From a virus: DNA of 40,027 nt. The stretch is taken from positions 1 to 40,027 of the IMG/VR virus record IMGVR_UViG_3300049919_000170. One strand, given 5' to 3'. A program made the translations under genes and the position numbers. Under the pieces are notes generated by a model that was given only the letters and a program-made list of their open reading frames with translations, was not told the origin of the DNA and did not search any database. This document shows positions 1 to 40,027 of this stretch, piece by piece; within the stretch, counting starts at the first letter, position 1; the number at the start of each line of letters is the position of its first letter.

Positions 1-92
1 GTTATGCACAGGGAGGACCCGCGCATCTGGTTGCCGCTCTGTTGCTCTACGCAACGCATTTCGGGGTCCATCCTGTTGGGGTGCGGGGTCAT
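1..92 (-). CDS. Small 36-aa CDS crossing the window ends (5' part here)
   Basis: A minus-strand ATG at 90-92 follows a good Shine-Dalgarno (GAGAGGGA, about 4 nt upstream). The frame stays open to position 1. If the ends are joined it continues in frame from 40027 to a TGA at 40009-40011, giving 36 residues (begins MTPHPNRMDPEM). That TGA overlaps the ATG of the next leftward gene (TGATG), the coupling typical of this genome. It lies 10 nt downstream of the stop of the 75-aa gene. No function is recognised. The gene is real only if the molecule is circular, and its neat fit is itself evidence that it is. Confidence 0.5.
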   Translation of the reverse strand, partial: MTPHPNRMDPEMRCVEQQSGNQMRGSSLCI

Positions 93-102
93 GGGTTCCC
101 TC

Positions 103-330
103 TCATGCCGCGCTGCTTCCCTGTCCTCGCGTGACGCGCAGGACTACAGTGCTGACATGGATCTGATGCACCGCCCATTCATCGAGGATGCTGCGAACAA
201 TCTCGGACTTGTCGAGGTTCTTCGCCAACGCGTGAGCGTCCAGCACCTGGTTGGCACGCTCGGTGATCTTGGCGCGAAGATCGATCAGTTCAGCCATGAT
301 CGCGGCCGATCCTTGCTCCTTGAACTCCAT
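103..330 (-). CDS. Small putative DNA-binding protein (ribbon-helix-helix-like)
   Basis: Encodes 75 aa. The ATG at 330 is preceded by GGGAGGC about 5 nt upstream, a strong ribosome binding site that decides the start. The middle of the protein (roughly residues 18-55, with DLRAKITERAN and LDKSEIVRSILDEW) looks like a short strand followed by two helices, as in small Arc/CopG-type regulators. This is a visual resemblance, not a firm family assignment. It is the first leftward gene of the large minus-strand transcription unit if the genome is circular, and is divergent from the gene at 512. A role in controlling the divergent early/late promoters is possible but inferred only from position. Confidence 0.6.
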   Translation of the reverse strand: MEFKEQGSAAIMAELIDLRAKITERANQVLDAHALAKNLDKSEIVRSILDEWAVHQIHVSTVVLRVTRGQGSSAA

Positions 331-511
331 GCTGCCTCCCGTTCTTTTTTTGTTTGGAATAAAAGCCCCGCGCTACCGGTAACGGCACGCGGGCAAGGCC
401 GGCTTGCACCGGCAGGTGGATGTTCGAGATCATGCGTGCGTGAAAAGGGTGGCCAGCCCATGACGAATAGAATCGAGCTTCCCGGACCGAAACCAAACGA
501 AAGGACTGGCC

Positions 512-778
512 ATGAACGAAGAGGAAGCCAAAGCGCTCGCACTACGACTCGCGGCATTGGAGACAATGATCGCTCTGCTTTTTGCAAAGGAATCCGCGCG
601 CAGCGGCCAGGATCTGGCGATCATGCACACAGCCCTGGTGAAGAACTTGGAGGCGGGCGCGGCAAACGTATCCGGCTCGGAAGATTGGAGCGAGCGCGCC
701 GCCCAGCTCGTGGATGGCGTGTTCGGTCTGGCAGCCCTTTACTTACAAAACCCACCAGAGGGGACGGCCGAGACTTAA
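512..778 (+). CDS. Hypothetical phage protein, 88 aa
   Basis: Encodes an acidic, largely helical 88-residue protein beginning MNEEEAKALALRLAALE. The start is fixed by CGAAAGGA at 498-505, a Shine-Dalgarno block shared with several other genes of this genome. No domain is recognised; the N-terminal half could form a short coiled coil (heptad-like leucines and alanines). It is the first rightward gene after the divergent region 331-511. A leftward frame at 621-833 overlaps it in antisense; this gene has the better coding appearance. Confidence 0.7.
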   Translation: MNEEEAKALALRLAALETMIALLFAKESARSGQDLAIMHTALVKNLEAGAANVSGSEDWSERAAQLVDGVFGLAALYLQNPPEGTAET

Positions 779-833
779 TGCCCAACGCGATACCGGAACG
801 CACCATGTCGATCAGCTCGTCTAGCTCGCTCAT
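621..833 (-). CDS. Possible antisense small ORF with strong ribosome binding site
   Basis: A 70-aa frame starts at 833 (MSELDELIDMVRSGIALG) after AGGAGG placed 9 nt upstream, one of the best Shine-Dalgarno sites in the window. Its first 18 residues lie in otherwise unused DNA and look natural. The remainder is antisense to the gene at 512-778 and is rich in Arg, Pro and Ser, as expected of a non-coding shadow frame. It may be a genuine short gene or a truncated gene start left by a rearrangement. Low confidence. Confidence 0.25.
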   Translation of the reverse strand: MSELDELIDMVRSGIALGIKSRPSPLVGFVSKGLPDRTRHPRAGRRARSNLPSRIRLPRPPPSSSPGLCA

Positions 834-925
834 CTCACGCCACCTCCTGGTGGGTTTGTGGGCGGGTCATTCCAATGTGATAGGGTTTCGCTTCCATACT
901 CAACCCATCACGAAAGGAATGGCCC

Positions 926-1138
926 ATGAAGGTACACACGCTAGATCTCGCCGCCGGGGCTCAGGCGACCATCAACAACATCCACCCGCACAACAGTTTG
1001 TACCGCGTGACATTCGCCGACGCGGCAGGAGTGATCTTTACGGTGACAGCAGGGAGCGGCTTCGAGATCATCGGCAACGGCCTGCCCGTCGTCATAGACA
1101 TCGACGACGACATTCCCGCAGGGATAACGGCGCTCTAA
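926..1138 (+). CDS. Hypothetical protein, 70 aa, beta-rich
   Basis: Encodes 70 aa (MKVHTLDLAAGAQATINNI to the end IDIDDDIPAGITAL). The ribosome binding site CGAAAGGA lies 9 nt upstream of the ATG. The sequence is hydrophobic and beta-rich, with no signal peptide or membrane segment, and resembles small structural accessory proteins of phages. No family is recognised. It is convergent with the regulator gene at 1147-1335, with only 8 nt between the stops. Confidence 0.65.
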   Translation: MKVHTLDLAAGAQATINNIHPHNSLYRVTFADAAGVIFTVTAGSGFEIIGNGLPVVIDIDDDIPAGITAL

Positions 1139-1146
1139 TACCCGCA

Positions 1147-1335
1147 TCACGCCGCCTCCCGCTTGTCCTTAACCGCCTTAAGGCGCAAATACAAGCTGGC
1201 TGCGCAGTCCTTAGTTGCTCCCGTTCGTATCCGCCAAATCGTCGGCTGCGTAGATTGAACGAGGTCTGCCAGCGCCCGATCCGTCAGTAATTGGCTTTTT
1301 TGAATTGCATCAATAAGGTTTTTTGCCGTGTCCAT
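1147..1335 (-). CDS. Small helix-turn-helix regulator (Cro-like)
   Basis: Encodes 62 aa from the ATG at 1335. An upstream in-frame TTG at 1344 is less likely because it falls inside the predicted -10 element. The stretch LTDRALADLVQSTQPTIWRIRTG fits a Cro/XRE helix-turn-helix. It is divergent from the 161-aa regulator at 1425, and the 89 nt between them hold three 16-bp operator-like sites and opposed promoters. The predicted transcript start is within 1-3 nt of the ATG, so translation is probably leaderless. Which of the two regulators is the lysogeny repressor and which is Cro cannot be told from sequence alone. Confidence 0.75.
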   Translation of the reverse strand: MDTAKNLIDAIQKSQLLTDRALADLVQSTQPTIWRIRTGATKDCAASLYLRLKAVKDKREAA

Positions 1336-1342
1336 GAATCGC

Positions 1343-1370
1343 AATATACACGAACGGATAGCCGATGCAA
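1343..1370 (-). promoter_or_regulatory. Predicted leftward promoter of the Cro-like gene
   Basis: On the minus strand TTGCAT (1365-1370) and TATATT (1343-1348) are separated by 16 nt. Operator sites 1345-1360 and 1369-1384 overlap the -10 and -35 elements. The layout copies that of the promoter at 2211-2238 (same spacer length and same TATATT inside an operator). Confidence 0.6.
1345..1360. promoter_or_regulatory. Operator-like 16-bp site 1
   Basis: TATACACGAACGGATA. Member of a five-copy set with consensus (T/A)ATAC(G/A)C(G/T)AA(C/T)G(G/C)ATA, in which ATAC, AA, G and AT (9 of 16 positions) are invariant. The consensus is an imperfect dyad. It covers the -10 of the leftward promoter. Confidence 0.65.
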
Positions 1371-1384
1371 TACACGAATGGATG
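1369..1384. promoter_or_regulatory. Operator-like 16-bp site 2
   Basis: AATACACGAATGGATG. Same family; its centre is 24 bp from site 1. It overlaps the -35 of the leftward promoter. Confidence 0.65.
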
Positions 1385-1389
1385 TTTTT

Positions 1390-1418
1390 TTGATTTCGTC
1401 TATACGCTAACGCATACT
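1390..1418 (+). promoter_or_regulatory. Predicted rightward promoter of the CI-like regulator
   Basis: TTGATT (1390-1395), 17 nt, then CATACT (1413-1418). The expected start of transcription coincides with the ATG at 1425, implying a leaderless mRNA. Operator site 3 (1401-1416) covers the spacer and -10, so autoregulation is likely. Confidence 0.45.
1401..1416. promoter_or_regulatory. Operator-like 16-bp site 3
   Basis: TATACGCTAACGCATA, the most symmetric member of the set: six of eight half-site positions agree between the arms. It lies over the promoter of the 161-aa regulator. Confidence 0.65.
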
Positions 1419-1424
1419 AACCAT

Positions 1425-1910
1425 ATGGACATCGCTACCATTATCGATACTGCCATGCGGGCAAAGGGCATTAACCAGCCTGAACTTAGCGCGCTGTCGG
1501 GCGTTCCCCAGGCGACAATCTCCAGAACCCTTAAAGGGCAGACGACGCCGGCAACCGCGACATTAATGAAACTTTGCGCCGCGCTGGGAATACCGTTGAG
1601 CGGTATTGGAGTGGCCGATACCCCTGATTACGCTGAGCCCCCCGTAACTGGCGAACCACAACCGCAAAGTTACCAGCACTCACGCCGCGCGATCGGGATT
1701 GCTCCTCCGAGTGTGACCCTTGACCTAGATGCGGACTGTCTCGTGGTTTGGAGCCAACTTAACGAACTTCCGCCGCGGGACCGGGAAGAATGGCGCGCCA
1801 AACTTGACATCGCCGCAGCCACCGCGCGACTTGCAAAATTACCGCCGAGAGATCAAGTAAAGCCTGACGAAAACCCGCTCGATGTCCCAAAAGATGCGCG
1901 GGCAGCTTAG
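1425..1910 (+). CDS. XRE-family regulator, probable phage repressor (CI-like)
   Basis: Encodes 161 aa starting MDIATIIDTAMRAKGINQ. Residues about 13-55 form an XRE helix-turn-helix (INQPELSALSGVPQATISRTLKG, followed by a leucine-rich helix). The C-terminal half (LDADCLVVWSQLNELPPRDREEW) has no visible LexA/CI autoprotease Ser-Lys dyad, so RecA-stimulated self-cleavage is not supported. The longer frame open from 1365 is rejected because it would run through the promoter and operators. The gene points toward the early operon and ends about 300 nt before the operator-controlled promoter at 2211, which fits a repressor of early transcription. There is no Shine-Dalgarno; leaderless translation is probable. 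Confidence 0.8.
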   Translation: MDIATIIDTAMRAKGINQPELSALSGVPQATISRTLKGQTTPATATLMKLCAALGIPLSGIGVADTPDYAEPPVTGEPQPQSYQHSRRAIGIAPPSVTLDLDADCLVVWSQLNELPPRDREEWRAKLDIAAATARLAKLPPRDQVKPDENPLDVPKDARAA

Positions 1911-1968
1911 ACCAAAGCGCTGTCTGCGGAGTTAGCCCAACACCGGTCGCTGAAAATACAGCGAGACC

Positions 1969-2003
1969 AAAAAACAATACCCGACTAAAGTCAATTGTTT
2001 TTT
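1969..2003. terminator. Hairpin with A and T tracts, possible bidirectional terminator
   Basis: AAAAAACAAT (1969-1978) and ATTGTTTTTT (1994-2003) are perfect inverted repeats around a 15-nt loop, which itself contains GACT-AA-AGTC. It lies 60 nt after the stop of the CI-like gene. The stem is AT-rich, so strength is uncertain. Confidence 0.45.
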
Positions 2004-2196
2004 CTTCAATTAATAAGATAGCTCGGCGCTCGGTAACGCTTCAATTGGCACCAAAGCCAGCCGGCGATCCGCCCGCTAAAAGCTACAGTCGGATCGATGA
2101 TTTATTTGCCATCAGGCTGATGAATCCCATTCGACTGGTCTCCTCCGACACAAATCGATAAAAGCACAATGGCGGCCATGCGTCTGATGTAAAAAA

Positions 2197-2212
2197 TATC
2201 CATTCTCGTATT
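2197..2212. promoter_or_regulatory. Operator-like 16-bp site 4 (inverted orientation)
   Basis: The minus strand reads AATACGAGAATGGATA, matching the five-copy consensus. It abuts the -35 of the early promoter. Confidence 0.6.
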
Positions 2213-2238
2213 GACTTGGATATTCATTAGCGTATATT
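2211..2238 (+). promoter_or_regulatory. Predicted early (pR-like) promoter
   Basis: TTGACT (2211-2216), 16 nt, TATATT (2233-2238). Two operator-like sites 24 bp apart overlap it. It points at the rightward early genes; the first ATG after it is at 2264. Confidence 0.65.
2221..2236. promoter_or_regulatory. Operator-like 16-bp site 5 (inverted orientation)
   Basis: The minus strand reads TATACGCTAATGAATA. Its centre is 24 bp from site 4, the same spacing as sites 1 and 2. It covers the spacer and -10 of the early promoter. Confidence 0.6.
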
Positions 2239-2287
2239 CATCACATCGATGTCGAGGTGATGAATGGATAACGAGGAAATCAGGGCT

Positions 2288-2668
2288 TTAGCGAGCAGGA
2301 TTCCAGGTCTCATAGGCGCATTCCCCCGGCCGGGGCTTTCCTTCCCGCCAGTCCATCAGTTTGCCCCTGCACTCGATCGCCGAGGCGAAATAGGTATCGA
2401 TGTTGATCGGCTTGTTGATCGGCGGGCATTTGTGCTGCCCCATCAACTGCACCTGTATGCCGATTTCGGTCATCGCCAGCGCGAGGCGAAGCTGACGATT
2501 AGTTTCGCGCGGCGCGCTGTTATCCATCAGTCCATCGGAGTAATCGTAGGCGGCCATCTTCATTCGGCCGTCAATTGCGTCCGCAAATCCCTTGCATGTA
2601 CTCGGCTCCGGTTTTTCTGTGCAGCCCGCCATCAGCACGGCCGCCAGTACCAATCCCATCCGAATCAT
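2288..2668 (-). CDS. Putative lipoprotein, 126 aa (accessory 'moron' candidate)
   Basis: Starts at the ATG at 2668 (MIRMGLVLAAVLMAGC) with a GAAGGGG ribosome binding site upstream. A hydrophobic signal segment ends in a lipobox (LMAGC, lipidated Cys16), so the mature protein should be membrane-anchored outside the cytoplasm. The rest contains five further cysteines and no recognised domain. It is leftward inside an otherwise rightward early operon and has its own predicted promoter at 2698-2727, both hallmarks of a lysogenic-conversion gene. A superinfection-exclusion or surface-modification role is possible but is inference only. Confidence 0.75.
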   Translation of the reverse strand: MIRMGLVLAAVLMAGCTEKPEPSTCKGFADAIDGRMKMAAYDYSDGLMDNSAPRETNRQLRLALAMTEIGIQVQLMGQHKCPPINKPINIDTYFASAIECRGKLMDWREGKPRPGECAYETWNPAR

Positions 2669-2697
2669 GTTTGCGCCCCTTCGCTGTAGTCCCAAAC

Positions 2698-2727
2698 ATC
2701 ATAGCCCAAGGACTGAATCATGTGGAA
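2698..2727 (-). promoter_or_regulatory. Possible promoter of the lipoprotein gene
   Basis: On the minus strand TTCCAC (2722-2727), 18 nt, TATGAT (2698-2703). Transcription would begin about 23 nt before the lipoprotein ATG. The -10 is good and the -35 is weak. Confidence 0.35.
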
Positions 2728-2830
2728 CGACACAAATAAAAATACTTACCAAAAAAACGGGGGCACCATGAACGACGACCAGACCAATAAAGCGCTTAGC
2801 GCAGCCTGCATTGAGCCATGGGCCAGCAGC

Positions 2831-3052
2831 CTATTGTTTTCTGATACCGGCAGCGTGAAGCCCGGTAGCCCCGGCGGCAAGGTCTGTCAACATCTGACGT
2901 GCCATCGGATCAAGGCCGTCATGTCCGGCAGCACCCTCCAAGACAGCGCCAATCTTTCCGAGATCAGCCTGATTCCCGGCGGCCAGGGCGAGCATCAAGT
3001 GACGCAAGACCTGCTGAGTGATGTTCAAGATGTCTAAGTCTGATTGTTTCAT
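2831..3052 (-). CDS. Hypothetical protein, 73 aa, leftward accessory gene
   Basis: Starts at 3052 (MKQSDLDILNITQQVLRHLM) after AAAGGAG placed 5 nt upstream, an excellent ribosome binding site. It is a helical protein with leucine-rich N-terminal heptads and a glycine/alanine-rich end; no family is recognised. It is leftward within the rightward early operon, next to the lipoprotein gene, so the two may form one accessory cassette. A rightward frame from 2768 runs antisense through it and looks real only for its first 20 or so codons. Confidence 0.65.
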   Translation of the reverse strand: MKQSDLDILNITQQVLRHLMLALAAGNQADLGKIGAVLEGAAGHDGLDPMARQMLTDLAAGATGLHAAGIRKQ

Positions 3053-3122
3053 GGCGACTCCTTTGCAAAATGACAATGGTTTGCTTTCGACAAGCCAGGC
3101 CAGTGTAGCACCGGGGCAGGTC

Positions 3123-3314
3123 ATGACCCGCCACAGCCCTGTCCACATCAATACCGACGAGTTGCGCCAGGCATGGCGCCGCGCCGGCTTGTGGCGCATC
3201 GGCATGAGCTTCGAACAAGCCCAATCCGCGCCGCTGGTGCGCTGGGCGCTGCGGCGCTCTGCGCTGGCGCATCGCCACACCCACCACCACCCGGCGCAGC
3301 CGCGCCTCATCTAA
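3123..3314 (+). CDS. Hypothetical protein, 63 aa, His-rich C-terminus
   Basis: Starts at the ATG at 3123 (MTRHSPVHINTDELRQAW). Earlier in-frame starts back to 3018 lie in DNA antisense to the 73-aa gene and are less likely. It is basic and arginine-rich, ending in a histidine cluster (HRHTHHHP). No domain is recognised. It begins the uninterrupted rightward run of early genes. Confidence 0.55.
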   Translation: MTRHSPVHINTDELRQAWRRAGLWRIGMSFEQAQSAPLVRWALRRSALAHRHTHHHPAQPRLI

Positions 3315-3323
3315 GGGGGCATC

Positions 3324-3599
3324 ATGCTCAATAAATACGCGATTCGCTTCATCCTGTTTGGCAAGAGCCGCACCTACATCGTGCAGGATCTGCACAGCGT
3401 CGACGCCATCATCCAGGCGCTTGAACTGCTTGAGGCCGATATACCGGAAATGGCCGACGCCGTTGGCTTGTGCCTGATCGCCAAAGCCTACCCGGAGGGC
3501 GCGCACCTGGCGCTCGAAGGCGACGGCCCGATCATCGACACCACGCACCGGCCGCTGGCGCTGGTTCCCCACCGCGAAGCCGATCTGGTGGCCGCATGA
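3324..3599 (+). CDS. Hypothetical phage early protein, 91 aa
   Basis: Starts at 3324 (MLNKYAIRFILFGKSRTYIV) with AAGGGGG upstream. It is a compact alpha/beta-looking soluble protein with no membrane segment or recognised motif. The next gene overlaps it by 4 nt (ATGA), so translation is coupled. Confidence 0.7.
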   Translation: MLNKYAIRFILFGKSRTYIVQDLHSVDAIIQALELLEADIPEMADAVGLCLIAKAYPEGAHLALEGDGPIIDTTHRPLALVPHREADLVAA

Positions 3600-3874
3600 A
3601 AGCCCTGCACACCCTGCACACCCTGGCGCTCACGGCGGCGGCATTGATCCTGATCTTCGGCGCCTACGGCCTGGTCGACAAGATCGACCGCGACGCCGAT
3701 GCCCGCGCCGACTACAAGCGCTGGACGCAGGAAGCCTGTCTGCCGATCCTGCCCGGCGAATCGGCCCTCATCGTCTCTGATGGCCGCCAGATGCGCTGCC
3801 GCATCTACCGCAACGCCACGCCCGGCATGGCCCCGGTGATCGTCTCGGCGGCGGTGATGGAGGTGCCGCGGTGA
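3596..3874 (+). CDS. Small membrane-anchored protein, 92 aa
   Basis: Starts at 3596 (MKALHTLHTLALTAAALILI), overlapping the previous stop. One N-terminal membrane helix (about residues 8-25) is followed by a polar domain with two cysteines (EACLP and MRCRI) that would lie in the periplasm if the helix is an uncleaved anchor. Function is unrecognised. It is coupled by ATGA and GTGA overlaps to both neighbours. Confidence 0.65.
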   Translation: MKALHTLHTLALTAAALILIFGAYGLVDKIDRDADARADYKRWTQEACLPILPGESALIVSDGRQMRCRIYRNATPGMAPVIVSAAVMEVPR

Positions 3875-4536
3875 GCCGCCCCGCCGCCTCCGAGCAAAAG
3901 TGCCTCGACGCGATCCGCGCTGCCGGCACCATACGCACGGCCGAACTGGCGATCGCCACCGGCATCGGCGTGAATAACCTGACCACGGCACTGGCAAAGG
4001 CCATCAGTCGCGGCGACGTGTATGTCTGCAAGGTCAGCGGTCCCAACGGCGGGCGATCGACCAACGAATACCGCATCGGTGGCGGCATGGCCCCACCCGC
4101 CTTTACGCCACTGAATACCCGGCGCACCGGCGTCGCGCTGACCACGAATCGCAGCCCAGCCACTCCACCGCCGTCCCTCTCGACGCCGAAGTCGGTCGCC
4201 AGCGAGATCGTCACCCCTGTCCTGATCAACAAACCCCAGCCGGCGGTGGGCAACACCGGCAGCACGCGCTCGGATTCCTCCACGATCCCTGCCGAGGCGC
4301 GTGCCGTTACTGCCCAGGCAACGCCGAGGCCCGCGCCGCAGAAGCTGAAATCAGCGCTTCCGCCGGCAAAGGCTTCGGCGGGTGACGTCATCGAGCTTCC
4401 AAAACTTTCCATCGACCAGGACGGCCGCCTGCAACTCGGCGACACCGACGATCCGGCCCGCTACGTATTCACCCCCGAGCAAACCCTGGCCATCGGCGAT
4501 TTTTTGCACGCCACGCAGGGAGTGTGGCGGGCATGA
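3871..4536 (+). CDS. Winged-helix-like phage protein, 221 aa
   Basis: Uses a GTG start at 3871 that overlaps the preceding stop. Residues 8-70 (CLDAIRAAGTIRTAELAIAT, then NNLTTALAKAISRGDVYVCK and a basic wing ending NEYRIGGG) look like a winged helix that would bind DNA. A long Pro/Ser/Thr/Ala-rich linker (about 75-165) follows, then a short conserved-looking C-terminal segment (IDQDGRLQLGD). The architecture resembles phage proteins suggested to act in replication or regulation, but no precise family can be named. Confidence 0.65.
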   Translation: MSRPAASEQKCLDAIRAAGTIRTAELAIATGIGVNNLTTALAKAISRGDVYVCKVSGPNGGRSTNEYRIGGGMAPPAFTPLNTRRTGVALTTNRSPATPPPSLSTPKSVASEIVTPVLINKPQPAVGNTGSTRSDSSTIPAEARAVTAQATPRPAPQKLKSALPPAKASAGDVIELPKLSIDQDGRLQLGDTDDPARYVFTPEQTLAIGDFLHATQGVWRA

Positions 4537-4619
4537 GGGGCAACGCAAAATTCAACGGCGGCGCTGCTTTTGCGCCGTCCGCTGCAATGCCGGGTTGTGC
4601 GGCAAAAACTACGGAGTGA
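4533..4619 (+). CDS. Possible 28-aa coupled peptide
   Basis: The frame from 4533 (MRGNAKFNGGAAFAPSAAMP) overlaps the previous stop by ATGA, and its own TGA at 4617-4619 overlaps the methyltransferase ATG (TGATG). Coupling at both ends suggests that ribosomes pass through it. It may be a real micro-gene or only a coupling device. Confidence 0.35.
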   Translation: MRGNAKFNGGAAFAPSAAMPGCAAKTTE

Positions 4620-5137
4620 TGATGGTAACGACACGGGGGCATAAAAACTACTCAGACGAGCACTACACCGCTGACCATGTAGCAGAGGCGGTTGTGAAGC
4701 ACTTTTCGCCGAGAGGAAAATGCCTCGAACCGTTCAAGGGCGAAGGCGCATTCTTCAGGCACATGCCGCCCGGTACCGACTGGTGCGAAATACGTGAAGG
4801 CCGTGACTTTTTTGATTGGGCGGTACCGGCTGACTGGATAGTGACAAACCCGCCATTCTCGAACATGACTAAGATTTTTGAGCACGCATTCACGCTGGCC
4901 GACAACTGCGTATTTGTAATTCCAATCTCGAAATTCTGGAGTTCGGCACCAAGAATAGAAGCCGCAACACGGTACGGCGGATTGGTTGAGATTGCCCATC
5001 TTGGGCGCGGACGTTCGATAGGGTTTGACATAGGGTTCCCGTTCGCCGCGATGCACTTTAAGCGCCGGTACCGGGGGCAGATTCGGCAGACGATTTTGAC
5101 GCACAACTGTAATTCTCCGACAGGTTCTGTCGGTTAA
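4619..5137 (+). CDS. Phage DNA methyltransferase-like protein (N6-adenine type)
   Basis: Encodes 172 aa from ATGATG at 4619/4622, preceded by CGGAG. It carries LEPFKGEGAFF (motif I-like, for S-adenosylmethionine) and VTNPPF (catalytic motif IV, NPPF, as in N6-adenine methyltransferases). It is short and lacks an obvious target-recognition domain, like many phage orphan methyltransferases. No partner nuclease is adjacent, so a protective or regulatory role is more likely than restriction-modification. Its DNA looks less GC-rich, with different codon use from the genes on either side, suggesting a separate acquisition. Confidence 0.75.
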   Translation: MMVTTRGHKNYSDEHYTADHVAEAVVKHFSPRGKCLEPFKGEGAFFRHMPPGTDWCEIREGRDFFDWAVPADWIVTNPPFSNMTKIFEHAFTLADNCVFVIPISKFWSSAPRIEAATRYGGLVEIAHLGRGRSIGFDIGFPFAAMHFKRRYRGQIRQTILTHNCNSPTGSVG

Positions 5138-5167
5138 CTCCACCAGACCACCCCAGGAGGCCCGCCA

Positions 5168-6202
5168 ATGCTGACCATCGACAAGCTGCACGCGACACCC
5201 GCGCCGGTCATATCCGTCGCGCCGCCGGCGGCCCAGCCGCCCAAGCTGCTCGACCGCATGCGTGCCGCGATCCGCGTGCGGCACTACAGTCTGGCGACCG
5301 AGCGTACCTACGTTGGCTGGATCAAGCGCTTCATCTACTTTCACCAGAAGCGCCACCCGCAGGACATGGGCGCGCCAGAAGTCGAAGCATTCCTGTCCGC
5401 GCTGGCGACCGAGCTGAACGTCGCCGCCAGCACACAGAACCAGGCCATGCACGCCATCCTATTCCTGTACAAGGAAGTCCTCGGCGTCACCCTGCCATGG
5501 CTCGACGGCATCACCCGCGCCAAGGTCTCGAAGCGCCTGCCGGTGGTGCTCACCGTCGCCGAGGCACAAGCCCTGCTGCGCCGCCTGCCACGCGACACCA
5601 ATGGCCTCATCATTCGCCTGCTCTACGGCACCGGCATGCGCATCCAGGAATGCCTGCGCCTGCGCATCAAGGACGTAGACCTCGCCCGCAACGAGATCAT
5701 CATCCGCGAAGGCAAGGGCAACAAGGACCGCGTCACCATGCTACCCGGCGCCCTGGTCGCCGAACTTACCGAGCACATTGCCGAACGCCGCCGCTGGCAT
5801 GACATCGATCTGGCCAAGGGCATGGCCGACGTCGAACTGCCAAACGCCATCGAGCGCAAGTATCCCAAGGCCGGCGCCGAGTGGGCATGGCAGTACATTT
5901 TCGCCGCGCCCAGCTACAGCACCGATCCACGTACCGGCGTCGTGCGCCGGCATCACTGGTGCGAGCGCAACATCCAGCGCGCCGTGCGCGTGGCGTCCCA
6001 CGCGGCCGGCATCGCCAAGCTGGTGCACCCCCACAGTTTGCGGCATTCATTCGCCACCCACCTGCTCGAAGCCGGCTACGACATCCGCACCGTGCAGGAA
6101 CTGCTCGGCCACAGCGATGTAGCGACGACGATGATTTATACCCACGTCCTCAACAAAGGCGGTCGCGGAGTCGTCAGTCCGCTCGACCGCGTCACCACCT
6201 AA
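5168..6202 (+). CDS. Integron-type (IntI-like) tyrosine recombinase
   Basis: Encodes 344 aa; CAGGAGG lies just upstream of the ATG. A SAM-like N-terminal domain (about 27-115, with [18 protein letters not shown]) precedes the catalytic domain: Arg158 (GTGMRIQE), a Lys in GKGNKDR (183-189), His289 and Arg292 (HSLRHSF), His315 (LLGHSD) and Tyr324 (TTMIYTHV). Residues about 217-265 ([16 protein letters not shown], then [13 protein letters not shown]) match the extra segment that distinguishes integron integrases from XerC/D. No attC-like array or attI was seen nearby. It is embedded in the early operon between the methyltransferase and ParB-like genes, while a conventional integrase sits at attP. 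Its role may be multimer resolution, cassette capture or an alternative integration route; none is demonstrated. Confidence 0.85.
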
Positions 6203-6219
6203 TCCAGGAGCCCATCCCC

Positions 6220-8091
6220 ATGAACGCCCCCGAAGCCATCCCCGCCGCCGCACTGCTGCCGCTCGACAGCATTTATCAATCGCCCACCAACCCGCGTAAA
6301 CATTTCGACGCCGCCAAACTCAGTGAGCTCGCCATCAGCATCAAGGAACACGGCGTGCTGCAGCCGATCCTGGTGCGCGCGTGGCAAGTCGGCATGGCGA
6401 ATCCGACGCAGCGGCCCATGGTCGAGATGATGAGCACCTACGAGATTGTTTGCGGCGAACGGCGCTGGCGGGCCAGCCAGATCGCAGGCAGCACCACCAT
6501 CCTGGCCATCGTCCGCGAGCTGACCGACAAGCAAGTGTTGGAGTTGCAAGTCGTTGAAAATTTGCAGCGTGAAGACGTGCATCCGCTCGAAGAGGCCGAG
6601 GGTTACGAGCGGCTGATGAAGTATCACGACTACACCGCCGACAGCCTGGGCGACAAGATCGGCAAAAGCCGCGCCTACATCTACGCCCGCATCAAGCTGC
6701 TGGCCCTGGTGCCACCGGCGCGGGATCTGTTCTTCGAGGGCAAGCTCACCGCCAGCACCGCGCTCTTGATCGCACGCATCCCCGGCGCCACGTTGCAGAT
6801 CAAGGCGGCCGGCGAGATCACCAAGCCCACCTACACGGGCGACCCGATGTCCTACCGCGCCGCCGCCGACTTCCTGCAGCGCACCTACACGCTCGACCTC
6901 GATGACGCCACCTGGAAGATGGATGATGCCACCCTGGTCAAGAAGGCCGGCAGCTGCGACGCCTGCCCGCACAGGAGCGGCAACGACCTGATCCTCTTCG
7001 CCGAGATCGAGGATCCAAACGTCTGCACTAACCCGCCCTGCTTTGCCGACAAGCGCGAGACCAACTTCCTGCGCCTGAAAGAGATCGCCCAGAAATCCGG
7101 CCGCGAGATCGTCAGCGGCAAGGAAGCCGAAGAGGCCCTGTTCAGCGGACGCTACAGCCTGGAGAAGTTCAACCTGGCCAACCTTGACGACACCTGCCGC
7201 GATGACCCCGATCAGCGCAGCTACCGCGACATCCTCGGCAAGCAGGCCCCGGCCGTCACCTACGTGGAAGACAAGCGCCACGGCATGCTGGTCGAGGCGG
7301 TTGATACCAAGCTGCTTGCCATTGCCTTGAAGAAGGCCGGCATCAAGCCGCCAGCGGGCAAGACCGGGAAGACCGATCGCGCCGACAACGACTACCAGCG
7401 CGAGCGCGAAGAGAGCGAAGCCAAGACCAAAGCCGAGAACCTCTGGCGCGGCGATCTGTTCCAGGCGGTGCGGGTCAAGATCAGCGAACGCTTCGCCGCC
7501 ACCAAGCTGCGCGCCGACGACCTTGCACCGCTGGCCGTGGCGCTGTACCTCAAGGAACGCGAATCTGGCAATGCCACGGACCTCATGACGCTGTGGGGCT
7601 TCGAGGCCCCAGAAGAAGACGATTTCGACACCAACACCGACCTCTTTGTCGACACGCTCAAGCACCGCATTGCTTCGGAACTTTGGCTGTTCATCAACGA
7701 CTTGTCATTGATCGATGACGCCACAACCACCTGGTATGACGTCAAGGAAAATCGCCAGCCCGAGCTGCTGCTCGCCGCCGCCAAACGATTCGACATCGAT
7801 GCCCAAGCCCTGCGCGCACCGCCGCCCGAGCCTGCCAAAGTGCAGTCCAAGACTGCAAAATCCAAGGCCGCAAAACCGGCTTCCACCCCTTCCGATGCTG
7901 CGCATGCGGGAGAAATAAGCGCGACGGCTGCGCCGGCCGATAGCGCAAAGCCGGTGCTGAAAGCGGACGCGAAAAAAACCAAGGCCAAGGCGAATCCAGC
8001 GCCGTCTTCGACGGCGAACGAGGCGGCTGCGCCGCCTAAAAGCACTCCGATGCCCGCCTGGCCCTTTCCGACAGGAGCCTCGGCCAAGTGA
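6220..8091 (+). CDS. Large ParB/Spo0J-like protein, 623 aa
   Basis: Starts at the ATG at 6220 after CCAGGAG; the open frame further upstream is antisense-like noise across the recombinase gene. The N-terminal ParB domain is clear: LDSIYQSPTNPRKHF, GERRWRAS, ENLQREDVHPLEEAEGY, then a helix-turn-helix (DKIGKSRAYIYARIKLL). A cysteine cluster follows at about 247-270 (CDACPHRSGN, CTNPPCF), possibly metal-binding. The C-terminus is a Lys/Ala/Pro-rich low-complexity tail. At 623 aa it is roughly twice the size of chromosomal ParB. No ParA is present, so classical partition is unlikely; phage ParB-like proteins may bind or cut DNA or act in replication. Confidence 0.8.
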   Translation: MNAPEAIPAAALLPLDSIYQSPTNPRKHFDAAKLSELAISIKEHGVLQPILVRAWQVGMANPTQRPMVEMMSTYEIVCGERRWRASQIAGSTTILAIVRELTDKQVLELQVVENLQREDVHPLEEAEGYERLMKYHDYTADSLGDKIGKSRAYIYARIKLLALVPPARDLFFEGKLTASTALLIARIPGATLQIKAAGEITKPTYTGDPMSYRAAADFLQRTYTLDLDDATWKMDDATLVKKAGSCDACPHRSGNDLILFAEIEDPNVCTNPPCFADKRETNFLRLKEIAQKSGREIVSGKEAEEALFSGRYSLEKFNLANLDDTCRDDPDQRSYRDILGKQAPAVTYVEDKRHGMLVEAVDTKLLAIALKKAGIKPPAGKTGKTDRADNDYQREREESEAKTKAENLWRGDLFQAVRVKISERFAATKLRADDLAPLAVALYLKERESGNATDLMTLWGFEAPEEDDFDTNTDLFVDTLKHRIASELWLFINDLSLIDDATTTWYDVKENRQPELLLAAAKRFDIDAQALRAPPPEPAKVQSKTAKSKAAKPASTPSDAAHAGEISATAAPADSAKPVLKADAKKTKAKANPAPSSTANEAAAPPKSTPMPAWPFPTGASAK

Positions 8092-8309
8092 TTGCCCAGT
8101 CTGCCATCCTGATCCTGTCCGCCATTGGCATCTGGCTATTGTCCTGCCGTGAAGCGGGCCGCTGGGGCTGGATCGTCGGGCTCGGCGCGCAGCCCTTCTG
8201 GCTGTGGGAGACCTTCCACGCCGCCCAGTGGGGCATGTTCGCCAATGCCGTGGTGTTCACCGCCATCTATGCGCGCGGCCTGGTCAATCACTGGAGCCCC
8301 ACCCCATGA
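8088..8309 (+). CDS. Small two-helix membrane protein, 73 aa
   Basis: A GTG start at 8088 overlaps the ParB-like stop. Two hydrophobic segments are seen (about 3-19, IAQSAILILSAIGIWLL, and about 48-62), separated by a tryptophan-rich loop. It is probably an inner-membrane protein; function is unknown. The HNH gene begins in its stop codon (ATGA). Confidence 0.6.
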   Translation: MIAQSAILILSAIGIWLLSCREAGRWGWIVGLGAQPFWLWETFHAAQWGMFANAVVFTAIYARGLVNHWSPTP

Positions 8310-8959
8310 ACCGCACGCGCTGGACGCCCGAGCAGATCGCCCTGCTGCGTGCCCGCTACCCGGATACCCGCACCGAGGATCTCGCCCGCGACATCGGCCG
8401 CAGCACGGAAAGCTGCTACGCCAAGGCGCAACAGATGGGCATCAAGAAATCCGCCGACTACCTCGCGGGCCCCGATGCCTGCCGCCTGCGCCGCGACACC
8501 AACCCCGGCATCCAGACCCGATTCCACAAGGGCCAGCAGCCCTGGAACAAGGGCACCCATTTTATCGCCGGCGGCAGATCGGCCGAGACCCGCTTTCGCA
8601 CCGGCAGCACCCCGGCCAACCGCCTGCCCGTCGGCCACATCCGCCTGAACTCCGAAGGCTATCTCGACATCAAGGTGGCGGAAGGCCCGCGCCAGTGGGT
8701 GCCGCTGCACCGCTGGACCTGGCTGCAGGTGCACGGCAGCCTGCCCGGCCCCGACCTGGTGGTGATCTTCAAGGACGAAGACCGCATGAACTGCGACATC
8801 AACAACCTTGCCCTCATCACCCGCCGCGACAACATGGCCAGGAACACCGTGCATCAACTGCCGAAGGAAGTCGCCGAGCTGGTGCAGCTGCGCGGCGCCC
8901 TGCTGCGCAAGATCCGCAACGCCGAAAAACATCAATCACAGGAGAGCCCCGCATCATGA
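8306..8959 (+). CDS. HNH endonuclease, phage type
   Basis: Encodes 217 aa from 8306. The N-terminal segment RWTPEQIALLRARYPDTRTE is a Myb/SANT-like DNA-binding helix set. The linker motif FHKGQQPWNKG is typical of phage HNH proteins, and the nuclease core has HRWTWLQVHGSLP and an Asn-rich DRMNCDINNLALITRRDN. Free-standing HNH enzymes of this type act as homing endonucleases or accessory nucleases. This one is coupled into the operon by ATGA overlaps rather than inserted between genes, which argues for a housekeeping phage role. Substrate unknown. Confidence 0.8.
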   Translation: MNRTRWTPEQIALLRARYPDTRTEDLARDIGRSTESCYAKAQQMGIKKSADYLAGPDACRLRRDTNPGIQTRFHKGQQPWNKGTHFIAGGRSAETRFRTGSTPANRLPVGHIRLNSEGYLDIKVAEGPRQWVPLHRWTWLQVHGSLPGPDLVVIFKDEDRMNCDINNLALITRRDNMARNTVHQLPKEVAELVQLRGALLRKIRNAEKHQSQESPAS

Positions 8960-9258
8960 GCATCGCCAACCACGGTAACATCACCGAGCTACGCGCCGAA
9001 CTGTTCAAGGCCCTGAAAGGCTTGACCGACAAGACCATGGACATCGACCAGGCCAAGGCCGTCGCCGATGTCGCGCAGACCATCATCAACAGCGCCAAGG
9101 TGGAGGTGGAGTTCTTGAAGGTCACCGGCGGCCAGGGCAGCGGCTTCATTCCTTCGGCACCGGCCGCACCCGCACTGCCAGTGCCCAAGGACGGCGGCAG
9201 CACGCTGATCGAACAACGGCCCGGCGTGCGGGTCACCCAACACCGCCTGCAGGGTTGA
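8956..9258 (+). CDS. Conserved-looking phage early protein, 100 aa
   Basis: Starts at 8956, overlapping the HNH stop, with GGAG upstream. The helical N-terminal part (ITELRAELFKALKGLTDKT, then AVADVAQTIINSAKVEVEFL) recalls small proteins common in early operons of proteobacterial siphophages. A proline-rich linker and a short basic tail follow. Function is unknown. Confidence 0.65.
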   Translation: MSIANHGNITELRAELFKALKGLTDKTMDIDQAKAVADVAQTIINSAKVEVEFLKVTGGQGSGFIPSAPAAPALPVPKDGGSTLIEQRPGVRVTQHRLQG

Positions 9259-9260
9259 TC

Positions 9261-9449
9261 ATGTCGGACGAAATTGACATCGCCAACGAGCGTGCCGCCG
9301 CCGACACCGAGCGCGCGATCGCGGCGGCCAGGGCGGGTGCCGCGCTGCCCGCCGGAGAGCCCGGCGACTGCGACTGCTGTGGTGAGTGGTCCGGCCGCCT
9401 CGTCGGCGGTGCCTGCGCGCCGCGTCGGGACAAGTGGAAGCTGCCATGA
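9261..9449 (+). CDS. TraR/DksA-like zinc finger protein, 62 aa
   Basis: The start is the ATG at 9261; a TTG six nt earlier is less likely. The helical N-terminus EIDIANERAAADTERAIAAA, followed by a cysteine cluster (GDCDCCGEW and a later GGAC), is the layout of short phage and plasmid TraR/DksA proteins, which bind RNA polymerase through its secondary channel. The spacing of the last cysteine is unusual for a canonical C4 finger, so zinc binding may be altered. A role in tuning host transcription is inferred from the family. Confidence 0.65.
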   Translation: MSDEIDIANERAAADTERAIAAARAGAALPAGEPGDCDCCGEWSGRLVGGACAPRRDKWKLP

Positions 9450-9805
9450 GCCATCAAGACCTGGTAGCCGACCTTCGCAGCCGGATCAATCCGACCTACG
9501 CCGCGCAACTTGGCACCGAAAGCTATGAGCGCCGGCTATGTGCCGAAGCGATCGAGGATCTGATTGCGCAGATAGCCGTTGAAAAGGAACGCGCCGACTA
9601 CGCCTGGCGCAATACCCGCGCGATCGAGAAAGCGCGGAAGGAGGAAATGAGCAAGCGCGACGAGCTGCTGGCGGCGCTGAAAGAGGTAGTCCGGGTATTC
9701 GAGGAAGGGTCCCCCGGCATCTGCGACACGGTTTGGATTTCTGCCGGCGGGCCGGAAACGCTTTATGACCACTGTCGCGCCGCCATCGCCAAGGTGAAGC
9801 CATGA
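9446..9805 (+). CDS. Hypothetical early protein, 119 aa
   Basis: Starts at 9446 (MSHQDLVADLRSRINPTYAA), coupled to the preceding stop. It is highly charged with a long predicted helix (about 35-85, EKERADYAWRNTRAIEKARK), likely a coiled coil. The C-terminus is compact with two cysteines. No family is recognised. Confidence 0.65.
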   Translation: MSHQDLVADLRSRINPTYAAQLGTESYERRLCAEAIEDLIAQIAVEKERADYAWRNTRAIEKARKEEMSKRDELLAALKEVVRVFEEGSPGICDTVWISAGGPETLYDHCRAAIAKVKP

Positions 9806-9999
9806 CCCGACTCGTCTCCCTCGGCGCCAAGATCGAGCAGCTTGACGGCCTGCGCGACACCAAGGATCTGAGCGAGTGGGAGCAAGGCTTCGTTACCAGC
9901 ATCCTCGAACGCTACCTGGTCGCCGGCCGGGACACGCGCATGCTCAGCAGCAAACAGGTCGAGGTCATCGATCGGATCTGGAGCAAGCATTTCTCCTGA
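9802..9999 (+). CDS. Hypothetical early protein, 65 aa
   Basis: Starts at 9802 (MTRLVSLGAKIEQLDGLRDT), coupled by ATGA. It is a small soluble helical protein with no recognised domain. It directly precedes a DUF4224-like gene and the integrase, so it belongs to the distal early operon. Confidence 0.6.
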   Translation: MTRLVSLGAKIEQLDGLRDTKDLSEWEQGFVTSILERYLVAGRDTRMLSSKQVEVIDRIWSKHFS

Positions 10000-10001
10000 T
10001 C

Positions 10002-10205
10002 ATGTTCCTCACCCCCGAAGAACTCAAGCAACTAACCGGCTGCGCCTGGCGCGACCGGCAGATTGCTCAACTGAAGCGGATGGGTATAGCATTCTGGATC
10101 AACGCCGCCGGCCGCCCCGTCGTCGCGCGCGCAGTCATCGAGGGCGGCAAGGCGGCCCCGCAATCCAGGACATGGGAGCCAGCATGGGCAGGAGGCCAAC
10201 GGTGA
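10002..10205 (+). CDS. DUF4224-like small phage protein
   Basis: Encodes 67 aa from 10002. MFLTPEELKQLTGCAWRDRQ followed by LKRMGIAFWINAAGRPVVAR matches the pattern of small phage proteins found immediately before integrase genes (DUF4224 type). It resembles a winged-helix or excisionase-like fold. Position next to int suggests a recombination directionality role, which is an inference. Its end overlaps the integrase start. Confidence 0.7.
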   Translation: MFLTPEELKQLTGCAWRDRQIAQLKRMGIAFWINAAGRPVVARAVIEGGKAAPQSRTWEPAWAGGQR

Positions 10206-11239
10206 ACGGACATCTGCCGCCGCACATGCGCGCCCGGCAGCGGCGCAACATCACCTACTACTATTTCGACGCCGGCGGCAAGCCGCGCAAGGAAATCCCG
10301 CTCGGCAGCGACTACACCCTGGCCGTGCAGACCTGGGCCAAGCTCAACATCAGCAGCGCACCGACCCTGCCCACGGTCGGCTACGCCATCGCGCGCTACC
10401 TGTCCAGCACCGACTACATCCGCCTGTCCGCCGGCACGCAAGCCGACTACGGCTTCGCCCTCGACAAACTGCGTGAGGCCTTCGGCAGTGGTCCGCTTGA
10501 CCAGGTACGGCCGACCCATGTCGCGCAATACCTGGAGCGCCGCAGCGCCGAATCGCGCCACAGGGCGCTAAGGGAGGTTGCTGTATTGGGGATGGTCTAT
10601 CGCTATGCGCGCGCCCACGATCTGACCACGGCCGACCCGGTAGCCCCCGTCAAGCGCGGGAAATTGCCAGGCCGCAAAGCCATCTACATCGAGGATGACG
10701 TGCTGCAGGCCGTCTATGCCGTCGCCTGTCAGCCCCTGAAGGACGCACTCGATCTAGCCTACGCGATCGGCCAGCGCCCAGGCGACGTGCTGGCGCTGCA
10801 GGAAGGCGCGATCAAGGACGGCACGCTGAGCCTGCGCCAGACCAAGACCGGCACGCCGATCCGCATCGCCATTGCCGGCGCACTGGAGCAGGTACTGGCG
10901 CGCATCCTGGAGCGCAAACGCACCTACGCCGTGCGATCGCTGGCATTGCTGGTCGACGAACGCGGACAGCGCATGACGAAGGCGAAGCTGCGGGGAAGGT
11001 TTGAAAAGGCGCGCGAGCAGGTGCCAGAAGCTGCGCATTTTCAGTTCAGGGATTTGCGCGCCAAGGCCGCAACGGACCTGCGCGAAGAGGCCAGCATCGA
11101 AGCCAGCCAGGCACTGCTGGGCCATGCCAGCGTGGTGATGACGGAGCAATACACGCGCAACCGCCAGGGCAAGACCGTGACCCGGATTCCCGCCCGGATT
11201 CGTTCCGCAAAACCGAAAATCGGCGGCCTAAGTAGTTGA
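10184..11239 (+). CDS. int: Phage integrase (tyrosine recombinase)
   Basis: Encodes 351 aa from the ATG at 10184; an alternative start at 10172 adds four residues. The N-terminal region (YYYFDAGGKPRKEIPLGSDY) is the arm-binding type usual in proteobacterial prophages. Catalytic residues visible: Arg in AYAIGQRPGDVL, Lys in RQTKTGTPI, Arg in FRDLRAKAATDL (the usual HxxR histidine is not seen), His in LLGHASVVM and the nucleophile in TEQYTRN. An attP-like core matching a tRNA-Leu 3' end lies about 100 nt downstream, the normal arrangement. It should catalyse integration into, and excision from, a host tRNA-Leu gene. Confidence 0.9.
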   Translation: MGRRPTVNGHLPPHMRARQRRNITYYYFDAGGKPRKEIPLGSDYTLAVQTWAKLNISSAPTLPTVGYAIARYLSSTDYIRLSAGTQADYGFALDKLREAFGSGPLDQVRPTHVAQYLERRSAESRHRALREVAVLGMVYRYARAHDLTTADPVAPVKRGKLPGRKAIYIEDDVLQAVYAVACQPLKDALDLAYAIGQRPGDVLALQEGAIKDGTLSLRQTKTGTPIRIAIAGALEQVLARILERKRTYAVRSLALLVDERGQRMTKAKLRGRFEKAREQVPEAAHFQFRDLRAKAATDLREEASIEASQALLGHASVVMTEQYTRNRQGKTVTRIPARIRSAKPKIGGLSS

Positions 11240-11281
11240 TTCGATTAGGGCCGTATTTTTGTTTTTGCGGAATTAAAAGCA

Positions 11282-11311
11282 GCGTAACCTATTGATTTAA
11301 CACGGTTACGC
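11282..11311. repeat. Inverted repeat upstream of att core
   Basis: GCGTAACC (11282-11289) and GGTTACGC (11304-11311) are perfect inverted copies with a 14-nt AT-rich loop. It could be an integrase or excisionase binding site, or the integrase terminator (no T tract follows). Confidence 0.45.
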
Positions 11312-11337
11312 AATGGGTTCAGGTACTAGCGCTGCGA

Positions 11338-11370
11338 GGCGTGGGGGTTCGAGTCCCTTCCTGGGCACCA
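11338..11370 (+). other. attP core: 3' end of a tRNA-Leu gene
   Basis: The sequence reads as a T-arm and acceptor 3' strand: GGGGG-TTCGAGT-CCCTT, then CCTGGGC-A-CCA ending at 11370. The 5' part of a tRNA is absent, so this is not a complete gene. A CCTGGGC-ACCA acceptor end suits tRNA-Leu, whose 5' end is often GCCCAGG. Phage genes on both sides mean this is attP (free phage), not an integrated junction. The exact core limits are unknown. Confidence 0.75.
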
Positions 11371-11384
11371 AGCTTTACGAAAGA

Positions 11385-11450
11385 GTGGTTACTAACCACC
11401 GCTCCGCAAAACGCGGAGTGCTCCGCAAAACGTGGCGCTACTTTACCACG
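11385..11450. terminator. Cluster of three hairpins between convergent operons
   Basis: GTGGTTA-C-TAACCAC (11385-11399), CTCCGC/GCGGAG (11402-11418) and CGTGG/CCACG (11431-11450) lie in a row. The 13-mer GCTCCGCAAAACG occurs twice, 19 bp apart. No U tracts are seen, so factor-independent termination is uncertain; arm-type integrase sites are an alternative reading. Confidence 0.4.
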
Positions 11451-11553
11451 CGCAATCTAAGCCAACGGAATCGCCGACGCCTGATCTGGCTCGGCCACGG
11501 CGCATCGAGGCGCAGTCTCAGCGTCTGCACGTAGGTGCGCAGGATGCCGGATC

Positions 11554-11991
11554 TCATTTCAGTGCGTCGACAAATCCGTAGCAGGCGTCGAGGCCGGCGC
11601 GCTGTTCGTCGGCGCGGGCAGCTTCGCTTGCAAGAAATCGCGCATCCGCTCCTGAAAGCTCGGCCCCGCTGGCACCCTGGCAGTCAGTTCGGGGATGACC
11701 GGGCATGTCTCCGGGGCGCTCGGGGCGCTGGCGCAGGCGCTCAAGATCAGCATCGAGACTGCTGCGCACGCCAGCCAGTTTCGCCTGGTAGTTTTTTGCG
11801 GTTTCATTGACGACCCCCTGCCACATGGTTTCCTTCGCACGAGCGGCTTCCGTGGCCTGCAGTCGCTCGGCGGTGACCTTGGCGGTCCAGCGTGTGTCGG
11901 CGGCGTTGCTGCCGTTGGCGTGCCAGTAGAAACCGTTGGCGACGAAGGCCAGCACCACGGCCAGGATCAGCATCGGGCTGGGCGGTATCAC
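11554..11991 (-). CDS. Rz-like inner-membrane spanin subunit
   Basis: Encodes 145 aa. One N-terminal membrane helix (MLILAVVLAFVANGFYW) is followed by a long charged helical region (TAERLQATEAARAKETMWQG, then LDADLERLRQRPE), the standard i-spanin layout. The start overlaps the endolysin stop (ATGA). A second lipoprotein gene is nested in another frame (11559-11807), exactly as in Rz/Rz1 pairs. It should join the outer-membrane partner to fuse the membranes at the end of lysis. Confidence 0.85.
   Translation of the reverse strand: MIPPSPMLILAVVLAFVANGFYWHANGSNAADTRWTAKVTAERLQATEAARAKETMWQGVVNETAKNYQAKLAGVRSSLDADLERLRQRPERPGDMPGHPRTDCQGASGAELSGADARFLASEAARADEQRAGLDACYGFVDALK
11559..11807 (-). 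CDS. Rz1-like outer-membrane lipoprotein spanin, nested in Rz
   Basis: Encodes 82 aa from 11807 (MKPQKTTRRNWLACAAVSML) in a different frame, entirely within the Rz-like gene. A basic N-terminus and hydrophobic segment end in a lipobox (LSAC, Cys25). The mature part is proline-rich (ASAPSAPETCPVIPELTARV), as usual for Rz1. Codons upstream of 11807 in the same frame are not needed. This full-nesting layout is known from lambdoid and other phages. Confidence 0.85.
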   Translation of the reverse strand: MKPQKTTRRNWLACAAVSMLILSACASAPSAPETCPVIPELTARVPAGPSFQERMRDFLQAKLPAPTNSAPASTPATDLSTH

Positions 11992-12470
11992 GCCTCGCTC
12001 CCGCTGATCTCGGCGCTACCAATCAGCAGCGGCTCGCTCGGGATCGACATATCGACCGGCCAGCGGTAGCCGGTGACGCGCTCGATCGGGAAAGCGCGGA
12101 CGCTGACCTGGTCGCCCTGATTGCCGCCCAGCACCAGCAGGTTCCACGCCTCGTCGTAGCCGACCACGAAGCCGACATGTCCGCCTCCCTCGCGGCTGAA
12201 CACCACGATGCAGCCATGCACCGGCGCAGCGAGGCGCACGCCCCAGGTGAGATAACTGGCGGCGCTCTCGAAGCGGCTGGAGCGGATGCCGGCGCGTTCC
12301 AGGCAGGCCCCGACGAAAGCGGCGCACCATGGAACCTCGTCCGACTGGATGCCGCTGCGCTTGATCGCGCGCCACATGGCGAGGATCTCGGGCGAGTGTT
12401 CGGCGCCGTGGATCTCATGCAGGCCGAGCAGCGGGCGGGCGATCGCCAGCCATTGCGGATCGGTGCTCAT
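11988..12470 (-). CDS. Endolysin (CHAP-like cysteine amidase/endopeptidase)
   Basis: Encodes 160 aa. The N-terminal pattern PQWLAIARPLLGLHEIHG and the catalytic region VPWCAAFVGACLERAG (nucleophile Cys), with His in GGGHVGFVVGYD and an Asn-containing LVLGGNQGD, match the TIGR02594/CHAP-like family of phage lysins. It has no signal peptide, so release depends on a holin; two small membrane proteins lie immediately upstream. Start and stop overlap the neighbours by ATGA. Confidence 0.85.
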   Translation of the reverse strand: MSTDPQWLAIARPLLGLHEIHGAEHSPEILAMWRAIKRSGIQSDEVPWCAAFVGACLERAGIRSSRFESAASYLTWGVRLAAPVHGCIVVFSREGGGHVGFVVGYDEAWNLLVLGGNQGDQVSVRAFPIERVTGYRWPVDMSIPSEPLLIGSAEISGSEA

Positions 12471-12847
12471 GCGCGCGCTCCGGGATGTTCGTTACGTTCG
12501 GTGGCGCGGCGACCGGAGCGGTCGAGCTCGGCCCACGTGATCGGTGTTGGCTTGCGCGGGCCTGGCCGCATGGGACAGTTGAGGCAGACGCAGGTGCGGC
12601 GATTGGCGAGAAACCCGATACCGACGCCGCTGGCGATCAGGGTCGTGCTGATGCCATTCGCGTCAAAGTCCGGCGGCGACAACAGTGCGGCAAACGATCC
12701 GATAGCCAGCACGGCAAAACTGAGGCGAGCGCCGAGTGCCGTTTTACGGGTGCAGGCGTTTAGGCCGGTAAGCGAATACCAGCAGCACAGGCCGCAGGCG
12801 ACAGTATTGGCGATGAGTAACAGAATCTCGGATAAATGTAGGTTCAT
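12467..12847 (-). CDS. Small membrane protein of the lysis cassette (holin or holin-associated candidate)
   Basis: Encodes 126 aa with three hydrophobic stretches: about 5-25 (SEILLLIANTVACGLCCWYS), about 40-55 and about 66-82. A basic cytoplasmic-type C-terminus follows. Cysteines are frequent (CGLCCWY, CVCLNC). It is coupled by ATGA overlaps to the upstream membrane protein and the downstream endolysin. A holin or antiholin role is inferred from position and topology. Confidence 0.65.
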   Translation of the reverse strand: MNLHLSEILLLIANTVACGLCCWYSLTGLNACTRKTALGARLSFAVLAIGSFAALLSPPDFDANGISTTLIASGVGIGFLANRRTCVCLNCPMRPGPRKPTPITWAELDRSGRRATERNEHPGARA

Positions 12848-13191
12848 GGCTGGCCATCCTTGCCGCGCAGCGCACCGGCCGGGTCGCGGCGGAAGATTTC
12901 AGAAAGGTGGAGTACACCGGGGATGATGTTCATGCTGGTGAGGCCGAGCAGGAAGGCCGCGGCGTTTTCCATGGCTGGCGTGGGGTCGATGCCCAGGGCC
13001 CGCGCCATCACCGGGATCGCCACCGGCGTCATGTAGCCGGCGCAGGCGCTGCCGGCCAGCACGGCGATCACCATCTGTGCGCGGGTCAGCTCGCGCAGGT
13101 AGGCCAGGCTGATCACGCCCCCGGCAAAGCCAGCCACCAGGGCGGCGTATTTCACGCCGAGGATGCCCGCTGTCGATGCAGGTTCAGCCAT
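12844..13191 (-). CDS. Holin-like membrane protein, 115 aa
   Basis: Starts at 13191 (MAEPASTAGILGVKYAALVA), overlapping the previous stop. Two to three membrane segments are visible (about 9-28, 37-58 and a weaker C-terminal one, AAAFLLGLTSMNIIPGV), with a short charged tail. Length, topology and position before the endolysin fit a class I or II holin. No family signature is certain. Confidence 0.65.
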   Translation of the reverse strand: MAEPASTAGILGVKYAALVAGFAGGVISLAYLRELTRAQMVIAVLAGSACAGYMTPVAIPVMARALGIDPTPAMENAAAFLLGLTSMNIIPGVLHLSEIFRRDPAGALRGKDGQP

Positions 13192-13589
13192 CACGCAAAC
13201 TCCCACCGCGACGTGCCGGCGATCTGGTACATATGCGGCACCCAGCCTGCCGGGATGTCAGCGGTGACAAGCGGAACGGGCAGGCCATTGCTCAACATGT
13301 AGGTGCATACGCCGTCTGGTGTCGGCAGATCAACCAGCAGCACGGCGTGGTAACCGGTCTTTTCCGGGCCGGTCCAGTAGGTGGCGAAGCGCAGCAGATT
13401 GACCGGCCATCCGGCCATCAGGAACTGGTGCGCCTTGCCGATCATCGTGTCTTCGCAGTCGCCCGTCTTGCCGGCGGCCGTCATGATGTCGGCCCACTTT
13501 TCCGGGATGCCGTATTTGGCCAGGTCGGTTTCGTACTCGCAGGCGTTAACCGTGGAGTGGATGCGGAAGATTTCATTGCGAGAGGTCAT
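13191..13589 (-). CDS. Transglutaminase-like cysteine peptidase (BTLCP-like)
   Basis: Encodes 132 aa from 13589, overlapping the lipoprotein stop. The segment GKTGDCEDTMIGKAHQFLMA, with Cys45, resembles the GDCEDYA-type nucleophile motif of bacterial transglutaminase-like cysteine peptidases; His81 lies in GYHAVLLV, and Asn101 may complete the triad. It is shorter than chromosomal relatives and has no signal peptide. It lies between a lipoprotein and the holin genes, so it may process a surface or cell-wall protein, but this is inference. Confidence 0.7.
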   Translation of the reverse strand: MTSRNEIFRIHSTVNACEYETDLAKYGIPEKWADIMTAAGKTGDCEDTMIGKAHQFLMAGWPVNLLRFATYWTGPEKTGYHAVLLVDLPTPDGVCTYMLSNGLPVPLVTADIPAGWVPHMYQIAGTSRWEFA

Positions 13590-13774
13590 TGCTTCACCCC
13601 GCACAATGGATCGTTCTGATTCTCGCTGCACCAGACGATGTAGCCGACCGGCGCGGGCGCCTCGACGCCGCTGCCCTGAATGCGAACAGGTGCCGGCACG
13701 CAGCCGCCCAGGACGATCGACAACGCCACGCCGACGCCGAGCAAGGACAACCAGATCATGGAGCGCGGGATCAT
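13586..13774 (-). CDS. Small lipoprotein, 62 aa
   Basis: MIPRSMIWLSLLGVGVALSI leads to a lipobox (LGGC, Cys25) and a 37-residue polar tail with two further cysteines. It is coupled by ATGA to the peptidase-like gene and begins 3 nt after the tail-fibre stop. It is not the Rz1 of this phage, which is nested in Rz. A role in superinfection exclusion or lysis is possible but unproved. Confidence 0.7.
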   Translation of the reverse strand: MIPRSMIWLSLLGVGVALSIVLGGCVPAPVRIQGSGVEAPAPVGYIVWCSENQNDPLCGVKQ

Positions 13775-13776
13775 GA

Positions 13777-14733
13777 TCAGGTCTTGATGATGTAGTTGGC
13801 GACCAGCGTGGGTGGGATGTTGGATATTCCCGTCCCAGCGCTGGCCGTGGCGTAGGCGGAAGCGGTGACCGAGCTATAGAAGCCTGTGGCGATCCCATAC
13901 TCGTCGTAATACTGAGCGCCGGTTGCGGTGTTACCGAATAACCCGGCGCCGTTGTTTGCTGTACTCGTAGCGTTCAGCCCGTGGGTATGCGCCGGAAGCT
14001 GCGCCGCCTGAGTGCCGCCCACCGCGCCCACCGTCGCCCCATCCACGCCGCTGCCGGCGGTGGTGAGCCGGCTGGCAGCGCTGCCGCCCATGTCGTCCTG
14101 GCCAGCTATGACGCGGCCGCGCAGGTCGGGCAGGTTGAATGTGCTGCTGCCGTCGCCGACGCCGAAGATGGTGCTGACCGCCGTGAACAGGCTGGCGTAG
14201 GTGCTGCGGCTCACCGCGCTGCCGTCGCACAGCAACCAGCCCGAGGGCGCGGCCGCGCCACCGTAGGCGATCAGCGATCCGCTGGGCACGCCGGAGGCCT
14301 TGCCCACCGTGACCCAGGCCGTGCCGTTGCAATAGATCACCAGCGATTCGCCGGCGCTGATGGCCAGCGTGGTGCCGCCGTCGATGGTTTCCGACAGGTT
14401 CGGGTCGAAGGTGATGACGCCGGTGCCGCTGTTCCTCACGCTGATGTTGAAGCCGTCGCCCGCCGTGGCGGCGGCCAGGGCCGAGAGCGTCCAGGTGCCG
14501 CTGGTGGCGTCGATCAGTTTGCCCTTGTCGCCGGCGACCACGGCATAGGTGGTGCTCTTGGCGACATAGCCGGACACCGGCGCGCCCAGCGCGGCCAGGC
14601 CCGTGACGGGTGCGCCGTCTGTGCCCAGAAGGCCGCTGAGATAGTCGCGCATGGCACTGAGGGCGGCCTTGAAGTCGCCCTCGGTAACAGCGGCGCCGGT
14701 AAAGTCTGAACTGGGAGGTAATGCGGTGGTCAT
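13777..14733 (-). CDS. Tail fibre protein with tail collar domain
   Basis: Encodes 318 aa. The N-terminal 130 residues are Gly/Ala/Thr-rich and beta-like. At about 150-205 the phage collar domain is clear: PSGWLLCDGSAVSRSTYASL, then FNLPDLRGRVIAGQDDM. The C-terminus (LPAHTHGLNA, then ISNIPPTLVANYIIKT) has the usual His-rich and end motifs of the family. It lies directly downstream of the J-like tip protein, so it should be a distal host-contact fibre. It is not the DGR target; no copy of the variable repeat is present here. Confidence 0.85.
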   Translation of the reverse strand: MTTALPPSSDFTGAAVTEGDFKAALSAMRDYLSGLLGTDGAPVTGLAALGAPVSGYVAKSTTYAVVAGDKGKLIDATSGTWTLSALAAATAGDGFNISVRNSGTGVITFDPNLSETIDGGTTLAISAGESLVIYCNGTAWVTVGKASGVPSGSLIAYGGAAAPSGWLLCDGSAVSRSTYASLFTAVSTIFGVGDGSSTFNLPDLRGRVIAGQDDMGGSAASRLTTAGSGVDGATVGAVGGTQAAQLPAHTHGLNATSTANNGAGLFGNTATGAQYYDEYGIATGFYSSVTASAYATASAGTGISNIPPTLVANYIIKT

Positions 14734-14734
14734 G

Positions 14735-17425
14735 TCATGCGCTCCACATGAGATCGGTACTGGTGGCGGACCACATCAGGCCGGTGTCAGGCACCGCCCA
14801 CATGTAGTCCGAATAGGTGGCGTAGGCGATCTGGATCGACGGGCCGAGGGTGAAGCCGAAGGCGGCGACGCGGATCAGGGTGCCGTTGCCATATACGGCG
14901 GCGATGGTGGTGTTGTTGCCGGTGGTCTCACCGACGCGGGTCCACACGTCGCCGTCGCTGCTGACGTCGACGATGTAGAAGCGCGCGCCGGGCGCGGCCT
15001 GCCAGCTGACCAGGATCACGGTCGGGTCATCGACCTGCGAGCGCGCGGTGAGGCCCGCCACCACCGGCGCGGTGTAGAGGCTGACCAGGTTGGAATACTG
15101 CGCGGCAGGCGCGGTGACGCCGGTGTCGGCGGTGTGCACTGATGCGTCTTCGTTGATGGCCTCGATGGTGACGCGGTTCAGGCCGGACGGCTTCACGGCG
15201 ACCACGCGCGCCGGCTGGCGCCAGGTCTCGCCGGCGCCGAAGGCAAAGTGCGTGCGTTCTTCCGCGCCGCCGGTGTAGGGTGTGTCGTCAATCGTGGCGG
15301 CGGTGTGCACCACCTGGTAGGCGTCCGCCCCGGCGGTGACCACATACGGCCCGCTGATGCTGCCGTTGCGCTTGCGCAGGCCGATGTAGTGGTCGCCGCC
15401 GCCGAAGGTGACCGGCTCGGACAGGCTGATCACCTTGGTGCCGGCGTTGTAGCCGATGACTTCGCCGCTGGTGCCCCAGGCCGGCATGTCGTGGGCGATG
15501 GCGATCAGGTCGCCGAAGGCCGGTATAAAGCCCTCCATTTCGGTCTGAAAGCTGATGCGCTTCCTGCGGTAGCGATTCACCGCGGCGAGGTAGACGCCTT
15601 CCTGGTACGCCTGCTGGCGCTGGGTGACGCCGAACAGCTCCATTTTCAGCGGCACGGCCTCGCTGCTGCCGGGCAAAGACGCGGTGACGCGGCGCGGGCT
15701 CCAGACGGTGCCGTCGAAGTAGCCGACGTCGAGGGCGTCGGCGGTGTCGTCGGTCGGCATCAGGTAATCGATGCTGAAGCTGCCGCGCACGATGTTGCGC
15801 ATGCTGAACAGCGCCACCGGCACGCTGGCGGCTTCGTCGCGCACAAAATGCACCACGCCGCCTTGCTGGTAAGGTTTGGTGCGCACCGCCTGGCCGATTC
15901 GGTTCACGGCCTCCCACAGCGTCAGCGCGCTGTCGAAGCGGGCGTCGAAGGTATCGCCGCGGGCGGCGTAGGTGGCGGCCAGCGTGGTCAGCTGCGCGAT
16001 GTCGATGCGGTCGTCAGACAGGCCGCCGCCGTAGCTGGCGCGCAGGGTGTCGGCCAGGGCCCAGGCCGGGCTGCGGGTAACTTGCGGCGAGGTCCACACG
16101 CCGCCGCTGTAGATCGGCAGCTTGCGCGTGCAGATGACGTTGATCTTGCGGCTGGCCTGGCCGCTCAAGTTGTTGCTGGCGCGCATGCGCAGGGCGATCA
16201 CCGTCTGCCCGGCCCAGCTGCGGGTTTCGGGCAGGTAGGCGCGCAGGCCGGCCCACATCAGGTCGTCGCCGTAGCGGGTGGTGCCGCCGGCGGTGGTGGT
16301 GCGCTTCAGGCGCACTTCGTAGCGCCCCGACAGGCCGCTGTAGCGGAAGCTGTAGCGCTGCGGCGTGTTGGTGCCGGCGCTCAGGGTTTCGGTGCCAAGA
16401 GTGACATAGCTGCCCAGCGGCGCGCCGCCGGAATCGATCAGCCGCGCCTCGACCGTGAAGCTGAGCGAGGTGGTCGACAGGCCGCCCGAATCATTGGCAT
16501 AAAACAGGCCGCGCGGGCAGACCACGTCGACGGCGAGGGTGTTGGCGGTGGTGCCGGCGGCATTGGCGACGAAGGGCCCGAGCCAGGTGTCGTAGACCGC
16601 CTCCTGCCCGGCCACTTCGGTGCTGGTGACCACCGAGGCGGGGAACAGCGTCAGCGTGCCGCCCGGATCGATGATCTCGTAGTCGATCTCGGCAAAGGAA
16701 CTGATCGAGGTGTCTTCGATGCGGATCGATTCAATCTCGTAGTAGCCCTGGCCGAGGCACAGCAGCTGGAACAGGTACTGTTCGTTGCCGGCAAATTCGG
16801 CATAGGGCTGCGCGGCAAAATCGGGGTAGGCCATCATCTTGCCGTACTGCACCGGGATGGCGGCATTGATGCGCGCCATGTTGCCCTGCGCGTTGATGTT
16901 GTAGGTGGGCGACGGCGTGGCCATCATCGACTGCGCCATCGGGCTGGGCTCGGCCGGCTTGCCGGCGAAGGCGGCGCCGATCAGGGCATTGCCGGCCATG
17001 CTGATGATGCCGCTGGTGATGGTGTTCAGCGTGATCGAGCCGACGATCTGGATGGCGCCGGCTTCGGCCCACATCGCGGCGGCCATCTGCGGCGCATAGA
17101 CCATCAGCGCGATCATGGCCACCATCTGCAGCGGATTCTTTTCGCCATCACCGCCGAGCGGCAGGGTGACGAAGGCCACCACGTCGCCGGGCGCGACGCG
17201 GCGGTGCCATTCCTTGCGCAGGATCACGCGGCCGTTGAGGTAGGCGATCGTCGGTAGCCGCGTGCGCGGTGCCAGGGCGGCGATCTTGTGCCGGCGGCGC
17301 ACCAGGCGCTGGGTGCGGCGGCCGGGGTTGAACGGGTCGCGTAGGGTGAGCACCATGGCGCCCGCGCGGCGGGCAGGCTGCCCGGCAAGAGTCAGCGCTG
17401 GCGACACGGCGCGCGGCAGCGTCAT
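14735..17425 (-). CDS. Tail tip/host specificity protein (lambda gpJ-like)
   Basis: Encodes 896 aa. The ATG at 17425 overlaps the upstream stop; the frame open to 17629 is Arg-rich antisense noise over the NlpC gene. The sequence has a basic N-terminus, a hydrophobic glycine-rich region about 85-150 (MVAMIALMVYAPQMAAAMW, containing a likely membrane-interacting segment), the long beta-rich central tail-hub region, and a fibronectin-type domain near the C-terminus (VILVSWQAAPGARFYIVDVS). The short C-terminal repeat MWAVPDTGLMWSATSTDLMW is odd. Position after the NlpC/P60 gene matches the lambda K-I-J order. Confidence 0.85.
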   Translation of the reverse strand: MTLPRAVSPALTLAGQPARRAGAMVLTLRDPFNPGRRTQRLVRRRHKIAALAPRTRLPTIAYLNGRVILRKEWHRRVAPGDVVAFVTLPLGGDGEKNPLQMVAMIALMVYAPQMAAAMWAEAGAIQIVGSITLNTITSGIISMAGNALIGAAFAGKPAEPSPMAQSMMATPSPTYNINAQGNMARINAAIPVQYGKMMAYPDFAAQPYAEFAGNEQYLFQLLCLGQGYYEIESIRIEDTSISSFAEIDYEIIDPGGTLTLFPASVVTSTEVAGQEAVYDTWLGPFVANAAGTTANTLAVDVVCPRGLFYANDSGGLSTTSLSFTVEARLIDSGGAPLGSYVTLGTETLSAGTNTPQRYSFRYSGLSGRYEVRLKRTTTAGGTTRYGDDLMWAGLRAYLPETRSWAGQTVIALRMRASNNLSGQASRKINVICTRKLPIYSGGVWTSPQVTRSPAWALADTLRASYGGGLSDDRIDIAQLTTLAATYAARGDTFDARFDSALTLWEAVNRIGQAVRTKPYQQGGVVHFVRDEAASVPVALFSMRNIVRGSFSIDYLMPTDDTADALDVGYFDGTVWSPRRVTASLPGSSEAVPLKMELFGVTQRQQAYQEGVYLAAVNRYRRKRISFQTEMEGFIPAFGDLIAIAHDMPAWGTSGEVIGYNAGTKVISLSEPVTFGGGDHYIGLRKRNGSISGPYVVTAGADAYQVVHTAATIDDTPYTGGAEERTHFAFGAGETWRQPARVVAVKPSGLNRVTIEAINEDASVHTADTGVTAPAAQYSNLVSLYTAPVVAGLTARSQVDDPTVILVSWQAAPGARFYIVDVSSDGDVWTRVGETTGNNTTIAAVYGNGTLIRVAAFGFTLGPSIQIAYATYSDYMWAVPDTGLMWSATSTDLMWSA

Positions 17426-17823
17426 GGCACCGCCCGGCGGTAAAACTGCAGGCGCGACCAGCCGGCGCGAGCCAGTGCATCGCGGCGACTGAAGATCACG
17501 CCCAGCGGGTCCTGGCAGTGCAGCACGCCGCCGCCGTCGACCTCGATCCAGATGCCGACGTGGGACGGGAAGCGTGTGTGCGCCAGCAGCACGGCGTCGC
17601 CTTCGGCCGGCACGTCGACCGACTGCCACAGCGCGCGTTCTTCGTGGTAGCTGAAGGCGCGGGTGATGGCGCGCAGGTTGCTGCCGTTCACGGTGACCAC
17701 CGGCACCGTCAGGCCGAACTGCTCGGCCCAGACGCGGCGGCAGAAGGCCCAGCAGTCGTTCGTCTGCGGCACGTAAGGATCGCCGATGTATTGCGCGGCC
17801 CAGTGTTGAACATTCTGCGTCAT
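17422..17823 (-). CDS. Tail assembly NlpC/P60-like peptidase (lambda gpK-like)
   Basis: Encodes 133 aa. TNDCWAFCRRVW carries the catalytic Cys, SHVGIWIEVDGGGVLHCQDP the His and beta strands of an NlpC/P60 fold. Such proteins sit at the tail tip and may cut peptidoglycan during DNA entry. It overlaps the upstream DUF1833-like gene and the J-like gene by ATGA. Confidence 0.85.
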   Translation of the reverse strand: MTQNVQHWAAQYIGDPYVPQTNDCWAFCRRVWAEQFGLTVPVVTVNGSNLRAITRAFSYHEERALWQSVDVPAEGDAVLLAHTRFPSHVGIWIEVDGGGVLHCQDPLGVIFSRRDALARAGWSRLQFYRRAVP

Positions 17824-18347
17824 TGCAGTGTCAGCCCGGGGAAGCGCTCGGCGGTGTAGGCATCCGACGGAAAGCGCTTGTTCACGATGTCCTGAAAGCC
17901 GGCCACGGCGCGGATGCGCATCGGGTTGGCGCTGATGGTAAAGATGGTCAGCGTCAGCGGCGGGTCGTTGGCCGGTGCGGTCAGGTCGCTGGACAAAAAG
18001 GCGCGGTAGATCACGGTCAGCAGGCTGCTGCTGGCCATCGCCAGCTCGATGTTGGCGAGGATCTCGCGCGAGACGTTGTCGATCTCGATCACCAGCTGCG
18101 GCGTGCCGCCGGCGCTGACTTCGGGCGGCACCAGGTCGAAGGCGTAGCCCAGAAACGTGACCTCGGTGCTGGCATCTTCGGGCGCATCGGCTTCGAGCGT
18201 GGCGTCGAGGTCGGCGAAGTCGCGCACCACGCGGATCGGCGTGGCGAAACTGCTGTGACGGATCTCCAGCGTGTGATACACCACCTCGTCGGCCGGCGCG
18301 CTGGCATAGGCTTCCTTGATGGCCTCCGATAGCGTGGCATCAGACAT
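17820..18347 (-). CDS. Minor tail protein, DUF1833-like (gpL position)
   Basis: Encodes 175 aa from 18347 (MSDATLSEAIKEAYASAPAD); the frame open to 18473 is antisense-like. The sequence VVYHTLEIRHSSFATPIRVV, then FLGYAFDLVPPEVSAGGTPQ resembles DUF1833 proteins that occupy the gpL position in lambda-like tails. The start overlaps the upstream gene by 8 nt. Confidence 0.75.
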   Translation of the reverse strand: MSDATLSEAIKEAYASAPADEVVYHTLEIRHSSFATPIRVVRDFADLDATLEADAPEDASTEVTFLGYAFDLVPPEVSAGGTPQLVIEIDNVSREILANIELAMASSSLLTVIYRAFLSSDLTAPANDPPLTLTIFTISANPMRIRAVAGFQDIVNKRFPSDAYTAERFPGLTLQ

Positions 18348-18705
18348 CGCGCACCTCGAGCTGTGCCGACACGGCCCACAGGCTGGCCTTTTGCAGCACG
18401 GCCTGAAAAGGCCCGATGAAGCGCGCCTCCTGCGAGGTGGCGCCGGTGTTGCCGATGCGCAGGCTGATGACAAACCAGGCGCTGCCGCCGGCCGCCTCGC
18501 TGTCGTTCTCGAACCAGGTGCGGAAAATGTCCATCTGCGCGTCGGTGAATACCCAGCCGACCTGCAGGCGGTCGTTGCGCGCCTTGGTCTGGCGCCGCGA
18601 GCGGGCGGTGCCCGATTCCATGTCGGTGCGCAGGCTTTGATCCACCGGCGCCAGCTGGTAGCCGGCGAGGTTGGGTGCGGGCAGGGTTGCGGGCCAGGTT
18701 GCCAT
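18340..18705 (-). CDS. Minor tail protein, 121 aa (gpM position)
   Basis: Encodes MATWPATLPAPNLAGYQLAP onward; beta-rich, with FTDAQMDIFRTWFENDSEAA, a pattern seen in small phage minor tail proteins placed just after the tape measure gene. It begins 1 nt after the tape measure stop region. It is likely part of the tail tip. Confidence 0.75.
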   Translation of the reverse strand: MATWPATLPAPNLAGYQLAPVDQSLRTDMESGTARSRRQTKARNDRLQVGWVFTDAQMDIFRTWFENDSEAAGGSAWFVISLRIGNTGATSQEARFIGPFQAVLQKASLWAVSAQLEVRDV

Positions 18706-18706
18706 G

Positions 18707-20704
18707 CTAGAAGGCCCCCGCCGCGCGGTTCATGCCGTAGGTGGATTCCAGCGCGCTGGGCACCGCCCCGCTGCCGCGCGCAATGTCGCCGGCAATGGCG
18801 GACTTCACGCGCTCGACGAAGACATCGAGCACCGATTCACCGCCCTGCTGCCGCTGCTGCACCTGGCCGCCGCGGCTGCTGTCTTCGATAATGTTCACCG
18901 TCATGCCGCCGCCGCGGTTCTGGTCGGCCGGGATCACGGCCTCGCCGCGATGCAGGTAGGCCATGCCGTCGTTGGGCACGAAGGGCGTGCCCTGCGCGTA
19001 TTGCGGCACGCCGGCGGCCAGGCCAGCGGTGTCGCCGTAGCCGCCGGCGACGCTGCCGACCGTGCTCTTGAACAGGCTGCCGAGAAAATCGTTGCCGGCT
19101 TCCATCAGCGGCTTGGTGATGTTGCGCTGGATCTGGATGCGCAGCAGATCGCGGATGATGCTGTTGGCCAGGTCGGCAAAGCTGGCCTTGCCGCCCATCA
19201 CCATGTCGGCCAGGGTGTCGGTGAAGGCGTTACCCCAGCCCTCGACGGCGCGCGTCAGATCGGCGAAGGTGTCGGTGCCGGCGTCCTTGACCTCGGTCAG
19301 CTTGTTGGCGGTTTCATCCATCGCCTCGTTGACCTTCCACTCGGCCTCGAGCGCTTGCGCCGCGGTGAGCTGGCCGCTGGCGCGCAGCTGGTTGATCTGG
19401 TCGAGCTGCACGCGGTATTTTTGCAGCGGATCGGCCAGTTCAATGTACTTCTGGCGCAGGGCCTCGGCGGCGTCGGATTCCTTCTTGGCCAGCTCCAGCG
19501 AGCGCATGGACGTCTTGCCGGCGGCCAGGCGGGATTCTTCGTCATCATCGGCGGCGGAAAACTCGGCCGCTTTGGCGGCGGCGAGGTTGCGCTGGCCCAG
19601 CTCGAGCATGCGGTCGAGGTCGGTTTTTTTCCTGGCAGGCTTGCTGCTGGCGTCGCCCGCGATCTTCGGCGCGTCCGCTTTTTCGCCGGCCGCAAAGGGC
19701 GGGATCACTTCGTCGCCCTGCGCTATGCGGGCGCGGATTTCCTTCTGTAGGATCGCCAGCTCGGCCTTAGCCGCCCGCAATTTCTCGGAAAATATCGGCG
19801 AGTAAGTCTTACCCACCCCGCCGGCCTCCAGGTTGCCGACGGTGCCCTGCAAGGTTCCGGCGCGCTCGCGCAGCTCGTCGAGACTTTTCTGCGCCATGTC
19901 GCCGGTGCGCAGGCCGACCACCAACGAGGTAAAAAAGCCGGCGCCTTCCTTGCGCGCCTCGACCATCAGCCGCGTGTATTCGGCCAGCGGCCCCAGCAGG
20001 TCGGCGGCGATGCTGCGCCCCAGCGCGCTGGTGGATAGCGCCAGCTTGCGCACGTTGTCGTTGAACTCCTCGGCCGACTTGGCGGTTTTGCCGGTCATCA
20101 CCAGGCCGAGTTTTTGTGCCTCGTCAGTCATTTCGGCCAAGCCCTTGCTGCCGGAATTGAGCAGCGGGATCAGGTCGCTGCCGGCTTTTCCGAACAGCGC
20201 CACGGCCAGCGCGGTCTTGCCGGCGCCGTCTTTCATGCCGGCGAACTTTTCGGCAATGTCGGCGATCACGGCCTCCGACGAGCGCAGCGCGCCGTTGCTG
20301 TCAGTGACGGACACGCCCAGCGCCTTGAAGGCTTCGGCGGCCTTACCGCTGGCACTGCCGGCCGCGTCGGACATGTTGACCGACAGCTTCTTGATGCCGT
20401 TGGCCAGCGCGTCGATCGAGACGCCGGACAGGTCGCCGGCATAGGCCAGGGCCGAGAGCGATTCGACGGCGATGCCGGTTTTCTGGCTGAGTTTGCTGAA
20501 CTGGTCGCCGGTGTCGATCGCGCTCTTGACGCTGGCCACCAGGCCGGCGGCGGCGGCAGTGATCGCCGTGCCGGCCTGGGCGATCGGGTTGGCCAGGCCG
20601 GCGAAGCCGCCAGCCAGTTTGGTCAGGCCTGCTTGTGCGCTGGCGAATCCGCTGGCGGTTTCGTCTTTGGCGGTGATGACGACTTGTGTCTTGTTATCGG
20701 CCAT
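18707..20704 (-). CDS. Tail tape measure protein
   Basis: Encodes 665 aa. Features: long helical, Ala/Lys/Glu-rich central region (with TTALAVALFGKAG-like repeats and coiled coils at about 330-460), a hydrophobic stretch near the N-terminus (NPIAQAGTAITAAAAGLVAS), and the conserved C-terminal segment ADLANSIIRDLLRIQIQRNI with a glycine-rich region and YLHRGEAVIPADQN, typical of lambda gpH-type C-termini. Length predicts a tail of about 100 nm (family rule of about 1.5 angstrom per residue). The start lies just inside the end of the frameshifted chaperone frame. Confidence 0.9.
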   Translation of the reverse strand: MADNKTQVVITAKDETASGFASAQAGLTKLAGGFAGLANPIAQAGTAITAAAAGLVASVKSAIDTGDQFSKLSQKTGIAVESLSALAYAGDLSGVSIDALANGIKKLSVNMSDAAGSASGKAAEAFKALGVSVTDSNGALRSSEAVIADIAEKFAGMKDGAGKTALAVALFGKAGSDLIPLLNSGSKGLAEMTDEAQKLGLVMTGKTAKSAEEFNDNVRKLALSTSALGRSIAADLLGPLAEYTRLMVEARKEGAGFFTSLVVGLRTGDMAQKSLDELRERAGTLQGTVGNLEAGGVGKTYSPIFSEKLRAAKAELAILQKEIRARIAQGDEVIPPFAAGEKADAPKIAGDASSKPARKKTDLDRMLELGQRNLAAAKAAEFSAADDDEESRLAAGKTSMRSLELAKKESDAAEALRQKYIELADPLQKYRVQLDQINQLRASGQLTAAQALEAEWKVNEAMDETANKLTEVKDAGTDTFADLTRAVEGWGNAFTDTLADMVMGGKASFADLANSIIRDLLRIQIQRNITKPLMEAGNDFLGSLFKSTVGSVAGGYGDTAGLAAGVPQYAQGTPFVPNDGMAYLHRGEAVIPADQNRGGGMTVNIIEDSSRGGQVQQRQQGGESVLDVFVERVKSAIAGDIARGSGAVPSALESTYGMNRAAGAF

Positions 20705-21256
20705 CGCTGTTTTTCCGGTTGTTCTGCCAGTCCCTGATCGTGGCGAGATCCTCGATCAGGGCTTCGATGTCACGCACGCCCAGCATTTCCGCCACTGTTG
20801 GCAGGGCCGCCCATTCCAGCCCGCGCATCAGGTTCCAGGCGCGCAGCGCCAGGGCGGACGCCGCGGGACAGGGCCCTGGCCCGCCGGGGTTTTCTGCCCC
20901 AGCAAGCCAGGCTGTCAGTTTTTTTTCGCGTCCTCCAGCGTCGCCTCATGTGCGGCGACGGCGGCGAAAACGGCATCGGCCAACGGCTGCAGCAGGTCGA
21001 GCCGGTCGGTCAGCCATTCATCGCGCACGGTGGGGTCGAAGGCCAGCGGGTGGGAGTCGCCGCCAGGCAGGCCCAGGGCCAGCGTGGTGACGCCCTCCCA
21101 GCCGATCACATAGGGCAGCACGGCGCGACCGCGGCCCTGGTCGCTGACGCGGATCTCGATCACTTCCAGCGCCGTCGGGCGGCGCAGGGTGAACTTGAAG
21201 CCGCCGAGCTCGACCACGCTTTCGCGCGCCTTGCGGATTTTTTCGACCAGGCTCAT
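20694..21256 (-). CDS. Tail assembly chaperone, -1 frameshift product (gpGT-like)
   Basis: After the A8 run at 20919-20926, the -1 frame stays open for about 76 codons to a TAA at 20694, overlapping the tape measure start. It reads LTAWLAGAENPGG, then RAWNLMRGLEWAALPTVAEM and ALIEDLATIRDWQNNRKNSD, clearly coding in character although it lacks its own good start. The full product is about 187 aa. Lambda-like phages make a G/GT pair by the same -1 slippage, and the ratio of the two controls tail assembly on the tape measure. Confidence 0.85.
20915..21256 (-). CDS. Tail assembly chaperone, short form (gpG-like)
   Basis: Encodes 113 aa (MSLVEKIRKARESVVELGGF, then FTLRRPTALEVIEIRVSDQG). It ends DAKKN exactly at the slippery run. 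Position between the tail tube and tape measure genes, plus the downstream overlapping frame, identify it as the short tail chaperone. It probably coats the tape measure before tube polymerisation. Confidence 0.85.
   Translation of the reverse strand: MSLVEKIRKARESVVELGGFKFTLRRPTALEVIEIRVSDQGRGRAVLPYVIGWEGVTTLALGLPGGDSHPLAFDPTVRDEWLTDRLDLLQPLADAVFAAVAAHEATLEDAKKN
20918..20927 (-). promoter_or_regulatory. Programmed -1 frameshift slippery site
   Basis: The minus strand reads GAAAAAAAAC followed by TGA; zero-frame codons are AAA AAA AAC TGA. Both A-AAA-AAC and A-AAA-AAA heptamers are available for tandem slippage. Eight T occur at 20919-20926 on the plus strand. Confidence 0.85.
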
Positions 21257-21260
21257 GCGA

Positions 21261-21905
21261 TCAGCTCGCGTAGTAGGTCGGGCGGCCGTTGCTGGTGATC
21301 ACCGCGCTGGTCATCACCTTGTCCTGCGCGCTGCCGCCTGGGGTGCCATCGAAGCCGACGTAGCCGGCAAAGACCATGATCTTGCCGCCGGTGCCAAAGG
21401 TGAACTTGAAGGCGCGGCGGGCCTGCGCGTCGCTGGCCACCTTCATGGCGATCTGGCCGGCGTCGGCGCTGTCCCAGATGTGTTCCATGGTGTAGCTCAT
21501 CGCTGCCGGCAGGCCGGGGGTCTGGCTCTTGGCATTGGCGTGAATGGTGGTGGTGTCGACGAAATCGAAGCCGCCGCCGCCGGAGCTGATCGAGGCCGCG
21601 GTGGTGATCGAGGTGCCGAAGGTGATCAGCTCGGCGGTGCCGCTGCTGAAGGTGTCGAACAGCGTGGTGTCGATGCCTTCCAGCTCAAAAGTGTCATTGG
21701 TCTTGTTGGCAACACGCGCGACACGCTCGTTGAGCTGGTGCATGCCGGCGACCAGCAGGAATACATAATCGCCATTGACCAGGCCGTGCGCGACGGAAGT
21801 GGCGACGCCGGGGTTGGCCTTGGTGATGCCGGTGATGGTGTCGGCAGCGGCCAGGGCGGACTGCATGGCGACGGCGACGTTGGACCACTTGGTGACTGTT
21901 CCCAT
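21261..21905 (-). CDS. Major tail tube protein
   Basis: Encodes 214 aa; AAAGGAG lies upstream of the ATG at 21905. N-terminal VTKWSNVAVAMQSALAAADT is followed by a small inserted beta domain (ITKANPGVATSVAHGLVNGD) and a beta-sandwich core (AMSYTMEHIWDSADAGQIAM, FKFTFGTGGKIMVFAGYVGF) typical of siphophage tube proteins. Order tail terminator - tube - chaperones - tape measure agrees. Confidence 0.8.
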   Translation of the reverse strand: MGTVTKWSNVAVAMQSALAAADTITGITKANPGVATSVAHGLVNGDYVFLLVAGMHQLNERVARVANKTNDTFELEGIDTTLFDTFSSGTAELITFGTSITTAASISSGGGGFDFVDTTTIHANAKSQTPGLPAAMSYTMEHIWDSADAGQIAMKVASDAQARRAFKFTFGTGGKIMVFAGYVGFDGTPGGSAQDKVMTSAVITSNGRPTYYAS

Positions 21906-21917
21906 GGTGTTGCTCCT

Positions 21918-22361
21918 TTAGCTCAGGGTGTCCGGTGCATTGCTCATGCACGAATAGGTGATGACGTAGTTCAGCCGCTTGACGCCGACCGGCTTGTCGG
22001 ATTGCTCGTCGTCGAATGTCATGCCGGTGTAGACGGGGACATAGGCGCGGCTGCTTATGGTGATGCCGGCGGCCAGCGCCTTCTCGACTTCGTTGCTCAT
22101 CAGGTCAAGCGTGTCGTCGAGCGCGGTGGTGCTCTTGGCGCAGCACTCGACGACCAGGCGCAGGGTGCGTTCCTGCAGGTAGGGCGCGTGGAAGGTTTGC
22201 GGCTCCACTTGCTCGTCATCGGAAAAGATGCGCAGGCCGGGCAGGTTGGCGTCCGCCATCGGCTGGATGCGGTTGGCGTAGATACGCGCGCCGCTGGTGG
22301 TAAGCCCGGTCAGCGCGGTTTCGAGCTTGTCGCGGATCTGCTTGTGCAGGTGGTCGGCCAT
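21918..22361 (-). CDS. Tail terminator protein (gpU-like)
   Basis: Encodes 147 aa (MADHLHKQIRDKLETALTGL). The alternation of short helices and strands, with LRLVVECCAKSTTALDDTLD and a C-terminal beta strand (VKRLNYVITYSCMS), fits tail-terminator proteins that cap the tube. It lies between the head-tail joining gene and the tube gene, as expected. Confidence 0.75.
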   Translation of the reverse strand: MADHLHKQIRDKLETALTGLTTSGARIYANRIQPMADANLPGLRIFSDDEQVEPQTFHAPYLQERTLRLVVECCAKSTTALDDTLDLMSNEVEKALAAGITISSRAYVPVYTGMTFDDEQSDKPVGVKRLNYVITYSCMSNAPDTLS

Positions 22362-22364
22362 GGG

Positions 22365-22646
22365 TCAGGCCTCCTGCAGGCGCAGCACGGTCTGGCCGAA
22401 GGTGTCCGGCTCGATCGCGGTGATGGTGAAGTTGGCGCCGCTGATGGCGATGCTGCTACCGACCGATGCGCCGGTCAGGTCGCTGCTCGCGCCAGAAAAC
22501 ATGGGCTGGCCGCCGCCGATGCCCAGCGCCTCAGCGTAGCTTTGCCGAAAACGCCCGGCGACGGTAGCGGCGCCCAGGGTGGCAGCGTAATACCCGGGCA
22601 TGTCGCTGTCGTTGAAGGCGGCGATGTCGGCGGCGTCGAAGGGCAT
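22365..22646 (-). CDS. Head-tail joining protein (gpFII-like)
   Basis: Encodes 93 aa (MPFDAADIAAFNDSDMPGYY), with the beta-rich core TGASVGSSIAISGANFTITA and a C-terminal TFGQTVLRLQEA. Size, beta content and location after the capsid genes match lambda FII-type connectors. It is 3 nt from the next gene. Confidence 0.7.
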   Translation of the reverse strand: MPFDAADIAAFNDSDMPGYYAATLGAATVAGRFRQSYAEALGIGGGQPMFSGASSDLTGASVGSSIAISGANFTITAIEPDTFGQTVLRLQEA

Positions 22647-22649
22647 GGG

Positions 22650-22997
22650 TCAGCCAATGTCAAGCTGTGCCGGATCGACCAGAGTTGGCGCTGGCCAGAC
22701 GGCGGGTACGGGCGCATCGTTGTCGATGGCCGGGGCCAGTGTTACGCGCTTTGGCTTTTTGGCCGGGTTGCGCTTGGTAGGCGCCGCATCGGTTTCGATG
22801 GCATCCGCCAGCGCCTTGGGCAAGGCCACGTCCACGCCGAATTCCTCGTCGGTCTTGAACTGCACCGACGCGATGGAGCGGTAGCGGCCGCCGCCTTCGG
22901 GCAGCAGCAAATGCGCCCGGCGGGCCGCCTGACGCTCGGAGAGCGTAAGGACGGTGCCGGGGCCAAGGATGACGGTTTGCAGGGCGCGGACTTTCAT
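22650..22997 (-). CDS. Hypothetical head-completion-region protein, 115 aa
   Basis: Begins MKVRALQTVILGPGTVLTLS; a short beta-rich N-terminal domain with LSERQAARRAHLLLPEGGG, then a Lys/Pro/Ala-rich C-terminal tail. It occupies the place of a small head accessory or connector gene between the major capsid and the FII-like gene. No certain family. Confidence 0.65.
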   Translation of the reverse strand: MKVRALQTVILGPGTVLTLSERQAARRAHLLLPEGGGRYRSIASVQFKTDEEFGVDVALPKALADAIETDAAPTKRNPAKKPKRVTLAPAIDNDAPVPAVWPAPTLVDPAQLDIG

Positions 22998-23007
22998 TGC
23001 GTCCGGC

Positions 23008-23958
23008 TTAGGTCATCGTCACGTAGCAGGCGCGCTGCCAGTAGCCGTAGCCCACGTTGCGCCAGGCGTCGATGCCGATCTGGATGGCGTCGTTGTCGAA
23101 GGCGTACTCGCTGGTTTCGTCCTTGACCTTGACGGCGCCATCAGTCTCGGACTGGCGGATCATGCCCTTGATCGGGCTGTCGGTGCGGAACACGGCAAAC
23201 GAATCCGTCCAGGTCAGGCGCGGGTTCATCTGCACGTCCACCGTCAGGCCGGCGACCGAGTTCGGGTTCATGTTGTTGGCCATGGCGGCGTTGGCCAGCA
23301 CGCTGCAGGCGGCGACGGCGGTCAGGTATAGGCTGGCCGGCACCAGGGCCATGAAGCGCTGGGCGTTTTCGTTCATCGGCTCGCCGCGGTCGTCCTTGAA
23401 GGACAGGATCTGCGCGATACCCTTCAGGATCGCCTGCTGCATTTCCTCGACCGATGGCGCGGTGACGACGCCGTGGACCGCCCCCGGCAGCGCGGAAATA
23501 TCCACACCGATGTCGTTGTCCTGGGTGCCGCTGGAGCCTTCCGAGTGGTCGGTGTCGAAGTAGTACTGGCCGTCGTAGCAGGCGGCGCTGGTGCCGTTGA
23601 TGATGAGGGTCGAGAGCAGGCTGGCCCAGTGGGTCATGCTGCGGTCGGCGAACTCATTGACGCGCGCCTCGATCTGGCCGGTCTTGTCGCGGCGCATGTC
23701 GCGTAGAGCGATTTCCAGCGTCGATTCGTAGTGCTTGTTGGTGATGATCAGGCTGTTGGCAGCCAGGCCCTTGGCCTGACGGCCGCCGACCCATTCGCGC
23801 ATCGCCGGCGACTGGCCGAGGAAGGGGTAGGTTTCGGACGCCTGGTCGGAGTTGAACAGGTTGCTGACGCCATTGACCCAGGCCAGGCCGGGGTTGGCTT
23901 CGAGCCGTGCGTAGTACATGCCCAGCACGGCGCGCGAGGAGAGAATGCTTTGATCCAT
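23008..23958 (-). CDS. Major capsid protein (Mu gpT-like)
   Basis: Encodes 316 aa, with the ribosome binding block CGAAAGGA upstream of the ATG at 23958. The segments LGMYYARLEANPGLAWVNGV, SETYPFLGQSPAMREWVGG, and LRDMRRDKTGQIEARVNEFA plus YDGQYYFDTDHSEGSSG are the hallmarks of Mu-type gpT capsid proteins (HK97 fold). In this genome a Mu-like capsid is combined with a lambda-like portal and terminase, indicating a mosaic head module. Confidence 0.9.
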   Translation of the reverse strand: MDQSILSSRAVLGMYYARLEANPGLAWVNGVSNLFNSDQASETYPFLGQSPAMREWVGGRQAKGLAANSLIITNKHYESTLEIALRDMRRDKTGQIEARVNEFADRSMTHWASLLSTLIINGTSAACYDGQYYFDTDHSEGSSGTQDNDIGVDISALPGAVHGVVTAPSVEEMQQAILKGIAQILSFKDDRGEPMNENAQRFMALVPASLYLTAVAACSVLANAAMANNMNPNSVAGLTVDVQMNPRLTWTDSFAVFRTDSPIKGMIRQSETDGAVKVKDETSEYAFDNDAIQIGIDAWRNVGYGYWQRACYVTMT

Positions 23959-23988
23959 GATGATGTCCTTTCGGGGTCGTGATGGTGA

Positions 23989-24756
23989 TTAGTTGCCGGT
24001 GGCCCAGGTGCCGCGCAGGCTGCGGACGATCGGGCCGTTGGCGTCGCCAGTACCGAGCACGACGTAGTCGCCGCGGCGGGCGGTGGCCTTGGTGTTGCCC
24101 AGAGCCGTGTTGTCGGTGCCGGGCAGGTCGGGGCCCTGAATCTTGTCGGCGGCGACCGGGCTGATTTTCAGGAAGACCGTGCCGAAGGCGCCGCCGTTCA
24201 CGATGGCGCCATTGAACGGGGTGGCGACGGCGGCCAGGGTGACGACCTTGGCGTCGGTGTCGACCCAGAACAGCTTGCCGTTGTCTTCGATGTCCAACGT
24301 CTTGTCGGCGCTGATGGTTTCGCGGACGCTGTAAGCGGCCCAGGGATCGAGGTAGGCGTAGGCGTTGAATTCAACAACGACGACGCCGGTGGAGACAAAG
24401 CGCTTGACGAAGCCGACGAACACGCCGCCGACCGGCGACATGGTAAAGGTGTCGTCGTCGGTGGCATACACCGGCTGGCCGATGTCGCTGATCACGGCGC
24501 CAGTGACGGCCAGTTCAATCTCGCCATCGGTTTGCACTTCGACGTTGATCGCTGCGGCGGCGCCGGCGGAGTTGTCGGCCTTGGCGACGGCGAAGCCGAC
24601 GAAGCGGTTGGCGGCAGCCAGGGGCTGGACGTGGCCGGAGCCGACGACCATGCCGACGGCGGCGCCTTCATAGATGATGTCGGAAGCAATCACCGGCAGG
24701 TGGTTGCGCTCGCCCAGCTCGTAGGCGCGGGGCTTATTGGCGGCAAGGGTGGTCAT
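23989..24756 (-). CDS. Head decoration/cement-like protein, 255 aa
   Basis: Starts at 24756 (MTTLAANKPRAYELGERNHL) with CGAAAGGA upstream. The first 130 residues (DIIYEGAAVGMVVGSGHVQP, FVGFAVAKADNSAGAAAAIN, LAVTGAVISDIGQPVYATDD) resemble phage DUF2190-like/decoration proteins that bind the capsid. The second half is beta-rich and of uncertain family. It is placed between protease/scaffold and major capsid genes. Confidence 0.75.
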   Translation of the reverse strand: MTTLAANKPRAYELGERNHLPVIASDIIYEGAAVGMVVGSGHVQPLAAANRFVGFAVAKADNSAGAAAAINVEVQTDGEIELAVTGAVISDIGQPVYATDDDTFTMSPVGGVFVGFVKRFVSTGVVVVEFNAYAYLDPWAAYSVRETISADKTLDIEDNGKLFWVDTDAKVVTLAAVATPFNGAIVNGGAFGTVFLKISPVAADKIQGPDLPGTDNTALGNTKATARRGDYVVLGTGDANGPIVRSLRGTWATGN

Positions 24757-24783
24757 GGTGTCGGTCCTTTCGGGTGGGGTCGG

Positions 24784-25227
24784 TTACTTGTTGCCGGAGA
24801 GGATGCGCACCTGGCCGGCGGCATCGGCTTTTTCGAGGGCAGCGAAGCCGGCGAAATTGCCGCCGAACTCGGCCTGTAAAGCGGGGCTGGCGTCCCACTT
24901 GGCCTTGATTTTTTCGTCTTGCGTGAGGCCGGCATCGGCGGCGGGCGCGTCGATCGGCGCGGCGGCATGCGCAACGGCGGCAGGCGCCTCGGCGGTCAGC
25001 ACGGACATGCGCCCGGTGGCGACGGTGCGCTCGGCGGCCAGTACGGCCACGGCAGCCATGGGGCCGGTGGTGATGCCGTCGGCTTCCAGTTGCGCGATCA
25101 GCTTTTCGTGGCCGGGCAGCGACTGCGCACGGACTTCGGTGATGCGGGCGCGCTCGGCGGTAGCACCTTCGGCCAGCAGCTCGGCGGCCAGATCAGGATG
25201 GGCGGCCAGCAGTTCGGATTTGTTCAT
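24784..25227 (-). CDS. Nested scaffold protein (gpNu3-like)
   Basis: In-frame internal start MNKSELLAAHPDLAAELLAE at 25227 (or ATG at 25230), preceded by the genome's repeated ribosome binding block CGAAAGGAC at the proper distance. It gives a 147-aa helical, Ala/Glu-rich protein identical to the protease C-terminus. The same strategy is known for lambda C and Nu3. Independent initiation has not been shown here but the ribosome binding site is as good as those of the capsid and decoration genes. Confidence 0.7.
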   Translation of the reverse strand: MNKSELLAAHPDLAAELLAEGATAERARITEVRAQSLPGHEKLIAQLEADGITTGPMAAVAVLAAERTVATGRMSVLTAEAPAAVAHAAAPIDAPAADAGLTQDEKIKAKWDASPALQAEFGGNFAGFAALEKADAAGQVRILSGNK

Positions 25228-26145
25228 CATCTGTCCTTTCGGGGTTGAATTCTTTGAAGCGTTTAGTTCGGCCAGCACTTGTTCCAGCGTGCTGATCTGG
25301 TCGGCCATGCCCAGGCGCACGGCTTCGGCGCCGAGGCGCATGTCGCCCCGGCCGAAATCGGCCAGCACTTTCTCGACACTGACGGCGCGATTGGCAGCAA
25401 CGTCCTCGACGAACACTTGCGCCATGGCGTCGATTAGGGTCTGGATCTGGGCGCGACCCTCGTCGGTGGATACGTCTGCACGCTTCTTCGGCGACTGCGC
25501 CGAGACGATCTCGACCACGCCGGCCCGTGCGCGGTTGGTGTCGATGGCGACCACCGCACCAATACTGCCGACCATGGCTGTCTTGCTCATCACCACGCGC
25601 GTGGCGGCGCTGGCGATCCAGTAGGCGGCGCTGGCGGCTGTGCCGTCGACATAGGCGATGACCGGCTTTTTGTCGGTGCCGGCGCGTACCATGTGCGCGA
25701 ATTCGGCAATGCCGGTGGCCTGGCCGCCGGGGCTGTCGATGTTCAGCACGATGGCGGACACGGCGGGATCTTCCAGCACGGCATTGAAGTCGCGGGCCAG
25801 CACTTCCAGGCTGGTGGCGCCGGAAATCTCGGTCATCAGGTTGGCGTAGCGGAACACGGGGCCGGTGACCGGCACTACGGCAACCGATCCGCGCAGGGTG
25901 ACGGTGCGCGCATTCTGCAACGGGCGGCCCAGACGGGCTTCGACGGCCTCGACGGATTCGTTCTCGCGCCGGGCGATGGCGCTGATGGTGGCCAGCGCCT
26001 CGTGGGTGATGGCCCAGGGTTGCGCGGCGATCAGGTCAAACGCACTGACCCGGTGCGGCGCGGCGGCAGAGTGCGGGGGTATGTCGCCCGATGCCGGCGC
26101 GGCTGCCCCCAGGTGATCGATGGTGATGCGGGTTTGCTGATTCAT
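24784..26145 (-). CDS. Capsid maturation protease, S49 (SppA-like, gpC-like), with C-terminal scaffold
   Basis: Encodes 453 aa. Residues about 75-250 are an S49/ClpP-fold peptidase: VSAIVLNIDSPGGQATGIAE, then KPVIAYVDGTAASAAYWIAS (nucleophile Ser in TAASAAY) and a later SKTAMVGSIGAVVAI. The C-terminal 150 residues are helical, Ala/Glu-rich, and separately translated from an internal start (see 24784-25227). A gene upstream ends at the 34-bp repeat copy 26165-26198, only 19 nt before this ATG. As in lambda C/Nu3, it should cleave itself and scaffold inside the prohead. Confidence 0.85.
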   Translation of the reverse strand: MNQQTRITIDHLGAAAPASGDIPPHSAAAPHRVSAFDLIAAQPWAITHEALATISAIARRENESVEAVEARLGRPLQNARTVTLRGSVAVVPVTGPVFRYANLMTEISGATSLEVLARDFNAVLEDPAVSAIVLNIDSPGGQATGIAEFAHMVRAGTDKKPVIAYVDGTAASAAYWIASAATRVVMSKTAMVGSIGAVVAIDTNRARAGVVEIVSAQSPKKRADVSTDEGRAQIQTLIDAMAQVFVEDVAANRAVSVEKVLADFGRGDMRLGAEAVRLGMADQISTLEQVLAELNASKNSTPKGQMMNKSELLAAHPDLAAELLAEGATAERARITEVRAQSLPGHEKLIAQLEADGITTGPMAAVAVLAAERTVATGRMSVLTAEAPAAVAHAAAPIDAPAADAGLTQDEKIKAKWDASPALQAEFGGNFAGFAALEKADAAGQVRILSGNK

Positions 26146-26164
26146 GCGCCCAGAATGCCGGGGC

Positions 26165-26198
26165 GCGCTGTCTCACGTAAGCCGCGAATGAGAAAACC
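26165..26198. repeat. 34-bp direct repeat, copy A
   Basis: Identical over 34 bp to 33654-33687, same orientation. It fills the gap between the stop of the 139-aa gene and the start of the protease gene. It contains the dyad TCTCA-N13-TGAGA. Flanking bases share weaker similarity (ATGCCGG on the protease side). Confidence 0.9.
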
Positions 26199-26617
26199 TA
26201 CAACCCCAGCGCCGCCTTCTGTTCCCTGCCCCACGCCCGGCACGCCTCGGCATGCGCGTTGTACGCCTCAAACTCCGCGCTCGGCGCCGTGCGCAGCAGC
26301 TTGATCTCGTCGGCCAGGCTGTAGCTCGCGGCGATCTTCTCGCCGACCAGCGCATTGATCACGCGCACCTGCGGGCTGGCGGCCTTGATCGCCTCGCGCA
26401 GCATATCGTTCAGCGCGACCGGATTGACGATGCTCGCCGCGATCTCGTCCGGCTGCTCGGCCGGCAGCGTCACGCCATCAGGCAGGCTGACATAAGTAGT
26501 CCCATCCACTGTAGCGATCTCCTGCCCGAGGCGCTGGTGGCTTTCGCTCTGCGGCAGGCTGAGTTCCCGCGTGATCAGCGCGTCGATATGCTTTTGGTAG
26601 CTGATGAGTGTAGGCAC
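26198..26617 (-). CDS. Hypothetical protein following the DGR, 139 aa
   Basis: Uses a GTG start at 26617 (MPTLISYQKHIDALITRELS) with AAGGAG 7 nt upstream, inside the reverse transcriptase gene; the two overlap by 140 nt in different frames. The C-terminal part (YSLADEIKLLRTAPSAEFEA, AEACRAWGREQKAALGL) resembles short proteins found beside phage tail-fibre genes. It may assist folding or assembly of the variable protein; this is inferred from proximity only. Confidence 0.7.
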   Translation of the reverse strand: MPTLISYQKHIDALITRELSLPQSESHQRLGQEIATVDGTTYVSLPDGVTLPAEQPDEIAASIVNPVALNDMLREAIKAASPQVRVINALVGEKIAASYSLADEIKLLRTAPSAEFEAYNAHAEACRAWGREQKAALGL

Positions 26618-27566
26618 GGTGATGCTCCTTCAGGTGGCGCAGCATGTGCTGCAAGGAATGGGTGCGGCGCGCATGGCCCAGCACGGATACCGCGCTCTGC
26701 ATCCGTCCGCGCTTGAGGGCGCTGCGAAAGGTGTAGAGGCTGTGCCGGCGGATAAAGCGCTTGCTCGCCCAGGTGCGGTAGCCGACAAAATTCACGCCGC
26801 GCGAGACGGGTGCGATGGTTGACTTGGAAAGCTCCAGCTTGAGCCCGGCGAGGAAGGCAATGATCTGCGTCCGGTACTCCGTCGCCTCATCGCGGCTTAT
26901 GCCGAACAGAATGAAGTCATCGACGTACCGGCAGTAGTGCCGAATGCCAAGCTCGCGCTTGATGAAGTGGTCCAGCGGGTTCAGGTAGATCAGCGCGTAA
27001 AGCTGGCTTAACAGGTTGCCGATCGGGATGCCGACCGGCTCGCCGTGATCCGCAAACTGCATCATCAGATCCACGAAGCGGCTGTCCTTGATCTTGCGTT
27101 CAATCAGGCCGCGCAGAATCGGCCGATCGATCCGGTAGAAGAACTTGCGGACATCAAGCTTCAGCGTGTAGCTGCTGCGCGGAACCGCCTGGAGTGCCGC
27201 CTGCGCATAGTCGGCGGCCTTGTGCGTGCCCAATCCGACGCGGCAGGCGAAGCTCTGATCGATAAAGGTCCGCTCGAAGATCGGCCCGGCCACGGCATAG
27301 ATGGCGTGCTGCACCACCAGGTCACGGAAGGCCGGCGCGTAGATGCGGCGCGGCTTCGGCTCATAGACCATGAAGCTGTAGTAGGGGCGCGGTTGATAAC
27401 TGCCGTCCGCCAGTTCGCGGTGCAGGTTGTCCAGGTTGCTGCCCAGCCGCGTCTCGAAGTTGAAACAGGACCGCTTGCTGTGCTTGCTTCTGGCTGCCAT
27501 GTGAAACGCCGCCAGCAGCGCCTCTGGCGTGAATGCCTTCTCGTACAGGAAGCCGATGCGCTTCAT
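26478..27566 (-). CDS. DGR reverse transcriptase
   Basis: Encodes 362 aa. Reverse transcriptase motifs in order: YEPKPRRIYAPAFRDLVVQH (about 68-87), motif A YTLKLDVRKFFYRID (Asp138), the DGR-type motif B GIPIGNLLSQLYALIYL (SQ at 187-188), and catalytic motif C YCRYVDDFILFG (YVDD 214-217), then VNFVGYRTWASKR (motif E-like). The IGxxxSQ form of motif B separates DGR enzymes from group II intron and retron ones. It lies downstream of Avd and the template repeat. The last 46 codons overlap the next gene. It should copy the template RNA with adenine-specific errors. Confidence 0.95.
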   Translation of the reverse strand: MKRIGFLYEKAFTPEALLAAFHMAARSKHSKRSCFNFETRLGSNLDNLHRELADGSYQPRPYYSFMVYEPKPRRIYAPAFRDLVVQHAIYAVAGPIFERTFIDQSFACRVGLGTHKAADYAQAALQAVPRSSYTLKLDVRKFFYRIDRPILRGLIERKIKDSRFVDLMMQFADHGEPVGIPIGNLLSQLYALIYLNPLDHFIKRELGIRHYCRYVDDFILFGISRDEATEYRTQIIAFLAGLKLELSKSTIAPVSRGVNFVGYRTWASKRFIRRHSLYTFRSALKRGRMQSAVSVLGHARRTHSLQHMLRHLKEHHRAYTHQLPKAYRRADHAGTQPAAERKPPAPRAGDRYSGWDYLCQPA

Positions 27567-27832
27567 GTCACGAGACCTTCGAGCGCGACATGGCGCCTAC
27601 CAGAATCGCGGAAGCCCGCCGATTTCGCCGCAAGCTCGCCTGCTGATACCGCCGCGTGCCGGAAAGCGCCTCCCTTGATTCCACTGCGGCCTGTAACCGG
27701 CCCGTGAGGTGAAATCGAGTCCGCGCGAAACCCCACGTTGTTGTTGGAGTTCGTCCGCACATTGTTGAGATTCAACGTCCAAACCCCGGCGTTCGACGAG
27801 TTGTTCCAGTTGCCGCCTGAGATCGGGCACAT
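27567..27832 (-). ncRNA. DGR template RNA region
   Basis: This untranslated stretch between the Avd stop (27834) and the reverse transcriptase ATG holds the template repeat (27721-27832) and 154 nt of downstream spacer. In characterised DGRs the RNA covering the template repeat and the spacer before the reverse transcriptase gene is the cDNA template and priming region. A 103-codon frame crosses it, but its conservation with the target is explained by the repeat, so it is not called as a gene. Confidence 0.8.
27721..27832 (-). repeat. DGR template repeat (TR), 112 nt
   Basis: Pairs with 28275-28386 at a constant offset of 554 nt. Read on the minus strand it would encode GGNWNNSSNAGVWTLNLNNV and further Asn-rich residues: AAC/AAT codons dominate, supplying adenines at the first two codon positions. 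It has 27 adenines, 15 of which differ from the variable repeat. The final 17 nt (27721-27737), free of adenine on the template strand, are identical in both and are the likely initiation-of-mutagenic-homing sequence. Confidence 0.95.
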
Positions 27833-27833
27833 G

Positions 27834-28244
27834 TTAAGACGCCTCCCGTGTTGCCAACTGCCGATCGACGACAATCCAGCCGCCGATCATCCTGCCCAAC
27901 TCATCCACCAGCCGCGACATGGCGAGGTAGCGATGCTCGCCTGCCGCTGCCGGGGATTTCTGCTCGCGCTTACCATCCTTGAACTCGAAGTAGCCCAACT
28001 CGAACGCCAGGCGCACCAGCATGCGCAGCTTCTCGTGTTCGACATCAAGGCTGGAAAGCGCGGTTTTCTTGTGATAGCGCTTTTGCGCCTCCACGATGAA
28101 GCCATACACCGCATAGGCCGTGCGCCGGATTTCCAGCGCGAGGCCGTACTTTTCGTGTTTCGGAAAGTGATTCAGATGGATGTTCATCAGCTTCGCGAAC
28201 TCCATGAATTTGCGGTCCAGCTTGGCTTCGTCATGGAGCCCCAT
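27834..28244 (-). CDS. avd: DGR accessory variability determinant (Avd)
   Basis: Encodes 136 aa (MGLHDEAKLDRKFMEFAKLM). It is all-helical, basic and of the right size for the four-helix bundle Avd that forms a pentameric barrel and binds the reverse transcriptase and template RNA. Typical segments: YGLALEIRRTAYAVYGFIVE, LDVEHEKLRMLVRLAFELGY, then MSRLVDELGRMIGGWIV. It starts 17 nt after the target stop and ends right at the template repeat, the classic target-avd-TR-RT order. Confidence 0.9.
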   Translation of the reverse strand: MGLHDEAKLDRKFMEFAKLMNIHLNHFPKHEKYGLALEIRRTAYAVYGFIVEAQKRYHKKTALSSLDVEHEKLRMLVRLAFELGYFEFKDGKREQKSPAAAGEHRYLAMSRLVDELGRMIGGWIVVDRQLATREAS

Positions 28245-28262
28245 CGCTATCGCTCAGGGCTC
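28236..28262. promoter_or_regulatory. Inverted repeat just downstream of the variable repeat
   Basis: GAGCCC (28236-28241) and GGGCTC (28257-28262) form a 6-bp stem with a 15-nt loop, 12 nt past the variable repeat end. DGR target sites often carry a hairpin/cruciform right after the homing sequence that marks the recipient. The Avd start codon lies in the loop. Confidence 0.5.
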
Positions 28263-29649
28263 AGAGATACAAGGCCGCGCGAAACCCCACGCTGGTGTTG
28301 GAGACCGTGCGCACACTGCTGAGAGCCAACGCCCACACCCCGGCGAGCGACGAGTCGTCCCAGTCGCCGCCCGAGATCGGGCACATTTCGTTCGGCTTGT
28401 AATCGTAGAAAATATCGCTTCCAAACGCATTGGTCCCGCCATCGCCAGTCGTCAGCATTCCGCCAGCACCGGCCCAATTCCAGCCATTGCCGCTGGTCGA
28501 TGCGCTGAATACCTGAGTCGCCGCACCATAGCTGATCGAGCGATCCGCCCCGGTTTCACGCCACACCTCGTAGGCGGTACCGAGGTCGTCATACAGCGCC
28601 GCAATGCCGGTAGCACCCCACAAGTCGGTGGCGAGCGTGTTGCTGCCGGTGACATCCTTCATTCGGGCCGATGTCTTGAGGATGTAGAGGTTCGTGCCGT
28701 TGCTGGTCAGGCCCGGCGTGATTTCCCACACCAGACCGTTGAGATCGGCGACGCCGCTGTTCTGGCCGTTGTGGGTTGATTTCGCCAGCACGCTGGCGCT
28801 GCCGGTCTTGCCGACGCCGGTATAGGTGCCGTTGCCGTCGTAGGTCCAGAGCACTGTGCCGTCTTGTGCATCCGACAGGGCGTTGTTGTTGTTGCCCTTG
28901 GGGAAGTTGTTGGTCGCGTGATACCAGGCGCAGTACGTGGTGGCGGTGCTGGCGCGGGCGTGAGCGTAAGACAGCAGCGCCAATGCGGCAAAAATGAACC
29001 GGCTGTTGCAGAAGAAGTTGGCGCCGCGGGTCTTGGCTGCTGCAATCGCTCCGGCATAGGTATCCGACGGCGCCCCGGTCAGGTTGCTGAATTGCTCGTT
29101 GACCAGTGAGCCGCGAGCCGCACTGGTAAGCACGATGCCGTTGGCCAGGCTCGATGCCGTGCCGGCGTTGTAGCTGGCGATGTACTTGTCGACAAACACG
29201 CCACGCTGCACGGCGCCGCCATCGTAGAAAGCCCGGTGCAGAGCGTAGCCATCGGCATTGGCGGCGGTGACGTTCAGGTAGGCCGATTCGGGCTTGATGC
29301 CGACCTCGTTCAGCGCTACGCCGTTCGATCCAGTGCCCCACTTGTAGTAGAAGGCCGGAATCCAGCACATGACAGAGCCGTCGCTGTACTGGTAGTTGCC
29401 GTAGTTCGCCGACGACGGATCGCGGCAGCCAGACATTTCGGACATGCCGGCGGGTAGCGTGCTCGGGCAGATGCCAACGCCAAAGCCCTGGCCGCCGGGG
29501 GTGCCGATGTTGTTGATATAGGCGACGGTGGCCAGGATGCTGCCAGCCGGGCCGAGGATGGCGGTGACGTTGCCAGCAGAATCGCGCCGCAGGGTGGGCA
29601 CGCCACCCAGCATGCTGTGCTCTTTCAGGTGCTCGGGCAGGTTGTTCAT
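28261..29649 (-). CDS. DGR variable target protein (C-type-lectin-like receptor-binding candidate)
   Basis: Encodes 462 aa from the ATG at 29649, which overlaps the upstream stop (ATGA); an in-frame GTG 12 nt earlier is less likely. It has a Gly/Ser/Thr-rich middle and the C-terminal formylglycine-enzyme/C-type-lectin-like pattern (NGWNWAGAGGMLTTGDGG, then EMCPISGGDWDDSSLAGVW and the end VRTVSNTSVGFRAALYL) seen in DGR targets such as Bordetella phage Mtd. Variable residues occupy the last 40 or so positions. No signal peptide. It likely displays on the virion and binds host receptors; virion location is inferred. Confidence 0.9.
   Translation of the reverse strand: MNNLPEHLKEHSMLGGVPTLRRDSAGNVTAILGPAGSILATVAYINNIGTPGGQGFGVGICPSTLPAGMSEMSGCRDPSSANYGNYQYSDGSVMCWIPAFYYKWGTGSNGVALNEVGIKPESAYLNVTAANADGYALHRAFYDGGAVQRGVFVDKYIASYNAGTASSLANGIVLTSAARGSLVNEQFSNLTGAPSDTYAGAIAAAKTRGANFFCNSRFIFAALALLSYAHARASTATTYCAWYHATNNFPKGNNNNALSDAQDGTVLWTYDGNGTYTGVGKTGSASVLAKSTHNGQNSGVADLNGLVWEITPGLTSNGTNLYILKTSARMKDVTGSNTLATDLWGATGIAALYDDLGTAYEVWRETGADRSISYGAATQVFSASTSGNGWNWAGAGGMLTTGDGGTNAFGSDIFYDYKPNEMCPISGGDWDDSSLAGVWALALSSVRTVSNTSVGFRAALYL
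28275..28386 (-). repeat. DGR variable repeat (VR), 112 nt
   Basis: It forms the 3' end of the target gene. Against the template it has 17 differences: 15 at template adenines (to G, C or T on the coding strand) and 2 elsewhere. Asn codons of the template have become Asp, Ser, Leu, Ala, Val and Thr codons. Codons TGG, GGC, GCC and the final homing sequence are unchanged, so the fold-keeping residues are spared. Confidence 0.95.
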
Positions 29650-29822
29650 TGCAGCACCCACGCGCTGATTGCCGTCAGACTGCCGTTGGCCCAGGTGTAG
29701 GTCTGCACCCAGGTTTTTGCGCCACTGACGATAGACGCGGTGGCGACGCTGCCGTCGGCGTTGTAGGTGAGGGTTTGCGGCAGGTCGTCGGGGATGTGGT
29801 CGCCGGTGCTGGAGCGGGGCAT
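29646..29822 (-). CDS. Hypothetical 58-aa protein upstream of the DGR target
   Basis: MPRSSTGDHIPDDLPQTLTY to the end ANGSLTAISAWVLQ. The ribosome binding block CGAAAGGAC lies just upstream of the ATG at 29822, and the stop overlaps the target ATG. It is a short beta-like sequence (GSVATASIVSGAKTWVQTYT) similar in style to small phage fibre-associated proteins. It may be a structural companion of the target. Function not established. Confidence 0.65.
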   Translation of the reverse strand: MPRSSTGDHIPDDLPQTLTYNADGSVATASIVSGAKTWVQTYTWANGSLTAISAWVLQ

Positions 29823-29841
29823 GATGGTGTCCTTTCGTTCT

Positions 29842-29991
29842 TCAGATGATGCCGACTACGAGGGCTTCCTCGTCACGGCGGCGGGTTTTGCGGCGGCGGG
29901 TTTGCGTGTTACGGACCGAGCCGCCGCCGCGCACGACGGGCTGCAGCAGCGCGGGACGGGCGCGGTGGTGATGGAAAAATAGCAGCAGCAT
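29842..29991 (-). CDS. Hypothetical 49-aa basic protein
   Basis: MLLLFFHHHRARPALLQPVV, then an Arg/Lys-rich end (TRRRKTRRRDEEALVVGII). The ATG at 29991 comes 1 nt after the stop of the 417-aa gene, so translation by reinitiation is plausible. Hydrophobic start, basic centre. It might be a small accessory protein or a chance frame. Confidence 0.45.
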   Translation of the reverse strand: MLLLFFHHHRARPALLQPVVRGGGSVRNTQTRRRKTRRRDEEALVVGII

Positions 29992-29992
29992 G

Positions 29993-31246
29993 TCAGTACT
30001 CGACCAGGTTCATGACGCCGACCACGGACTGCTGCACGGTCAGCGGCTGGTAGGCCAGCACCAGATCGTCGGTGGCGTCGTTAATCGCGGTCGACAGCCA
30101 GGCCAGCGTGTTATTGACGAACGGATCGGCGACGCCGGCAGACACCAGTGGTGTGGCGTGCAGGATGCGGCCGACATTGGTGACGGTCTGGTTGGTGGCG
30201 GTGCCTTCTTCGATCATCGAGTTGGCGGCCCAGGTCATCGGTGCGGACAGGGTGGGGTTGCGCAGCAGCAGCAACAGGCCGCTGTCGCTGGTGCTGACGC
30301 CGCCGCCGACGCTATGCACGCGGATGGGGATGTCGCGGTACGCGGCCACTTTGCGCACGCCTTTGAGGGCGTAAATGGTGCCCACGACGTTGGCGCTGAC
30401 CAGTGCGCTATTGCGCAGGGCCAGCGGCTGGCCGGATTCGCTGATACTGCCCTCGCTGGCGATCTGGCCGCAGATGGCACGCAGGTGGCCGGCGCCGACG
30501 GTGCTGCGGATCTCGTAGCGCAGCGGCTGGTTCGGGCTGCGCATGAAGGTGCCGGCGGCGCTGCCGGCGTGGTTGTAGGTGTGCGCCAGGATGAAGCCGC
30601 CGGCGGGGTCTTTGATGAACAGGCGCAGCACGGCGCCGCCCAGCCATAGAAAATCGACCAGGCTGACGGTGAAGTTGTCCCAGTCGTAATCCTCCAGCGC
30701 CGGGGCGCAGTCCCAGTTGTCGCGGCGGATGCGCAGGACTTCGGTGCCGTCGTTCACCACCACCAGCCAGTGCGTGTTGTCGTCGGCTTCGACGTAGGTG
30801 CCGTCAAAGTTGGCGGTGTAGGGGGCGACGGCGCTGCTGCTGAAATAGCCGTAGCGCTTGATCAGACCGGCCTCGGGGGCGAAGTTGTCGAAGGTGATTT
30901 CGGCCAGCTGCGCTTTTCCGCTGAAATACGGGGCATACATGCGCGATTGCCGCACCAGGTACTGCCCGGCGGTGACGGCCAGCTTGATGGTGCCGACCTC
31001 GAAGGTGGCCGTGCCGGTGCCGGCGGTGTCCCACATCAGGGCGTTTTCGGCGCGCAGGGTTTTGCCGTCAAACAGGGTGCTGATCTGCGCCACGCGGGTG
31101 CGGCCGGCGGCATCCTGGCCGATGGCGGGCTGGTGCGCTTCGACGCGCTGGCGATAAACCTGCACGCCATCGCGCGTGAAGGTGCCGGTGTCGATGGCCT
31201 TGCCGCTGCTGTCCGGCTCGATGCGGACGATGCCGTCGGCGCTCAT
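29993..31246 (-). CDS. Putative virion protein, 417 aa, upstream of the DGR block
   Basis: Starts MSADGIVRIEPDSSGKAIDT, overlapping the portal stop (ATGA). It is a beta-rich soluble protein with WLVVVNDGTEVLRIRRDNWD and a repetitive hydrophobic C-terminus; no signal peptide or membrane helices. Similar large proteins are often found next to phage fibre or spike genes, but no family is recognised. Position between portal and DGR target suggests it is part of the same spike or fibre assembly as the variable protein, e.g. its base. That is inference. Confidence 0.7.
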   Translation of the reverse strand: MSADGIVRIEPDSSGKAIDTGTFTRDGVQVYRQRVEAHQPAIGQDAAGRTRVAQISTLFDGKTLRAENALMWDTAGTGTATFEVGTIKLAVTAGQYLVRQSRMYAPYFSGKAQLAEITFDNFAPEAGLIKRYGYFSSSAVAPYTANFDGTYVEADDNTHWLVVVNDGTEVLRIRRDNWDCAPALEDYDWDNFTVSLVDFLWLGGAVLRLFIKDPAGGFILAHTYNHAGSAAGTFMRSPNQPLRYEIRSTVGAGHLRAICGQIASEGSISESGQPLALRNSALVSANVVGTIYALKGVRKVAAYRDIPIRVHSVGGGVSTSDSGLLLLLRNPTLSAPMTWAANSMIEEGTATNQTVTNVGRILHATPLVSAGVADPFVNNTLAWLSTAINDATDDLVLAYQPLTVQQSVVGVMNLVEY

Positions 31247-33381
31247 GGCTCGACGCTCTTTTCGATGGCGGTGCTGCCGGTCATTTCGCCGCTGCTGTCA
31301 CGCTGGACGGTGGTGACGGTCTCGCGCGTGGGCCATTCGACCTTGACATCCGGGGCGGGCAGCACGGCTTCGAGATTGACCACCGGGGCGGCGGCGGGCG
31401 GCACATGGACGTCGATCTGCGTGTAGGCGGCTTCGGCGCCGGCCACCGCGATGTGATGGTGATGCACAGCTTCGAGGTTGACGGTCGGGGCTTCGGCTGC
31501 GGCGACATTGACGACGAAGCTGGGTTGCTGCGTGGCGGCGCCCTGCCCGGCCGCCTGGGCGGCTGCGAGTTCGGCGGAAACTTGAGCGGACAAGGCATCG
31601 CCGCGGGCTTCCATCACAGCCAGTAGTGCGGCGTGGCGCGATTGCAGGACCTCGTCCAGGGCGTGCGGCAGGGCGGCGACCAGATCGCGGGCCTGGCGGC
31701 CGGCGTTGCGGTTGGCATCCTGGCGCGGCTGGCCAGGGCGTGGCGGCGTGCCGGGTGATGCGCCGCGCGCCGGAGGCAGGTCGTCCTCGTCGTCGGCATC
31801 GGGCTCCGGCGGCGGCGCGGCCTGACCTTCGTTGAGGCCGGCTGCATTGCGCGCCTCGTTCTCGCGCACGCGCTGGCGGTGCTTGGTTTCCCAGTCGATG
31901 CCGTCGTGCAGGATGGATTCGGCGGCGATGGTGCTGATGCCCTGGGCGATGCGCTCCTTGGCGGCGCCGACTTCCTTCATCGGGTCGATGCTGCCGGGGC
32001 CATCGCCGGTCCAGACGGCGGCGCACCAGGCGCGGCGGTATTGCGGGTCGGCAAAGAAGCCCGGCGCGCTGATGCGGCCCAGGGCGACGGCTTCTTCCAG
32101 CCACAATTCATACACCGGCTGGCACAGCACGGTCTGCAGCCAGTCGCGCCGGCCGCGGAAAAAGCGCCAGGCATCGAGCAGCGCGGCACGCGCGGCGGAA
32201 TAGCTGGCGGTGAAGTGCTTGACCAGCACCTCGAAGGGCAGCTCGAGGCCGACACCCACCTGGCGCAGGATGCTGGTGACGAAGGGGTCAAACTCGGAAT
32301 TCGGGCGCCCGAGCTGCGGGGCCTCGATGGATTCGCCGGGCAGCAGATTCACGGCTTTGCCGGGGCCGGACAGGCTGGCCTGGCCGACGGTGCCGTCCCA
32401 GCGGGCGTTGGTGGCCGAGTTGAGGTAGTCGGTGGCGCTGGTGTCGTCAAACAGGCCGCTGAAGGCTTCGTGGTCCATCTTCACAAACACGGCAAAGGCG
32501 GCGGACACCACGGCGGCGCTGATCTCGGCCTCGGAGTAGCGCGTGAGCTGCTTGAGCGGTTCGATGACGCTGGCCAGATACGGCACGCCGCGCGATTGCC
32601 CTGGGCGACGGCGATCGAACAGGTGCAGGACATTGCGCCGGCCGGAGCGCTCGCCGAAGGCGGCGACGCGCGTCCATTTGGCGGCGGTGCGGCTCCGTGC
32701 GCCAGGATGCACGTCGCTGATGTGATACGCCACCGGGGCGCCGCTGGCGGCCAGCTCGACGCCGGCCACCAGGTTGGGCTTGTCGGCGTTGTTGCTGGGG
32801 TTGCAGATGCGGTCGGCTTCGATCAGCTGCAGGGCCAGCTTGTAGGGCCGCCCGGCGCCGGCCATGGTGGGGATGGCGAACACGTCGCCGGATTCGAGTG
32901 CGCTGCGAAAGGCCAGGCCCTGCAGGGCGTAGAAGTTTTGTGTGCGGGTGATGTCGCAGTCGGTGGATTCGCACCACAGCTTCCATTCACGGGCGACGGC
33001 GGCGGTCCATTCCTTCGCCTGGGCTTCGGTGAGGCCCAGAAAGTCGGCGTCCGGCGTCGGCTGCATGGCCAGGCCGGTGCCGACGACGTTGGTGACCACG
33101 GTATTGATGGCGCCGCCGGCCAGTGCAGACGTGCGCGACAAATCACGAGAATACGCGCGCAGATCCACCAGGTCCGGCGATATATCGCCATCGGCATCGG
33201 CGACGCCGGGGTTCCAGTTGCTCAATGCCACCCGCCCGCGGCGCGAGCCGCCGAAGTAGCCGCCGCTGGCCAACGCCATGGCGGTGCGATCGCGCAGGCG
33301 GTTGAGCGCCCAGCGGGGTGATACGGCGCCGATGGCGCGGTCGAGTAGGCTCGGTGCGGCGCGAGTGGAAGATGAGGCCAT
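31243..33381 (-). CDS. Portal protein (lambda gpB-like)
   Basis: Encodes 712 aa from the ATG at 33381 (MASSSTRAAPSLLDRAIGAV); the longer frame is rejected because it overlaps the connector gene. Lambda-type portal features: LRDRTAMALASGGYFGGSRR, SNWNPGVADADGDISPDLVD, LRAYSRDLSRTSALAGGAIN, VLHLFDRRRPGQSRGVPYLA, LTRYSEAEISAAVVSAAFAV. After about residue 530 a long extra C-terminal extension appears, rich in Pro/Ala with VNLEAV repeated and a HHHH run; lambda gpB is about 533 aa, so the extension is about 180 aa. It forms the dodecameric DNA channel of the head. Confidence 0.9.
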   Translation of the reverse strand: MASSSTRAAPSLLDRAIGAVSPRWALNRLRDRTAMALASGGYFGGSRRGRVALSNWNPGVADADGDISPDLVDLRAYSRDLSRTSALAGGAINTVVTNVVGTGLAMQPTPDADFLGLTEAQAKEWTAAVAREWKLWCESTDCDITRTQNFYALQGLAFRSALESGDVFAIPTMAGAGRPYKLALQLIEADRICNPSNNADKPNLVAGVELAASGAPVAYHISDVHPGARSRTAAKWTRVAAFGERSGRRNVLHLFDRRRPGQSRGVPYLASVIEPLKQLTRYSEAEISAAVVSAAFAVFVKMDHEAFSGLFDDTSATDYLNSATNARWDGTVGQASLSGPGKAVNLLPGESIEAPQLGRPNSEFDPFVTSILRQVGVGLELPFEVLVKHFTASYSAARAALLDAWRFFRGRRDWLQTVLCQPVYELWLEEAVALGRISAPGFFADPQYRRAWCAAVWTGDGPGSIDPMKEVGAAKERIAQGISTIAAESILHDGIDWETKHRQRVRENEARNAAGLNEGQAAPPPEPDADDEDDLPPARGASPGTPPRPGQPRQDANRNAGRQARDLVAALPHALDEVLQSRHAALLAVMEARGDALSAQVSAELAAAQAAGQGAATQQPSFVVNVAAAEAPTVNLEAVHHHHIAVAGAEAAYTQIDVHVPPAAAPVVNLEAVLPAPDVKVEWPTRETVTTVQRDSSGEMTGSTAIEKSVEP

Positions 33382-33388
33382 CAGGCGT

Positions 33389-33616
33389 TTACCAGTTGGG
33401 GGCCACGGTGCGCGAGCGCCCGGTGCCGCTAGATCGGGCGGACAGCTCCTGCACGCGCTTGTTCCAGGCATCGATGCCGGCCTGGATCTGTTCGAGATTG
33501 GCGCGGGTCAGCGATTGGCCGTCGATTTCGACGCGCTGACCAGTGAGCACCTTGGTTTCGGCGGCCAGATACGCCGCGAGCTGGGTTTCGGCTTGCGCCA
33601 GGGTAAGTCCGGCCAT
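33389..33616 (-). CDS. Head-tail connector, gpW/DUF6148-like
   Basis: Encodes 75 aa: MAGLTLAQAETQLAAYLAAE, VEIDGQSLTRANLEQIQAGI, then DAWNKRVQELSAR. The helix-strand-helix with the GQSLTRANL turn is typical of gpW-like connectors that close the head. CGGAG precedes the start. The order terminase - connector - portal is as in lambda (A-W-B). The 34-bp repeat copy B lies 37 nt upstream. Confidence 0.85.
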   Translation of the reverse strand: MAGLTLAQAETQLAAYLAAETKVLTGQRVEIDGQSLTRANLEQIQAGIDAWNKRVQELSARSSGTGRSRTVAPNW

Positions 33617-33653
33617 TGCAGTCTCCGGTGAGTTGGCTGCAGCATGCCGGCCG

Positions 33654-33687
33654 GCGCTGTCTCACGTAAGCCGCGAATGAGAAAACC
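33654..33687. repeat. 34-bp direct repeat, copy B
   Basis: Identical to 26165-26198 and in the same orientation. It lies between the Mor-like regulator stop (33695) and the connector start (33616). Together the copies bracket connector, portal, 417-aa, DGR and 139-aa genes (about 7.5 kb). Confidence 0.9.
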
Positions 33688-33694
33688 GGGGTAG

Positions 33695-34009
33695 TCATCG
33701 CTTCAGCATCCGGTAAAGCGTCGCCCGGCTGACGCCGTGCCGCGTGGCGGCGGCCACGTTGCCGGTGCGCCGCACTTCGGCCAGGGCGATCTGCTTGGCC
33801 GCCTCAGCCCCGGGCGTGCCGCGCTTTTCGGCGATGTAGGGCTTGGTGCGGGCATAGTCCTGCCGCACCGGCCGATCCAGCGCGCCGACAGCTGCCACGA
33901 TCAGCTCGACCGTGGCCCGGTCCAGCCCAGCCGGGCCCAGTTCGGCGCGCACCACGTCCATGGCGCGCTGCAGGATGTCGGTAACGATGTCGGGGTCCTT
34001 TTCGGTCAT
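33695..34009 (-). CDS. Mor-like transcription activator (helix-turn-helix)
   Basis: Encodes 104 aa from 34009, overlapping the terminase stop by ATGA; the longer upstream frame is antisense-like. The C-terminal helix-turn-helix AEVRRTGNVAAATRHGVSRA followed by TLYRMLKR, and the preceding VRQDYARTKPYIAEKRG, resemble the Mor/C family, which in Mu activates middle and late promoters; a Fis/resolvase-type HTH is an alternative. It is next to the repeat copy B, and a copy of that repeat also precedes the protease gene. A role in late gene activation through these repeats is a reasonable hypothesis. Confidence 0.65.
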   Translation of the reverse strand: MTEKDPDIVTDILQRAMDVVRAELGPAGLDRATVELIVAAVGALDRPVRQDYARTKPYIAEKRGTPGAEAAKQIALAEVRRTGNVAAATRHGVSRATLYRMLKR

Positions 34010-35853
34010 TTGCGCGGAGGCTGCATACGGGCCTGCAGGGCGGCGCTCATGGCGCCGGCGACGCCGGTCGGCGTGACGCCAGCGCCGACTTTTGCCAAGG
34101 CTCGCCGCACCGGATCGATCTTCGACAACCGAAAGCCCGCCAGCGAATACTTCCAGCAGTCGTAGGCTTCGTTGCGTACCCGCGTCTGCTGCCACTCCCG
34201 CACCAACCGCCCGCGGTAGGTTTTTTCGACCAGGCGGTTGCTGGTCAATTGTGCAAAAAATTCATCATCGAAGGCGGATTCGTTAGCGGGAAAATGCACA
34301 TAGCCGGCGCGGCCCGCGCCATCGGCGCCCGGCTCCAACTTGAGGCGCTGGGTAATCAGCGCCTTGGCCGCCTCGTCCGCCACCAGGAAGGGTGAAAAGC
34401 CCTTCTTGCGGCGCTTTCGCAGCCGCCGCTTGCGGTCGTCGTCGGCTTCGATCAGGGTCTTGCCGCGGCCCTCCATGCCCTTGACCACGAACAACCAGTG
34501 CCGGCGCCGGGCGAATTCCAGCACCTGGTCGGTGTTGTAGCCCGAATCGATGCCGCCGCAGTCGGGCGCCAGAGCATCCAGCTCGCCGGCCAGCTCCACC
34601 CACGGCTCGATGCCGGCCGTGTCGCCTTCGATGATCAGGTGATCGATCGCCCAGGCTTCCTCGCCAACGCCGATGTCGTACACACTGACCTCGATGCGAT
34701 CCTTCTGCACGTCGATGCCGACCGAGCGCACCCGACCGCCGGCGCCGGAAGTGTCGTAGCCCTCCAGCCGGTTAAGGATGTCCAGCGGATTGACTTCCTC
34801 GCCGCGCTCTTCCCACGGCTCACCCAGGTTGGTGTTGATCCATGCACGCAGCGTGGATGTGTTGTCCTGCGCCGACAGCCAGCCGCGCACCAGGTCCGCC
34901 CAACTCGGCCCCAGCCCGATCGGCGCATACAGCGCGCTGATGTGGTAGCCGCGCACCAGGCGCTCGGGGTGCCGCGCCATCCACACCCCGCCGGCCAGCA
35001 TCGCCGGCTTGTGGTGCTCGCCGATCTCGGCGCCACACTCACGACAGACATAGCGGACGTTGATCACCTGGCCATCGGCCAGCACCGTCCATTTCATGCC
35101 GTGCGGCAGCTCGTGCCCACCCCACTCCAGTGGCTGACGCTCACCGCAGTGCGGGCAGGGCACAAAATATCGCCGCTGGTCGCTTTTCTCGTACTGGCGA
35201 TGAATCAGCGCGCCCTTCACCGTCGGCGTCGAGATATACACGCGCGTCGCCCGCGGGAATGCCTTGGTGCGCCCCTCGGCCAGCGTGATGATGTCGCCTT
35301 CCTCGCCGATCTCTTCCGGGAAGCGGTCGAGGTCGTCCAGGATCAAGAGCCGCACCGACTTCTGCGCGTAACTGTTCGCCGAATTTCCGCCGGCCAGGAA
35401 CAGCACCCCGCCGGGAAAGTCGATCAGATCCTGCCGGTTTGCCGCATCCCGCGCCCGCACGCCGCCCAGCAGCGCGCGCACCACTTCGGTTTCCTGCAGC
35501 AGCGGGTTGAGCTTCTGCACCTTCCACGAATCGCGCGATTCCAGCGTCGGCAGCAGCACCATCGCCGGGCACGGCGCGTGGTCCATGGTGTAGCCCAGCA
35601 GGTTGATCACCGCCTCGGTGACGCCGACCTGCGAGGATTTCATCACCACGATGTCGCGCACCCGGCTGGTGGCGCTGCAGGAGTCCATGATCTCGCGCAG
35701 AACAGGGTTGCGCGCCGTGCGCCCGCGGCCGCGCTCGCTGGCCTGCTTGCCGGACAGGATGCGGTGGTCGTCCGCCCACTGGCTGACCGTCAATGCACGG
35801 CGCGGGGCGGCCGCGTGGCGCAGGGTGGTTAGGCAGTGGGCCAGGTGGGTCAT
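34006..35853 (-). CDS. Terminase large subunit (lambda gpA family)
   Basis: Encodes 615 aa. Walker A-like KSSQVGVTE with the following helix, Walker B-like LLILDDLDRFPEE, a zinc-ribbon-like insertion (CPHCGE ... CRECGA), and nuclease-domain segments (VRSVGIDVQKDRIEVSVYDI, then DCGGIDSGYNTDQVLEF) place it in the GpA family. The family cuts at cos sites and pumps DNA into the head. Start overlaps the small terminase stop by ATGA. Confidence 0.95.
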   Translation of the reverse strand: MTHLAHCLTTLRHAAAPRRALTVSQWADDHRILSGKQASERGRGRTARNPVLREIMDSCSATSRVRDIVVMKSSQVGVTEAVINLLGYTMDHAPCPAMVLLPTLESRDSWKVQKLNPLLQETEVVRALLGGVRARDAANRQDLIDFPGGVLFLAGGNSANSYAQKSVRLLILDDLDRFPEEIGEEGDIITLAEGRTKAFPRATRVYISTPTVKGALIHRQYEKSDQRRYFVPCPHCGERQPLEWGGHELPHGMKWTVLADGQVINVRYVCRECGAEIGEHHKPAMLAGGVWMARHPERLVRGYHISALYAPIGLGPSWADLVRGWLSAQDNTSTLRAWINTNLGEPWEERGEEVNPLDILNRLEGYDTSGAGGRVRSVGIDVQKDRIEVSVYDIGVGEEAWAIDHLIIEGDTAGIEPWVELAGELDALAPDCGGIDSGYNTDQVLEFARRRHWLFVVKGMEGRGKTLIEADDDRKRRLRKRRKKGFSPFLVADEAAKALITQRLKLEPGADGAGRAGYVHFPANESAFDDEFFAQLTSNRLVEKTYRGRLVREWQQTRVRNEAYDCWKYSLAGFRLSKIDPVRRALAKVGAGVTPTGVAGAMSAALQARMQPPRK

Positions 35854-36473
35854 GTGCCGCCCTGCCCGGCCGCCTGCGCCGCGCGGCCCATGTCGTCGGC
35901 GACGGCCGACAGGATGCTGCGGCAGTGTTCCGCCAGCAGCGCATGCACTTCGTCCATGTCGGTGACAGGCGCCACCAGCGGCGCGATCTGGTCGGCCAGC
36001 ACGTCGAGCTTGGCTCGCACGCTGGCGCCGAAGGCGCGCAGGGCGGCGTCGACGTCGCCTTTCGGAATCAGCTCGCCGCGCATCTGCTGTACTTCCATTT
36101 CAGCTTTGTCGGCCAGCGCCGCTTCCTTGCGCGCCTGGGCGTCGGATCGGCGCTCGCCCATGGGCGCATCAGGCGCAGGCGCGGTGCTCGATGCGGCGCC
36201 CTGCCCTTCACACTCACCCGACCCCGCCGAAGGCGCCACGGCCGTTTTTTGCGGTTCCTGTTGCACACTCAGTTGCGCCCGATTCGCGGCGTGCCGTTCC
36301 GCAACGTCGAAGCGCATGCCGCCGGTTTCCTCGATCAACACCAGGCTGGCGGCGACATCGACCCGCTTGCCCAGCATCACCAGCCGCCTGGCCTGCTTCA
36401 GCCGAGTGACCGTGGAACGGTGCCAACCTTGCCGCGCGGCGAACTCGGCTTGCGTGCAGACGTTTGCGCTCAT
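35850..36473 (-). CDS. Terminase small subunit (Nu1-like)
   Basis: Encodes 207 aa from 36473 (MSANVCTQAEFAARQGWHRS). An N-terminal helix-turn-helix (CTQAEFAARQGWHRSTVTRL) recalls lambda Nu1, which binds cosB. A Pro/Ala/Ser-rich linker and a helical C-terminal part that should contact the large subunit (DAALRAFGASVRAKLDVLAD) follow. The frame open further upstream is not coding-like. The start overlaps the 77-aa gene. Confidence 0.85.
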   Translation of the reverse strand: MSANVCTQAEFAARQGWHRSTVTRLKQARRLVMLGKRVDVAASLVLIEETGGMRFDVAERHAANRAQLSVQQEPQKTAVAPSAGSGECEGQGAASSTAPAPDAPMGERRSDAQARKEAALADKAEMEVQQMRGELIPKGDVDAALRAFGASVRAKLDVLADQIAPLVAPVTDMDEVHALLAEHCRSILSAVADDMGRAAQAAGQGGT

Positions 36474-36703
36474 TTCTTTGGCACCAAGATGACCATCTGC
36501 GTGGCGCCGACCTCGGTGCCACTCTGTACCGGCCGCGTGCCAACCTGGTGCCCGGCCTCGCTGGCGTAAAAGCCAGGCAGCCCGCTGACGCCGGCCTTGA
36601 TGACGGCGTTGATGTCGTCGACCCCAAAGGCGGCGCGCAGATCGTCGATCCAGGTGGTGACCAGTGGCATGGCGGTGCGCAAATTGGCGGGTTTGGTGCT
36701 CAT
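36470..36703 (-). CDS. Hypothetical protein, 77 aa, ahead of terminase small subunit
   Basis: MSTKPANLRTAMPLVTTWID from 36703, then DLRAAFGVDDINAVIKAGVS. A small helical protein with no recognised domain; it has only a weak Shine-Dalgarno. It starts immediately beside the left arm of the repeat cluster at 36711. It may be a DNA-packaging or replication accessory. Confidence 0.6.
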   Translation of the reverse strand: MSTKPANLRTAMPLVTTWIDDLRAAFGVDDINAVIKAGVSGLPGFYASEAGHQVGTRPVQSGTEVGATQMVILVPKK

Positions 36704-36950
36704 AACGCGGACCGAACACCACCGAACACCGGACCGAACACCACAGTACACCGTAAGTCATTGATATCTACGGGCCGAACATACGTACACCACTCCCGTA
36801 GACGCGAGGAGAGTATGTAATGTGCGCGAGGGCGCGAGCATGCTCGCGTGTACACGCATGGATTGGCGGTGTACGCCTGTTCGGTCCCAGTCGTAGCGCG
36901 GTTCTTGCCTGTTCGGTCCATGGTGTTCGGTGGCGTTCGGTGGTGTTCGG
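36704..36950. other. Iteron and palindrome cluster: replication origin and/or cos/pac candidate
   Basis: Gene-free 247 nt. Four leftward copies of the 8-mer TGTTCGGT or a one-base variant (minus strand; 36711-36718, 36721-36728, 36733-36740, 36774-36781) face five rightward copies (36878-36885, 36910-36917, 36924-36931, 36934-36941, 36944-36951). Several are exactly 10 bp apart. Between the arms lie palindromes at 36833-36857. It sits between primase-helicase and small terminase genes, which fits an origin (iterons) or a cos region (terminase-binding repeats plus dyad). Frames running through it merely translate the repeats. Confidence 0.65.
36833..36857. repeat. Two overlapping perfect palindromes
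   Basis: CGCGAGCATGCTCGCG (36833-36848) and GCGTGTACACGC (36846-36857), sharing 3 bp. They lie at the centre between the opposed repeat arms. Possible cruciform, regulator site or terminase nicking site. Confidence 0.7.
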
Positions 36951-39323
36951 TCATGAGCGGTCGCCCAGCGCTTGCTGGAAGTCGAAAAAACACGTTGTTA
37001 GCCAGGCCGCCTGCGTGTGAGCCGGATCGCGCCGCTTGTCCGGCAGGCCGGCGCCAATGGCGTACTGCATGGCCTCGTCGCTGGGGATGACGAATCGCGT
37101 GCGCACCGTCTTGCCTCCATTTAGGCTTTCGTAGCGGTCGCCCAGCGTCTTGCGCCAGCGCGGCAGCTTGGCCAGATGGCCGACGAACTGGTTTGACTCC
37201 CTAGGCTTGAAGACGCCCTCGCGTTTGCACCATCGACCATAGGCGCCGTAGAGGTCGGAACTGGCGCATGGTCCGAATGGGAGCGCTCCGGCGCCGGAAT
37301 CGAAGACGATGCCACCGGCCTGCCAGTCCTGCACGAAGCGCTCGATGCTGTCCATGCTGATGTCGATCACGTCACGCTTACTCTGCGTCATCGGTGGCTT
37401 GCTGTGCTCGGTGAAGTCGCCCAGGTCAAGCGTGGCCAGGTGGTGGTGCAGCGCCGCCACGCCACCGGCATCCAGCTCGGCGCGGATGTCGCCATAAAAA
37501 CCCTCGGGCAGCTTTTCCGGGGTCCAGATCACGGTATAGCGCCGGTCGTCCTTGTCCAGCACCAGCGGCTGGCGTTCGTTCGACAGAAACACCAGATTGA
37601 CGTGGTTACGCTCGTCGTGCGCCGCTACGTTTTTCGGGTTGATGCGAATCCACTCGCCGGTAACGATGCCCTTGAGCTTGTTCTTTACGTGGTAAAGCTC
37701 AGCCCGCGCCACTACTTCGTCGGCGATCAGGAACAGCTTGCGGCTGGCCCAGTCGTTGAATTTGTCCTCGATGGCCGACTGATCGACGATGCGCCCGTAC
37801 TCACCATAGATCGCCATGACGGTCTCGAAGAATAGATTTTTGCCGGCGCCCTGCGGCCCGTGGAACACTAGGGCGGTGCGCATCTTGGCGCCAGGGTGCT
37901 GGATCGGGTAAGCCAGCCAGCGCAGCACCCACTGATAAATTTCGCGCGGGTTCTCTTCGCCACTGCACAAGTATTCGAGCAGTTCGAGCAGCACCTTGCA
38001 CTGGCCGGCCTTCGGTTCCGTCGGCCACCCGCCCCACAGGTTGCATTTGATGCGCGCGTCGGTTCCGGCTGGGTCGAAGCCGACCTCATCCAGACGCACC
38101 ACACGCTTGCGGTTGCGCATGTCGCGCATGCCATGCTCGGGCAGCATATCGACCAGGTCGGCTTTCGGCACCAGCATGTGCTCGTCGCCATCGAACCAGG
38201 TACCGCCGGCGCCATACACCATCGCGTAACGCTCCAGCGCCTCATCCACCTGGATGACGCTGGCGATGTCCTCTTTCCGATTGCGCTCCCCCGCCCCCCT
38301 GGACGTAGCGCCCCGCGCGGAAGGTGCCGGCGAATCAAACCCCGCTAACCGGAGTGCGGCCTCGATCTGCGCCCGCACGATGGCCTCGCCTTCCAGGGCG
38401 GCCAGGTCGTTGAAGTCGGTCAGCTTCTTGCCGGCGCGATCGGCGGTAAATACCGGCACGGCGACGAAGCCGCCGACGGCGTGCGCGGCATTCTTCGCGG
38501 CGGTGACGCCGGGGTTTCCGTCGGTCAGGTAGTCGTCATCGGCGCAGAGCAGAATTTTCGCGCCGCGATAAGCCTTTTTGATGGCCTCGGCCACGGGTTG
38601 CAGGTTGTTGGCGCTGAATGCAACAACCACCGGCAGGCCGCTGGACTGGTGCAACGTGGCGGCGGTGGCGTAGCCTTCGGTGACCAGCACCGCGCCGCGC
38701 GGGATCGGCCCGACCAGGTGGTAGTGCCCGGTGACGGCGACACCCTTCGGCCAGAATTCCTTTTCCAGCTTTCCGGTCGGGCGTTGCTTGCCGCGAATCA
38801 ACTGCAGCCCCCACACCTTGCCGGCGGCGTCCATCATTGGCACCGCCACCGTGCCATTGCCAGACGGCGAGAAGCGCAGCCCATGCGCGCCGACGTTCTT
38901 GCGCACCAGGTAGTCCGATTCGCCCTCGGGCACATACTTGCGCCAGGCGCTGCCGGCCGCCAGCGCCGCCCGATCGGCCTCGGCATCACGCATGGCCTTC
39001 AGCCGCGCCATGTTTGCCTTCTGCCTGGCGGCGATCGCCTCGCGGTCTTCCTTGCTGATGGTCACCGCCCGGCCGTCGCGGTTGACCTTGATGCTGATCT
39101 TGCCGTTGTCGTTGCCCTGGTATGTGCCATAGGCCCCGGTGATGTAGCTCGCTCCGCCGATCTCCTTGGTGTTCAGCCAATACCAGCCGCGCTTTTCGCG
39201 CTGGTCGTCGGTGGTGTAGCACCGGCGAGGTTTCGGCGTATCGACCTCGATGTCAGACCCCGCAATTTCCAGCCCACCATCGCGGAGCTGGTTCTCTACG
39301 TCGTCGAAATTTACCCAGGTCAT
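36951..39323 (-). CDS. Replicative primase-helicase (TOPRIM plus DUF5906/D5-type helicase)
   Basis: Encodes 790 aa. N-terminal region, then a TOPRIM domain at about 211-305: VLVTEGYATAATLHQ (Glu216) and ILLCADDDYL (Asp262-264). The C-terminal superfamily 3/D5-type helicase has Walker A FHGPQGAGKN (489-496), Walker B LFLIADEVVA (about 530-539) and EWIRINPKNVAAHDERNHVN. Such fusions prime and unwind DNA at phage origins. It overlaps the upstream gpZ-like gene by ATGA and ends next to the iteron cluster, supporting an origin there. Confidence 0.9.
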   Translation of the reverse strand: MTWVNFDDVENQLRDGGLEIAGSDIEVDTPKPRRCYTTDDQREKRGWYWLNTKEIGGASYITGAYGTYQGNDNGKISIKVNRDGRAVTISKEDREAIAARQKANMARLKAMRDAEADRAALAAGSAWRKYVPEGESDYLVRKNVGAHGLRFSPSGNGTVAVPMMDAAGKVWGLQLIRGKQRPTGKLEKEFWPKGVAVTGHYHLVGPIPRGAVLVTEGYATAATLHQSSGLPVVVAFSANNLQPVAEAIKKAYRGAKILLCADDDYLTDGNPGVTAAKNAAHAVGGFVAVPVFTADRAGKKLTDFNDLAALEGEAIVRAQIEAALRLAGFDSPAPSARGATSRGAGERNRKEDIASVIQVDEALERYAMVYGAGGTWFDGDEHMLVPKADLVDMLPEHGMRDMRNRKRVVRLDEVGFDPAGTDARIKCNLWGGWPTEPKAGQCKVLLELLEYLCSGEENPREIYQWVLRWLAYPIQHPGAKMRTALVFHGPQGAGKNLFFETVMAIYGEYGRIVDQSAIEDKFNDWASRKLFLIADEVVARAELYHVKNKLKGIVTGEWIRINPKNVAAHDERNHVNLVFLSNERQPLVLDKDDRRYTVIWTPEKLPEGFYGDIRAELDAGGVAALHHHLATLDLGDFTEHSKPPMTQSKRDVIDISMDSIERFVQDWQAGGIVFDSGAGALPFGPCASSDLYGAYGRWCKREGVFKPRESNQFVGHLAKLPRWRKTLGDRYESLNGGKTVRTRFVIPSDEAMQYAIGAGLPDKRRDPAHTQAAWLTTCFFDFQQALGDRS

Positions 39324-40009
39324 CGGGCGGTCCTCATCGCCTGGTCAAAGGCAGCGGCAAATTGCTTGTCCCACTCGCGGCGCACCACTCGCAGCGCCTC
39401 GCGCTCGAAGTGAAAGCGCGGCTTGTACCGCGCCGGCGTGTCCTCGAACACGATCACCGGCACCAGCTTGCCGGGGTTGCCCGGAACGCGGCGCCAGATG
39501 CCCATCGGCGCCTTTTCCCAGCCGCGCCCGGTGGGCTTGCCGTAAAACAACTGGATCGGCGCGGCGCCCTTGCGCCGGTTGCCGACGCCGAGCTTCTTGG
39601 CGATGCCGCGCCCCAGGCTGCCATCCTGCGCCGACTGCTTCAGCCGGTCGATCAGGCCCTTCGGGATATTGCCGAAGCTGTTGAGCGTGATGTTGCCCGG
39701 CAGCTTGATGCCGCGTGATGTGGGCGTGCGCGTGCCGCCGGCGATCTGGTACTTGAGGTACCCCGCCTGGCGATCCATGAAGCCGACCACCGCCTGCAGG
39801 TCGTCGCGCCGCGCCGGCTTCACAAACATGCCGCGCTTGGTGAAAGACGTCGGGCGGTCCAGCTCGCGGTCCATCACCGCCGGCATCGCTTCGCGCACCT
39901 TGCCGGCGGTGCGCGTCAAAGCCACCGCCGCAGCAAATTTCACCTGCTTTTGCATGCCGGCCAGGTGCGCCAGCGTCTTGTCCAGCCCTTGAATCTCGAC
40001 CTTAATCAT
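39320..40009 (-). CDS. Minor tail/virion protein, gpZ or gp10-like, displaced upstream of primase
   Basis: Encodes 229 aa from the ATG at 40009 (MIKVEIQGLDKTLAHLAGMQ); a TTG at 40015 is rejected. KQVKFAAAVALTRTAGKVRE and a basic, Arg/Lys-rich body with ITLNSFGNIPKGLIDRLKQS resemble tail-completion proteins (lambda gpZ or HK97 gp10 group). The equivalent lambda gene lies between connector and terminator, so this position is unusual. It overlaps the primase start. The family call is by overall resemblance. Confidence 0.6.
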   Translation of the reverse strand: MIKVEIQGLDKTLAHLAGMQKQVKFAAAVALTRTAGKVREAMPAVMDRELDRPTSFTKRGMFVKPARRDDLQAVVGFMDRQAGYLKYQIAGGTRTPTSRGIKLPGNITLNSFGNIPKGLIDRLKQSAQDGSLGRGIAKKLGVGNRRKGAAPIQLFYGKPTGRGWEKAPMGIWRRVPGNPGKLVPVIVFEDTPARYKPRFHFEREALRVVRREWDKQFAAAFDQAMRTAR

Positions 40010-40027
40010 CAGCAAACCTTATACAGT

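Follow-up and report, generated by a model that had tools for sequence, protein, structure and literature searches.

A Probable PICI/P4-Type Replication Origin, an Opposed Iteron Array behind the Primase-Helicase Gene, in a Family of Tailed Phages

This analysis concerns a 40,027-nt virus record (the window; IMGVR_UViG_3300049919_000170), in which no exact terminal repeat was found. A 248-nt gap behind its primase-helicase gene is filled by an array of short repeats (iterons); beyond a 77-aa ORF lie the genes for the small and then the large terminase. The first-pass annotation placed the array between primase and terminase genes, which holds on the primase side, but on the other side the 77-aa ORF comes first and the small terminase gene (terS) only after it. 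A PHROG 1924 gene (minor tail protein; 39320–40015, minus strand) adjoins the primase gene directly upstream, and the replication gene therefore lies inside a structural cluster. The features of the locus are as follows.

36951–39323, minus strand: P4-alpha-like primase-helicase, 790 aa (TOPRIM, DUF5906/D5-type helicase and C-terminal winged helix), the proposed initiator (Pfam and PHROG matches, BLASTP, Foldseek)
36954–37274, minus strand: predicted winged-helix C-terminal domain, residues ~684–790, the proposed iteron reader (AlphaFold2, covariation, weak profile match)
36868–36951, minus strand: primase-proximal iteron half, copies at 36944, 36934, 36924, 36910 and 36878, plus a degenerate CGTACACC at 36868–36875
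36792–36867, no strand given: central region, GC-rich (39% AT), the proposed opening region
36711–36791, plus strand: terS-proximal iteron half, copies at 36711, 36721, 36733 and 36774, plus a degenerate CGTACACC at 36784–36791 and a degenerate AGTACACC at 36744–36751
36754–36766, minus strand: IHF-type site TATCAATGACTTA, an exact match to WATCAANNNNTTR, between two iteron groups
36700–36954, minus strand: 84-codon frame across the whole array, with ATGA overlaps with the primase stop and the next gene's start
36470–36703, minus strand: 77-aa ORF, function unassigned, directly after the array
35850–36473, minus strand: small terminase subunit (phrog_57), unlinked to the array

The array comprises nine TGTTCGGT-type octamers at 36711–36951 (seven exact and two with one mismatch), four in one orientation in the terS-proximal set (copy-to-copy spacings of 10, 12, and 41) and five in the other in the primase-proximal set (32, 14, 10, and 10). 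The first-pass count of nine opposed octamers, 4 + 5 in 241 nt, is confirmed, and, judged by the density elsewhere in the window, 0.13 octamers with at most one mismatch would be expected per 248 nt, giving a probability of at least nine of ~3e-14. The whole-window count is only mildly high (30 versus 23.9 expected), and clustering is therefore the exceptional part; array-type stretches elsewhere in the 40,027-nt record score lower than the array. Positions conserved in relatives revealed the two degenerate CGTACACC copies, each one mismatch from CGAACACC, and the AGTACACC copy is weaker than these. If all three are counted, the window array would be 6 + 6, the usual count of its relatives.

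The primase and its alignment were used to scan viral contigs and bacterial genomes for relatives, and cultured phages were added by tblastn. A k-mer-based array finder, scored against dinucleotide shuffles, was applied to the 360 nt behind the primase gene in 138 nonredundant loci. A significant array lies 3′ of the primase in 133 of them, with a mean score of 9.4 behind the gene versus 3.3 in the 360 nt in front of it, so that conservation in relatives, which the first-pass annotation had made a test of its reading, is borne out. The layout is kept despite differing spelling, there being 67 distinct best octamers among the loci; a search of viral contigs for the exact window pattern returned one unrelated match because iteron spelling differs between phages.

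These comparisons bear on whether the array could be a cosB- or pac-like packaging element, with the small terminase as its binding protein, as the first-pass annotation allowed. In lambda, cosB adjoins the small terminase gene and combines an IHF site with repeated binding sites for protein, and the present array likewise unites repeated sites and an IHF-type site; in the window and several relatives terS follows the array with one small ORF or none between. However, the array stays behind the primase where the terminase is several genes or kilobases away (Halomonas H4907; Pseudomonas pAN, PG1, Turba, and SC_9), the 360 nt ahead of terS showed no array above shuffles in any of six phages (Turba, SC_9, PG1, H4907, Mcat4, and Haddon), and the iterons covary with the primase C-terminus (see below). 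Among cultured phages a TerS homologous to that of the window was found only in Turba and Haddon, and in Turba the array is behind the primase and none is at terS. Since the array is kept at the primase and nothing is found upstream of terS in these six phages, we reject a packaging role as very unlikely; unlike lambda cosB, the array does not track terS in relatives. The same scans leave a combined origin-cos region, which the first-pass annotation had itself considered unusual, without support.

The geometry of the array is conserved along with its position. The first iteron lies a median of 13 nt past the primase stop and the total span is ~254 nt, with dominant spacings of 9, 12, and 32; left and right halves are opposed in 130 of 133 arrays. 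The commonest count is 6 + 6 (33 loci; modes of 6 on the left and 6 on the right), and the commonest groupings within halves are 4+2, then 3+3. The gaps between groups are enriched in exact IHF-type sites (WATCAANNNNTTR): the left gap has 16 and the right gap 14, on opposite strands, where 0.1 would be expected in each; the window has one such site. The centre between the halves is not AT-rich (41% AT in the family versus 39% for the loci as wholes, and 39% in the window), but contains alternating purine-pyrimidine runs that average 18 nt, compared with 11 nt in shuffled centres and 7 nt in random stretches. The window centre has a run of 16 and two palindromes, a 16-nt CGCGAGCATGCTCGCG (36833–36848) and a 12-nt GCGTGTACACGC (36846–36857).

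By sequence comparison the primase is a P4 alpha homologue (BLASTP E=2e-12, with a shared EGYATA motif at residue 216), its C-terminal domain aligning weakly; the nearest helicases by Foldseek are the NrS-1 helicase and SaPI5 PriRep. The closest known systems are the replicons of phage satellites. The PICI origin directly follows the 3′ end of its initiator gene and has two iteron sets around an AT-rich region, an organization which the authors described in 2018 as common to no other known bacterial replicon; in the plasmid test of EcCICFT073, maintenance requires primase and origin together (PMC6092414). In SaPIs the C-terminal domain recognizes iterons directly downstream of the helicase gene and Rep apparently forms two hexamers, which fits the 6 + 6 iteron count; in SCCmec Cch2, iterons close behind the helicase gene are likewise bound by the C-terminal domain (PMC7581432).

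The phage arrays share with the PICI/SaPI rep-ori (EcCICFT073, SaPIbov1, SaPI5) an origin-like position 3′ of a primase-helicase gene, two iteron sets around a centre, and element-specific iterons; the EcCICFT073 origin (L173 48996–49285, E. coli CFT073), with TGTCTACC iterons, has opposed outer halves similar to those of the phages. In contrast to these satellites, the phages are full-sized and tailed, and the window, S1, Turba, and PG1 carry terminase, portal, and structural genes, including tail genes. Their primases are of the TOPRIM type, whereas those of SaPIs are AEP (PMC7581432); their centre is GC-rich and alternating rather than AT-rich; and the near-fixed 4+2 / 3+3 geometry, the IHF-type sites, and a coupled open frame (see below) set them apart. 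SCCmec Cch2 also pairs a D5-type helicase with a C-terminal domain for iterons just downstream of its gene, but it has a separate primase and only three short direct repeats, with no opposed 6 + 6.

P4 raises the question of whether replication might instead start at another place in the genome, the array being a crr-like enhancer required in cis. Its initiator is homologous, its 8-nt iterons follow alpha in both orientations, and crr is directly 3′ of alpha (L172 4291–4590) while the annotated origin is ~4.5 kb away. However, crr consists of two 120-bp direct repeats rather than opposed halves around a distinct centre, and a terminator separates it from alpha, whereas in the phages translation is apparently coupled into the array. 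Neither P4-type 120-bp repeats nor a second array with TGTTCGGT-type iterons was found in the window, and PICI arrays from 3′ of the primase, combined with that gene, enable a plasmid to replicate (PMC6092414). An enhancer with a remote start is thus improbable, and the array itself as the origin remains our preferred reading.

Covariation points to the C-terminal domain of the primase as the candidate reader. Iteron distance correlates with the distance between primase C-termini (rho 0.64); the partial rho is 0.505 for the C-terminus given the core (0/200 permutations) and −0.02 for the core given the C-terminus, a few core-distance values resting on truncated contigs (e.g., L032). Covariation along the protein steps up at residues 698–782, and the most informative columns (727–730 and 741) are in the predicted wing of what AlphaFold2 models as a winged helix (pLDDT 92). 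The domain's profile matches the SaPI5 primase C-terminus weakly (E 0.04). Its structural neighbours are winged-helix proteins (PadR, ORC/Cdc6), with Z scores of ~5 that are too weak for a family name, and the P4 origin-binding domain is absent from these weak neighbours as listed. The covariation suggests that the C-terminal domain recognizes the iterons. The domain adjoins the array, so the two may recombine as a unit, which could account for part of the correlation; against linkage as the sole cause stands the rise of the signal within ~40 residues. An RKR motif in the putative reader accompanies GTGC/TGTG iterons (23/5 versus 14/31, p 3e-5); the motif was picked after the alignment had been seen and is therefore a lead only.

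The array is also crossed by an open reading frame. The start codon of this frame overlaps the primase stop in 100 of 133 loci, and the base preceding TGA stops is A in ~55%, versus 11% A at third positions. Of 132 loci, 88 have the coupled frame open across 80 codons, compared with 18 and 34 for the other two frames, and openness is associated with the stop-start overlap (p 9e-6, or p 0.02 when 48 diverged representatives are used). Among the most diverged representatives the coupled frame is open in 23, versus 17 and 7, and because the excess over the better of the other two is small the claim for the frame is less firm than that for the origin. In the window, the 84-codon frame has an ATGA overlap at its start and at its end, and its annotated counterpart is gp2 of phage S1. 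That annotation, like the excess of open frames, would fit iterons that are simply coding repeats of a real repetitive protein, which we nevertheless consider extremely unlikely. Substitutions in the coupled frame are equally distributed over the three codon positions (1861/1860/1871), in contrast to the primase control (4206/3476/9011), and on this ground we reject the coupled ORF as a real protein; half of the iterons are inverted, and the array is retained in many AT-richer relatives in which the coupled frame is closed. Given the equal substitutions, it is the frame rather than the peptide that seems to be conserved across the array. Our guess is that an open frame avoids transcriptional polarity into the packaging genes.

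Taken with the systems compared above, the array is very probably a replication origin, with the primase-helicase encoded immediately upstream as its initiator. Its best assignment is to the PICI/P4 type, carried here by a large family of tailed phages and differing from the known examples in several features. The first-pass suggestion of an origin with iterons is strongly supported, the position, geometry, and sequence of the array all tracking the primase-helicase. Cumulative GC skew, a check proposed with it, is uninformative: its maximum in the window falls around 34 kb and misses the array by 2.8 kb, no inflection was found at the array in the window or in three relatives (S1, Turba, and PG1), whose extremes also lie off the array, and genes running in one direction confound the skew.

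From the array, its tie to the primase, the geometry, the C-terminal covariation, the IHF-type sites, and the open coupled frame, all computed directly, we infer how binding, hexamer number, site of melting, IHF use, and initiation itself might be arranged. The primase-helicase would bind the iterons via its C-terminal winged-helix domain, with six iterons per orientation seating two head-to-head hexamers, and bending by IHF would bring proximal iteron groups next to distal ones. The GC-rich alternating purine-pyrimidine tract in the centre would next be opened by the rings, which would load on the exposed single strands and start priming. A broader proposal is more tentative, and we regard it as possible but rather less likely than its converse: that such origins are widespread and are translated through, with a stop-free frame kept without amino-acid selection (perhaps against Rho polarity into packaging genes), a GC-rich, Z-DNA-prone centre that opens, two hexamers placed on a 6 + 6 ruler, and iteron spelling that evolves with its reader.

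No description of such an origin in tailed phages was found in the literature searched, a search of incomplete coverage. The array offers a one-step route to the putative replication origin in many phages and prophages of Proteobacteria that have no annotated origin, and it would place in phages an origin type called unique to phage satellites in 2018, which bears on the source of the satellite replicons. With over 60 iterons and candidate winged-helix readers already paired in nature, a recognition code is open to direct test, and the GC-rich centre and apparently translated frame raise concrete questions on how such origins open.

In 5 of the 138 loci no clear array was found within 360 nt of the primase end; L130, L151, L156, and L165 are relatives of this kind, possibly decayed prophages or loci with shifted origins. 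Genes that follow the arrays of other loci include ParB-like or PAPS-reductase-like ones. Another of the five, Pseudomonas phage Haddon (L042), which has a diverged primase, has an unannotated TGTCCCAC array (7580–7850) displaced downstream by one ORF, and short annotated ORFs cover part of it.
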